From NCBI GenBank assembly GCA_017506865.1, contig JAFCMP010000040.1, positions 310,001 through 374,000 on the forward strand: a DNA stretch of 64,000 bases. The letters run 5' to 3'. Source of the stretch: Tribonema minus (Eukaryota > Sar > Xanthophyceae > Tribonematales > Tribonemataceae). Made by a program: the position numbers and the translations under genes. The notes beneath the pieces were generated by a model. The model saw nothing but the letters and a program-made list of their open reading frames with translations, was not told the DNA's origin and made no database searches. Within the stretch, counting starts at the first letter, position 1; each line of letters begins with the position of its first letter. Positions 1 to 64,000 of the stretch are shown piece by piece.

Positions 1-34
1 AGTAGGCAACCTGGTCATATGTCTATCTTAACAG

Positions 35-1008
35 ACAACATGCAAAAGAGCTGTTGCGTCAAGCACCACGCAAAGAAGTACCAGCTAAGACCTGCCCCTC
101 CCAGACTCCACCTGCTGCCCCCTGCGGTGGTATGGTATGTCTTTTCGTGAGTGTCATCATGCTGTGGCTGTGCCGTGTTGATGCATCAGCTGTTGGCCCT
201 TGCTGTGCACACCCCCACATGTTTATATGGTTATCAATCATGTGTCGCTTGGCAGCAGAGAGGGCTATATGTCAGAGCTCTTTACATGTCCACATGTCAT
301 AGTTTAGTTGTCATGACAAGCAACAATAGGCACCAATACTGGGTTATCACGCAGAGCAATCCTGTTGTCAATTATTGTCAAAGCGTCACAATTACACTCC
401 TGATTAAAGCCACATTCAGTTTCAAGAACATGACTGTTTTATCAATGTACAGCAATGCAAGATACAGTGAAGGCTCAGAGCGTGTTTGCTTGTACCTCTA
501 AACCCTCATCCTGTGCTGTGCGGTACTGTGCTGTTTGCTCGTTTTGTGTTGCTTGCATCGACTTGCAGGGCCGCTTTCGTGCAGCCCTGAAGGCATGGCG
601 CGCCATCAAGAGAATCCAGAAGCCTTGGCGCTGTCTTGAGCTGCGATACCTTGGGTCAGTAATGCCTTTTGAGATCACAGCACGATAGCGCGCATGCTTG
701 ATGGGGTCCTAAGCACTGAAATCGTGATGAACGTATATCATGCACATGCTTTAAGTCCTTTTGAACGCAATGAATGCGTGTTGTTGCAACGGGTAGTACG
801 CTTTTGTGGATTGGTGATGAGAACATGCCTCACCTGTACCTGTCCTGCCTCTTGTTGTCTCCTGTCAATGACGCGATGTCCCTGTTTTCTTTTTCCTCAT
901 GTACCCAGGCGCAAGTGTCGGTTACTGGAGGCCTTCACGCAGCAAGTCATGTGGGAGTCTGGCACCGCTCTACTGCTGCTCAAGTTCCTCAACGAGACCT
1001 CTCCCTAA
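35..1008 (+). CDS. 3' part of an unrecognised spliced gene (enters from the left)
   Basis: Three exons fit together in phase: 35-134, 569-654 and 909-1008. Each starts after an AG acceptor. Exon one ends at a good GTATGT donor and exon two at GTCAGT; the last ends in TAA. The joined peptide reads about 95 residues. It is basic in the middle (GRFRAALKAWRAIKRIQ, then PWRCLELRYLG), then runs through RKCRLLEAFTQQVMWESG and ends in LLLLKFLNETSP. I do not recognise the family and see no catalytic motif. The Trp- and Arg-rich central segment resembles an amphipathic helix, which is only an inference. The 5' part lies outside the window. The main support is that the phases close exactly (100 nt, 86 nt, 100 nt) and the last two exons have protein-like composition. 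The intron calls could be wrong. Confidence 0.35.
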
Positions 1009-1595
1009 GGGATGATGGGGGGGGCATACTTTGTCCAACAACGACATTCTCGCAGGAAGGAGTGATGATGCTGTGCGCAAACCAGCAGCACGCACACTGT
1101 TGTGCAAGCATGGCACATGTGTGTGCTAGCTGGCATCACGGACCCAGCATTCTTGATTTTATTTACAAAGTTAGGTAGCCATCAATATGTGTCCGTGCTT
1201 TCTGAAGTCAAGTTGGAAGCATGTACCCCGCAGTGCGTCAATGGGCCACGTTTGTGCAGCGTCAGCTTGAGGTTGAAGGCATGCACCGGTCCACTTTCTG
1301 TCGTGAGGCTGTGGGTATGCTCAGGCAGGCACATTGAGGTACCTACAAACAATAGAAACCTTAGACATGGTGTCACATAGCAGTGGGAACTGGCTGGCCT
1401 GTGCCCAAGTGATGACAGTGCATGAAACATAACGGTTTGTCATTTCACATCATGCACACCAGAGGTCCTTTCAAGAAATACACTACAAGCTCGCGATTAC
1501 ATGACACTGGTGGCGTTCTTCTTTTCATGTTGAGCCTCTTTTGGCTCTGCCCTGTTTCATTGCTCATTACTTGGGTTGCACCCATGCAATAAACC
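1009..1595. other. intergenic region between convergent genes
   Basis: I see no gene here. It separates the 3' end of the left + gene from the stop codon of the coiled-coil gene on the - strand. It contains one copy of a short dispersed repeat (1529-1575), described separately. Confidence 0.5.
1529..1575. repeat. short dispersed repeat, copy 1 (second copy at 21300-21350)
   Basis: About 47 bp that reads TTGAGCCTC, then GGCTCTGCCCT, then ATTACTTGGG. The same order of blocks occurs at 21300-21350 with a few mismatches and small indels. Both copies lie just past the stop codon of a gene, but on opposite strands relative to it. They could be remnants of a small mobile element or a duplicated 3' flank. 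Confidence 0.4.
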
Positions 1596-4500
1596 TCAAA
1601 AAGGCTTTTTGGGCAAGGTAATTCGCTGCATGATGGCGTCATGTGCCGCTGGTGTGGCTCCCACACCTGCCTGCCGGAGTGCGTGCGCCAGCTTGAATGC
1701 AGGGTTTGTGAATACAGTCTTTGCGTCATACCCAAACATGGGGTGATGACCCCTAGCTGTTTCTATGTGTTCAAACTGCGCGGCGTGCGCAGCAGCAGCG
1801 GCCGTCATCTTCAGCACATCTGCTCGTGCATTGACAATGGCGTCACGGTATGGCACGCTACATGCAATCTGCCTGATGAGCTCCTGGCGTCTGGCCTCTT
1901 CCTCCTCACGAGCCACTTGTTGCTGTGCCAGCAGTTCACGTTGTTGCTCTGCTTGCTGAATTCTAAAGTCAACCCTCTTGCAGTTGTGTACCATGCGATC
2001 CGCGCGCTCCGCTCGTTGTAGTTTGGCCAGCGTCGCATGACGTTTTTGTGCTTCTGTCTGTTCTTTCTGCCGCTTTCTGTAAGAGGAGGTGCATTAAGAA
2101 GACAACATGCCATCATACAGCAGCACAAGACACACAACGCAGATGCAAATAATTGATTCAATACCAGCAGGATGTTTCATGGAAGTAGACGACAAGACCG
2201 GCCATTTCACTTGCAAGTTGCCTCTGTCTTCAACTGTATCTGTGACAGTGGTCCTAATGCATGCAGGCGTTGCCCACCCCAAATAACAGCAACTGCCACA
2301 TGACTGCGAACGCTGTTTTTCAAGTAGAAGTACATAATGGTACATAATAAACACCAGCTGCTCGTTAGCACCGAGAGGTGCGGCAGCGCTTGCGGTGGCG
2401 CTGATGGTGGCGAGGGTGCATCAGGCAGCTAGGGGATGGGAGATGCTGGCTCTGACTGTGAGCAGGAGCTGCGGAGTCGCGTGTGGTGAGGATACGGCTT
2501 TGGGCAGCAGCAGGGGATATTGGAACATGGGGATGCGGATAGCATCAGGGCACACTGCAGATCGTTTGCTTGAACACGCAAGAAAGAGAACCTCGGCCAG
2601 GCACGTCAGCGGCGTGCTTATGCAAGGAATCGAGGACCGGGCGCCTCTGGCCCAAATGTATACTAGAGGCATAACCGCGATCCTCCGGCGTTTTCGCTCA
2701 AGAGATGGAGACATCGGCTACGATAGGTGTGGCTCAGACTGGGTGCCGCTGTGTCTACCCCCCATGAGTCTAGTACAAGCCTGCAACGCAGGGCTCTAAG
2801 GGCCCGTCCGATTTTAGTTTTTTGCAATCTTATCCAACGCATCAAGCCCACCTTGGGGCTGCTATAAATACAAGATCATAAGTACATAATGGTTGGCTCT
2901 GCGGCCAGTCTGTGGCTGACAAAGGTTTGCAAGACAATTCTCGGGTCAGAGCAGTATTCATGTATCAATTCCTCTGTGATATGCGCTGCGCCAATATGTA
3001 CGCCAATGTGCCGAATTATTGTGACACAAGCATATCATGTTTCCTTTGTCAACATGTTTGTCTCATGTTTTCTTTGTCACCTTGTTTGTTTTCAAAAATT
3101 GCGCGAAAGAAACATTCAGGTGGCAACAAGCATGATGATTTACAGTGCAACTTGAAGTCCTGCATACGATCGGCTACAGGTACACAACAGCTTGACAGCC
3201 GATTTAAGCCTCTTGACACAGACCATCAGTACAAGTGCGTCGCAGAATAATGTGTGCACTGCATATTTACAGAGTCTACGGAAATCAATCGTGAGGTGGC
3301 GCAAGTGGCATGACCTTGCACAACAGGGCTGCATGATCTGAATCTAAAGTACTTAAAAGTTCAAGTGCTTGTGTAACATACTGGCTGGTCCTGCGTTTCC
3401 ACCAGATGGAGTGCGAGGATATTATAACATGACATGGGCGAAGGGACGACGTGTTGTGTTGTTGTCTTGCACCTGAACCTGTCGTTGTGCAACCAAATTC
3501 ATGCTTTGCAGGATGACATACCTGTGATATTCAGCCACTGCTGCATGCCGAGCTGCCGCCAGTTGCATCAAACGCTCCTGCTCTGCCTGCTGTGCCTCCA
3601 TGGCCGCCAGCTTATTTGCTGCAGCCATAGCGGCTGCTGCCTCATCCTGTCATGAAAGCACACGTTCCAAATTATTGGTTTCCAGACCAAGGCGACTTGC
3701 ATCCCTCTTGAGTTGAAACTGTTCAGACATTGCTCCATATCAACGGCTCCATCAATGCGCTATAGCTGTTGTTACTTGGGCATCACTGGCGCCAGCTGCC
3801 ATCACAATCCAATGTTGACGTGGTGTGGTTGTACAAGCATGTTGTGCCCATGGCGGACCAGAATGAATGTTACTAGACACACAAAGCAGAATGTACCGTC
3901 AGACGGTAGATGTAACCGCCAAGTAACGGACATTGCCGAGAACACGCTGATATGTGCTATGAAACTGCTGGGTCTGAACCCCGATCCCCATACCAGATGA
4001 TTGTGACAGAAGCCGGAACTGTCCATATTCTAACAGTGCAGATGCAAACGTTTACCACTTGTTACTTCTTATCTAAAGCATCACTGCGCTGGCTCTAGGA
4101 AGTAGTGCTCTTGGGATGCTTCATGTAGTATTCTATTCCACTTGGGACCATGAAAGTAGTACTACAGCTTGCAGTTTGCTTTTTTGCATGAAATGATGGC
4201 CATACTACGTGTCTCAGAAATGGCGCACTGCACATTGTCATGGTCGCATCTCAGCATAGGCTACGCGAGACTGCGCTGCACTTGTTGTTGATGTTGCATG
4301 ACCATAAGAGATATTGTGCAAGAATGACTGTGCAGGTTACCAGTGCCTGATGAAATGCAACATGATGACGCTCGAGTGTAAGCTTTCAATTCTCACCCTT
4401 GCCTCCTGTGCAGCACGCAGTACGCGCAATTTGTAGTGAAGGTCACGTTGGCGTGCAGCCTGTTCCTCCATTTCCCATTCACGTACTGCTGCCGCCTTGG

Positions 4501-5896
4501 CTGCGACCGCCGCTTCGTTGACATGCATCATCCCCCTCTGCTGCAGCTGCCTGACTGCATCAGCATATGTTGCCAGAAGCTGCGACCGCTTCCCTACGAC
4601 CAATGCATGCCTTCTGTGCCACTCAAGGTGTTGCTGCAGCGCTTCTCTGGAGCGATGAGGCAGTTGGTTGGACAACTGCTCCATAAGCCAACCATGCTTG
4701 CTCCTGCCATGCGCCGCAGATGAAACAACCCCTGGTGCTGCAGCTGCCTTGAGAGCTTTGAGAAAAACAAAGTGTTCCTGCTCCTGCCATCCTCCGTGTT
4801 GGCCTGCACTTGTTATAAGTGTCTGCATCTCTGCATCCAAAGCAGCCTGGTTGTCATCGCGGTCTTGTTGCAGCTGTCTAAGACTGCACATAATGTCTTC
4901 ACGAGCCATTACTACACTCAATGGTTCCTCAAGATTGGAGCTATCTGTGCCTACAGCTATGCCCAGTAGCGATGTGTCAGCACATGCTGTTTGCTGTCGC
5001 AGCAGCTGTAGAAACTCTCTTTGCTCCTGCTCCGCGGCCCCGCCTCTTGCACCGCTGTAATGATTGTAAGCTTCCTCTTTGTACCAAGCCACTATCAGCT
5101 GCCGAGAATCATTGACATTTAATGTGATTTGATGGTCCAGTTGGGACAGTTGATGACCCTCCTCTGTCAGTTGCTCTCGACATATGTGCAGCTGTACAGC
5201 AATATCCGAATTTGCTTTGGGTAAGCAAGGGTCTTGCTGAGGTGTTGAAATGCTGGCCTTCACATATTTCCTGATGCCCTGTATGGCTGTCATGATCTGT
5301 TGTATAGCAAAGTCGTCGTCGCCGCACGTGCCATGAGGCTCAGCGTCAGCAAGTTCTGCTGCTACAAAGGGGTCAGTGAGCATGTCTGCAATGTTCGCCT
5401 CTGCAACTGCTAGAGCTTTCACTAGCTTCTGCTCAGTATCACGCAGATGCCGCCGCTCCTCATCCCAGGCGGCTTTGAGCCTGTTGTGTGTGCTGGCATG
5501 CTTGTGCTTTTGTGAGAAGGCGCTCAATTTCCTGAGAACTGCAAGGTGGTGACCACCCTCCTCAGCAAGTGCCGTAGCTGCCACGTTCTGTACAGACATC
5601 ATAAATATGGCGCATATCAGGTGGCAGGTAAGCTCAAGTACGTTGCAGGTCTCCGCAGACAAGCTATTGTGACACTGCTCAAGTGGCTTAGGTGCAGACA
5701 TCGCACTCGTCATGCGTACGACATAATTTGAATCCAAAGAGATGCCTGTGTTTACATGGTCAACGATCCATGCAGCCCAACAATGTATTGTATGAGAAGG
5801 CCAAGGTGCGAGGACGATATGCTCGTCGCAAGTGCTCACCTGCCCATCTGGCCCATACAAATCCGTGCGTCCTGCGACAAGTGTAATTGAGCACAT
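1596..5896 (-). CDS. coiled-coil protein, CCDC148/CCDC112-like
   Basis: Exons on the - strand are up to 5896-4397, then 3646-3522, then 2076-1596, and they join in phase (donors GTGAGA and GTATGT; acceptors GACAG and TACAG). The true start is uncertain: Met at 5713 (MTSAMSAPKPLEQ) is plausible, and a possible 54-bp intron follows it. The product of about 650-720 residues is mostly helical and rich in Gln, Glu and Ala. A central block with GWQEQEHFVFLKAL, then LPHRSREALQQHLEWHRR, looks like the Trp/His helical module I associate with CCDC112 and CCDC148 (coiled-coil proteins; CCDC112 is linked to centriolar satellites and cilia). The tail has a long basic/Gln coiled coil and ends with NPAFKLAHALRQAG and TLPKKPF, which resembles the end of CCDC148. 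A ciliary or centriolar role is inference only. Family call is moderate, gene call strong. Confidence 0.55.
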
Positions 5897-6957
5897 GGCA
5901 TCAGGTTGTCAGTGGACGGGGCTTCGTGCCACCAACAGCGACGCAGGCGGTCAACGACCCTCACCTCGAGCTAGTTTCGCCGCTCTGCCCTTCCTCTCAG
6001 CGCACATAGAGTTCCGCATCGATGGGTTCATCGACAGTGTCACACACTTCGGCACTTTAAGATCAAAACCGTTACGCAAACTGGTTGTGCAGTCATTGTT
6101 GTGTCAATTCTTAGCTCGGGCTGCTTGAGCCCTGGCAATTGTGGCAAAAAAGAAAAGATACACTGTGTGTTGCCAGGGACACTCCGAGACACACGCTGTG
6201 CACAGTTGGCAGAAAGACGCCTCACCGACTGCATTTGCGTTCTATAGAAGGGAATAAATGACCCCCACTGACTGTTGGCATCACCAACCACGCTTGGAAG
6301 TATTGATAGCTCAAGAGTGAATGGTAACATACTCTGAAGCGTGAACTTTAAAGACATCACTGCTACATCACATAATGCATGCCTGGGACATACTTGCGCG
6401 ACGCCTTCATCTTCATACCAATCACCTGTACTTTTATTAATTTCGGTTCGCAAGGGGCGCGAAAAGCCCTCTCTTTGGATGTGCACTCAATGCAACATTC
6501 CTTCTCCGAAGAGAGACTCAAACGCAAACAGGCTTCCCCCTCTTCACACTACCACCAACACCCCACAACCAAACCCTACTTAGGGTTGCCCAGCCGTGAG
6601 GCACACTTGTCCCGTCTTGAAAAAGATTTATGCAGGCCTGGGTCGCCTTTGACAGCGCCCAGAACTGAGGACCAGGCTGACACGTCTGAATCTGTACATT
6701 CGCATTGGAGATGATGTTTGATGAAATTCTGGGAATGCGCTGCTTGCATTCTTCTTTCATGTGCCTCACACACGTGCTAGTCAGAATGCCTTGCAATGCC
6801 CCAACCAAGGCAAGCAATTATTCACCAAACGAACCAAGTGCATACCTGCGACCACTTATGACCTAGCACGCAGTCCTGGCAGACTGATGATGATCATACG
6901 CACAATGCCTGCATGATGGGCGCAAATGGTCCAGATGACGTGTTGCAACGACTGTTA
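5897..6957. other. intergenic region
   Basis: About 1 kb between the coiled-coil gene start and the helicase stop, both on the - strand. It should hold the promoter of the coiled-coil gene and the 3' UTR of the helicase. I see no convincing exon; the open frames here lack recognisable motifs. Confidence 0.4.
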
Positions 6958-9900
6958 TTATTTGAGACGTGGCGCACATGAATTTGCAGCAGCAGGTGCA
7001 GTGGCCGCAGACTGCTTCCTGAATACCTGCGGTGCCAGCTCAGTCAGCCATGCCGGGTCAACTGCGGTGACACATTTCATGTACTGCTTTGATGTCTGCA
7101 ACACCTCTGCATACACAAGACATCGGGGCGGTGGGTTTTTGCCAAACAGGCAGCTGGTGGGGTGCAGGTAGACCTCTTTGCCACCCCTGACAGTCCTGTA
7201 ACAGCGGGCACTGCTCTGACCGCCGACTGCCACGGAAACAGCGGGCTGTCTGACAGCTACCTGCAGGGAGAGGCCCTTCGCTATGCAGCGCAGCAGCCTT
7301 TGCACTTCTGCACCGCAAGAGCTCTCGGGATCTCCACCAAGCCGCCTGAGTATAGTGGCCAGCTGTGAGCGGATGTCAAGCGCACGTGCTAGGCTCCGTG
7401 CGTTCAGGTAGTGCTGCTTGCACCAGACGCCGCCCTGCCCCTTGTGCATGTTAGCTTTGTAAGCCTCAAAAATCCCTGCCAAGCACGGCAAATCGCCGTC
7501 TGCAGACGCGAATGCTCTATGTGAAGCTGTCGCGCACGCCCTTTCCTCCTGATCCGTTGGCGTGAAGAACACATTGTCAGCTGACAGACAGCTCACTGCT
7601 GCAAGCACCTCCGCGGTGCACTCAAAAGCTGGCTCTGCGCTAGCCAGCAGCAAGTGGGAAAAGGTTGGGGCTAGGGGCAGCTGAGCAATGCGCCGCCCAT
7701 GGGGGGTGAGATCCCCAGCTGCATCCAGGGTGCCCAGCAAGTAGAGGGACTCCAGAGCAGCGATGAGGGCTGTGGGGGAGGGGGGGCTCACAAAGTCAAA
7801 TTGGTCTACCTTGTCGATGCCAATGACCTTGAGCTGAAGCACCACCTGAGACAAGTCTACGCGCTCAATCTCCGGTGGCGTGGATTGCGCAAGTGCCAGG
7901 AAGGTGGACTCTGTGTAGATGCGGTAGCATGCACCAGGGGCTTCACGGCCGGCGCGGCCTGCTCGTTGCTGTGCTTGGGATTTGCTCACTGGTACCACCT
8001 GAGATGCAATATTGGAGAAAACAAAGTGGCTATGCGTCGACATCATCCCATTTATGTATGCGAGCACAAAGAATGAGTAGTCTGTACATACATTTACGCG
8101 ATGAAAGCCTCAGTGGTTGCATGCACCAGATGTATGCACATGTAGATGCAGATGCACATGGTCATATCTTGTGACTCAACTCATACTATTGATAGGAACA
8201 AATCTGACATCCTGTGACACAATCGCCATCATGACAAATCTGAACTTGCAAGCGCAGTTCACCATATCCGCAAACATACATCTGCAGTTATCAACGCCTG
8301 ACTTGTCTGTCTGATTGATGGATGGAATGAAGAATTTGAGTGAGTGCAGATTATTGCCAAATCAACAACAGCACGCGAGCAATAGGCATTGCTCGCAGCA
8401 GAGCGGTCCCGCTTGATTGAAAAGAGTTTTATGTAAGCAGGTAAAAACTGGCAAGGCCTCTCCAGTGGACATCAAGAAAACATTTCAGTGACATGTGCCA
8501 CTGCAATTAGTGAGGTCACTTGCAAGCTAGGGCTATCAAGTCCACACTGAAGCTGAGATGATCATTGATAACGTCCAAGGTAGAACACTGTCATCCAGCA
8601 GAACGCACAAGTGAATCAATACTTAATTAAGTATGATTCTACATAGTAGATGTGAGCATGTGCTGAAGTCAGCATCATGCTTTTGTAATACTCTCAGAGT
8701 ACTATTGTTGGAACTGCACACATGCCCTGAGACTAATACTGTCGAACTGCACATTCAGCAGTTCATGGCCATGATCCACGCCTGACATGTCGGAGGTGAA
8801 CATGTTTGTGGTGGTGCCTGACTGTCATGACTGCATGCCGATGGTCATCTCAGTGTTGCTCTGAGGGTACAGAAACAGCATGTCCATGGCCACCTTCACG
8901 GATGGTTGGCAGGTGTGCCTCACTGTCATCACCATGTCACTCCATCTGGTCTCGACAATGCAAGTGAAACATTAACAGCACCAAACCATGCAGCTAATGG
9001 TCAGCAAATTGCTGATCGTCATCATCAACTTCAGTGAAAGTGCAAGCACAGTCATTAGTGTCTCACCTTGAGAGCTTCCATGCCTGCGCCTGCTACAACC
9101 GAGCGCTGCTTGACCAGGCCACAGTCTATGACATAACGCACGCCGCTGATGGTGATGGACGTCTCTGCAATGTTGGTGGCCAGCACAAACTTGCGCGTGT
9201 TGGGCGGCGCAGGTGTAAACGCCAGCAGCTGCTGTTCCTGAGGCAGCGCAGCAAAGACCTTCACCACCAGACCCTCCTGAAGCTGCGCCGCTGCCGCTGA
9301 AGGTGTTTCCGCTACTACTGCACCTACAGCTGCTGCCTCCTGCAGTGCCTCCCTGTGCAGCTTTGCCAGCCAGTCCCTCAGAAGCAGTGCCAAGTTGTCA
9401 ATGTCCTCCCTGCCTGGCAGGAACACCAGAACATCTCCTGGAGCCTCTTCTGCATGGATCTGCAAACACAGCGCACGGGAAGAAGCCTGAGAATACAGCA
9501 AATCCCAACTTGATGCATTACGAGTAACAAGTAATCGTGAGCTGCAAGTTGTCACTCCGTTCCTTACATACAAGCATCCAGCATGGAAGTCGCGCTGCTT
9601 CTACACCTGTGGGAAGCCAGCTGTGGCCATCATGACATCTCTTGCCTGCAGCTTGGTGCACCTCCGGGAGCGATGGTCAATTAGATGGACTTGAATATAC
9701 ATATGCGAATATACTCAAGCAGCAGGCAGCACAGCAGAAGTACTGCTGTCGTAGCATGCTTGTTCACACCAAAGTGCTGTTCGGTGCACCACGAATCTCG
9801 TGGCGGCTGCTAGTAGCAGTACATGGCATTGTTGTTAATGGCTGCCAACACCACGAAACCATGGAGTTTCCCTATCTGACCGTCAATAAGCTGCATCAAC

Positions 9901-10912
9901 CTGCTCTCGCACTGCCACAAGTCAAAGGCATCCGTCACACTTGTGACTGTCCTGTGCATTAGTCCGAGGTGCCCATCATTCTTGCGCGAGGACATCGTCA
10001 CCAGCAGCCACCATTGCCACTTGGAAGTCATTCTTGATCACCACAAATAACACAGTGTACGCAACTGAACAGTCGCCGTTTTGTATCCAGCACAAATTGC
10101 CCTTTGCATGTTGCATTGCAACATCATGTCCCATCGTGCCACAAGCTCACCTGTAAGCATGTCATCAACGCCGCATCAACATAGTCTGGCTGTGATTCTT
10201 CGGCATAATACACCTGCACCGGGTGTGTCCGCCCCGGTATACGAAGCTGCGCCGCATCCTTGAAGAACGCCGTGAACAAGCCCACGTCCAGAGTTGCCGA
10301 CATGACGATAACCCTGAGGTCATTTGGCCGCTTGTCTTGCAGTTTGCGTACCAGACCAAAGAGTATATCCGTCTGCAAGCTGCGCTCGTGAGCTTCATCC
10401 AGGATCAGCACGCTGTACGACTTGAGCATTGGATCTGCCATTGCCTCGCGAAGCAGCACGCCATCTGTGACGTACTTGACTCGCGTAGAGGGGCTCGTCT
10501 GATCGTCGAATCTGACGCTGTAGCCACATGTGTGGCCGAGTTCGCTGCCCATTTCTTCTGCCACGCGCTTTGCAACCGTGATGGCAGCCACTCTCCTCGG
10601 CTGGGTGCAGCATATGGTCCGGGGGCTGAGAGTCCCATTGCCGCTGCTGCCTTTATGCTTGCTGGCCAGGCCCGCGTCATAGAGGTACTGAGGTATCTGA
10701 GTGCTCTTTCCCGAGCCTGTCTCTCCAACCAACACGACTGTCCTGTGTGTCTTGACGGCCGTGACTATGTTGTCTCTATGCTGAAAGACAGGTAGTTGTC
10801 GCCTCACTTCCTGGTGCTGTCGAGGCAAACGCGGGGATGGCCGAGCTTTCTTGGTATGACGGAGACCGTTTGCAACCGCATCGGCGTCGCCCTCCGCTCG
10901 ACGGCGCTTCAT
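6958..10912 (-). CDS. DHX33: DEAH-box RNA helicase, DHX33-like
   Basis: Three exons (10912-10151, 9459-9067, 7998-6958) join in phase 0 to give 731 residues, close to the length I recall for DHX33 (about 700). Helicase motifs are all visible: GETGSGKST (about residues 63-71), TQPRRVAA, TDGVLLRE, DEAH (172-175), SAT (about 205), then TNIAETSIT and QRAGRAGR (396-403). HA2 and OB-fold regions follow (LLGTLDAAGDLTPHGRR; YLHPTSCLFGKNPP; VYAEVLQTSKQYMKCVTAVDP). The N-terminus has short basic patches (MKRRR, HTKKARP) that could be a nuclear or nucleolar signal. The family uses NTP hydrolysis to remodel RNA; DHX33 acts in rRNA synthesis and translation initiation. DHX40 or another DEAH member is the alternative, but the short N-terminus and C-terminal wording favour DHX33. 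All catalytic residues are present. Confidence 0.85.
8068..9066 (-). other. long intron of the helicase gene
   Basis: Most of the second intron (9066-7999). It is AT-richer than the exons. I see no second gene or structured element in it. Confidence 0.5.
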
Positions 10913-11056
10913 GGCTGTGTGTCACCTCGAACAACTCCGGAACAACTCCGGAAGTTTGACTTGAAGTTTGGTAATTTTTTTGTGTGAATAAAGACAAGTC
11001 GCCATGAGGTGGTGATACCGCCGACTATTGCTATTCTCAGCCCGGAAGGCTCGCTC
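10913..11056. promoter_or_regulatory. short divergent promoter region (helicase / RING gene)
   Basis: Only 144 bp separate the two start codons (96 bp if the RING protein starts at the upstream Met, 11009). Both promoters and 5' UTRs must lie here or overlap the genes. An imperfect direct repeat is visible at 10930-10955 (GAACAACTCCGGAACAACTCCGG in outline: two copies of AACAACTCCGG). No TATA box is obvious. Confidence 0.5.
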
Positions 11057-12813
11057 ATGGACGCACATATGGACGACGCTCGGTCAGAGCGCGGGCCAAG
11101 TGAGGAGAGGCACAGGCGTGATCACACCAACCAGGACGATATCACGGAGGTGAGAGAGATGCCCCCATCAGTGGGCTTGTCTGTGCAGCTGTCTCATTCG
11201 CGTAGTATCAAAGAAACTCAACTTTCTTGAGTCCCGGTCGTTTCTCAGAGGTTATCTCTTCCGCCTCTCTTTCGGCCGAGCGATAAGAGGATCACATGGC
11301 ACTGTGTGACTTCAGATATGGCATATTGCTGCATGGGGCTCCCCCACAGCTCATGCCTCAGTCCTGGCGAAGCATTGAAAGTGACGTCGTGTTTGGTCAT
11401 AGCATTTTGGCTCCAAGTAGACAACATTGGAGCTCCAATGTGCACCTTCCGATACATCCTTAAAAGGGAGGATGGTCAGCATACGCTAACCTCATCAGGC
11501 TCCTGATATCCTCTTGAGCATCTGTTGACTCTTGTGTGATTAGCTCATACAATTCATGAACATGTCCTTGGATCGTGTGAAATTTTACGACAACTTCCGA
11601 GAGGGATGCGACAGCTGCAAGCACTTCCCAGCATCCCTAGCTGAGCGAGTTCTTGTGGTGTTGAAAGACTGAAGCTTGTGAGTTGAGCTCACAAGCGTCA
11701 TCAGGGTTCGCCACTGAAAGCATATCACCCTAGTAGCTTCTGCTAACACTTTCTGCAAGACTGAAACCTTCTTTTGCACAGATGACTGGACTGACATGCA
11801 CAGTAACCATCCTGTCGATATACTTCATGAAGTACATAAAATGCAAGTTTGAAACTGACAAATGTACGTTGCCTTCTGACATGCTACGCCAGGTGCAGCA
11901 AGTGCCACCGCTGCCATTGCCGCCTCCGCCCGCACAGCATCCTGGGCGGCGCAGGCCAGCAACAAGCTACTGCACAGTATGGAATGTGATGATGTCGGTA
12001 CTAGCTCTCTTCTTCTGCTACATCATTCTCAACAGCTGGGTACAGTCATTCATCAGCGGGGATTTCAGGGGCCTCGCCATCAGCGTGTGCCTGCTTCTGC
12101 TGGCTAGCTTTGCGTGCTGGAAAAGCCGCAAAGTCTTTCTGCGCCGTGCCGCTTTGCGGGCTGCTTTGGCCAATGAGTTGAACTCAGGTGGTGATCAGCG
12201 CGCCGCCATGGGCATACCGGTTTCCGTGCGCAAATCCTATGAGGTCTTCAAGTATGAAGCACCCCTTCACCATGAGTCAAGTGCCCTGTCCGGTGCCGGT
12301 GCAACACAAGGTGGCGATTATGTTGAGGCGGGGTGCACCGCGCCCATGTACACCATAGGTGGGGTTGGGGTCGTCTCAGGTGTGCCTGTCACACCAGTGT
12401 CACCAGGTGAACATCAGTTGCATGCCTCAGCGGCAGCTCGCACAGCAGGGGGAGTCAGCGGACGCCTACATGACGCTAAAGCGCGACTGGGTGATAGCGG
12501 TACACAAGATGTGGAGCTGGGAGTCACTACCAGTACTGCTGTTGCTACCAGCGAGCTCCAGTGCGTAATTTGTCTGGGCGACTACACAACGGGAGAGTCA
12601 CTCTGCCGGCTTCCCTGCCCCTTTCAGCACGTGTATCATGTTGAGTGCATAAATCTCTGGTTGGATGGGCACTCAACATGCCCCTACTGCAAGTATGACC
12701 TGATGCTGGCAGCTGAAGAGGAGCAATCGCCGTCTGCAACGGCAATGCCACCTCGGGCTATTGCGACATCAGCAGGTAGCAACGCAGAGCCGACTTACTG
12801 GCCTGCTGTATGA
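11057..12813 (+). CDS. membrane RING-H2 E3 ubiquitin ligase
   Basis: Exon 1 (11057-11149, starting MDAHMDDARSERG, or in frame from 11009) ends at an ACGGAG/GTGAGA donor. Exon 2 (11893-12813) begins after CCAG and stays in frame to TGA. The protein is 337 residues. It has a proline-rich stretch (about 35-45), two likely membrane segments (about 60-80 and 91-107), a variable linker, and a C-terminal RING-H2 finger from about residue 255: CVIC, then C-x3-C-x3-H-x2-H-x2-C, then CPYC. This layout fits ATL- or RNF-type membrane ubiquitin ligases, which pass ubiquitin from an E2 to a substrate. The finger shows all eight metal ligands. Substrate and membrane are unknown. A plain ORF from 11782 also exists, but its first 37 codons are better read as intron, because the upstream exon is acidic, protein-like and in phase. 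Confidence 0.75.
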
Positions 12814-13524
12814 GAGAGAGCTGCCTTGCACTGCTTTGTTATACATAATGTAGCTTGTACCACGGGTTCACCATGCTGGCTGCCGCCACTGGCAACCATT
12901 TCTCACTGATTCGACAAGCGGAGGTTTATGGTCATTGCTACTCCTCATGCTCTGCAGTGCAGGCCCATGTGTGTGTTTGTGTGTGTATGTGTGTCTGTGT
13001 GTCTGTGTGTGTTTGTCTGTGTGTGTGTGTGTGTGTGTCTGTTTCTTTGCTGATGCGCTCTTTGGATGCCGCCCAACAAGGTTCAAGCGTTTGCCCCTGT
13101 TCGTCATGTGCCATGTTTGAAAATGCTGGTGTTGTGAGTAGTTGTGCTGCTTTGCGTGGTCTGGCTTGCTGGCAGTAATGCAGTTGCCCCAAATGGCAGC
13201 TACAGAAGCTTGTTCCACGAATGGAAGAACGTGACAGATGGGCACTGCACATGTAGTGTAACAGCCTCTGGCAGTTTGACCTGAAATGATGGCCAGTCCT
13301 ATGGCATAATGGCAAAGGAACATTGTTCAAAGAACGGAGGTGCGTACAGAGGATGAAGTACTTTCGATCACCTCTAAAGCTGCAATAACTTACCACTCAC
13401 ACAAACCCATTGCCCTGGCCATTCACACGTGATACTCGACCCAAATTCACTTCAACAAGCGTACTTCAAGTGCACCAGGAGGAAGAAAAAAAAAAAAAAG
13501 GTGTGTAAAGCTCTGTGTGTTGAC
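12814..13524. other. intergenic region with a TG microsatellite
   Basis: Separates the RING gene from the Fcf2 gene, both on the + strand. It contains the TG repeat at 12968-13044 and a run of A at 13487-13499 just before the Fcf2 start. No gene seen. Confidence 0.5.
12968..13044. repeat. TG/GT microsatellite
   Basis: About 77 bp of alternating TG with occasional T or C interruptions. It generates long His/Thr ORFs on the - strand that are artefacts. A second, shorter GT tract lies in an intron of the RPP30 gene (about 37160-37203). Confidence 0.9.
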
Positions 13525-15288
13525 ATGGTGGGGACAAGGTCTTCATCGAGGCTCCGGGGCCAAGCATCAGGCGCAGATGCAGTTTCGGACGAGGCAGCCT
13601 TGGCAGAAGCCGCACGTAGCGAGCAACAAAACAGCCAGAGCAGCAGCAGCGAGGAAGCAAGTGACAGTGAACAGTTGGATGAATTTGTTAATCTGGCAGT
13701 GAAGGCTAGCAGCAGCAATACCGTTGCCTCCGATGCGGCCAGCAGCCTCACTGAGGTCAGCGGCAAAAGTCACCGAACTGTAGCGGCAACACACAGAGCC
13801 AGGACATTGCAGCTGAAGGTGCAGTCGCTCGATAGTGGACTGTCGGACACTGGGTACATCACGTACACAGCGGAAGGGCACAGTAAGGGCGCTCGTCTAT
13901 GTGCACCCGCTCAAGCTCCGTCGCGACTCTCAGCGGTGGGTGGTGTAAGTGACGTCTACAACAACACCCCAGGTTCAGCTGTGCCAGCTCTTCACAAGGT
14001 CAGCTTGTGTGATTGCGTTTGCGATGAACTCATGTGTACAGCAGCATGTGTGCTAAAAATAGATTCGTCAACCATGCTTTTTCAGTTCTTATGTTGTTGC
14101 GTTGCTCACGCTGCATCTGCAGAATGCCTGCAGTGTGTATGGGAGTGAAATACCAGCGTCTATGCAAGTGCTGCACTCCTGAAACATGTCGTGTGATTGC
14201 AAGCTGATCACAAAGTTGCTTGGTTGTTCCATGTGTTCAATCATGTTATTCTTATGTGCCGTGGTGCCTCCTCACTCACCAGGTGCGAGAGGTGCGAACA
14301 GGGGGCAAGACAGCAGGGAAGGGCTGGTTTGATATGCATGGGGGTGAGGTGACAGCGGAGCTGAAGCGCGATATTGCTCTGGTGCGCATGAGGGGCTACT
14401 TGTCCACCAACAGGTTCTACAAGGCACCGGAGGTAAGCATGAGGGGACAGTGACTACAGAGTCGTACATGCCTCCTGAAGGGCACACACGCTTGCTGCAC
14501 ATGCACCAGCATCAACGTTAACATCACTACACCATTTACCACTCTGATGGTTCCTGATTCAAAGCTCACCAGCGAGTTGGACCAATGTGCACACTGTATG
14601 ATACTAATGCTGCACCTTGAGCAGTCAAGTGATAAATGTTGTAAAGTAGTACTCTTGTGGCTGAATCTCTCTGGCATCATCTGTCATGATGCAACAAAAT
14701 TTTGCAGTGCAGTCTGGTGCCTTCTGGTTGCCGGTGGTCTTGCGAATAGCGCTCTAAACATGTTGCAGCATAGAGTGACCAGTAGTCACCTTCAGCTGTC
14801 AGTCATTGCTGTTGACTGTGAATTTCTGCGTTCTACTTCCATGCTTAGTGTGCAGCCCACAGCTGGCCAGCTGCACATCTGGTTGGACTAGGTTGCGTGT
14901 ACTTAGTATATCAGGCCGGCAGGATGATGCTAATGATGCCAAGGGTATGGTTGAGGTAGGGGAGTCTCAGTTGTCTGCTCACATCATGTGTGAGTGTAAC
15001 AAAGTAATGATGATGCCCCCAAATCACATTCGTGTGCTGCAGGTTGGGCTACGAGGTCCAGAGCTGGTGCAGCTTGGAACGGTCATTGAGGGGCCAACAG
15101 AATACCGCACAGCAAGACTCACCAAGAAGCAGAGGCGAGCCACAATTGCTGACGAACTGCTAGCAGACGAGCAGGTCAAGCAGTACGCCAAGGTCATGAA
15201 CAAGAAGATTGCAAGTCAGAGACAGGGCAGGAAACGCACCGTGAAGCAGAAAATGCTCGCTTTTGGCGGCAAGCGGAAGCCAAAATGA
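13525..15288 (+). CDS. FCF2: rRNA-processing factor Fcf2 / DNTTIP2 family
   Basis: The Fcf2 core is clear over two exons. Exon 2 (14283-14432) reads GKGWFDMHGGEVTAELKRD and ends RFYKAPE. Exon 3 (15043-15288) reads QLGTVIEGPTEYRTARLTKK, then RATIADELLADEQVKQY, and ends in a Lys/Arg tail (RKRTVKQKMLAFGGKRKPK). Exon 1 starts at MVGTRSSSRLRG (13525) and is acidic and Ser-rich. Its end is ambiguous: donor GGT/GTAAGT at 13944 or AAG/GTCAGC at 13998, both phase 0, giving about 271 or 289 residues. Known members (yeast Fcf2, human DNTTIP2) are nucleolar and needed for early 18S pre-rRNA cleavage. The signature WFDM and EGPTE-RLTKK motifs are intact. The upstream in-frame Met at 13429 is less likely because it would run through a poly-lysine artefact. 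Confidence 0.85.
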
Positions 15289-16164
15289 CAATACAATTCC
15301 GGCTGAGCAGATTGCTCCGCATTGTCTTCTGGTTTTCACGTGTTCACGTTCCTGTTTAAGCCTGATCGTCTGACGCTAAAGTTGCTGTGTATACCCCTTC
15401 ACCGTCAGTAGCTTTCTGCAGGGCTGGCAGACTGTACCATTGGTTTGCGATGTACCCCGAGATGCCATTTGGCGGCGGCGGCGTTTGAGTGGTTGTCGTT
15501 GCGACACTTTCAGACTGTCATACGACATGTAGATTCTAGACAGCTAGATGCCAATCATCTGGGCTTTTTCGCGCCCTGAGCGAGAATTAATAAAAAGTAC
15601 ATGAGGAAAAGCTTTGTGCAAATTCAGAGTGAGTGAGCATAATGTGTGTGACCAAAACAGTGGAACACCGACTCTGTTGAGCATCGGCATGACTCGGACT
15701 CTACATAGTTGCAGTCAGGGCGCCCGGCTAAACTATATGGGGGGTTGGCGCAACATTAGCCTCCCCCCTGAGGCTAAACCTGGTTTAGCCCTGAGGCGCA
15801 ACGGCGCAACCCTTTGACGCTGTATGTAGCTCAACAAAATACGAGGCTTGAACGCGCCATTGATCTTATTTGCATCATTGGGTCCTTGCTAGGTGCTTAC
15901 CATGCGATGTTCATGCCAGGAAAGCACTCCAGATATACTAACCCTAACTCTTACTCGAGCTTAACCCTATAGCACCCCCTTGGAGCGCAAGGGGGCGCAA
16001 GGGCGGGGCTAAACCCTCGAGGCGGGAGGTTTAGCCCGGAGGGCTAAAGAGGTTTAGCCCGGAGGAGCCCTGATGTTTGCAGAAGGCTACGCACGCCGTG
16101 TTAAGCAACCTATCGCCACCGCACACACGCTGCGGAACAGCGAAGGCGGCAGACAGAAAAGGAT
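15289..16164. other. intergenic region rich in GGTTTAGCC motifs
   Basis: Apart from the repeat cluster described at 15722-16070, I see no gene. It contains the promoter of the plastid-protein gene. Confidence 0.5.
15722..16070. repeat. cluster of GGCTAAACC / GGTTTAGCC motifs with telomere-like pieces
   Basis: The 9-mer GGCTAAACC or its complement recurs several times, including a tight hairpin at 15772-15790 (GGCTAAACC, T, GGTTTAGCC). It is mixed with GGCGCAA blocks and with CTAACCCTAAC/TTAACCCTA pieces near 15938-15970. Similar text (CTGGCTAAACCTCCGCCC, then TTGCGCC) occurs at about 54035-54060. The clustering suggests a family of small GC-rich palindromic repeats. Confidence 0.6.
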
Positions 16165-19100
16165 ATGCCGGGCTCAGCAATGCGACGTCGCACGCTGGTC
16201 GCCATGGTGGCGTGCTCTGTATTGTCCGATGCTTTCGTGCTGCTACCTGGCACTGTGCCAACCGCACGTTCAGCCGTGGGCAGCAGTCGGCCTTCGACAG
16301 CCATAGCTCCTGCGCGGAGGCAACAGCCACGAATTGTGCTCCAGGCTGGCGCCTTCAGTGGCGATGTTGCCTACGAACAATTCCTCGGCGAGCTCATCTT
16401 CTCGTCCAATGAGCCAGCATACGACATCGCTAAGAACTTCGATAGGTCTTCGGACCCTGAGTTCAGAGCCTGGCTGAAGGGCAAGTACGAGGGCTGCACT
16501 GATCTAGAGGAGCGCGCTGCACTACGATCGCTTTCCGAGATGATCGATGCTGTGCTGGCGAAGTTGGAGGCGGCGGCAGCTGACTTCGAGGAGGAAGGCG
16601 GTATCGCTGACGCTGAATTCAGCGAAGTGGGGCAGCCAGCGGGTGCTGCGTCGTCTGCGCCCGCAAGTGGCACGCCTGGTAAGCGACAATGTCGCTCTGC
16701 TCCCAGTTAGAGTGCCCTTGATGTTTCACCAACAACAATGTTGGAAGACGTTGGATGTGTGTGTTTGATGTGCTGTGCTGGTCAGCAGCCGCTGCATCCC
16801 TCATTGTGCAGCATTCATCGGTGCCTCACATTATTACAGTCGCTCAGCCACCCCTGCACACGGGTCGGCCATGTATCTGCAGCTGATGTATGAATGTAGT
16901 TTCATGTACCGATTATGATGGCTGGCAACATCCTAATTGTTATTACATCGCATCAATTCCTTCAGACTTTGGCCATGGTATGATGCATGAGACAGTATCA
17001 TGACAATGCCTCAGTCTGCAACACGTCCCAGGCGACATTTCGTTGAAAATTTGATGTACCTGACGTAGCTTCTGTTGCCCGCCTCTCCTGTTTTGCAGTG
17101 ATGCGCAGCAACGACGACATTTTTGATGACATGCGCAACCTTCAGGCTGGCGCCGGCAACCAGTCACCGGAAACTGCTGAGGAAGCTGCTGCGGAGGCTG
17201 CAAGGAGGAAGGGCAGTCCCTGGGACTCTGTGCCAGAAGCTGTGCGGCAGTCATATGAACAAGTCCTCAAGACCATTATCGACAGACCTGATTCTGTAAG
17301 TGTCTACCGTGCGATATAAATGATGGGTACATGGTGGTTGCATAAGTTATATGCTGGCTAGTGCTGTGCAACCTAAATGAACAGTGCAACGAGTCAAACT
17401 TGACAGGACGTTATTGTTGCACGACTGGGGCATAAGCATTACATGTTGTCTAGTCCATCTGGTCCCGTTGACCCTTCGAATGCTTATGAATCAGAAAATG
17501 TGGAAGTTGTGAAGAGTTGCGAATCGGTCCACCAACTGTCTGAATTGCAGTCGGACGGACGTATTGTCCGTGCAAACAATACATCCAATACGGATTTTGG
17601 CAACTACCGCCATCTTTGACCGTCTTTTCCTTTCAGCCGGTCTTGCCAGTCAGACAGCGTCGTAGTCAGACAGCGTCGTATGACCTGTCTACATTTCACC
17701 CATGACCCTGCTAGGCTACGGTCTGACTTGTTGTAGGACAGCAACAGTGCTCGCGCAGGTACCATATTATAATGAAGTAAGTAGGTCTCTTCTAACGAAT
17801 CCATTGTGCTGTCAGGTCTATCGTGGAGGTTTGCAAGTGCTTTGAGGTGCAAGTTTTTTATGCTATAAGTGTTGCTGTCTGACACGAGCTGTATGCACAG
17901 TCCCAGGCAAGTAGCGGACGTAAACCCTTTGCCTGTCTCAGTGTACCTACAACGAAGGGCGATACCACAACTTCATGCTGCATGGCAAGCGCGCCACATG
18001 CACTTTATTTCCCAGACTTCAAACTTGAAATGAAGTTGAAGTGATAGCCTCGCCACCTACAGTCAGCGCGGCAGCAGCACTCGTCGTGGCATTGTATGTG
18101 AGGCACACGCCTGGTGCTGCATTGATATTAGCTGTGCGAGCCATTTGATAAAATAAGCCGAAATTTGGTTCTCTGAGTTTCCGCTTGTCGGCTATGCCGT
18201 CTAGCCGAAAACGAGCTGGTCAGCCGGTTTCGGCGCGTAACCTTGGGAGTTAACTGTGCTGAAGCCTGTTGCTGCACGTAGAGTTGTTGTATAGTTAGCG
18301 ACCCCAATGCAAACGGCTGTGCTTCTGATGCTTTGGCTGTAAGTGCGGTGCTTTGGTTTGAAACTGGCACTCCAACAGTGAACGCGAAGATGGATGATTA
18401 AGCCATGTTCCACATGGACCACGGTCCCACCAAATTGCAACCAGTGTGTGCTGATCATGAGAAGTACTGTTGTTGCTACGAACCATACCACACTGATATG
18501 TGACAGTTTGTGCTCATGCGCTCCTGTTGTGTGTTGTGCAATCGACGCTACAGATCACCTTGACGGACGCAGTAGAGGCTGCTTACAACAAGTGCGACAT
18601 TCAGTTCCTGGCTCTACTGAAGGAGAAGATGGCCAGTGCTTCTGGTGACTCTAAAGTCCAGCTCGTGGAGGTGGCAGATGAGGTCAACAATGCCATGCAG
18701 CGCCGCATGAGCTCAGCTACTAGCAAGCTTCAGACAATACTCAGCGCTGGCAACCCCATTGCTATTGAGGTACGTAAGCAGTCTGGCATGGTTGGTTGCA
18801 GGTGGAAGTTTGGTATGGTGTATGAACATGCATGACGTCTATCACAAATCTATATGCTATGACAGACATTGCAGGACAGGGCAAACAACAAGTCACACTA
18901 CACTACACTACATCCCACATGTCTCCGCAGCATGCTGCCATTTGTACAGTATACTCATGCGCAATTCTTGTATAGTCTTCCAGTCGGTGATAGCGTTGTG
19001 CTACTGTACCACTTGCATGACCACAACATAATAGTCAAGTCATTCCGCATCATCTGATGTGCACCACAGTCACATGATGCGCTGAACCGCAGCCTATGTT

Positions 19101-21216
19101 ACCAGTTTGTGTTTCATGCCAGTCGTCTACTTGGGGTTAGGGTCTGGGTCCCTGAATCTAACCCTGTTCAGGCACCAATGCGGCCAACCTTTATGTCTCC
19201 TTTCAACGATAAAGAGTCTCACTCGCATCAGTACAGTTGTATGCTCCACGATATGATAGTTTGTTTTGGTGTGGCAGCGACGTTTGAAGATGTGTATGTA
19301 CACCAGCAAGTCATGTACATTACCGTTGCGGCTGATTCTGACAGCTTTGATGTGTGATACACGCACGTGCCAACAAGCATGTAAATTCACCGGAAATGCT
19401 CAGGAAGTGTTGACTTACTTGCCACTGTTGTGCACATGTCAAAACTTTACCACAATGTCACTTCATAGACACAACCTCTGCCACTGCATTTCTTGTGTTC
19501 ATTTTCAGGCGGCTGCTGCTAAGTTGGCTCGAGCGGGTGAGGCAGACGATGCGCTAGTGCTGCTGCTGGAGGCTAACCTTCAAGAGGCACACAAGGCAGG
19601 ACCACAGGGAGCCGGCGCGGTTAGGGTGCTTACCAACGTCAAGTAAGTCCTACCTGATGTTTTTTTTTACTGTGTCTGTTGTCTGTTACTTGTGATTACC
19701 ACGCAACGCGTTTGGGTTCTCTATCATGGAGTGCTGCTTTGTCATCTCAAACTACTACATGCGCAACAGGATGACACCAGGAGACAAAATATCATTCACG
19801 AGCGATGTTTTTTCATGTGACGTGTGTGTAGGAGCAGGACAGGACAGTTGTGGCCTATGAGACGTCAGCTATCAACGCTTTTAGTTCGCACATGTGGCAG
19901 CTGTTTCCCTACACAGACTGCTCTTGAGAACACATTCAAATCTTGCTCAGGTACGTGTTGAAACGTATATGCACAGCCAGCTCACTGCTGTTGTTGTGAG
20001 CTATGTACCGTCTTTTCGCTCTTCAAGCGTAAGGGGCACCTGATTGAGAACATACCCAAACCTATTCAAGCCTGGGGATGCGTACGCCAACATCCATCTA
20101 AGCCGCCCCCTTTGGATCTGCCGTGCGCGCATGGCGTTGATTCACACCCTTGGTCATGAGCACGTCAGTCTACAAGAGAGCCCTGCGAACAGAACAGCGA
20201 CTCGCAAAGCACCAGACGACGATAGTCAGCTGTGTACAGAACGAACATCAACCACGCCACAGCTACTGAGGCCGCAGGCACCCTCCTGAATCTCAAAACC
20301 AGAACTTTAACTTCAAGGGAAGTAACAGAAAACGTGTAGGGACCCCCTCGTGGGGGCCATTGTGGGGCCCATTGGGCCTGATTTGTGTTGCTTAACCCAT
20401 AGGGCTACTACACAGGTCATGTTTGAAAGCCCAGGATACAAAGCCTTGTTCCAGTTTGCTTGTCCAATGTATACAGACGCCTGAGTTCATCAGCTAGTAT
20501 AGGTGCCCCCGGCCTGAACAGCCAGAAGTTGGTCATTATCTTTGATCACTCGTGCGTGCGGCGGCTTGAAGCTCTGACAATGTGTGCAATTGCATCACGA
20601 GTGGGAAGATGGGCCAACTTGGCGTTGCTTGCTTGCTTGCGCGCTGTCTGTGTGTCTCACATACATCCCCCCCCCCCTCTTTCTCCCCTTGCACTCATTT
20701 ACCAGGAATATCCTACAGGCAGAAATCGATCGCAAGCTGGAGCCTGAGAAGCGCCTGTTGAAGCAGTGCCTGCGATGCGATACAGCAGAAGAAATGGAGG
20801 CGGTGCTGCATGAGGCATTCAGGCCACGTGTCAAGCTGCAACTGGCTGAGAACAAGGAGAGCAGTGATGAACCCCTTGTGGCACCACCCGCATTCATCGC
20901 AGCGGTGCGCAACCTCAAGTTGAACTTTGGAAATGTAGGCGAGGACGAGACGGAGTTTGCAGACAAGGTGGATGTGATCATTTCGACCGCAGAGAAGGTG
21001 GCAACGGCCTTGTATGGCGAGAGCATGAGTCCCAAGGATCAACAGGACAGGGCATGGCGAGAGCACGGTGCCAGTGTGTGGGATCTTGAGAAGCTAGAGA
21101 ATGACGCCATGTTAAGGGGGGAGGAGATGCCATGGGCAAACGACAAGTATGACACTATGTTGCCAAATCTCAACAAAGGTGACAAGTCTGGCGAGTTCAA
21201 GATTGGTGGCTCGTAG
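16165..21216 (+). CDS. plastid-targeted helical protein (resembles plant At4g37920)
   Basis: Five exons (16165-16678, 17099-17295, 18554-18769, 19509-19642, 20706-21216) join with matching phases to give 523 residues. The N-terminus (MRRRTLVAMVACSVLSDAFV) is a signal peptide with Phe just after the cleavage point, followed by a Ser/Thr/Arg-rich transit peptide: the leader used for secondary red plastids. The mature part is helical and acidic: DPEFRAWLKGKYEGC, DSVPEAVRQSYEQVLKTIID, then a C-terminal region where DDALVLLLEANLQEAHKAG and EPEKRLLKQCLRCDTAEEME line up in order with the end of the plant chloroplast protein At4g37920 (called endoribonuclease E-like), as I remember it. Function is unknown and that name is itself weakly supported. 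The stop is followed by the second copy of the 47-bp repeat. Confidence 0.75.
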
Positions 21217-21299
21217 ACACTTTGAATGGTCTGTTCCAGCTCACTCTGATGCGCTTCAATATATGCACACACACGATATGCAACGCGCTTCAATATGTG

Positions 21300-21350
21300 T
21301 TTTGAGCCTTTTTATTGCTCTGCCCTTTGCTTAATGGCTGATTACTTGGG
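21300..21350. repeat. short dispersed repeat, copy 2
   Basis: Matches 1529-1575 (TTGAGCC, GCTCTGCCCT, ATTACTTGGG in the same order). See that entry. Confidence 0.4.
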
Positions 21351-21807
21351 TACCATAGGCTATTCATAGCACACGACACACATGTGTTTTTTCGACAAGG
21401 TATTGCCCATCGCTGGATTGTTTACACAACAATTGACGATCAGCACAAGCTTTGCGCTCACATGTCTTTGTGAAAACTGTGTCTAGTGTGTCGCCTGCGC
21501 AATGTACATGGGCATTGTATGCAGTATATGCTGAACTCATGTGCAGGCTTGTATTCGCGTATGACAACGCATGTGCACTCTTAAAACACAATTTTGCGGT
21601 GCATGGAGGGCAGGGCAGGGCCACAGGTTCAACACAAAGTGCAAGTCAGCATGACCACATGTATGCATGGCTTGCCTGACCTGAGTCGTGACACTATCGT
21701 ATACCTCTGAGATACAGGAGCTGTATCGAAGCGAGAGGGGTATGTGTGATATGGGGCAGGGAGGTCAACCAGGCCATGGGGGGTATTGAGGGTGCAGATC
21801 GCGATAC

Positions 21808-22170
21808 GTGCCAAGCGCCATATTGCAATGCGCTGCACGCGGTCAGCGCTGCCTGTGCAGCAACATCCTATGTGCTGGGGAGCCAGCGCTAGAATAAGCT
21901 CGCAGCTTCCTGGGTGTTCCCAGAGGGAGAGGCAACTGAGCCCCAGCGCGCTGATTCGTGAACGGTTGGCATGGTGCGCATGTACGCATACCCCGAACCC
22001 CATATTTGGGCCAGCCTGGCCCAAATATCTCGTGGGCCAGGTAGGCCACGTCATCCGCTGAGAACTGCGCTGCTGCCGCACCCGAAGAGACACTCATTGT
22101 GCCCAGCAAAGCGCCCTGGTGGCGTACGACAGCTACTACACCAGCAGAGCGTTGGCGGATAGGGCGAGGC
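21808..22170. repeat. dispersed repeat, copy A, with a 27-bp palindrome
   Basis: Two parts are repeated elsewhere. Bases 21994-22170 match the reverse complement of 31021-31212 almost base for base (a few single-base differences and one small insertion in copy B). Bases 21808-21960 match the reverse complement of about 63118-63240. At 22002-22028 lies a perfect palindrome with 13-base arms (ATATTTGGGCCAG and its complement) around one base; copy B has it too. On the - strand the shared part can encode SADDVAYLAHEIFGPGWPKY, so it may derive from a gene fragment. Confidence 0.8.
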
Positions 22171-24689
22171 TTGTAGAGCTTGATACACTGACAACTTTTG
22201 AGGCCTTGGCGACCGCCACAGCTCTCCAGGTGCGGCGTCACGCGAAATGCACCTCTCCCTGCGCCAACTGTCGTTGCCGCACTACTGCTTGTCTGTGTGT
22301 TCACGTTGGACAAGTTGCTTGTGCACCATTGAGTGAAGCACACAGCACCAAGCAACGCATCAAGTTACGTGCATTCATAAGTATGCGCTTTGATCCTGCG
22401 TGAGCACAAAACGTATTCGCTTTTGCTGAATTCAGTTCCTGTTGTGGCGCCACAGATCCTGAGATGGAACAGCTCCAGGAGCTGGCAGCGCCTTCGTTAC
22501 AGACTGCTGCGGTCCACAACGTGACAGACGCTGAGGTACGTGTCTGGTTCCTCTGTTAAGGAGTGTATATACCTGCCTGTAATGCAATACTTGCCTTCAT
22601 CTGTACAGCATCCCTGCCTGATAGCTTTGCTATTTTCTGCCTCGCCATTTTCAGGTCTGTGCTGACCTCAACAGCAGGCTGTTTGCAACCCGGCAGCATG
22701 CCATCGATGCGGTGCAGACGTATGCTGCCAGTGCTGGCTTCAAGGTATACTGCAAGAGCAAACAACGCAGCCCTCCTCTGTTCTGGATTATCTGCCATTG
22801 TGCTGGCAAACCGCCTCGCAAGCGCTCAGAGACGCACCCAGAAGCGCAGCGTTGTGCAGTCGCAAGCACATGCATCAAGTGCGAGTGCCAGTGGCTTGTA
22901 AAGCTCAGACAACAGTCAGTGTCAAAGGAGCAGCACACAGCACCAGATGAGAACTCATGCCAGAATGCCAGCCAGGAGCCACCATGGGTAATTTCCCAAC
23001 TCACATCATTCCACGACGGCCACAATCACGCGCTGAGTGCCATGACTGAACCGGTGGCGCCACCTGGTAATACAGGTCGCATCATCACCAGGGAAGACCT
23101 CACGGATGACATCATCCAGAACGTCAGGAACTGGAGTGCCGCACCAACTATGAGTGGCAGGGTGCTTCAGCAGACTGTCGTGACTCATCATTTTCGGTGG
23201 TGACTTCACAGCGGTTTTTGATCAATCAGCTCTCGCCCTGCTGAACAACACAAAATCTGACGTCAGAGCACGCATTGCGTTCACCAAGGGTGATAGCAAA
23301 GAGTTCATCGCAGCGCTCTGCGAGGTGAAGGCCAACGGAGGATACGCATCATACGACCTTCAGGAGGACTGCACGTTCAGGCGCGCTTTTTGGGCTACTC
23401 AGGAGCAGGTCGAGCGCGCTATGGAATTTGGCCTAGATGTAATCCAACAGGTATGCTGCTGTTACTGCACCGGTGATGCTTCCATGGCTGCTGCACTCAA
23501 CTCATGCAGCATCATGACGTACCTAGTCTCAAGGCAGTATACTTTGTCCCTCTTGCCACCCCATGGTCTGAATATTTTGACGATGTACTGTATGTAATTG
23601 CCAGTGCGCTGCAATTGACTGGTGTCACCGTGTCATTGTCATCGCTTACTACTTGATCAGCAGCTGCCTCTGGAAAACCCAGCACCAATGCGGTCACAGT
23701 GTGCATACTGAAACTCATATTTGCCCAAATGATTTGGCTCAGCTACATTCGCACACCATGATGGAGGTGGTCATCAACGGCTCATAGGAAATTATCGCTG
23801 TATGACGAAATGACAACACATCATGTTCCGCTCAACTTCTATGCTTTTGTGCCGCCTGTGCAGGACTGCACTTTTGGCACCACCAAGTATGGCCTGCCAC
23901 TGAGCGTGATCGTTGGCGTGAACGGCGAGAGCAAGTGAGCAGTATGTGATAATGCTGAATGCATGCCGTCACCAAACTACGGTGATTGACATGGCAGTCA
24001 GCGATACTGTATAGCTGCCAAATGCTGATGGACTACACTGCTTTTTCACTGTTCTTAACAATTGACTGCATGTTGCTGAGCAATGCATTCATTTTCTCAC
24101 TGCGACTCATTGCGGCGCTCTTGGTGTACAGGACACGACTCTTCTGCCAGGCAGTCTTGGACAAGGAGGACACAGAGGCATTCACGTGGTTCTTTGACCA
24201 CTACGTGAAAATGGTGAACGGCAAGCACCCTCGTGTGTGCTTCACAGACAGGTGTGCGAATTATGGTGGGGATGTCAATGATATCATTGTCAGTGTGCCC
24301 AGTAGCCCGCCTTGCGCACAGCCGTCTCACATGCGCATGCAACATCTGCTTTTCACCTCCATTGCAGGGATTTTGCTGCGGAAGCTGCCATGGGGCTTTC
24401 CTGGCCAGGAACAGTGCACCTCATCTGCGAGTGGCACTTCATCAAGAATGTGAAGGAGAAGCTCAAGGGGAAGCTGGGCGATTCAACATGGCAGGCAAGT
24501 GCAAAATTTGCTTGCCCGCTTGACTTGATGTTGCATTACTGCATAGCTGGGGCATAATTTTAATTTCACGTAGGCATTGCAACATGGGCTCATAATATTC
24601 ATTTCCCCGTCTTTGACTGCGTGGGAGGGGTTATTCTTCTACATTCTGCTGAGAACCGTGTGACGAATGGCAAACGTTCAACTTGAAGG

Positions 24690-24955
24690 TGAAGTTGCCA
24701 ATCCGGAAGTGATGCACGCATTGAAGTGTTTCACCTTGGTGAACGTGACGTAGGGAAATACGTTGAAAACTACGCTCATGCTATCTGTATGTAAAATAAC
24801 ATACTCAAATGTATGGCAAATGTTTACTCTGAAGTTGCCAATCCGGAATGGTGATGCGCGCATTGAAGTATTTGACTTGGTGAACGTGGCGTAGAGAATT
24901 TTTTTGCAAACTGCGCGCATGCTATCTGTATGTTAAATATCATACTCAAATGTTT
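24690..24955. repeat. tandem duplication inside a transposase intron
   Basis: Two diverged copies of about 140 bp: 24690-24829 and 24830-24955. Each begins TGAAGTTGCCAATCCGGAA and ends with CATGCTATCTGTATGT followed by CATACTCAAATG. Confidence 0.85.
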
Positions 24956-27350
24956 TAAATGTGATAGCGTGAATGAACCTGACATCCACGGCTCTAAATT
25001 GCTGCCAGCGGTAGTACCATCAACAGCATTGGGTTGGAGCGTGCTGCAAAACAGAAAGCCATCATGGACACATTGCAATGCTATGGAGGCTCATTCACTC
25101 ATGCATGTTTGGTCCACACCAAGCAGACCGCTGCAGCAGCAATTCACAGAACCCAATATGGCAATGGCCATTCAAGTAACACGCATGTTGCGATATTGCC
25201 AGCGCAATATCATCGGTCTAATAACATGTCACAAAATGAATGTGCGTGTGGATCCACCATCATGATTGTCCTTTGCTGCTGTGCCACGATAATGTACAAA
25301 ATAGTATTTTATGCACCCATGCAGGCCTTATCTTTGCATCTGCCGCACTGGCTGATACACCTTCAATGCTGCAGTGTTCATCAACTTGAAGTTCACTTAC
25401 ACCTCAATGCCATTGGCAGGTCTTCAAGAAGTGTCTGCATCGAGCATCCAGGGCACCCACGGAGGTTTGCTTTGAGCGCGCCTGGACCGCACTTCACCGT
25501 GCACTTGCGAGTGCTGACAAAGCCGATGCCGATGTTGTCAAGTACCTGAACACGACCATCTACCCCATACGGCAGCGGTGGGCATTCTACTTCCGCATCG
25601 GCGTCCTCACCTTGGGGATCAACTCTACCCAGCGGTGTGAGGGATATTTCGCCAAGATCAAATCTGAGCTTCACAAGCTCAGCACCCTCTGCGTCCTTAA
25701 GACCACCATTGACCGCATCACCAGCAGATACAGCGCCGAAGACCAGCTCTACAACAAGGCCACAAATCGGGCATATGGCGTAGCGCTCAAAGGCGTGGAT
25801 GCAGCGCTTTGCAACATCTATCAGCCGCTTCTGGACGTCGCTCAGCAGGACGGGACGCTGCACTGCTTCACGTGTCTCGTTCAGGAAGTTGGAGCTGCTG
25901 CGCGCTATCATGTTGAGCTGGCGAGGCAGGATCACTGCGACACCTCAGGTACATGCAAACAGGAGTTGTACAATTACCAAGAATTGATGTTCAGCAGCTT
26001 GTTTTTGCTTCAAAAAGTTCCAATTGAGTTTCTGTTCAAGTAGGTAACATTAACTCCTAACTTCAACATCAACGGTTCGGGTCATTAGGCTAGCTAGAAA
26101 GTTTTTCACTTCAATAGTGGCAGTCTCGCAACCTCATTGCATACAAGGAGCAGCGTGTCCAGAGCGGCTTGAGCGCATATATCGACCCCAGTGATCATCA
26201 CCACATCAGTGCTCAATTAGATTGCTATGCTTTTTGTGTGTGGTCAAACGAAAGGCTGCACAACGCAAAATTTGTTGGTGTCAGCGACCAGCTTAGCAAC
26301 TACTTTAGGCATGTGTTACATGTGTGGTCATCTGTGATATCATCACATTTACATTGGCCGTACTTCTGACACTGTCGTTCAAAACTAATTTTACCGGCAG
26401 GCAACAGCAGCATCCTTGCTGCTGAATAGACACCAAGTGACGACTATCGCACAAAGTGGTGAAAGTGGAGCAAGCACAACGGGTTACTGTGTTCCACTTC
26501 ACATTGACTAAGCATGATGGCATGTGCTCTTTGCTTGCAGAGTGGCCGTGGAGGCTGAGCCCGATGCAGCACTGGACGAGAATGATCATCACAGAGCAAG
26601 CATCAGCATGCTGCAAGCCATCGCAGACAACTACACAGCGTTTGGCGCACAGGAATGGTTTTCTGTAGCTTCCACTCTTGGCCGCTCGAGCCATTCTGTG
26701 GTGATAACTGCCTCAGGAGCTGCGCTGTGCACTTGCCTGGAGACTATGCGGACAGGCATGCTGTGCCGCCATGTCCTCGCGTGCTTGCCGCGAGTGACAG
26801 TTTTGCCTGGTGAAGGGGGCAACGGAAGTGGTGAGGAGGAGGGGCAGCGCAGCGGCGGCGCGGACGATGGCAGCAGCAGCGGCGAGGAAGATGAGCAATG
26901 CAGCAGCGGCGCGGAGGAGCGGCAGCGCAGCAGCAGCAGCGGCGGCAGCAGAACAGCAGCATCCGGCGCAGCGGCAGCCACAGGCGGTGCTACTCAACTT
27001 CAAGCGTACACTACGCATGATGTATCACTGCGCATGATGGTGGGAGAGAGTCTTGGAGTTGAGCTCGGCTTCACGGACAACACGGTCACAGTGCTCAGCT
27101 TCACTCGCAACAAATCAACAGGGGCTCTGCTGCCAGCGGAGGAGAGCCGGCGCATTCATGTAGGTGACTCTGTCACCGCAATTGATGGGCGCAGGCTTCA
27201 AGGGCTCATGGCGGCGGACGCAAAGCTGGTGCTCAGCAGCGCACGCAAAGCAAGCCCCAGCACAAACATCTTGACTGTGTGCTCGCGACGGACTTCGACA
27301 CCGGCGCTGGCGGCATCAGAGGTGCGAGCTGCTGCGGCGCCGCCTGCCAT

Positions 27351-27760
27351 TGGGCGCACCATGGACGCGGCGCCGGCGACAGCAGCGCTGGCAGTAGCGG
27401 CGGCAGCGCCGCTTGTGCGCAGCATGTACGCAGTGCCGGCGACAGCGGCGGCGGCAGCAGCGGCGGCAGCGCTGGCGACAGCGGCAGCGGCAGCAGCGGC
27501 AGCAGCGCCGCTTGTGCGCAGCTTGGACGCAGCGCCGGCAACAGCGGCGGCAGCAGCAGCGGCGGCAGCGCCGGCGACAGCGGCAGCGGCAGCAGCGCCG
27601 CTTGTGCGCAGCTTGGGCGCAGCGCCGGCGACAGCAGCGGCGGCAGCGCCGGCGACAGCGGCAGCGGCAGCAGCGGCAGCAGCGCCGCTTGTGCGCAGCA
27701 TGGACGCAGCGCCGGTGACAGCGGCGCCGCCGACAGCACCAGCGACGGCGGCGGCGGCAG
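27351..27760 (+). repeat. Ala-rich coding tandem repeat in the transposase tail
   Basis: Four units start with CCGCTTGTGCGCAGC at 27409, 27508, 27598 and 27685, with a diverged unit before them at about 27351. Each encodes PLVRS(L/M)xAAPATA followed by an alanine run of varying length. Unit length varies (about 87-99 bp), as expected from slippage. The - strand shows a long Ala/Ser ORF across the same bases, which is an artefact of the GC-rich repeat. Confidence 0.85.
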
Positions 27761-28892
27761 CATCAGCGACTGCGGCAAGCCCAGTGACGACCACGGCGAC
27801 TGTCGCACAATGCTCACGCGTGCAGCGCTCAGCTGCAGAGTGTATCTTCCGCAACACGCACTCGAGGTGGCTCCACCCCTCCCGTATGAAGGCGGCAGCC
27901 TGCATTCTCACTGGTGAAGGTAAAGAGATAGTACTAGCAAAAGTGGTGGCGCTTGCTGCAAGGCAATTTGCAGCTGCCGCATCTGGTGTCGGGGCTGCAG
28001 CATGCGATGACTGGGATGCAATGGGGGTGGATGAGCCTCAGCAGCTGAGCGTTGACATAGCGCATGCCCAAATCTGGGGACTTGCCAAGAATCTCATTGC
28101 GGATGTTAAGTCATTGCCACCTCAGGAGGCGGTGGAACTGATGAAGTACCTTAGCCAAGTAGCACGTGATAGAGTAGCAGGCAATGTCCATGACCCACTC
28201 ATCAGGCAGAGGCGTACACAGAAAGTATTGGGGAAACGGGCACGGGGCAGCACAGCTGGCCCCAGTAAGAAGAAGAAAACCTAAACGCTTGCATGTGCAA
28301 TATATTCCTTGCATTGGCATTCCATCTCTGATGCATTCATCTTTCTTGCAAGATTGTGTTTTTGCCCTTGTGATGATCATGCATGATCTGAACTGTCTTG
28401 CAGACAGCTTTGTCAATGCTGCGCTCGGCTTTTTCCATCAAATGCATGGGTGTGCATGTGATAGGAATATGAGCTCGCTCTGCAAATGTGTGCGTGCACA
28501 CATTTTACACTCTCATTGGAGACCTCTGAGGCATTCGTATACATGCATGTAGCATGTAGTGGTTCACGTCAGCTGTTTGGGACGTTGCACGCCAAAGCAC
28601 AGGTGATGATTGTGTCAAGATTTAGGGTAAGGTTGTGTGGATGGATGCTGGCGCAACAAGACCACATGCATGCTCAATAATCCAGCAGCCACAATCAAAT
28701 GGGCAGCAATGTGCGATCATTCAATTTGATGCTTGTCCAATGTGCGATGGGAGCACACACACCCGTGTACCAGCACCCATGTTGGCCATTTGCATTGATT
28801 CATGTACATTGCAAAGCGAAACACGCAAGTTCATGATGTTTGCGTGATACATATATATATCGCCAACCTTTCGAGTTTCAAATGAAGCAACC

Positions 28893-29024
28893 AACAGGAA
28901 GGTGTGCAGCATGCACAAGAAATCTAATGTGCAAGCATGATGCATCAAGCGTCAACAGGGAAGGTATGATCATGCACAAGAAACCTCACGTGTAAGCATC
29001 ATGATCATGCATCAGGCGTCAACA
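28893..29024. repeat. two-copy tandem repeat, about 60-70 bp
   Basis: Copies at 28893-28957 and 28953-29024. Both read CAACAGG(G)AAGGT, then CATGCACAAGAAA, then AAGCAT, and end GCATCA(A/G)GCGTCAACAG. The copies differ by substitutions and a small insertion. Confidence 0.75.
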
Positions 29025-29116
29025 GTCAAAAGAGCCTCCAAGACAGAGTCACACGTGGATGACGAAACATGTTGGACAACTATACTTCATAGTATAGCGT
29101 AGGTGTTGGTAGTAAA

Positions 29117-29312
29117 GCCTCGAACATTTATTAAACGTCGCCACAGCCAGAGCTGACGTGCCACCATTTACCAAGGCATGCTCACAATTGTTGAAAGCGT
29201 CCAGCATGCTACGCGCCTCGAACATTTATTGAATGTCGCCACAGCCAGAGCTGACGTGCCACCATTTACCAAGGCATGCTCACAATTGTTGAAAGCGTCC
29301 AGCATGCTACGC
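29117..29312. repeat. 98-bp tandem duplication
   Basis: Units 29117-29214 and 29215-29312 differ at only about two positions (TTAAACG versus TTGAATG). The high identity implies a recent duplication. On the - strand each unit can encode SMLDAFNNCEHALVNGGTSA, which may be a gene fragment. Confidence 0.9.
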
Positions 29313-29554
29313 GCTTCCATCTGCAACTGACGCAGCTGAGGGTGCATCACGAGCCAAGCTGCTCATGATGCACCCGTCGGACAAAACCTGCTGCGGCATG
29401 CCCCTCATGCACATTGCTATGTGCTGCACACAGCCAGATCGCTGGTGGGAGTCACAACAGCTGCGCTAGTGTTGCGCAGCTTTGGAACACCTGCTGCTGA
29501 AGTGTCTGGCAGCTGCGTGCCATCGCCACGCCCGTCCGCGCTTGATTACATCAA

Positions 29555-29962
29555 GTGAGCAGCACCTTGTGCCGTGCCAGGCGCTGCTGCTCCTCAGGCG
29601 TATGCGCCCCCGCCTCTTCTGCTGCCGTCGAGAGCACCCGCCTCCCCGGCCCGCCTGCTCGACGCCAGGAGTTCCTGGAGGCGCAGACGCTGACGCCGGC
29701 GCAGATGCGCGAGCCGCGCACGAGCGCCGCCATCGCGCACCAGGTCGCCGCGCTGCACGGCGCTGCGCTCGCCGGGCCTCGACGCCACGCCGCAGCTGTG
29801 GCGTATGCTGCGGCGTTGGCATGCGCTCGCGTGCGGCGGCGGCGGCAGCGCGCCGCACGCCGCCGACGCCGACGCCTTTCAGACATGGCGCTGCTCGGCG
29901 AGTGCGTAGAGGAGCTGGAGCGACGCACCGCGCTCGCTGCACTGGCGCCGCTGCCTTCGTAG
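29555..29962 (+). pseudogene. GC-rich patch with a choline/ethanolamine-kinase-like fragment
   Basis: The + frame ending at a TAG (29960-29962) has third codon positions almost all G or C over about 100 codons, unlike its surroundings. Residues RQEFLEAQTLTPAQMREP, then SAAIAHQVAALHGAAL, look like the segment of choline/ethanolamine kinases (EeFi..r.Lt..em, then iA..la.lHg) that follows the nucleotide-binding lobe. What follows is Arg/Ala-rich and not kinase-like, and the catalytic HNDxxxxN motif is absent. I read it as a fragment or decayed copy, possibly transferred given its composition. The opposite strand also has a 239-codon ORF, a shadow of the GC bias. Confidence 0.35.
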
Positions 29963-31020
29963 CACGTATCGCCGGTACCGCCATGCGATACAAGTGCCAT
30001 AAAAGCATTATGCTGTGCACGCGGCTGAACCGCAACGGCTGTTATGCACACTCCCATCGCGTGCGCGCACCGCCGCCACTGCTGGCGCTGAGACCATGAA
30101 GGCGGTGTCGCTGCTGCCGACTCATGCGCGCCTGAAAGCGCCGCCACATTAAGCGTTGAGAGCACGGCTGAGCTGCTGCTGTTGTCGCGCACGTCCCTGT
30201 CGTCCCTCTCGCACAGCGCGCTGAAAATGCGGCTGCAGTGCGTCGTTGGCAGGTGCATCGCCGCATGCATGCGTGCATACAGGCACCGGCGCTGTCAGGG
30301 GTTGGTATTCAGATGGCTTCAGAAATGAAGGCGCCATGCGTTCAGGCGTGGGCAAAGGACGCCACTGAGTTTTCCAGGCAGTCGTAATCTAACACTGCAT
30401 GGCACGAGGAAATTGTTCAACGGCTAGATACTTGAGGCACATCAAACTAGCATGGGGGGCGGTAGCAAAGTATTTTGGCGGTTTCTTGGTAGTAAGCCCG
30501 AACTAGTTTCTGCACCAGTATACAATGTTGAGTGCTTCACCTTCAACTGCCAACAAGATGCTCAATGAATCACATCACACGCAGGATAAGCGCCATCATG
30601 ATGCTTATGGAAGCGTCCTGCAGCAGTCGCCATTAAGGAATTAGAGGCCCCAAGCCACCCAAAGCCCATACATTTTCAATGATGTAAGAAAAACGAGTGT
30701 TGTTATAAGTTAAAACCTTATGGTCATGTAGCAAGAAGACACGCTAAAGGTAGAAACAACATCAGTAGAAAAGCGAAAGACCAACGATTGAAGTTTGTAA
30801 AACTCCCGTGCTGCCCTCGACTCCTCGGCTGTTAGCGAAAGCTGGCGCCCTGCACCGTACTTGCGTCTGAGGCAACTGTGATAAACAAGACTTGCTCCAG
30901 GCTCGCACAGGCGATACAGACCGACATGCAAGGCAACGCCATGATGCACGGGAAGGATACGCAACTGGAGAGCTGCAGCGACTGCCAGGCATCACCTGAT
31001 GACTCCAACGTGCTCTGTAG

Positions 31021-31212
31021 GCCTCGCCCCATCCGCCAACGCTCTGCTGGTGCAACAGCTGGTGTAGTAGCTGTCGTACGCCACCAGGGGCGCTTTGCTG
31101 GGGCACAATGAGTGGCTCTTCGGGGTGCGGCAGCAGCGCAGTTCTCAGCGGATGACGTGGCCTACCTGGCCCACGAGATATTTGGGCCAGGCTGGCCCAA
31201 ATATGGGGTTCG
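31021..31212. repeat. dispersed repeat, copy B (inverted relative to copy A)
   Basis: Reverse complement of 21994-22170, very similar, with an extra 12-13 bp partial duplication (GTGCAACAGCTG) and a few indels. The 27-bp palindrome is at 31178-31204. Copies A and B flank the transposase island as an inverted pair about 9 kb apart. Confidence 0.85.
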
Positions 31213-31663
31213 ACGCATACCCGCCACCGCAAAAAACACCAAGCGCCCAGATGCATCAGCAGTGTGGAGAGCCGCGCGCGCTACGTGATTCCAGTAGGCT
31301 TGCGCCTTGAAGAGTCCATCGCCTATAAAAGCACCAAAAACACTCTTTGATCGGGCCCCACTTGGCGCATCACCTGCACATGACGCGGCTCAAGTCACTC
31401 GCCAGATCCACCTCCATCGCTGGGCGCCCATATATGTATAGTGTGGGTTCCCGACATTGCACCAGCCCTGAGAAGAACACTCTCTGATGCAGCCCCCCCG
31501 CATCTATGGCATTGGTTGACATTGAGAGCGTGGTGTTGTTTGTTTACAAATGCAATTGGTGTGGTGATCGCACGGTGTTGGCCAGGCAAATATGTTCACG
31601 CAGCATACAGAAACGTGACATCAACCAAAAAAATGTTGACGTGAAGCACGTGCGCTCGTTTTC

Positions 31664-31739
31664 AGTTTTGGGTGCGCCTTAGGGTTAGTTTTGGGTGCGC
31701 CTTAGGGTTATTATTAGCACCAGGACTATTAGCACCAGG
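31664..31739. repeat. short tandem repeats with GGGTTA
   Basis: A 23-bp unit (AGTTTTGGGTGCG followed by CCTTAGGGTT) occurs twice, 31664-31686 and 31687-31709. It is followed by two copies of ATTAGCACCAGG at 31713 and 31728. Confidence 0.9.
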
Positions 31740-32526
31740 TTTTACATAGAAACTTTTAGTGCGCACTGTTCGTCACTGCAGATGACGTGTACTGTAAGGG
31801 GTTCTTTACGGGGGAGCAACACAGGTGTGTGCTGTGTTGACATATTGCGAAGCTGGGGCAGGAGGCATAGGGTGGCCAGTGGAAGGGGCTGGCGAAGCTA
31901 CTGCTGCTGCCATTGGAACATACTGTCCCCGCTGCTGCTTAACAAAGGTGGCATTGCGCCAGTGGGAGCGGGCCGAGAGAGCGCATCAAGGCAAGGTGGC
32001 AAGCTTGCGTACTGGCGTGGAAGTATCTGCATGCGTGTTTGGGCATGTTTGCAGCAAGTGGCACACATCTATTCAAGACGAGCACTCTGTTTTTCCTGTT
32101 GCTGACTTCATGCACGGGCTGTGTATTAGTCTCGACCAAACGAGATGCGTAGCAGCACACGGCGAATGGTGGCATCGTGATCACTCATGCCCCACTATAT
32201 AATTTATTTGCGGGTGCAGGTCCTCGCAATCTTCAGTACACCGAGGCATTAGTTGGCAATATCGCCACAGGACAGCAGAATAGTTTCAAAAAGCCATGGC
32301 GTAGGTTCTTCTCGATGATGCCGTTTGTGACCGTTGCTACAAGGCCGCCCCTCTACAGTACGATTTGAAAGCCCTTTCCACCTGAAGTATAATGTCTGCT
32401 TTACTGTTCTGACCCTTTGGCAGATCGCAGGCGGCTGCCAATCGGTGCCCTGTTGGCGTGTGACGCTCAGCTGCTCGTCGTTGCCACGGCGGCAGCTGTC
32501 AACATTAGGCAAAGGTGTCGGCTTCA

Positions 32527-35500
32527 ATGCTGTGCGAGGTAGATAGAAGCTACATTGAAGACTCATTCAACCTGTATGGCCTGCGACACCACTTCCCCAA
32601 CTTTCAAGAGTGCCTCAACATCATCCTGGATAAGTCTGCAGCAGAGGAATGCAGGGACCCCAAGGTGCGTTCCGTGGCATGACATGACACAACATTATGA
32701 CATGACATATGTGTGGATGACCGTACATCAACATGATCATTAACATCACCTGCCTCCTGACCGTGCGCTAAATCAATGCTGTAATGTTGCCTTTGCGGCA
32801 TACCCATGGGTATGTATGCATTATATATTGCGCACGTATGTACAGTACGCATGTTCCGTGTGTCTCATCATTCACGTCGTTGCTATAACCTGCCTCCAGA
32901 CCATGTGCTGAGTTAATGTCGCGTCCGCAACAACAACATGCATACTACGCGACCAGTACGTATGTATGTTTCGTGTGTCTCATCACTCTTGTCATTGCTA
33001 TGTCTGTTGCAGGTGGCTCAGAGTGCGTTCATGCTCTATGGCCTCATACACGCCCGGTTCATAGTGACTACAAGGGGTCTGGATGCGATGCTGAAAAAGT
33101 ACCGGCTGGCTGAGTTTGGGCGGTGTCCGCGCATGCTGTGTAGGGACCAGGTGAGCGCACACACATACAAGTAGTCTACATGTATGTGTGCATTGCATAC
33201 ATGCACATGTGTGTATACTACATACCTATTGATGGCTAGGGCTGTCAGCGACTCTGAGAGCTACTCCGGTGTTCGGGCGCACACATGCTGATTGTTCTGT
33301 TGTTGTACTGCTGAGTACCTGCACGCATTCGTCAGGTGCAAGTGCGTCTTTATGCAACAGTGTTCAGAATGTGTGCACTGGCAGATGGTTGAAGTTGTGG
33401 GTATGTCACTTCAAGCCAGGTGCTGCAGCGCAGCTGTTGCTTGATGCTGCTATGGCTGCTGCTGAGTCAAGGAAGGACCTGCTAGATTCATGATGATGGA
33501 TAGTCTTTTGTTGGATGTCGTCATGACAGGACCAACAATGTTTTGCTGCACTTGTGCTGGTACAACTGTGGAACATACCTCAATGATGTGGCATCCGCTT
33601 ACATGCCTGCCATTTTTGTTGTCTTTGTGAATCATTGCGCCTGTGTCAGCCTGTACTGCCGGTTGGCATAGCTGATGAGCCAAAGCGTGCACCGGTCAAA
33701 CTCTACTGCCCGCGATGCTGCGAGGTGAGCATGACGCCACTACTACGGTACTGCTATTACTGTCAATGCTGTTCAGGCCCAATTACTTTGACTCGCAAGT
33801 GTTGCCTTGAATGAATACAGTTGTCAATGCATGTAATGCATGTATGCTGCGCTTACAGTGATGGGCGGTGGTGACATACCCATATCCCCTTGATTGACAG
33901 CTGTTGAGCTCAAAGTGGAGTGTAATGTGATGTTGGCAATGAAACGTTTGCAGTACATTGTGCAACTGCCACTGCAGTGGTTGCATGAGGCTGCTGTGAC
34001 GTAATATGATGGTGTTGTACTTGCATTATAAGTCATGTTTGCTTTGGTGAGACAGACCACTATGTACAGCACCTGCCCTCTCTCCCCTGTCTTTTTGCTT
34101 TTACGCATGTGCTTGTAAATCAATGTGTAGTTTCATGTGCCATTGTAGCCCGAAGGGTAAAGTGGGTAGATGTGCTCACTAGCATTATGTAGCACATTGA
34201 TGTGCTATCGTGGTCATTGCTGTCGTTCCAACAGCATTTCTCAGCATGAGGTGTGATTGCAAGTGGTCTCTGACCATGTGTTTTTGTGGTTTGCAGGTGT
34301 ATGTGGCACCAGCAGGACCACATGGCGAGGAGCCATTGGATGGTGCATTCTTTGGCACTAGCTTTGCACACCTCTTCATCATGAGCTTTGACAGGTGGAT
34401 GCCGGCAGATGTGACACGGGACTCATACACACCCAGGATATTTGGCTTCAAGGTTAGTGAGTGACATGTGTGCTTTGTGCACGTTATGTTCGTTTTTGTT
34501 GGACGCAGTTGCAGTGGACCATGGTCCATGCCCGGCTGCAGTTAATCCCTACCACATCCATGTGAGCACCAATTGACTACTTCTGCCATTGCACCTGTAA
34601 CGCTCTTCGATGCACCTGCTTTTCATGCTAGTCATGCCTGTATGTCATGCACATTGTGTTACTTGAAGTACAACAGTGCTGATTCATGTGTATGCTCTTT
34701 TGCATGCGGTGTATGCACGCTGTTGATGCCCGTTGAAACAGATACATGGCAGTGCAAGATGCATGCAGCGGCGGCAACAGGTTCCGGCAGGAGGCAACAG
34801 TGCAACAGCAGCACTAGCAGCGGCGACGGCGTCTGCAGTAGCAGCGTTGGCATCCGCGCCGCCGCAAAGGGAACAGCCCAGGCCACCTGGAGGCGGCAGC
34901 AGCGGTACAGCAGCAGCAGCAGCAGCAGGGCAAGCAGGCAATTTGCTAGCGGCTGCCTCTGCCGCAGCATCAGGCGCCTCAGCTGCTGACAGGGAATCAG
35001 GGCGAGAGTCTGCGGCTGGCGTGCTGCTGCAGGCGCTTGCCAGTGCTACTGCCTCGGTCAGCAGCGGTGCTGGTGGCGGCACTATATCACATCTGTCACA
35101 GGTGCAAGGGCACTCAGGTGAAAGGCCATCCGCGCCAGCCGGTAGCAACAGGGGGGTCAGCAATGGGGGAGGTGGGGGCGGGGGAGGACCTGATGTCAGC
35201 AGCTCATCAATGAGCAGCGGAGCACAGGCACACGCATCTAGCAATACATACACACCCACCACTGCTGGCGCTTCAGGCGGCTCACAGAAGGACAGTAGCA
35301 GAGGTCGACAGCAGCAGCAGCAGCAGCAGCAGGCCGGTGATGTCGGCGGCGCCGCAGCAGCTGCCACTGCAGCTAAAGGCGGCAGCGGCGACAGGCAGGA
35401 TGCTCGCAAGTCAGGCTCCAGCAACAAGGGCAGGCGCGTCAGCAGCCAAAGCAAGAGCGCTAGTGATTCCAGCAGGCCCAGACAATCAGCTTCAAAATCC

Positions 35501-36340
35501 CAGTCGGCTGATGCGCCCACCTCTGGTCTGTCGACAGACAAGGCCGCCGCCCCTACGCCTCGCAAGAATCCTGTTGGTGCGGTCAAGGCTAGCGAAGCAG
35601 GAGGGGGCGCTGTTGAGCAGGGGATTGTCCAAGGGGGAAGCGGAAGGCGAGGCGGTGGCAGCAGCGGCAGCACCAGGGTGGCGGCGCACAGCAAAACATC
35701 TGCTGCCAGTGATGCGCCTAGCAGCAGCAGTGCACAGCAGCCCCGAAGTGCGCACGGCCCGCAGTCACCAAAGGGGTCGGGTAGTGGTACTACAGCAGGC
35801 GGAGGCGGCGTCGGTCATACTGCTGTTAACAGTCATACTGCAGTCATGCTACCTGGGCACGCCACCCACCACCACCAGCAGCAGCAGCAGCAGCAAGACA
35901 TAGTCAGGGACAGAGACCGACCTGCTAGCGCTGGTGGTGGTGGTGGTGGTGGCACAATGGCACGGCCAGACTCAGCAGAGCACACACCTCATACTACACC
36001 CGGTATGGCTACAAGCAGCTCTACAGAGCAGCTTGTACAGCTACCCGGCTTCCAGCGAGATATATTGGCCAAGCGAAAATCTACTGCAGCAAACAGCACA
36101 CCATCAGACGACACCGGGCAGCACCGGTTTCACACAGGCGATGGGCTAGCAGTAGGTTCGAATGCTGCCGTTGATGCTGCTGCTGGCTACACTAGCGGAG
36201 CTCATGGCTTGAACGCAATAGCAGAGGCTGCTACTGCTGCTAGCACTGGTGACATGCGGAAGAGACCCAGGTTGGAGTCATCGCAACAGCACCGCCAACC
36301 ACAGCCTGCACCTCCTTCTGCAGAGTCCCTAGACACATGA
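32527..36340 (+). CDS. CSNK2B: casein kinase 2 regulatory subunit beta with a giant C-terminal tail (5' end unresolved)
   Basis: Exons 32527-32664, 33013-33150, 33650-33724, 34297-34452 and 34742-36340 all join in phase 0. The first four give a full CK2 beta core from CEVDRSYIEDSFNLYGL onward: SAFMLYGLIHARFIVTTRG, GRCPRMLC and LYCPRCCE (the four zinc-binding Cys that make the dimer), VLPVGIADEP, then DGAFFGTSFAHLF and TPRIFGFK. Exon 5 opens with IHGSAR, matching the usual IH after FGFK, but then continues for about 525 residues of Ser/Gly/Ala/Gln-rich sequence with poly-Gln, poly-His/Gln and poly-Gly runs, ending MRKRPRLESSQQ and a TGA. CK2 beta is normally about 215 residues; it docks catalytic CK2 alpha and chooses substrates. 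The N-terminal WxxWF exon was not found; the reading may begin after CATTAG at about 32508. The - strand ORF over the tail is a shadow. Confidence 0.9.
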
Positions 36341-36749
36341 TCCACAAAGTAACAAGAGCGACTTTCCCACATATTTGTGTATGTTTGTTTGAGAGGTTGT
36401 TCCTTGCTCATGCGAGGCCTTCTTTGGTGCTTGATGAGATGTGTTTGTGTTGCATTGGACTGTGCTTTTCATGATTGTGTTGCTGTAGGGCATGTTGCAC
36501 ATGCTGCAACTTCAACAACTGCCAGATACAGAATGTCCTCCTCCCATGAGCACTGCACTGTTGTCCATCAGGTGCCAAGGATGACGCGTGCACGTGCACA
36601 CAAGTACTGATGCACTAGTATAGTGTAGTGATATGAATTCATACAAACCCGTTCGGCATGAGACAAGACATGGAGTACACATTGGCATTTACATGCTGCA
36701 TGTCACTAAGGTATACGTCAACAAATCAGCATCAGCACCCAGCACACTG
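36341..36749. other. 3' intergenic between convergent CK2 beta and RPP30 genes
   Basis: Holds both 3' UTRs. No gene seen. Confidence 0.6.
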
Positions 36750-38301
36750 TTAACGGTCGTAGTATTTGATGGGCACCTCCAAGTGAGCTGCGGTGGTGTG
36801 ACCTTGACCTTTGCTTTGACCTTTGCCAATTACGCCACCTGCCTCTGCCACTACCATGATCCCTTGGTGCTGTGCGCGCCTGCTCTCCGCTCGCAAAAGC
36901 ACCTGCTGCGCATTAGTGGATACAGCTGCCAGTGCTGCTTGCTCTGACAACCCCAGCAATTGGGCTATGTTGGCGATGTCCTGTGGGCTACGAATTTGAA
37001 GTGGGCTGTTAGCATCTCCTGACAAAAGCAGCCCCCTTCCACTGGTAAACTGAACCAAGCCCCTCGTGTTGTTGATGAGATGCTTCCTAGCACCAGCAGA
37101 CCTTAGAGTGGGACCGTAGCATACCTGTCACACAATTTGCAGAGCAGTGCAGGCAACAACATGTGTGTGTGTAGGGATGTGTGTGTGTGTGTGCGAGTGT
37201 GTTCATTATGCTCCCATCTGTATGAAAACGAATCAAAAGATCGTAGAGCTCTAGGTGACAAGGGATGGTTGGCCGCAAGCGCCTTCCTCCGTATAGCGTA
37301 GTGACAGGCCGTAGACAGCAAATTGGCACACAGGCATCTTGTCACAAGTGTGATGCTTGATGACATCAGCGTATCACACTCACGCTGTGTTGAATCCCTT
37401 GCACTTGCGAAATGCCACAATCAAAGTATCACAATCATCGACCAAACATTGAACTGGTGTTGTCCAACTAGCACCGAAACGTGTCATGAAGAACATCACT
37501 AGCACGTGAAGCATCTGGGTTGCTCACCTCAAAATATATGTTTCGCCTCAGCGCTGACGCAGCATGCTTGGCAGCTATGTGATATGGCAGCCTGCTGTCC
37601 AAATCAATGACAATCATGTCAATAGCATCGCTCTCACACAGCTGCAAGAAAGCTTCACCAGTTGTGGCTTGGGCTGCGACAATATGGTACGAGAGTAGCA
37701 CCTCGCTGCACAGAGATGATCAATACACAGGGAGAGCATATGCATTGTCAGCGGCAACAAGAGCAACAACAGGTGATGTATGCCATGCATTCTGTGGACT
37801 GGCATGCACATGCTGTGGCGCATAACATTAGAGTACATTGAGGAACAGCACTACGAATTAATTACCACACGAAGAACACATGAACAAGTACACTGAGGAA
37901 CAGCATCACGAATCAACATGCACTACACTAACCACGCGCAAGTGGCAACTGATGGCGGTCCAATGTCCATTCGTCCTCAAGAGCAACATGACACAAGACA
38001 TGACCTATCAATTTTGATGATCAACTTACTTGTTGATAGAGAGGGCTTGAACATCCGCGGCGCTGTCGCAGATCACCGTGATGCGATTGAGCTGGTGCAA
38101 GATAGACGACGATGCCAATGACGCAGCAGGTGGTGGTGTAGAGAGCGCCGATGTACACTTGTGTTGCTTCTGCAGCTTGCCATGCACGACACAGTTCAGC
38201 GCTATGGTGCCATAACCCTGGCGCTCCAATTCGCGAAGCAGACGTGCACGATCCGCCGGACTTGCACTTTTGCTCAACGGCACGCTCAAGTCAAAGTACA
38301 T
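36750..38301 (-). CDS. RPP30: RNase P/MRP protein subunit p30 (RPP30/Rpp1)
   Basis: Three exons (38301-38030, 37705-37528, 37124-36750) join in phase (donors GTAAGT and GTGAGC, acceptors GTGCAG and GACAG) to give 274 residues, close to the 268 I recall for human RPP30. The start MYFDLSVPLSKS is the expected N-terminus. Then come GYGTIALNCVVHGK, the middle region SDAIDMIVIDLDSRLPYHIA with NIYFEVCYGP (counterpart of the FELVYSPAI segment), and the end RGLLLSGDANSPLQIRSPQD, IANIAQLLGL, with AVSTN and RAESRR. The family folds as a TIM-like barrel and is a protein part of RNase P (tRNA 5' processing) and RNase MRP (rRNA processing). The C-terminal extension is short and Gly/Lys-rich. Confidence 0.9.
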
Positions 38302-39137
38302 GGCGTCGCTGCCACCAAATTGCAGCCCACACTGCAAGCTGCAGCAGTTCGAGGATGGAAGTTCAAGTTTCAAGTTCAAGATGTTATTGAAGTTTCCATG
38401 TTTGCATGTGAACACGGTCCACTTCTCCAGTGTGGAGGGCTGCCGGTGGAAGCCATGATATTCACACTGTGGTGCTATTCAGACTCCAAGCCCTGGCCCC
38501 TCCAGCAGCCGCAATGTGATGTTTACACGTGTGCAGGCTACAGAAAGTTTAAAACATGAATGCATGAGTGGTGGCACACACAACAGTTTTTGTATACAAT
38601 ACATTGGCACAGTAACGCACCAATGCACGTGAGCGCATATGCAACTATTGGTGAATGTAACTTGCAATCAGCCTTGAACAGGTTAAGTAGGGCCTGGCAG
38701 CACCCCAAAATCACCAATGTCCGCCCTGCCATTTGTTGAGACTTGCATGCATGGTCATGCCCAGAATGGACATGCGCGTGAGGCAGACATGACTCTTGCA
38801 GACTGCTCAAGATCACTTCTTGCATACTGTCGGGTTGCTTGAGCATAACTAGCGTTGTCGCTCACAGATGCCAACATGAAGGTTTCAATGTATGCGGACT
38901 ACAGAGCGTAAAGTCAGCATCATGAGGTTGACGAGTGAAGTGATGTAATTACGCACATGTCGTGCAGAACCAACGTACTTCAAAGACCACCACACACCAT
39001 TGCAGTCCAAGAGCAGCACAGTACTGAGCAATTGGCGACAAGGCAGTGCAGCATAATGATGCGCTACTCGTAGTAGCATGTAGTGACATCATGAGTGGAT
39101 GTGATGTGTGCTTGCCTATGTACATGTTTTACTCATG
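38302..39137. other. intergenic region, RPP30 promoter and phosphatase 3' end
   Basis: About 0.8 kb between two - strand genes. It contains the RPP30 promoter. No coding signal that I trust. Confidence 0.5.
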
Positions 39138-42100
39138 TCATTGCTTTGCTTTCCTTCGCTTGAAGGTGATATACTCGTTACGTGCATCCACACTGATGAG
39201 CCGGCGTTCAGGCAATATGCAAGCCGTCAACCTGCCCCCGTACACACAGCCAGTGTCAATGCCAACAGCGTGTTCGTGTACTTGCAACCCACGCTCTGCA
39301 TCATGCCCAAAAAACACCGTCTGGGGTCCTTCCCACAAGCGCGCCCATGGCCAGGCCTCAAAATGCTGCATGTCACAAACCAGCAGCAACAGCATCACTT
39401 CGTTAGAGCAGCAAAAGAAACAAACCATAACAAAAGCAACATGCAGCTTAAACGCCTTCACAAGCATACCACAGCGAGGCTTTGGCTTGCCACAAGTCGG
39501 CAGTGCTCACAGCTGGAAGCTTGAAGTGCATGTGTTGCAGTCAGCCTTTGCACTGCGAGTTTGTCGAGCAAACAACTATGGCAACAGCTCAGATAATGGC
39601 GCATAATTTCGCCAGCATCACCTTCCGATGTTACAACATCACCTTCTGATGTTGGCATGTCAGAGGCAGTCTTCATGCAAAAGTGGATCTCCAGAGGCAC
39701 TGGTGATTTACCAATCCCTCCAGGTGTGCTTGCAGCTACAAGGGCACATCTAGAATATACTTTGGGTGGAACGTGTTCAAGTGAAGCAAGAGTCAAATTG
39801 CCAAACATCAAGGTAACCCGAGAGCGTTGCGCCGGACGTAGGTGTAAAACAAACCAAATCACACCTAATGCAGTATCAGTTGTTGCTATGTGATGCGACT
39901 ACACCACAAATTATCATCGTCATTACAGTATGGTCTCTCTCACCTTGCTGGTGGCTGTACCATCAGGCAGTATGCTCCTCATGTTCATCATGAGGCGTGG
40001 GTTTTGTCTGAATAACCGCACGCCACTGACAAACCCCGCATGCACAAACAAGGCATCAAGGTCCCTGCTGTGCATGTACCAGGGGCTGCTGCGTAACCAG
40101 GCTACATCTTCAGCAGTCAGGTTTTTGGCAATGTGGTAGTGCTCACTGCCAATCAGGGGATGTTCTCCACCAGTGGAGATGATCTGGTGCCAGCGCAGGA
40201 CCTGAGCAGGAAAAACACAGTGAAAGTCAAGAGTAGGGTTACATACCGGATACTTCTGTACTTGTGAAGTATATACGAAATAGACACCAGCAGCTGAGCC
40301 TTATGCACACACACGCGAGTCACTTGGCCACTGCAGTATGCGCCAAGTGCGTCACTATGATGTTAAAGCATGCGTGAACCCATTGCCGCATGGTCATGTT
40401 AAAAGCCATACCAAAACCGCACGCATGTTAAATGTTCTTAAGATTTAGGCAGGAGTGTGCTTTCTTCAACATGCCCACCAGTGCTTCTGTCGCCTACTTG
40501 CATGGCAACGGGAGCGAAAGATGTCATGATTCTAATACTTGTAAGTATGCTTTGGTGTGCAGCTGCGGGTCATGAATGAATCATCAACAACCACAATACC
40601 TACATACCCATCTTGTGGCACCTCATCTCAGCAGCTGTGCATTTGGTACCAGCAAGAGCTGTAACATGGGTGCTACTGTCAATATTCCTACTACCACTAC
40701 ACTGATGGCCATCACTCTCTTGTCAACACAATGCCCAATTGTGCATCTACACATGTACATGCCAGAGGTGCAGAAAGCAACGAAGTACGTAGTCAAAACG
40801 GGACTCGTTCTAGTCCAACTTCAACCGCACTTGTGTCACATACACAGCAGGGCATAATTCCGGAACACACTGCGTATGGCTGACTGACATGTTTGCACAT
40901 GGCAAGAAGCAGTTGACGATACTTCAACCTGCTTCAGAATCTGAATGACTTGAAAGGGCCAATGCAAAAGCAGAACTGTGTTGTGATGACTGCACCTACA
41001 TACACCTACAAGTAGACAGTACCACCTTGCCATATCCAAAGTAGGATATCGCTCACCTCAAACTCATGGTTGCCCCTGACAGCTATCCCTCCCAACTCGC
41101 GCGCCATGCGTATGGCACCTATGCTATCTGGCCCCTTGGCCACCAGATCCCCCAGGAACAGCAGCAGGTCTCCTGGTCTGTAGTCTGCCTTTCTAATAAG
41201 CTCCTGCAGCTCCTCCACACACCCATGTACATCACCAATGGCAATGACTCTTGGGTGCCTATGCTTGAAGCGCTCCATCACTGCCTCCAGCAGCGCAGGT
41301 CCTAAGGATGTGGGTATGTGTGCTGATGACTTGATGTCATTGTGTCTCATCTGTGTGACACGTTGGGTGGCATTGCTGCTGCTGCTGTGGGACACTGATG
41401 GTGGCGCCTCACTGGTAGCTTGCCCAGTACCGCCGGTGCTGTAGTCCTCCACGCCTCCACCAGCACCGTCCCTGTCCTCATCTGCTGGCGGTTTCACACA
41501 AAGTCACATGACATGTCAGTTTTACCAGTTCAAAATTGTTTGCTCAAACACGTGGATGAGTCAGGAGAAGTCCACTAACACTACCAGCTCCTATGCACAA
41601 TGCAGCGTGCAATTGGTATAGGTAACACGCACATGAAGCAGGCTCTGGCAAGCAAAAACATGTCTAATGAAATACTTCCAAGTATGTTATCATACATCTG
41701 TAGATATATACGCATAGACGCGCTTAGCATTTGCACATGGCAGCAAGCCAACGCGTACAAAGTGGGTGGAGATATGTACTAATTTAGTATGTGCATTGTG
41801 ATGCTATCAAATAGCGCAATCCCTGACAGTCATGATTGTATGCAAAAGCTCTCTGTCAGGTCAGGCATCTGTGGCAGCGCATTGCGACAATGTTACGCAC
41901 TCAAGTGACATAAACACTCACAGGCCACATGTGTCATGCGTGCTCATTCTGGTGCCGTTCATGTATCCGGCATTAACATCTTACATCCATGTAGTTTGCA
42001 ACACTACACAGGACGTACCAATCATTATGATGACTGAGCAATGGCTATGACTATGGTATGCATGTACCATGAGTATGTATCATACATGGTGCATAAGCTA

Positions 42101-44408
42101 AGCTCATGTATCAATGGCTCATGAGCATGAGGCAAGTGCATCATGTATGAGTTGCTGCAGCGATGACTCTCAACATTCCTAAGCATGCTTACATACATAT
42201 CAAATATGACATGCCGTCCAGGGTCATGCACGAGTTGTGTACAACGGTCTCAGCTCACCGGCGGTAATGGCACTGGTATCGCTGCCATTGGCATGCTCCC
42301 GCGGATGCTGCGACGCAGCAAATATGAGGAAATGCTCCAGGTCCGATGTTGTTGGTGCTGCCACCATCTCCCCTTCCTGCATTTGATTGCTGCCATGCTT
42401 GAGTGGCGCATCTGGTTCCCTCCTAGTCCCCCCCCCCTCATAGTCCTCCTCCTCCTCCCCCTCCTGGTCCATCTTCATGAGCTCTGCCAGCGGCACCTCC
42501 ACTACCTCCTCCCCCTCATAGTCATACTCCTCTTCTGCCCCCTCTCCCTCTCCCTCGCCCCCTCCCTCTCCCTCTCCATCCGGCTGGCCGTCCTGGTTCC
42601 GCTGGTGATCGCTGCGCCAGGCACCCACTACTGCTGCGGGCACATCGTCCAAGGCAAGAACACCTACTGGTACGCCTCCCGCAGTGGTTGCTGTGTCGGT
42701 GCTGCTGCTTGTGCTGCTGCTGCTGCTGCTGCTGGTGCTGTCACTTGCGGTGGTAGATTGAGCTTCGCCTTTGTGGGTGTTGCTAAGGCCGTTGGCAAGG
42801 GCGGCCAAGTCGGCAGGTGCCACATTGTACTGCTGGGCCTTGCGCAGCCACTGACAACAAGCAGCCACAGGAAGCGCGTCAGCGACCAAGTTAATCAACC
42901 AGAATCAATACAGGATGCTTGTATCATGGAGGCGAATGAATCACAGCAGATCGTGTGCCATCACTCAGAAACTAAGGCCTTGTAGAAAGATGCCAAGCAT
43001 TGTGTGTGTGGTATTGGTCCAGCTCAAGCATGTAGTTAAAAACTTCATTACAAGCACACAAACACACACAGACAGGCACACACATACACATGTACATCTG
43101 AAACAAGCTTTGCCTCACCTGCAACAGCCATGCCACCCTAACCCGCCTATTGAGCCTGCTGGCGTGCTCGTGGCTCCACATGGGACCAAATGCACCACTG
43201 TTGGTGGTGATCCACGTAAACACGTCCCTGGCCCGCCGGTTGTATATGACCTCAACGTAGCGCTGTGGAGGATCCACACGCCGCTGCGCTGAATCCGCCT
43301 TGCTGCTTGATGCTGCTGGAGCGCCATCTGAGTGTGATGGTGAAAGAGATGGGTCCATGTCGCTGCTACTGCTGCCGTCACCTGCTCCTGCTTCCGCTGT
43401 CTCCGCTGCGTGGGCAGCACCCCCGACAAGCACAGGCGGCGACTGCGGCTGGTCTGTGAGCTTGACTTTAGCACCAGCTGTGTTGCCCTTGCCCGCTCCA
43501 GCCTTGACCTGTTTGTTGCTGACAGGTGGTGTGCCTTGTTGTAGTGCGTCTAGCGGAGGCTCTGGTGAATCCACAACAACAGGTGGATGCCTCTTTTTTT
43601 TGCGTTGCTTGGAGCGCTTCGCAGCTGCAGCTTGCACAGCAGCTTCAATGGCCAGGTGCGCATCTGGCTTGTCTGCGTGTGGAGGTGATGCCTTGCCTAA
43701 CCCTGGCTCAGGTCTGTTGCTAAGCGTGGTGACCACAGGTGTGCTGAGCGCACGGATGACTCTCTCAAAGCTGCTTTTGAGATCACTGGTTGGATCAATG
43801 AACGCATCTCTGCTCACCAGATCCTCTGCTCGTGCAGGCTGCCCGGACCCAATCCCTCCTATGCTAGCAACAGCACTAGCGTGTGAGCCCGAGTCCCCTG
43901 TTGCAACATCACCCCCCTTGCCATGGCTACCCCCTTTGCCGCGACGATGGCGCACGAATGGCCTTGTCCGAATCCCTTGCTTTGATGCTTGACTACTGCC
44001 CCCATTGTCTATGGCATTTGGCTGCTGCGTTTTGCTGTTGCTGCTGATGTGGCTGCTCAATTGTGGAGACTGCTGCTCGCGATGCTGCTGCTGCGCTGGC
44101 GTCTGCGGATCCTGTTTTGCCGGCGCAGGAGAGGATGATGGAGCTTCTAAAGCGTTGTTGTTGGCAGCAACGCCGCTGTTGGAGTTTCTTCGTTGCCTGT
44201 TCCGCTTTCTGCGCCTGGCGCTGCTTTTCTTCTGATCTGGTTGGTGCGTCTGTAGGCCACCGCCATCGTTGTTGGATGCCATCGCCGTCATAGCAGGTCC
44301 AGGTCGCGGCAGCGATATACATGTCGGACATGGCGACGTCAGCAGCAGCGACGTAGAGGCAGACACTAGAACCAGCAATAGCGCAGCTTGATAGCGAGGC
44401 CATGGCAT
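39138..44408 (-). CDS. ApaH-like phosphatase (ALPH, PPP superfamily) with long N-terminal extension
   Basis: Five exons (44408-43119, 42850-42259, 41481-41057, 40201-39944, 39365-39138) join with consistent phases, giving 930 residues. The C-terminal third holds the metallophosphatase: IAIGDVHGC (about 710), [30 protein letters not shown], then [10 protein letters not shown] and [14 protein letters not shown], so every PPP metal- and phosphate-binding motif is present. The order, and GLDTGxxxGGxL, fits ApaH (diadenosine tetraphosphatase) rather than PP1/PP2A. The N-terminus ([18 protein letters not shown]) looks like a signal peptide, then about 370 Lys/Ser/Ala-rich residues, a more conserved-looking block ([36 protein letters not shown]) and an acidic Glu/Gly tract. 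ApaH-like enzymes occur in many protists; trypanosome ALPH1 is an mRNA decapping enzyme with long extensions. A secreted, plastid or cytosolic site is open. An ORF at 39458-39862 falls in an intron. Confidence 0.8.
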
Positions 44409-44602
44409 GACAGAACTCAGCCGTAGACCACCCTACACGCGTTGGCGGTTTGATATCCCCAACTCATACACTCCCTAGCGTTAATCGCTTGCCTATAGTA
44501 GCTGGCGAGCTGAGCTCAGCTCAAAGCCGTTCCTGCACTGTCAGCATCAGAAGTTGAGGGAAGTTCAAGTAGATGGAGTTCCAGGGTGAGGTGTAACCGA
44601 AA
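44409..44602. promoter_or_regulatory. short divergent promoter region (phosphatase / coiled-coil gene)
   Basis: 194 bp between the two start codons. A small upstream reading ATGGAGTTCCAGG followed by GTGAGG at 44573 could be a tiny first exon of the + gene, but I found no phase-compatible partner for it. Confidence 0.4.
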
Positions 44603-46461
44603 ATGATAACAGTAATAGGCAATCGCCGCGCTCCGCTGGTGCACCTGATGCAGGCCCTGCGCTATGGAGCTGCTGACAATGGGGCAAAAAGCCAGGCCAT
44701 CCAATGGTGTATGCAGCCTGCTGTCACTGTCACCTGCAATTTGGAGGGGTGCGCTTGCAGACACAGAATCAGCTTCTTACAACACCGCTGCACCGCCCTG
44801 GCTGATGAGGTGGCGGACTTGACGGCCGACAACCATCAGTTGTCGACGACGTGCAGCAAGCTGAGGAAGATGTGCAAAACACTGGAGAAGAAGTTGGCGG
44901 AGGTGGGTGTGAGGACGGGCGTGCTGGATCTGCTAGAGCTTGCTAGTCGTAATGTAGCTTGCCTAGCTGCGATGTTAGAGATGCGCCGCACTGCCTAGTG
45001 AACCTGTTGTTCCTAAAACTTCATTCAACAGAAAAATACGTTTTCCTGCGCTTGTACCTAAGCCTGCCACCGAGACAACTGGGCACCTGTCAGATGAACG
45101 AGGTTTGCTGACAGCGAACTGAAGATGCACTCCAGTGAATGTATGACAACAATGACGGCACTTCGATTTACTGTTATAATGTACTATGTGCATTTCACAC
45201 TCGTGCATGCAGCAAGCAAACCCCTAATCGTCTTTGCAAGTACTGACTGTTGCAGCCAATCCCTCTGTATTGGTGCTAAATCATCCGGCGATAATAACAG
45301 TTAGTATGCGCATCCCATCACGTAAACACGAAGACGCTAAACACGTGAGCGTGGTGGACCGCTTCAAGGTCATGCAAGAGGCCAATAGGACAGGATGCAG
45401 CTGTGCTTTCTCCACGACAATGCTTACTGGTGATGCATCTTGTCACGCAAGCCATGTGTTTGCTTAATTGATGCATCAGCGTCATGTTAAAAATACGGTC
45501 GTGCAGGATGGTCGCATAATGGGTAAAGGCATCTGAAATGAATGCATGCCGCTGTGCTGGTGATGGTCCTTTCATTACAAGAGAGCACCACAATGTGAAC
45601 GTGAGTAATGTCACTTGAGTAATGCAATGTCTTGACCAACAACATTCTCAACTCAAGGGCATCAGTGTGCTGACAAACCAATACTAGTCTAGGTATGTTA
45701 CAGGCAGCTGTAGCGAGAAGTCACACACCAAATATCACAGTTGCTGCCGCTGCAGAATCTCTGTCATAGTCGTCAGCTCCTGTCGCTTCATTCACTTGTC
45801 TTCAAGCGAAACATTCAAAGTGTAGCATGTTCTTATGTCTCCCTACCATACCACTATGACTCCGATGGTGCAGGCTCTTGTGGTGGGGCGGCAATTACAA
45901 CAAGACCACTACCAGCAGAAAAAGCAGCAGCATGCGGTGCATGAAGGTCTGCGCAAGCATCTGGGTCAAGCTCGACCTAGCACATCAGCTGTCAAAGTCA
46001 AGGCGGAGCAGGTTCTGTTGTCACAACCTGTTGATGCCGCCAGAGCCCACAATAGTCAGCATGCACAACTTGCAGGGCAGAATCAGGTCACTCCACATGA
46101 GGCTGGTCATGTTGGCGACTCATCCTCCTTGGTGGTACACCAATCTCTCGGGGGAGAGGCCACTAGTGCTGATTTCAAAGCATGCCGTTCACCTCCAGCA
46201 AACGCGCATGCTGGCGCACAGCTAGTAGCAAGTGATACAGCTAGACCACATTGGAGCGAAAGCATGAGACTGGCAATGGCACCAGATGACTTGCCATCAG
46301 CCGCAGCTGATGCAGACACAGCAGTATTGCTGAGGCAACTTGACGTGTACCAGCAAGCACTCGCACAACAAACAGCAGCTATGCAGGTGCTCAGGGATGA
46401 GCTAAGCTTTGAACGACGATTGAGGCAGGAAGCTGAGACTTGCAGCCCAAAACGTGCATGA
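44603..46461 (+). CDS. coiled-coil protein of unknown function
   Basis: Two exons (44603-44902 and 45874-46461) join in phase 0 at KKLAE/ALVVGRQ and give about 295 residues. The coiled coil runs across the junction (ADEVADLTADNHQL, KLRKMCKTLEKKLAEAL, then QQDHYQQKKQQH), which supports the splice. A disordered Ser/Ala/His-rich middle follows, then a second coil near the end (LLRQLDVYQQALAQQTAAM, RDELSFERRLRQEAE). I do not recognise the family. The first about 50 residues are Cys-rich and less convincing; the real start may be further in. It ends only 154 bp from the convergent MLH3 stop. Confidence 0.5.
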
Positions 46462-46615
46462 AGTTCAGCACACGTATGCTGCAAAGTGGCAACGTCACAC
46501 ACAATCAGACAATTGCATGAGATGATGCAGACAAATACGTGCATGCCGCTTCAGACATGACGACGGTCTTCTTTTTTGCTTTGTGCCTGTTGTATGCTCT
46601 GCTGCTTGCCGCGCA

Positions 46616-49600
46616 TTATGTCTGGCCTGGTGCGTAGAGCTGCATGTGTGCCAGCGGCACCATACTGGGCCTGCCATGCGCACACTGAAATGGCAGGCGG
46701 CACTGTGAGAGACCATGCACAAGCTCGCAGCACTGCTCCTGACTCAACAGGTCACCGAAGCGGATCGCACCATGGCATGCCTTGTACTTGAGGATGTGGT
46801 GTATAGTAGAGGGGATCACACCGCGCACCGGAGCGGCATTGGTGCCATATGATCCACACTGCCGCACCATCTCTAACAGATCCGTTCTTGACAGCTGCAC
46901 GCCACAAACCACAGGTACGTGGGTCACTGATACCCGCAGTAGTGACCCCAACTCGGGCAGCTGTTGCTGCTGCTGCTGCGACGACACCTGTATGCTAAAT
47001 CCCCAGGCATGCAGATGTGCCATGTTGCGCTCTATCAAGTCTGCATCGCTCGAAGTCACATCCATCAGCCAAGCACCAGCCAGTGCGCGCTGCTGTAGAG
47101 CACTGCCGTCGCTTGCGTTGAATGCACTGGTGGTACTGTCGCTGCTGGCACCGTTGCTGCAATTGTCACCATGGCTGGGGCAGAGCGCTTTCTCCAGTGC
47201 CTCCAGGCGTATGCGCTCATGAACAGCATGCTGATCGGCGCACATGAGCAGATCCCCACTGCGCAGCACAATGTACTTCCTGCAAAGGCAGCACAATCAT
47301 TGGCGGTCAGACATTGCTGTAATTGAACAGGGGGACAACGTGAACTCGGGTGTATGTCCTGTCACAATAGCAGATATCACAAAATCTGAGTGACTGCCCG
47401 AAGCTCTACTAGTAGTGGCTGCTGCGCTTGCACAGCCCCATGATCGGTGTACACATTTACAGATATACATTACTTCTACAACAACTTTCAACGGTACGCA
47501 TGTCTGTGACTACCTGCAACAAGATGCCGAAGGAGGAACTATCATGAAATACGACATGAAGTGCAACTGTCAAAATACTTCTGAGATAACGTTCCTCATT
47601 GTCCTCCTGGACAGACTTTTATATACTTGGTGATAGACATGACAAGGGCAGAGCGGTCATCATGGTAGCACTAAGCTAATATCTCCCATGTACTTTGGCG
47701 TTCATAAGCTATGGCCCATGGGGTAGCGCACCAAGCACCGGAAATAAGACTCTTAGGCTGATGTCCTGCACATGTTCGCCTTCGAAACAGTTGCACATTC
47801 ATTGCGGGGTCAACGATATGCTGGTTAGTGCCGTTTGCTGGTCAACTCTAAGATAACAACCTAATCTTGATGTAGACTGCGAGTTTAGCATTTTCGCGTT
47901 ATTTACATGCTGTACACACTCGGTCAAAATACGAAGTACACAATGTGTATGGCATATATACCCATGATGATGTCACAAAACTACAACCAGTCGGCAGGAC
48001 ACGGAGTCATACCCGACTCAAACAATGTATTCTGCGCTGACGTGAGTAGCATTGCTTCTGAGACAACAGTACAGTACGTTTGCTGAACCAGCTATACAGT
48101 GCAAGTCTACTGTAGCCCAGGTTAGAGTGATATGCCCATTTTGAGCCATAGTCTAGTGATTGTGCTATGGTGTCATGGTGCAATGCAGTTGTGACATGCG
48201 CAGTGTGTTTGTGAATCATGGCAAAATATCAGCGAGGAGCCCTTGCTGCCTGTTGGAATGCACACATTTGCTACACAAAAGTAATAGTCTAGTAGGTACT
48301 GCTGAGTACATGCGCATTGTGATATCACTCCACTTCTATTTTGAGGTATCTTTTGGCAGGGTTAAATGATTTGCTGCATCACAAACTCTATGCATTTTCA
48401 GCTTTCATTGACAACAAGGTTGACGATAACATTTGATGCTACAAGCATTGATGCTTGTTGTTCCACTCACCGATCCAGCTGGCATATGACTTGAGCACCT
48501 CGCAGGTCCACGTTGGTGAGTGCTTCATGACTGATGGCTGCCTGTGGCAGTGAGCACATGGCCACGTGGTCAGATGGACACCTGCGCTGCTCCTCCTCCA
48601 TAGAGTCCTCCTCGCCGGGCGCAGTGCCTCCGTTGTGGTGACCTGGTGCATCAGCAACAGCGTGACCCCCCTGTCGCTCTTGCTCCGTTGGCACTTGCTT
48701 ATATGTGCTGTCCTCAGGCTCTGCTACCAGCTGCCGGCTATCCTCCACTACCAGCCGCCGACTGGCCTCAGCTGAATTTGCTGCTGCTGTCTGCTGCGGT
48801 CCATCCTGTGTGCCTGTGCCGCTGCACTGTTCACTCTGTGACTCCAGGAGCGCATCGCCTGAACTGCCACTGATAGCACCAACTGCAGGCACTAGCAGAA
48901 CTGCAGCGCCGCCCTCGCCCCCCTGGCTGCCGTCCCACTCCTCCGTGCTCTCCGCTGCATGTGCACCGCCATCACTCTCCACGATTTGCATAGCGTCGCC
49001 TGTAGTGAGATCGGCAGACGCAGGCCTGCTCTCTCCACCACTCTGTATCCCCCATTCGGTGTGCAGTGCTGGCGACGGCAGTGGTGAGAGTGGTGAAAGC
49101 GGTGGCGGCAATGTCTGCCAGGCAGCGGTGTCGCTGCAAACATTCACCGCCGCCGACTGCTCTGGTGATGCTGATGAATGGATCATGGCGCCGCTGCTAG
49201 CCCCGCTGTGCAATGAGGCCATGTCAGGTGAACGGGGCCTGACCACACGTACACGCACCGTGCTCGTCAGCGTCACTGGCTGCTGCTGCTGAGGGGAAGG
49301 GCTGTGTTGCAGGTCGCGCAGGTTGAAGTTGAAGTTTTCCATACCGTCAGCCCCCCCCTCATGGAATTTGCCACCATGAAATGGCATGTACATGCCCCTG
49401 CTCCGATCCCCTGTATATGTGTTCGTGTTGTGACTGTTGAACTCCGCCTCCTCTCCAGCTGAGCTTCCTGCTGCTCTAGTATGGCTGTGTTGCGTACCGC
49501 CTGTATTGTAGTCATCGAGATGAGAGGCACTGCTGAAGTCATCCCCGCACCATGGCTGCACGCATTGGCGGTCGGCAAAATGATAGTCGTCCTTGGGCAG

Positions 49601-51217
49601 TGGCACACTCATGACCTCCTCATCAGCTTCATAGTGATTGGTGGGGGAGCTGATGCCTCCAGGCCAGCTGCCACCGCCGCTGCCATTATGATCACTAACC
49701 AGTGGCACCATCGAAGCACCAACTGGTGGCGCGAGCTCGGCAAGTTGATGGATGTGTGGAGGGGTTTCGTGCTGCCCACACCAAGCATCCACAACAGCTG
49801 TGCCCACGTTGCCAGTCATTTCCAACCTGCTGTTCTCCGCCCTAGGAGGATGGCCGTTGTCGTAATGGCTGCCTGCCGGATCAGATGACACATGCTGGAT
49901 GCTGCTGCTGTGAGTGAAGAATGGCAACGTCATGCCAGCGCTTGTGAGAAGTGTGGCATCGAGTAGTGGCTGCGACCCCTGAAGGCGTGCACGCTTCCAC
50001 GACCATGTGTTGGCATCCTCTCTAGTGTAGAGTGTGCCAAGGAATGTCCGCGCTTTCGCCTGCCTGCCTGGATCGTTGGCGCTCTCGATGGTGCGGTGAT
50101 GCGCGCGGAGGCTTCGCAATACCCCGTCCGGTACTGCATGACCAAACCCCCCCAGGAAAGTAAGCAGCATGTGTGCAATACAGCTGTGCGCTGATGAGCG
50201 AGCGCGAAGCTGCTGCTGCGTCTGGAGCTGGTCCTGGCGTGCACCGTCAACGCTGTGAGCACCTTCATCGGCGCGCTCCATGTGCAGCACGTACATGGGA
50301 AACACCGAGCACCGCAGCCCAGAACTCTCATCCTTGCTGGTTGCCTTGCGTCGCTGCAGCAGCTGGAAGCACTTGAGGTATGCATCGTTGATCAGAGAGT
50401 GAAGCTCCTCTGTGTCTGCTAGTGCCATGCCAGCGCTGCATGTGATGAACTGCCACTCCTGGCTATGGTGACTGCATGTTGAGGAGGGAGGCGAGAGGTA
50501 GCCATAGCACAAGCACCCCCCAAACTCGCACTCCACCACCTCCATTTTGGCGAAGACTTCAACACCACAAACCTGTTTGACAACGTCCTCCTCGCGGGGT
50601 TGCGGCGTTTTCCTGACCAGCTCTCGCCCCTCGCCGCTGCCACTCGCATCCACCAACGACAAGCTCAGCTGAGGGTTTTCGAGGGCAACTCTGCGAGCCA
50701 CAGCGACAGTTTTGGCACGCTGAAGATCTCGGCTGCTGACACTCAGGCTACGTCGTACAGGCGACCGGTTGAAGATGTCGCGCACTTCCACTACGGTGCC
50801 AGTCGCTGGCATTGCTGACTCCGTAAACTGCACCTGCTGCCCTGATTGCACCACCTTTGCAAAGGCTTGCGACTCGCCGGTTGCCTGGCTGCGAATGTCA
50901 AGGGTACACGATGTGCCTATCATGACCAAGGAGTCGCCGCTCCGAGGTGTGCACTTCGACGAGGCTCGCTCCGTCCCGACCAATAACTCCAAATCCTGCG
51001 GTCGGATGCCGCAACCATTGTCGCTGACGCGAAGCGACTCTCCAGGAATATCCACAGTTGCTGTAATATCAGTTGCGCAGGCCTCCAAGGAGTTGGTGAT
51101 GAGCATCTGCAGGATTGTGGTGAAAGATGCCACCTCGCTTGACGATCGCACGCTGGATCCAGCATCGGGGCTCAGCCTCCGGATGGCGGGCGCTGGTCGA
51201 GCCCTTGTGGGTCCCAT
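46616..51217 (-). CDS. MLH3: DNA mismatch-repair / meiotic protein MLH3
   Basis: Two exons (51217-48471, 47279-46616) join in phase (GAT CG/GTGAGT with TTTGCAG/G) to give 1136 residues. The N-terminal GHKL region has LITNSLEACATDI (42-50) and SDNGCGI (65-71); a long disordered Ser/Gly/His-rich linker follows. The C-terminal domain begins VICQLDRKYIVLRSGDL and contains DQHAVHERIRLEALE, the DQHA-x2-E-x4-E metal-binding endonuclease motif, then KACHGAIRFGD and FQCAHGRPS, the other conserved blocks of MLH3/PMS2-type nucleases. MLH3 pairs with MLH1, nicks DNA in mismatch repair and makes crossovers in meiosis. Odd points: the residue where the catalytic Glu should precede NS appears to be Met (MLITNS), and GFRGEAL is replaced by something like PRSGDSL. 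PMS2 is an alternative, but the linker and tail fit MLH3 better. Confidence 0.85.
47280..48470 (-). other. intron of MLH3
   Basis: The only intron (1191 bp), sitting just before the endonuclease motif exon. No second gene or repeat seen. Confidence 0.7.
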
Positions 51218-51408
51218 TGACGCGACAGCACCACCACACTCAACTCATTCTACTCCCCACAGCTCTGCACACAACTTCCGCGAAGAAGAGTTCAAAAGTT
51301 TCTGTTGACTCGAAAGCGCTTATTAGGGGCCCATGTTAGGGGCCCATGCGGCAACAGCTTTTTTTTCTCAGACCAAGCTGTTGTTTGCGTCGACGGAGGA
51401 GGCGGAGG
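51218..51408. promoter_or_regulatory. short divergent promoter region (MLH3 / Rab1)
   Basis: 191 bp between start codons. It contains GGGGCCCATG twice (about 51327 and 51339, direct repeats) and a T-run at 51359-51366. These could be promoter elements; I cannot show that. Confidence 0.5.
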
Positions 51409-53063
51409 ATGTCCAAGCGCGACTAGTAAGTGCATCATTCGATCAGCGGAAGTTCTGCTATCATATACACGCAAGATGTACCACTGCCGTCGCTCGTCAG
51501 TTGCAAAGCCTCTGCTGCCTTCTCTTTGATGCGGAGGCCCAGTGTGGCCGGCAGTGGCGCAGCTGGCGGTCTGACGCAACGTACGCACCTTCATTGCCTG
51601 TCGTCTCTCCTCTTGCAGTGATCACCTGTTCAAGCTGGTGCTGATCGGGGACTCAGGCGTTGGAAAGAGCTGCCTTCTGCTGCGGTTCGCCGATGATGCC
51701 TTCACCGACAGCTACATCAGCACCATCGGCGTTGACTTCAGGTTTCGGACTGTTAAGATAGACAAGAAAACAGTCAAACTCCAGATCTGGGACACAGCGG
51801 GGCAAGAGCGGTTCCGCACCATCACGAGCGCCTACTATAGGGGCGCCGACGGTATCATCATGGTATACGATGTTACTAGTCAGGAGTCATTTGGGCACGT
51901 GAACGACTGGCTCAGTGAAGTGAACCGCTATGCCAGCGAGGGGACCAGCAAGCTGCTGATTGGCAACAAGAGCGACAGGGCCGATAAGGCGGTCACCACG
52001 GAGCAAGCAAAGTCATTTGCTCAGTCATTGGGGATACCTTTTTTGGAGACAAGCGCGAAGAGCGCCAGTAATGTGGAGGTGAGTCACCTGCTGAGATACA
52101 ATGTCTCATTTGCATACATCCGCTCTATTGGTCCAATGAGGACCTGATATCTGCCTCGTCAAGCGCAGTGAGTGTTGTGTTCACGGCTGCTGACTTGTGT
52201 AAGTGGATGGCAGCATAGAGGTGCGATACATAACAATTTTTACGGTGTATACCATATCTTGCTGTACATGATGTTTATGCCAGCAAAGCGGCATGCACCA
52301 GCTACATGCATTTTCTATGTTTTACGGCCGCAATCCAGCAGCTCCCTGTGCTAATTAGGGATTCATGACACAGGGTATTTGATGCACAAGTTGTGGAAAC
52401 CTTCGCAGCAGCATTGATGATGATTTTCTCATAAGCAATCCACCTGCAGGGTGCGAACGCGTGTGAAATTGTGTGGCTCGTGCAAGAAAGCGAGCCGAGC
52501 AACACACGTCTGCAGCAGAGGATATCGCAATGCGTCGTACTTATTATAGCTTGTGTAACCATGATGGTCGGCGGTCGACGTGGAGATCCCAACATGACTA
52601 CTGTTGTCTATAATGATTTGCTGTACTGCTGTCGCATGCACGGCTGTCGCGTGCACATGCGCCTTCCTAATGTACACGGCACCTGAACTGTAAACCTCAC
52701 CCTAAGCGCCCTTTGCGCTGACGCGACCAAGCGGCATGAAGTCATTTACGGTAATGATGCTGTTCCTGCTCAACTGCGCATGGAAGGCCTTTGAAGGACG
52801 CATATGATGACGTGACATAACCCACACGGCTGTGCGTCTGCAGCCACAGCATCAATAGCAATTGCCTAATGATGGTCAAATAACAGCCCATGTCCTGCTC
52901 TGCTCTGCCATGACCTCAGGAAGCATTCTTGACAATGGCCAGTGAGCTGATCAGGACAAGGGAGGCACGGGCAGCTCAGCAGGCGGAGTCTTCAGGAACT
53001 GCCGCTACGGTGCAGCTACGGCCTGGGGCGTCGGGGGGGGGAAGCAGTGGCAAGTGCTGCTAG
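51409..53063 (+). CDS. RAB1: Rab1/Ypt1-type small GTPase
   Basis: Three exons (51409-51425, 51619-52078, 52920-53063) give 206 residues, the usual Rab1 size. The first exon is only 17 nt (MSKRDY split at its last codon), so the long open frame alone misses the true start. G motifs are intact: [21 protein letters not shown] (effector loop), [15 protein letters not shown] and ETSAKSA. The C-terminus GGGSSGKCC is a double-Cys prenylation signal. [20 protein letters not shown] and [10 protein letters not shown] are typical of Rab1, which recruits tethers for ER-to-Golgi vesicles. Rab8 is the main alternative. Confidence 0.92.
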
Positions 53064-53996
53064 GGGGAGAGGGGATGCCGCCTGCGCATGCATGCGTGGT
53101 CTCTATTAGAGATGGATGCAAGTGGCGTGCAACAGTGCAGGGCTGAGTGCAGTGCCGCACTTTCAAGTGTTTTCAGAGGTTGGACTGGTGCTCTCGAAGC
53201 AGGATATTGGCCGTGCATCGGCATGGCTCGTGCCACACGCCTGCGATGTGTTGAATCGATGGCTCTGCTGTAGCGGCAGCTGCATTTGACATGTGCCATG
53301 GTGGCAGCAGCGAGGGCTTTGTGAATGAAGTGTAAATGTTTGTGACATTGTCATGTTCAGCCATGCACAGCTTTCAGTCACTGCAAGTCTTGTCTATGTG
53401 CACCTTTGACAGATACAAGGGCTCGCTGTACAATGTATGCCATGTGCCGTTCCGCCAAAGAGAACTTGATTCGTTTGGGAAGCGGTTGCGATGACATGTC
53501 ATGACCCCAAGGTGTTCATGGGCAGCAGACACACACACAAACACACTTACACACTCACACCCCAGTGCGATTTTTCGACCTAAAAGATACATTGCACGGA
53601 CATTAGCTTTGGCAGGTCAGGTGCACAAGTTATTGGTGTCTGCGCACAGGTTCACAAGTTGTTTTCAAACAGGCTCTGCACAAGGTCAGGTGCCCCATGA
53701 ATGCACTACAGTGATGTGACTGGGCATACATTGAAGTACGTATGGACTTGTATACATTGAAGTACTCTTGATACCAAGCACAGGCTTGAAGCCGGCATAC
53801 AGCTTGCATGTGGCACGTGTTCATTCTTCACATATCATGCTGCCAAACATGTCTTGACCTCATGGTGCTAATATTACGTCTTGATTTGTGGCCCGCCACG
53901 TCATCTTGAGAATGAATATCTTGCGTACACCACGTACATGATGAGGCACGCACTTCTCGGCAAGCACGTAGTTGATGCTGCCTCGTATATGAAGGG

Positions 53997-54110
53997 CATC
54001 AAAAACTCTTTGATCGGGGACTGGTAGGGCTCCTGGCTAAACCTCCGCCCTTGCGCCTTGAGGGTTTGGCCCCAGCCTTGCGCCCCAAAGGGGTGTCATG
54101 AGCATGAGGC
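53997..54110. repeat. dispersed repeat patch shared with 31.3 kb and 16.0 kb
   Basis: The left part (AAAAACTCTTTGATCGGGG) matches 31336-31356 with one small indel. The right part (CTGGCTAAACCTCCGCCC, TTGCGCC, GGGTTTGGCCCC) resembles the motif cluster at 15722-16070. It suggests a shared mobile or satellite-like element. Confidence 0.6.
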
Positions 54111-54223
54111 ACAACTTTTTGGCAGGGCAGTATATAAAGCCACATCGAGAGCAAATCATTCTCAAGCGACCTCAACACACATCAGCGGCGCAGAGCAGGC
54201 CGAGGAAGGGACTTTCGCGGCGA

Positions 54224-54267
54224 TTTAGGGCGCGGTTATGGTTAGGGTTGCAGATTAGGGCAAGGGG
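54224..54267. repeat. degenerate telomere-like repeat
   Basis: Several TTAGGG/TTTAGGG-like units in a row (GATTTAGGG, GGTTAGGG, GATTAGGG) with imperfect spacing. Similar units are at 31681-31708, at 15938-15970 and, reversed, at 60847. Confidence 0.55.
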
Positions 54268-54740
54268 TCAGGGTGTACACATAGGTGGAGATATAGTGTG
54301 TTGGGGCGCTTTCCCATCATCTGCAGGCATGATCAGCGCCTTGTAAGCATCTACCAAGCACCCACTGATGTGGCTGTGACCCATGGCGCTTGTGAACCCC
54401 GCTTTTTCCTTAATGGGCTTCACCTGGTCAGGCGGATGGCCGAACCCTCTTGCTGTTTTGCCAGGAGCCCTGAGTCGCTTTGTAAACGACATACTTCAGA
54501 AGTATGATAAAACGCTTGCCAGAAAGGTGTGGCTGCAGGAGTGCATGGACGAAGCGGTCTCTTGGTGCACCTACTCAGTTACAGCAATGTCATGCACCCT
54601 GAAATAACTGTACAGTGTGCCCAGTGAGCAAGTTTGTTTGTCGCCACAGTATCCAAAGAGCGGAAGTATTCCAAGGGGGCCATGTGAAGAAGTTGGTTGC
54701 TGCACATTTTGTTGCCTTGTCCATTCATTTGACATCTGTT

Positions 54741-54814
54741 GACCATTTGATTTGACATTAGACATCAGTGGGTAGTGGACCATTTGATTTGACATTAGAC
54801 ATCAGTGGGTAGTG
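54741..54814. repeat. perfect 37-bp tandem duplication
   Basis: Units 54741-54777 and 54778-54814 are identical, each starting GACCATTTGATTTGACATT and ending in GTGGGTAGTG. Just before them, CATTTGACATCTG looks like a decayed third copy. Confidence 0.95.
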
Positions 54815-55442
54815 ATCCAGGTGCCAGACCCAGAGCATTCGGAAACGCAGCAGGACAGGACGCCAGAGACTATGCTGTCGTTCATAGGAAAAGCTATGCC
54901 GTCTTGTACACGCAGCAGCAACAGACAGCAACACATATGGATATGCAGTGATGTACATGCATACACTGGTGGGTTTATAAACGCGACTATGATTTGCACT
55001 GCATATCATAGGCGTGCAGGCCATCAATAAGTGGCACCAGCGCTCATGCATGGTATCAACACTCCTTAATGCTGAAACATTGTAAGCCTACGTGGTGCAG
55101 CCAGTGAGTGAACATACAATACATACACATGGATCCAAATCTCCTCGACTTTCCCTGCCACCTTGTGGTTGTTCAAACGCATATAGACAGTTGGGGGGGG
55201 GAGGGGGGGGGGACGCTTGGCCTGGTGTGCGAAGATCTACAGCGTATTCTGATTCAGCTAGCGTCCCCCTGCTTCCCTCATATCATCAACAAGTTCAAGT
55301 GGACAACTCATATTTTGAGTCATGTGCACATAGTGGCGGATGCCGGCCAATGCTGGTCTGTATTGACGTGACACAGAAATCAAGTACAATGGTGGAGGGA
55401 AGTGACAACATCTGGGTGATTAAGAGCAAAGGCTACCTTACC

Positions 55443-56540
55443 TGACAGACCAAGGGCATTGACATACTCGTATCAGGCATGATGATGCGGGATCCGTGTG
55501 GCTGTAATGCATCTGCAATCCACGTCACAACACCATGAACGCGGATATGCATGCAGGCTTGCTGCCTCCAAACACGCCCCAAATTAAACCGTCACCGCTG
55601 ACTCGTACAATCAGCTTCTGCTTCTGATCTTGCACTGATCGAAACATGCTTTGCATTGTAAGATAAGACAATACACACGAGTGCACGTGCTGGACGTATA
55701 ACCATACGAGCTAGGTTTGCTAGCTGACACAAGTCTCCTGGTGAACTCTGTATTATTTGGTCTTGCAGTGGCAAATCAAGGCATGGCATGATGTAGGACT
55801 CCTTTCACGCCTTGTGTTGTGAACCACATGAAAAACGGCCACCAAACCACAGAGTCAAAGTTTTGGCTTCGATATCTCCATGAGCACAAGCCAATGGAGA
55901 GTGCTAGCTCTAATCAATTTCTTACCTTCACATATTCTTGGATCCCCCTTCCATTGGGAGAGCCCACAAACGGTAGCTCTGCCTAGTGGATGCATCCAAT
56001 CAATCACCTTAGTGGAGCTCAACTCCAGTAGGCCAGCTAGAAGCACCACCTGTAGTCGTTAACAGATTGTCATTATGGCAAGCAATGCTCGAGCACTGTA
56101 GCCATGAACAGATTGTTGTCCTGGCAAACGGTGCTCGACACCATGTTGAGGTGTACGAATCTTATGAGCAATGTTTCATGGCCTCACTCACCTGCAGCGC
56201 CATGTAACCATGTAGACCTCCACCGCGGAGCAGATGTGATGATGCCTACGCTCAGGCCATGATCCTCTGCCTAGCCCCCACTGCTGCACTGCTGTGGACT
56301 GCTCCGGCCACAGCACCGTCATGAGGGAGTGCTCCCTGCTGTGCTGGCTGTCGCGTGCTCAAGACGTCCACAGCAATGCATGGCTCCATGCCAAGCATCG
56401 CTGACACTTGCTGCTTCATCGAAGGCTTCGGTGTGCTGCTGATCCGGCACATCCTCAGCTTCAAAAGCTGTACGTGTGTGTTTACGAACAGCCAGCAAGC
56501 GGTGCCACTACAGCAGTAACATTCTCGACCACATTTCATA
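55443..56540 (-). CDS. tentative spliced gene of unknown function
   Basis: Several - strand blocks look like exons. One ends at 56192 with GCTGCAG/GTGAGT (LHGYMALQ). The next, 56049-55926, begins after CTACAG, is fully open and ends at GAAG/GTAAGA (VVLLAGLLELSSTKVIDW, GRATVCGLSQWKGDPRICE). Another, ending at about 55443, reads MHIRVHGVVTWIADALQP then SRIIMPDTSMSMPLVCQ before GTAAGG. An acidic block near 56460-56380 (FEAEDVPDQQHTEAFDEAAS) may be an upstream exon. I cannot join them all in phase, find a start or stop, or name a family. The gene would lie just downstream of psbM on the same strand. Confidence 0.3.
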
Positions 56541-56801
56541 TAACAAAATCAGTGTCATTGCCGACAGGGAGGGACTGCAGCAGAGTGGTGCATCATCGAT
56601 TGTAACATACGCCAAGGTGTAAGCAAAGTGTGCCATGCCATGCTGGAAGTCAAGCAGACAGGCAACAGCACTCACTCATATGTTTAAATGGTGTAGTGTA
56701 ATGTGTGCATAATGTATTATTTATGTAGTGGTTGATGGTGAGGAAACACAGCGCTCAAAATTATCACATCAAAGAGTACCAACCCCGTGCACCCTTGAAC
56801 C

Positions 56802-57596
56802 CTACTCCCTGCCAGACCGCTCGCCAGCCTTGCGGCTCTCGCTCTGGATGTACAGCACGATCAGGAACGCCACGGGCACAAAGGTGCCGAGAAGAACTGC
56901 CAGGTATGCTCCGAACTGGACCTGCGATCACCGTCGGAGAAGCAGCGGGGCGGTAAAGAAATGAGCGATCTCAACGCGTAGGATACCGAGAAGTTCAAGG
57001 GCAAGATATGCCTCAGGTCTAGGACTGCAGCGAAAGCAGTGACCTCACCTCAAGAGCCATCAGCTGAGTGGGGAGCTGTGAGACGATGTCGGAGTCGGCA
57101 AAGGCGGGGGCGGCGAGCGCTGCTGGCGCCACACCGGCCACAGCCTTGGCGGCAGAGGAAGCCAGCGACATGGACATGGCGGGTGCCAGCTTGGCAGCTG
57201 GAAACGGGCAAGGCAAGAGCACAGGCAGATCGAGATCAGCACATGTTGAGGGCTGCCAGGCCGCGCCGCGGTTGCGTCCTGAAGTGCCCTCCCCCCTTCA
57301 TGCGATGCCCCTCCCATACGCATTTGTGTGCCTCACGTTCAACTAAATTGCACGAGAGCACCGCTTCGCCCCGCCATTTACTCTAGATGGCGTAGCAGCG
57401 CATCCTAGCGCCTGCCATGACCCCTCCTTCCCACAATGCCCGCCAGTCCCGCTCAGCATCCCTGCCTGCAGGCCTGCCCACTTTTGCGCATTTCACACAT
57501 GCGCCGTCCCCACTTACCGATGGGAGCAGCAGGCGCCACGAAGGCGGACACGCACGCCGCGAACGCGACCAGCAGGAGAGCGAACATCTTAGCCAT
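56802..57596 (-). CDS. psbM: nuclear-encoded photosystem II protein M (PsbM), plastid-targeted
   Basis: Three exons (57596-57518, 57197-57049, 56921-56802) join in phase to give 115 residues. The last exon encodes one membrane span with EVQFGAYLAVLLGTFVPVAF, then LIVLYIQSESRKAG, matching the PsbM pattern (EVN-LAF-AT-LF-LVPTAFLLIIYV-T). PsbM is a tiny PSII core subunit at the dimer interface. The N-terminus (MAKMFALLLVAFAACVSAFV) is an ER signal peptide with the SAFVAP cleavage motif of secondary red plastids, followed by a Ser/Ala transit region. A second hydrophobic Ala-rich segment ending APAFADSD looks like a thylakoid signal with an AxA site. In plants and green algae psbM is plastid-encoded, so this is a transferred gene. 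The mature N-terminus is predicted after AFA or at the Met before EVQF. Confidence 0.82.
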
Positions 57597-60152
57597 GTTG
57601 CTGCTTGGTGATGTTGACGGCTCCCTTGGTGCTAGGTGTGCTGTGTTGCTACTACTGCAAGAGGCCTGGATTTTGGATTCAATTGTGGCAGTGCGCACTA
57701 CCCCCATACCGTATGTATTTAAAGAAAAAAGAAACTCTCTGAAAAAGAAGAAGCCTGGACAGTGGCTGGGCAGTCGCACTGGCAGCAAGGCACTATCAGA
57801 TGCTGTCACGACACCTTGGACTAGACAAAAGGGACACCAGAATTGCAACAAAAGTTGACACAAACGGATTTATATTGCAATGCCGAGCGTACTACGGCGT
57901 ACGGTGTCCGACATGGCTGTATTTTGGTCCGGCAGCAGCTGCGACCACCCTCAGTAGCAACTGGAGCATCAAATAATGCTTTCTGACGGATAGTCAGTAT
58001 CAGTCATGCTGTACCTTAGTTGACAATCATGGTGGCAGTCCAGCTGAGGTTTGGCCGGCAAGGATGGTGCACACTTTTTGGTGTAGCCTACTAGACAACA
58101 AAACAGCAGCGCCCGTCCCTCTTAGGGTTGAATTTGTTGTCTCGCAAGCAAGTATTTTCTTGAATGCGTACAGCAGATGACCAATGCGTTGTGCATGTTT
58201 CTTACTGCCATGGTATGCGTGTTCAGGGGTAGACGCAGCGCGCACACCTGACGACTCTTTCCATGGCATGACCATGGTGCAGCAGCATTCATCGAACTTA
58301 AACCATGTGCACAGTACTTACAGGTATTGTCAGCAAGACGCTTACACGCGCATTTCATCAATGTATGATGTCACACTGTTTTGTAGGCCATATATTGTCC
58401 CTAATATCCGCCCCGCGGATGGCATCTCATCACATGTACACTACAGTCCACACACACAGCATGCATGAGGCCTTCACCAAGGCTCCTAGCACACCAGAGC
58501 ACTCGTGTACCGTTCCATGCCACAATGCGGTTTGCACACGTGCGGCTCATCTAATCGTGAATCGCACTGTCACAAACATTTGACTCATGTCATCCCCATG
58601 GCACCAGATGTTGGCATTGCATTGGTAAAGACATGTGTCGACAGGACTTGGCAGGATGGGATGTTGCCGGCGCAGCGGCAGCAGCCGCAACAGAAAACGA
58701 GGTGGCACTGGTGCCGTGCCAACCACAATGGAGGCGTCGCGCTGCTGCTGCCATGTCTGCTTCACTTTGTGACAATCAAGGGCTGAGGGTCCAGCAGGGT
58801 GAGACGCACTCCACGGGCAGCACACCGCCGTTGTCGAATGCGTAATGGCGGTGAACCCATCGCCGTCAGCACAGGCGACGGCCGCCAATCACACGATGTC
58901 CACAGATGTAACCGAATGTTCTCCACAACGAGCGTCCAGTACAGTACATACTGCGGTGTGTGGTGCCACTTGTGCTGTGAAATTCAATGCCCTCTTGCCG
59001 CTGCTGCTCTGGGCATCCAGTTTAGAACTTCAGATTGTAGTGGAGCTGCTACAACCACATTCAAACCAGCACTCACACCAGCCGCCTCCATAGCCATACT
59101 ACGTCTCTAAGTGCGGTCAGAATGTGCTGTGCCTCTGCCTTGTGATCTGCAGTATGTCACCATCTGTACCCCATAAGTGGTATCGGGATGCCTGTCAGCT
59201 ACTTGTCTGAATCAACAGCTGCAATGTGATTTGAAGTACCAACATGTATGCTGTCCGAATTCGCCACTCCAGTCACGTCATGTGGTGCCGTGCTGCTGCT
59301 GCGGCGATGGTGGCACCGGCAGCTGTTGCGCATGTTGGTGCTGCCATAGCATCAGCAGCTCTAGTGGCGGTGGCGGCTGTGGTGCTGCGGCAGGGCCACT
59401 GGCAGAAGTCCATCGAAGTCATCACCAGTTGCTGTGCGCTGTGATGCGGCAGTTAAGACAATCGGCTGCGCGAGGCGCACATTTGCCGAAAGCAAATGCA
59501 CCTGCATCCATCAACATTGCTGGGGCCGTGCACCCATTGCAGGCAGCTGGCGACGGACCTGCTGCACTTTCTGCTGTTGCTACCGCTGCTGCTGCTGCTC
59601 CCAGATCGCCACCATCTATAACAGCTGCTGCCGTGGCCAAAAAAGCTTTGCGGTCCCTCGGCAGCAGGTGACACCTTCGCTGTTCCCGCAGGCATGCTGC
59701 CCTCTGGTGTTCCGCTGCTGCCGCCTGTATCGCTGCGATGTTGGCGCTTCTCTGAGGTTGCGCCATCACCTCAACCTTCTGCCTCCAGTCCAGCTGCCAC
59801 TGCCATCGCTACCGCGCTGCCGCCAAGCTGAGCTGCGTAACCCACCGCTGCTCATGCTGCCTGTTTGTCCTAATGCAATGGCGGCACTGCTGCTCGAGCA
59901 AGCTGCGCAGCCTCCGATACTCGAGCTGAGGGGCTGCTCCGCGCTTTGGAGTTCCGACTGAGAGCCGGACTGAGGATGAACTTCAAGCACTTGAAGTGCT
60001 TGGAAAATTGGCCATTTGAGAGGGAGGGCGAGGTCACACCGGCACTTTTGCTGCGCTGACGGTGTTGCATTTACGTTAGTCGCGCCCCCCAGGCCATAGC
60101 ACAAATCTGCGCATCGATCGACTCCTCAGGCACCACAGCTGGGACCTGCAGA
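57597..60152. other. region with weak coding candidates on the + strand
   Basis: Includes the psbM promoter (57597 onward). On the + strand, 58633-58798 (MCRQDLAGWDVAG, Ala run, then CDNQGLRVQQ) ends at a GTGAGA donor. Blocks at 58845-59093, 59270-59440 (an Ala/Val-rich hydrophobic stretch) and 59450-59830 (two open pieces, one ending AKKALRSLGSR, the other SEVAPSPQPSASSPA) look Ala/Ser/Pro-rich and protein-like. I cannot connect them in phase or recognise a family, so I do not call a gene. Confidence 0.3.
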
Positions 60153-63100
60153 ATGTCCAACCTGCTTGGAGCGGTGGATAAAGCTAGCACGCTGGCAGCA
60201 AATCTTGCGGTGCTGCAACGAAAGGACCCCAGCATCGTTCAAATCAGGGGCCATGCCAGTCACGTGTCAGTCTACATCTTCAACCCAGCCAATGGGCAGT
60301 GGGTGAGTGCCAACCGACACCTGATGCAAAAACCGAGTGCGCGCGAGAACCTTGTGGGATCGTGCCATGGTCTCCAAAGCTCGGTCACGCACAGTTGCTT
60401 TAAGTTCTTATGGCATTGTTTGCACCTGATAGAGTCGAGCACCTGGCAAGAAAATTGCATTAATCGTGCACCACAGCGCTCCTTTCTCGCTCGACAAAGT
60501 CTGTTGGCATATGATGTGTCAAGCGAATGCCGCTCTCACTCTTCAATGCGTGGCAATTAATTGTTAAGAGCCTGGCACATGCACATTCTACATTTGACCG
60601 CCCCATTGTGGTGTGATGTCTTGAGCTTTGCTTGTGACGCCTGGCTGAGCCACAATACCTAGACCGACGCCAACCATGTAACCACCAACATTGCACACAG
60701 ATCCCACAACAGCTCAATCGAACATGCACGTCATGTCAGCGGCAGCCACACACTATATATTTGCATACATACATTGTAGATGTCAGCATCCTGGCAAGGT
60801 AGGCATTTTGCACAGCTTTGATGCTGCTCAGGCAGTGCCTTGCCTGCCTAACCCTAACCCTAATCCTCCTTCTGAAGTACTTCACAACTTTGTGTTGGTC
60901 CTGTGCTGCACTTGATCGCACAGGACCGCAAGGATGTGGAGGGATCGCTGTTTGTAGTGGAGCGAGCGACTGCGCCTGTGTTTCAGGTACACAGACGTAT
61001 ACCTTACACATACATACCAGCATACCATACTTTTGCATATTGACCCTACTATACATGGGTGGGTACATCCAGTCCTTGCTTCGTCCGCACAGACAGCATT
61101 GTCTCATTCGCCATGCCTCAGCAAAGGTTATAGATCGACCTGTATGATTTGGAGGCAAGAAAAGCAGTTGAAGATCACCTTCAACTTGCGATGAATGGTT
61201 GAAAGGATGAGATGGCCGGTTTATCATTTACACGCATGAGTGTTGGCATGGGTCTTGGCGTGTCCAGCGGTGTATTGGTGTAATGGCGGCCACAGCTGTA
61301 GTGTTGGCGGCCACAGCTGTGTCATCGTGTGCCTGTCTAGCATGTCTTGCACTCATATGGAATGCAGTACTGATACACTGTTTGTACACCTGTTCTGTAT
61401 CTTGTACTGATGAAGCATTGATTAACATGCATGCAACTTGCGGCCTTTGATTTATGTACACAAGGTCTGCCTTTAGCCCCCCTGTGACCACTACTGTGCA
61501 TAGCCAATGAAAGGCAGCGTGTGACGAGGTGCAGTCATGACCTACAACTGACGCAAGCATAGTGACCTAACAAATACCCAAGTCGCTACATACACGCATA
61601 CCAAGTAGAGTCACCCATGCATGCCTTGAGGTGACAGTTGTGCCAGGTGTAGGCTACGTATATGTTGCTCTTTAAGGTTAGCATTAGGCTGCACATATGT
61701 AGACACTCGCAAGACTTTGCTTGAACTGCAATCATCATAGTCCAGCGTTAGCAGTGCCCGCTTTCAACAGCAACTCATTCGTCAAATGAGAGCGTTGTTT
61801 CCAGCCTTTTCATATTTGCAAACAAGTTTGAGTTGTTGACTCTTGTGCTCAAGTCGCGACTTCACTTTGGGGCACAATGTGTTGTGACTGAACAATCTTC
61901 CTAGGCCCATGTCATGAGAAGGTCACACTGTAGTCTAAGGCAATTTTATATAGCACGTGCAGGTGCATTGGCGATCCGTACAAACACGAAACCTGAAGAT
62001 GAAGGTGAACTGTGTTCACTCAAACTGTGAACCGTGCTGTTGAATTGGCTTTGCACCGGGGTGCACTCTGCGTTGAAACAGAGCCGATTTTGAATGTGGG
62101 CCTGTAACCGTGTACCGAAGCATCCGTAACCGAACGGCCGGTTTGGCCTCTTGAACCGATTTGATCCACCTCCACAATTGTACAAGGTGGCAACGGCTGC
62201 AATCAGCATCACGATAACGTACCACTCATAAAGGAGTACGTCGCTCATTTGGCATGACCTGCTTTGTATACATACCTACTGCGTGACGTGCAGATCGTGG
62301 TCCTCAACAGACTCAACCTCAACAACATGGTGCAAGCTGTGACATCAAACCTCAAGCTCAGGGTGATGGACCCCTACCTGATGTTCCAGTCTATCGAGCC
62401 CTGTGTGTGTGGGCCAGATAGCTGTGCATCACGAGCACATGGTGAGTGCACCTGGCACATCCATACATACTCGTGTTGTACATGGGAGATGGCACGTATT
62501 GCCATTGCTGATACATGTTGCGCGTAGCACAAAGAACAAAATGCCATGTATGCGTTCGAGTATGGTATACTTGCGGACAAATGGTATTCATGTACATGTG
62601 GCACGGGTGATCCCTGGCTGTATGTACAAGTTTCTTAACTGTTCCAGCAAGCGGTTGCCCTGTTGCGAGCTGCCGTCACAGCCATGAAGTTTGTTCGGTA
62701 TCTTCAGGCGCCTGATATGTGAGGCATGCTGGGTTGTGTACTCAGCTGTAAGGCTGGAACATGAATTGAAGCGCAGGAGCGGTTACTTCTACCATCACTT
62801 CAGTCTCGTGATGTATGTATGGAAGCAATACTTATTGGCACATTCAGCATACACGCAAAGTCAGCAACACGCGGATCTCCCTAACAGCAGCCCCTTGCAC
62901 AGCATTGAGCTTCCATAATTGCCTCCCTGTCAACTCTATGTTTAGTGATCTGGGTAGAACTCCAGCTGATCACAGCTTTTGTAGGCAAGTGACCCTTTAG
63001 GGCACGAGCCTTTTGGAATCAGTAGCGTGTACGGCTCTCCACGCGACTGATGCATGTGGGCTTGCTGACTTTTGTGGTGCTGGGTATGTGCGCTTGCATA

Positions 63101-64000
63101 CGTACTGCTGCAAACATTCACTTAATCAGCGCGCTCGAGCTTATTCTGGCGTTGGCTCTCCAGCGCGTGGAGTGTTGCTGCACAGGCGGCGCTAACCACA
63201 TGCAACGTTTTGGCGCTTGGCACGAATTGTACTGCAGTCTCAAGCCTGCGGCCACGCTTGGCGGTCTGCAGGGGCTCTCACTGATATACTTTTTGCGTGC
63301 ACACGATTTCACACAACGGCTCAAATATTCAAGTCTTGCGGCGGAGCGTGCGTGCAGGGTCTAGCTCTTTTGGCGGTGACATCGCTAGCGTGTGGTGCTG
63401 TTGAATCTATTTGGTGTGGTGGCAGCAGAGTTTAGTGGCAGATGTATTCCGCAGCACGCGCGTAACGTGATTTCAACAGAAAATTGTGGTGATGCACGTA
63501 TTCTCGTGTCAGATCAAGCACTGTAAGGTGAGGGTATCTGTCAGCTTTAAGCGCAACTCACAAAAGAGGTCGTCCCCTGCGGGTCGCTGGCTTAGGAGTG
63601 GAGTGCGTTCTTGCGATAACTTAGTGGAAAGTCACACCACACTTGTATCAATTCACCAATATGCTTTTTTTGCTTGCTGCGGCTGATTTGTGTGCAGGTA
63701 TATGGTTCCACAGCGACGACGAGCGCACTCATATAGCACAACTCATACAGACCATTGTCGACGAATGCAAAACCAGGGACATGGCGACACCTGTACCTCA
63801 GCAGCAGCAGCAGCAGCAGCAGCAGACACAACAAATGGAGAAAGCAGCATCACTGGCCAGTGCCATGGTAGATGCACTCTCAGGCAGGGAAAGTGCTGCA
63901 CCGGCGCAACTGGACGCTTCAGGCAGCACCACCAGTTTGGCAACTGCAGTGGCCATGAGCAGCACAGCCGGTAGCACTGCACATGAGAGACATAGCGCTG
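60153..64000 (+). CDS. DCP1: mRNA-decapping enzyme subunit DCP1 (3' end beyond window)
   Basis: Exons 60153-60302, 60924-60986, 62294-62441 and 63698-64000 (still open at the edge) join in phase. The EVH1-like domain is clear: LAVLQRKDPSIVQIRGHASH, VSVYIFNPANGQW, DRKDVEGSLFVVERATAPVF, IVVLNRLNLNNMVQAV, LKLRVMDPYLMFQ, then GIWFHSDDERTHIAQLIQT. This matches DCP1 order (W-x-K-DVEGTLFV, NRLS, DPFLLY, YGIWF). A stretch of about 15 Cys-containing residues before GIWF is longer than usual, so the 62441 donor may be misplaced. A poly-Gln run and a Ser/Ala-rich tail follow. DCP1 activates DCP2 to remove the mRNA cap in P-bodies. Trimerisation and EDC motifs would lie beyond the window. Confidence 0.88.
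60847..60867. repeat. interstitial telomere-like repeat in DCP1 intron 1
   Basis: CCTAACCCTAACCCTAATCC: two to three units of CCCTAA. Too short to be a telomere; it could be a chance or repair-derived insertion. Confidence 0.8.
63118..63240. repeat. dispersed repeat, copy C, in the last DCP1 intron
   Basis: Matches the reverse complement of 21808-21960 with gaps: AATCAGCGCGCT, then CGAGCTTATTCTGGCG, TTGCTGCACAGGC and TGGCGCTTGGCACG appear in the same order. It shows that this repeat inserts into introns. Confidence 0.7.

Follow-up and report, generated by a model that had tools for sequence, protein, structure and literature searches.

Whether a Mutator-like (MULE) transposase can carry a PDZ domain, a module whose usual task is docking to partner proteins, is the question raised by one exon in the DNA analyzed here, a 64,000-nucleotide stretch of the Tribonema minus genome (hereafter, the window). 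A sequence-only reading of the window had described this exon as a MULE/FAR1 transposase fused to a PDZ-like domain, by which the transposase could be tethered to a host protein or to itself. In our analysis, it is very probable that the transposase of a MULE lineage carries the PDZ domain as a fixed and selected part, not as a chance resemblance or a fresh fusion in one copy; the most likely role of this domain is docking on a host protein.

The transposon and its predicted transposase gene

The exon is located inside a complete Mutator-like DNA transposon of 9219 bp (Table 1). Mutator-like target duplications are usually 8–11 bp in length. A search of the genome (158 Mb, 554 contigs) with the DNA of the exon gave 45 matches, 17 of which, the window included, were 98–100% identical over almost the whole exon. 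Perfect 10-bp duplications were observed in 14 of the 20 copies examined, representing 13 distinct sites; the remaining six consisted of two copies with imperfect duplications, one uninformative copy (poly-C), and three for which both ends were not found. The transposon of the window is a recently active, long, Mutator-like element. The first bases of the 5' repeat divided the copies into two subfamilies (L009–L012 and L014 versus L015–L026). L016, L019, and L024 had the same flank on three contigs and therefore represent one insertion on three contigs; the assembly thus seems to contain haplotype or duplicated contigs.

Two tandem duplications were also seen within the element, at 29117–29314 (98-bp unit, 98% matches) and 24690–24953 (141-bp unit, 86%). 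Outside the element, Pfam matches in the window indicated host genes at 6958–8109 and 10124–10921 (−), 11737–12813 (+), and 48467–51244 (−), comprising pieces of a DEAD/DEAH-type helicase, a RING-finger protein, and a protein with an HATPase match just below the cut-off. In the whole genome, the light-harvesting family had 92 matches, and the one compared was most similar to fucoxanthin chlorophyll a/c proteins; on this one gene, the host is probably a chlorophyll a/c-type alga.

Table 1 Features of the transposon in the window. Positions are counted from the first base of the window.
Feature	Position	Strand	Remark
Complete Mutator-like DNA transposon	21994..31212	+	perfect inverted-repeat ends; boundaries common to copies elsewhere in the genome
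Left 10-bp target-site duplication, ACGCATACCC	21984..21993
5' terminal inverted repeat, 90 nt, first bases CGAACCCCATATTTGGGCC	21994..22083	+	100% complementary to 31123–31212
Predicted exon 1, start codon to GT donor	22464..22535	+	read by eye
Predicted FAR1-like DNA-binding exon	22655..23450	+	FAR1 E 0.11
Predicted exon, putative first catalytic Asp, DCTFGTTKYGLPL	23864..23934	+	by eye
Predicted exon, putative second catalytic Asp (..VCFTD)	24132..24251	+	MULE PF10551 match on ORF 23986–24453
Predicted exon, CxxH of MULE core (ICEWHFIKN)	24368..24494	+	PF10551 E 0.0089
Exon with putative catalytic Glu (NSTQRCEGYF)	25420..25947	+	3' splice junction unsettled
Last exon: SWIM finger, PDZ, Ala-rich linker, C-terminal region, stop	26541..28284	+
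SWIM zinc-finger motif, CTCLETMRTGMLCRH	26728..26772	+	motif in 8/8 ORFs tested
Predicted PDZ domain core	27019..27279	+
Ala-rich repetitive linker	27316..27810	+
Conserved C-terminal region, basic tail (..GPSKKKKT)	27820..28281	+
3' terminal inverted repeat, 90 nt	31123..31212	−
Right 10-bp target-site duplication, ACGCATACCC	31213..31222

The exon model was built by eye together with splice signals. The D, D, and E motifs of a candidate DDE triad were read by eye in the exons starting at 23864, 24132, and 25420. The last exon lies in an open frame of 588 aa (26518–28284, +), with a plausible acceptor (..ttgcag) directly before its start. The MULE domain profile PF10551 matched separate frames of the window at E 7.5e-5 (23.5 bits) and E 0.0089 (16.9 bits), against a cut-off of 27.6 bits; genome-wide, 13 of 90 rows exceeded the cut-off, all 13 only when neighbours in frame were included. 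The FAR1 profile PF03101 on the N-terminal exon stayed below its cut-off (13.6 versus 28.1 bits). The FAR1 half of the earlier label is the weaker one. In part of the FAR1-like exon, the length of the window copy differs from that of 13 of the 17 other aligned copies, and its frame is therefore probably broken there. As for the SWIM finger, the CxC..CxH motif occurred in every ORF tested; the profile PF04434 gave sub-cut-off matches in two of the seven non-host ORFs (E 0.021 and 0.061) and no listed match in the other five or in the window ORF. From these features we infer one spliced protein, with a predicted layout in which a FAR1-like region precedes the DDE catalytic core and is followed further on by the SWIM finger, then the PDZ, and finally the C-terminal region.

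Identity of the stretch behind the SWIM finger

The strings on which the PDZ-like assignment had been based (SLGVELGF, NTVTVLSF, RIHVGDSVTAIDGRRLQG, and ILTVC) were all present in the frame 26518–28284, in which, as had been described, the PDZ-like stretch comes after the SWIM motif within one uninterrupted exon. PDZ was the sole kind of Pfam match at E ≤ 10 on this frame, at a sub-threshold score (E 0.034, 15.0 bits versus a cut-off of 23.2; PDZ_2 E 0.19). This PDZ identity, weak on the window copy, was borne out by relatives scoring over the cut-off and by profile matches in the PDB, as follows.

Used as a tblastn query, the 105-aa PDZ stretch had 69 matches across this genome; the lowest identity was 41%, and 65 of the matches were stop-free. 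Eighteen matches, including the window, were 95–100% identical, one copy was matched in two pieces, two matches were at 74 and 80%, 24 at 51–52%, and 23, among them a host place (C531) described below, at 41–49%. The curated PDZ cut-off was reached by four of the seven non-host ORFs scanned (L030, PDZ_6 27.6 with a cut-off of 27; L033, PDZ 24.2; L035, PDZ 24.0; and L034, PDZ 23.2, which equals the cut-off). In a six-frame search of the genome, 51 of the 85 listed PDZ matches exceeded the Pfam cut-off, corresponding to 41 transposon copies of this lineage and 10 other places (the Rav1-like locus included). The close family of the window was absent from these 41, except for a relative on C92 that just passed (23.3 bits); its copies listed in the search scored 18.3–18.8 bits against 23.2. 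Genome-wide and per-ORF scores differ, as illustrated by the high-copy family at 23.8 bits and its member L029 at 19.8. The match of the high-copy family was nearly full-length, covering profile positions 2–74 of 81.

Furthermore, when a profile of seven transposon PDZ rows was compared with the PDB, all 26 sequences matched at E ≤ 0.01 were PDZ proteins. The best match was 2iwn (E 2.2e-7, profile positions 4–80 of 94), and 2yt7 and 6gbd were also matched over almost the whole domain. With the window sequence alone, the best PDB match was at E 0.0081, and the top 24 of the 30 matches at E ≤ 10 were PDZ entries. An alignment of nine rows (seven from transposons, one from a fragment to which no transposase match belongs, and one from the host) showed a conspicuous LG[VL] loop and a GD..AIDG core; all seven transposon rows have kept LG[VL], which forms the core of the carboxylate loop. 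Taken together, these comparisons across several transposon families support the assignment of the stretch as a PDZ domain. A pattern-and-tblastn search of prokaryote genomes found 256 stretches with the core pattern of the PDZ profile, and one was confirmed by tblastn, an ordinary bacterial PDZ in a gammaproteobacterial assembly (PDZ_2 E 2e-15; an HtrA-like protease by eye). The same approach on viral contigs revealed no relative of either the PDZ profile or the catalytic exon.

Linkage to the transposase, selection, and alternative explanations

In the window and in other families, the SWIM finger, the PDZ, and the C-terminal region share one open frame, and the C-terminal region follows the PDZ in frame, for example in the 430-aa frames of the high-copy family. 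We counted 68 PDZ loci (69 rows minus the second piece of a copy on C504) and 68 Glu-exon loci (90 rows minus 22 second pieces of loci already counted). The Glu exon was located 1054–2934 bases upstream at 65 of the 68 PDZ loci, and conversely a PDZ was located downstream at 65 of the 68 Glu-exon loci, so the PDZ belongs with the exon set of the transposase, as the earlier reading had it. A MULE-profile match on the same strand within 7 kb upstream was found at 59 PDZ loci, with a chance expectation of approximately 0.1, and a PDZ was found downstream at 59 of 66 MULE-profile loci (90 rows merged). The PDZ loci without the Glu exon were C507, which has a MULE-profile match, a fragment on C290, and the host place C531; the Glu-exon loci without a PDZ were C13:269610, C28, and C529:315747. 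Five MULE-profile loci had no listed Glu-exon or PDZ match. One of them (C158), scoring like the family of the window, may be a remnant, and the other four (C74, C18, C241, and C110) may come from a MULE lineage that lacks the PDZ. With strict text patterns, the SWIM motif and the PDZ core were found in one frame in at least 12 of 20 copies; this is a lower bound because four of the eight failing copies have stop-free PDZ frames (L016 and L021, 616 aa each; L024, 494 aa; L026, 453 aa). Distant (39%) matches to the C-terminal region were also seen at C112:214831–215196 and C112:2060130–2060498, where neither a PDZ match nor a catalytic-exon match was listed in the vicinity; these two loci are possibly relatives without the PDZ.

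Three explanations compete with a selected PDZ in the transposase. Several profile matches were confined to the second half of the domain (e.g., positions 37–73 of 81), which would suit a region peculiar to this lineage whose likeness to PDZ is limited to the GD-x-[VI]-x-AIDG core. Structure prediction likewise gave no support for a PDZ: AlphaFold models of the window PDZ alone and of a two-row alignment with one related locus were of low confidence (mean pLDDT of 52.6 and 50.9, respectively) without a clear PDZ fold, and Foldseek on the first of them returned no match at E ≤ 0.001 and no PDZ among the 50 shown; such models decide nothing in either direction. However, the matches of the high-copy family and those to 2iwn, 2yt7, and 6gbd run over nearly the full domain, and the PDB matches of the profile at E ≤ 0.01 are PDZ proteins throughout; we therefore regard a mere resemblance as very unlikely. 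Mutator elements can also carry a second gene, and the SWIM-PDZ part could be such a gene, in which case the PDZ protein would be an accessory factor instead of the transposase. Phase does not settle how the catalytic exon (25420 onward) is spliced to the SWIM exon across a gap of approximately 590 bases, and the joining of the DDE and SWIM-PDZ exons is a prediction. A SWIM finger normally belongs to a MULE transposase, after the DDE core. Against a separate gene, a single open frame holds both SWIM and PDZ in the window, as it does in the six other ORFs with a frame extending far enough upstream (in a seventh, L027, the PDZ contains a stop), and the order and spacing of the catalytic exon and the PDZ are kept at nearly all loci, as given above. 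An accessory PDZ protein is accordingly improbable.

The third explanation is that the PDZ is a passenger, namely host coding sequence captured by the element and not needed by it. It draws on a related PDZ in or beside a host Rav1-like gene and on the reported capture of host sequence by MULEs (PMC4858842), and it gains from the close copies. When the two closest diverged copies, both damaged, were compared with the window, the few changes gave PDZ dN/dS values of 1.61 and 1.10, whereas the neighbouring parts of the same exon were lower (SWIM, 0.48 and 0.79; first linker, 0.60 and 0.50; and 0.24 for the C-terminal region, which was alignable in one of the two cases). At this depth, the PDZ alone shows no constraint, which counts against its being a selected part. 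Between families, in contrast, the PDZ gave 0.32, 0.18, 0.30, 0.24, 0.34, and 0.23 in six comparisons, next to 0.15–0.34 for SWIM (five comparisons where computable), 0.23–0.30 for the C-terminal region (five comparisons), and 0.39–0.77 for the poorly alignable linkers; all these values are rough because synonymous sites are near saturation in several comparisons. They indicate, roughly, purifying selection on the PDZ between old families. Moreover, at least six diverged groups have the PDZ, and no stop interrupts it in 16 of the 18 rows of the close family or in any of the 22 rows of the high-copy family. There is accordingly little probability that it is a passenger, and we prefer a PDZ that is a selected part of the transposase.

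A related host domain and the possible role of the PDZ

Outside the transposon copies, the best match to the PDZ was C531:364268–364522 (L032 1569–1823), at 44% identity. The best genome matches of this C531 PDZ were in turn the transposon PDZs (41–49% identity), so that the two are reciprocal nearest relatives; the next other place, on C479, matched far more weakly (E 3.9e-4). The C531 PDZ resides in a 791-aa open frame, and the next frame, on the same strand and in the same phase after the stop, matched Rav1p_C at E 1.3e-20. We infer that both frames belong to a single gene related to the V-ATPase regulator Rav1/DMXL; the PDZ thus adjoins a Rav1-like gene and probably lies inside it. Approximately ten degenerate repeats of the type SGELSGDMFGGFDAAPQ were also seen by eye in the Rav1p_C frame. 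With the transposase exon or with the C-terminal region as query, no match was listed at the C531 locus. In a tree of 18 PDZ rows, which took in nine of the twelve places fetched, the C531 PDZ and the transposon PDZs fell in one clade (91/89), and the branch that sets off the transposon rows as a group stood at only 76/84. That the transposon lineage shares its PDZ with the host Rav1-like V-ATPase regulator and has kept it for binding the same host partner is conceivable but rather unlikely; the exchange may also have run in the reverse direction, the host gene having taken its PDZ from the transposon.

The element resembles transposases of the FAR1/MULE/SWIM type in its long perfect terminal inverted repeats, a target duplication in the usual size range, a sub-threshold match to the MULE catalytic domain, the SWIM-type motif, and, weakly, a FAR1-like N-terminus, and differs from them in the PDZ added between the SWIM finger and the C-terminal region. 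In the open-access papers searched, no MULE or Mutator-like transposase with a PDZ was found. The nearest analogue is the PB1 exon of the MUGB (MUSTANG) genes, domesticated MULE genes of flowering plants (PMC3435246). These likewise combine a MULE-type protein with an added protein-interaction domain; this domain is PB1 and not PDZ, is N-terminal and not C-terminal, and belongs to domesticated host genes and not to mobile elements (PMC3435246). The comparisons among copies suggest that the present case is real and more than a single odd fusion, namely a MULE lineage with a PDZ transposase that appears to have been kept over long divergence.

As to function, the ligand of the PDZ would be a short peptide in a host protein, in most cases its C-terminal tail, and this binding would dock the transposase on the host partner for import, targeting, or control of its activity. 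As all seven transposon rows retain the carboxylate-binding loop in their sequence, peptide binding is plausible. Provided that the domain is selected, we judge docking on a host protein to be its most likely role, with somewhat better than even prospects; a folded, peptide-binding PDZ, a host partner, and a benefit to transposition are all presumed here. The profile resembles animal PDZ domains, such as those of MUPP1 (2iwn), X11/Mint, and PTPN13, along most of the domain. Class I ligands are selected by the residue that opens the second PDZ helix, which is His in PSD-95 and in class I PDZ domains. At this position, judged by eye against the PSD-95 pattern, none of the nine rows has His; the transposon rows have Ala, Val, Gln, Thr, or Arg, and the host row has Pro. 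Self-tethering, which the sequence-only reading had also considered, was set aside: PDZ domains prefer hydrophobic C-terminal ends, whereas the five transposase tails that were readable (..KKKKT, ..KKRKT, ..KKPKS, ..KKKKR, and ..KKLR) are basic, which makes self-binding by this route unlikely.

To our knowledge, how Mutator-type transposases engage the host machinery is poorly understood. A selected peptide-docking domain would offer a direct handle on this problem, since the peptide bound by the PDZ would name the host partner. The PDZ also offers a case in which transposon and host gene exchanged a domain, both relatives being found within one genome. If the two were indeed kept for the same host partner, a transposase would have been steered by a stolen adaptor domain in at least six groups and over a long time.
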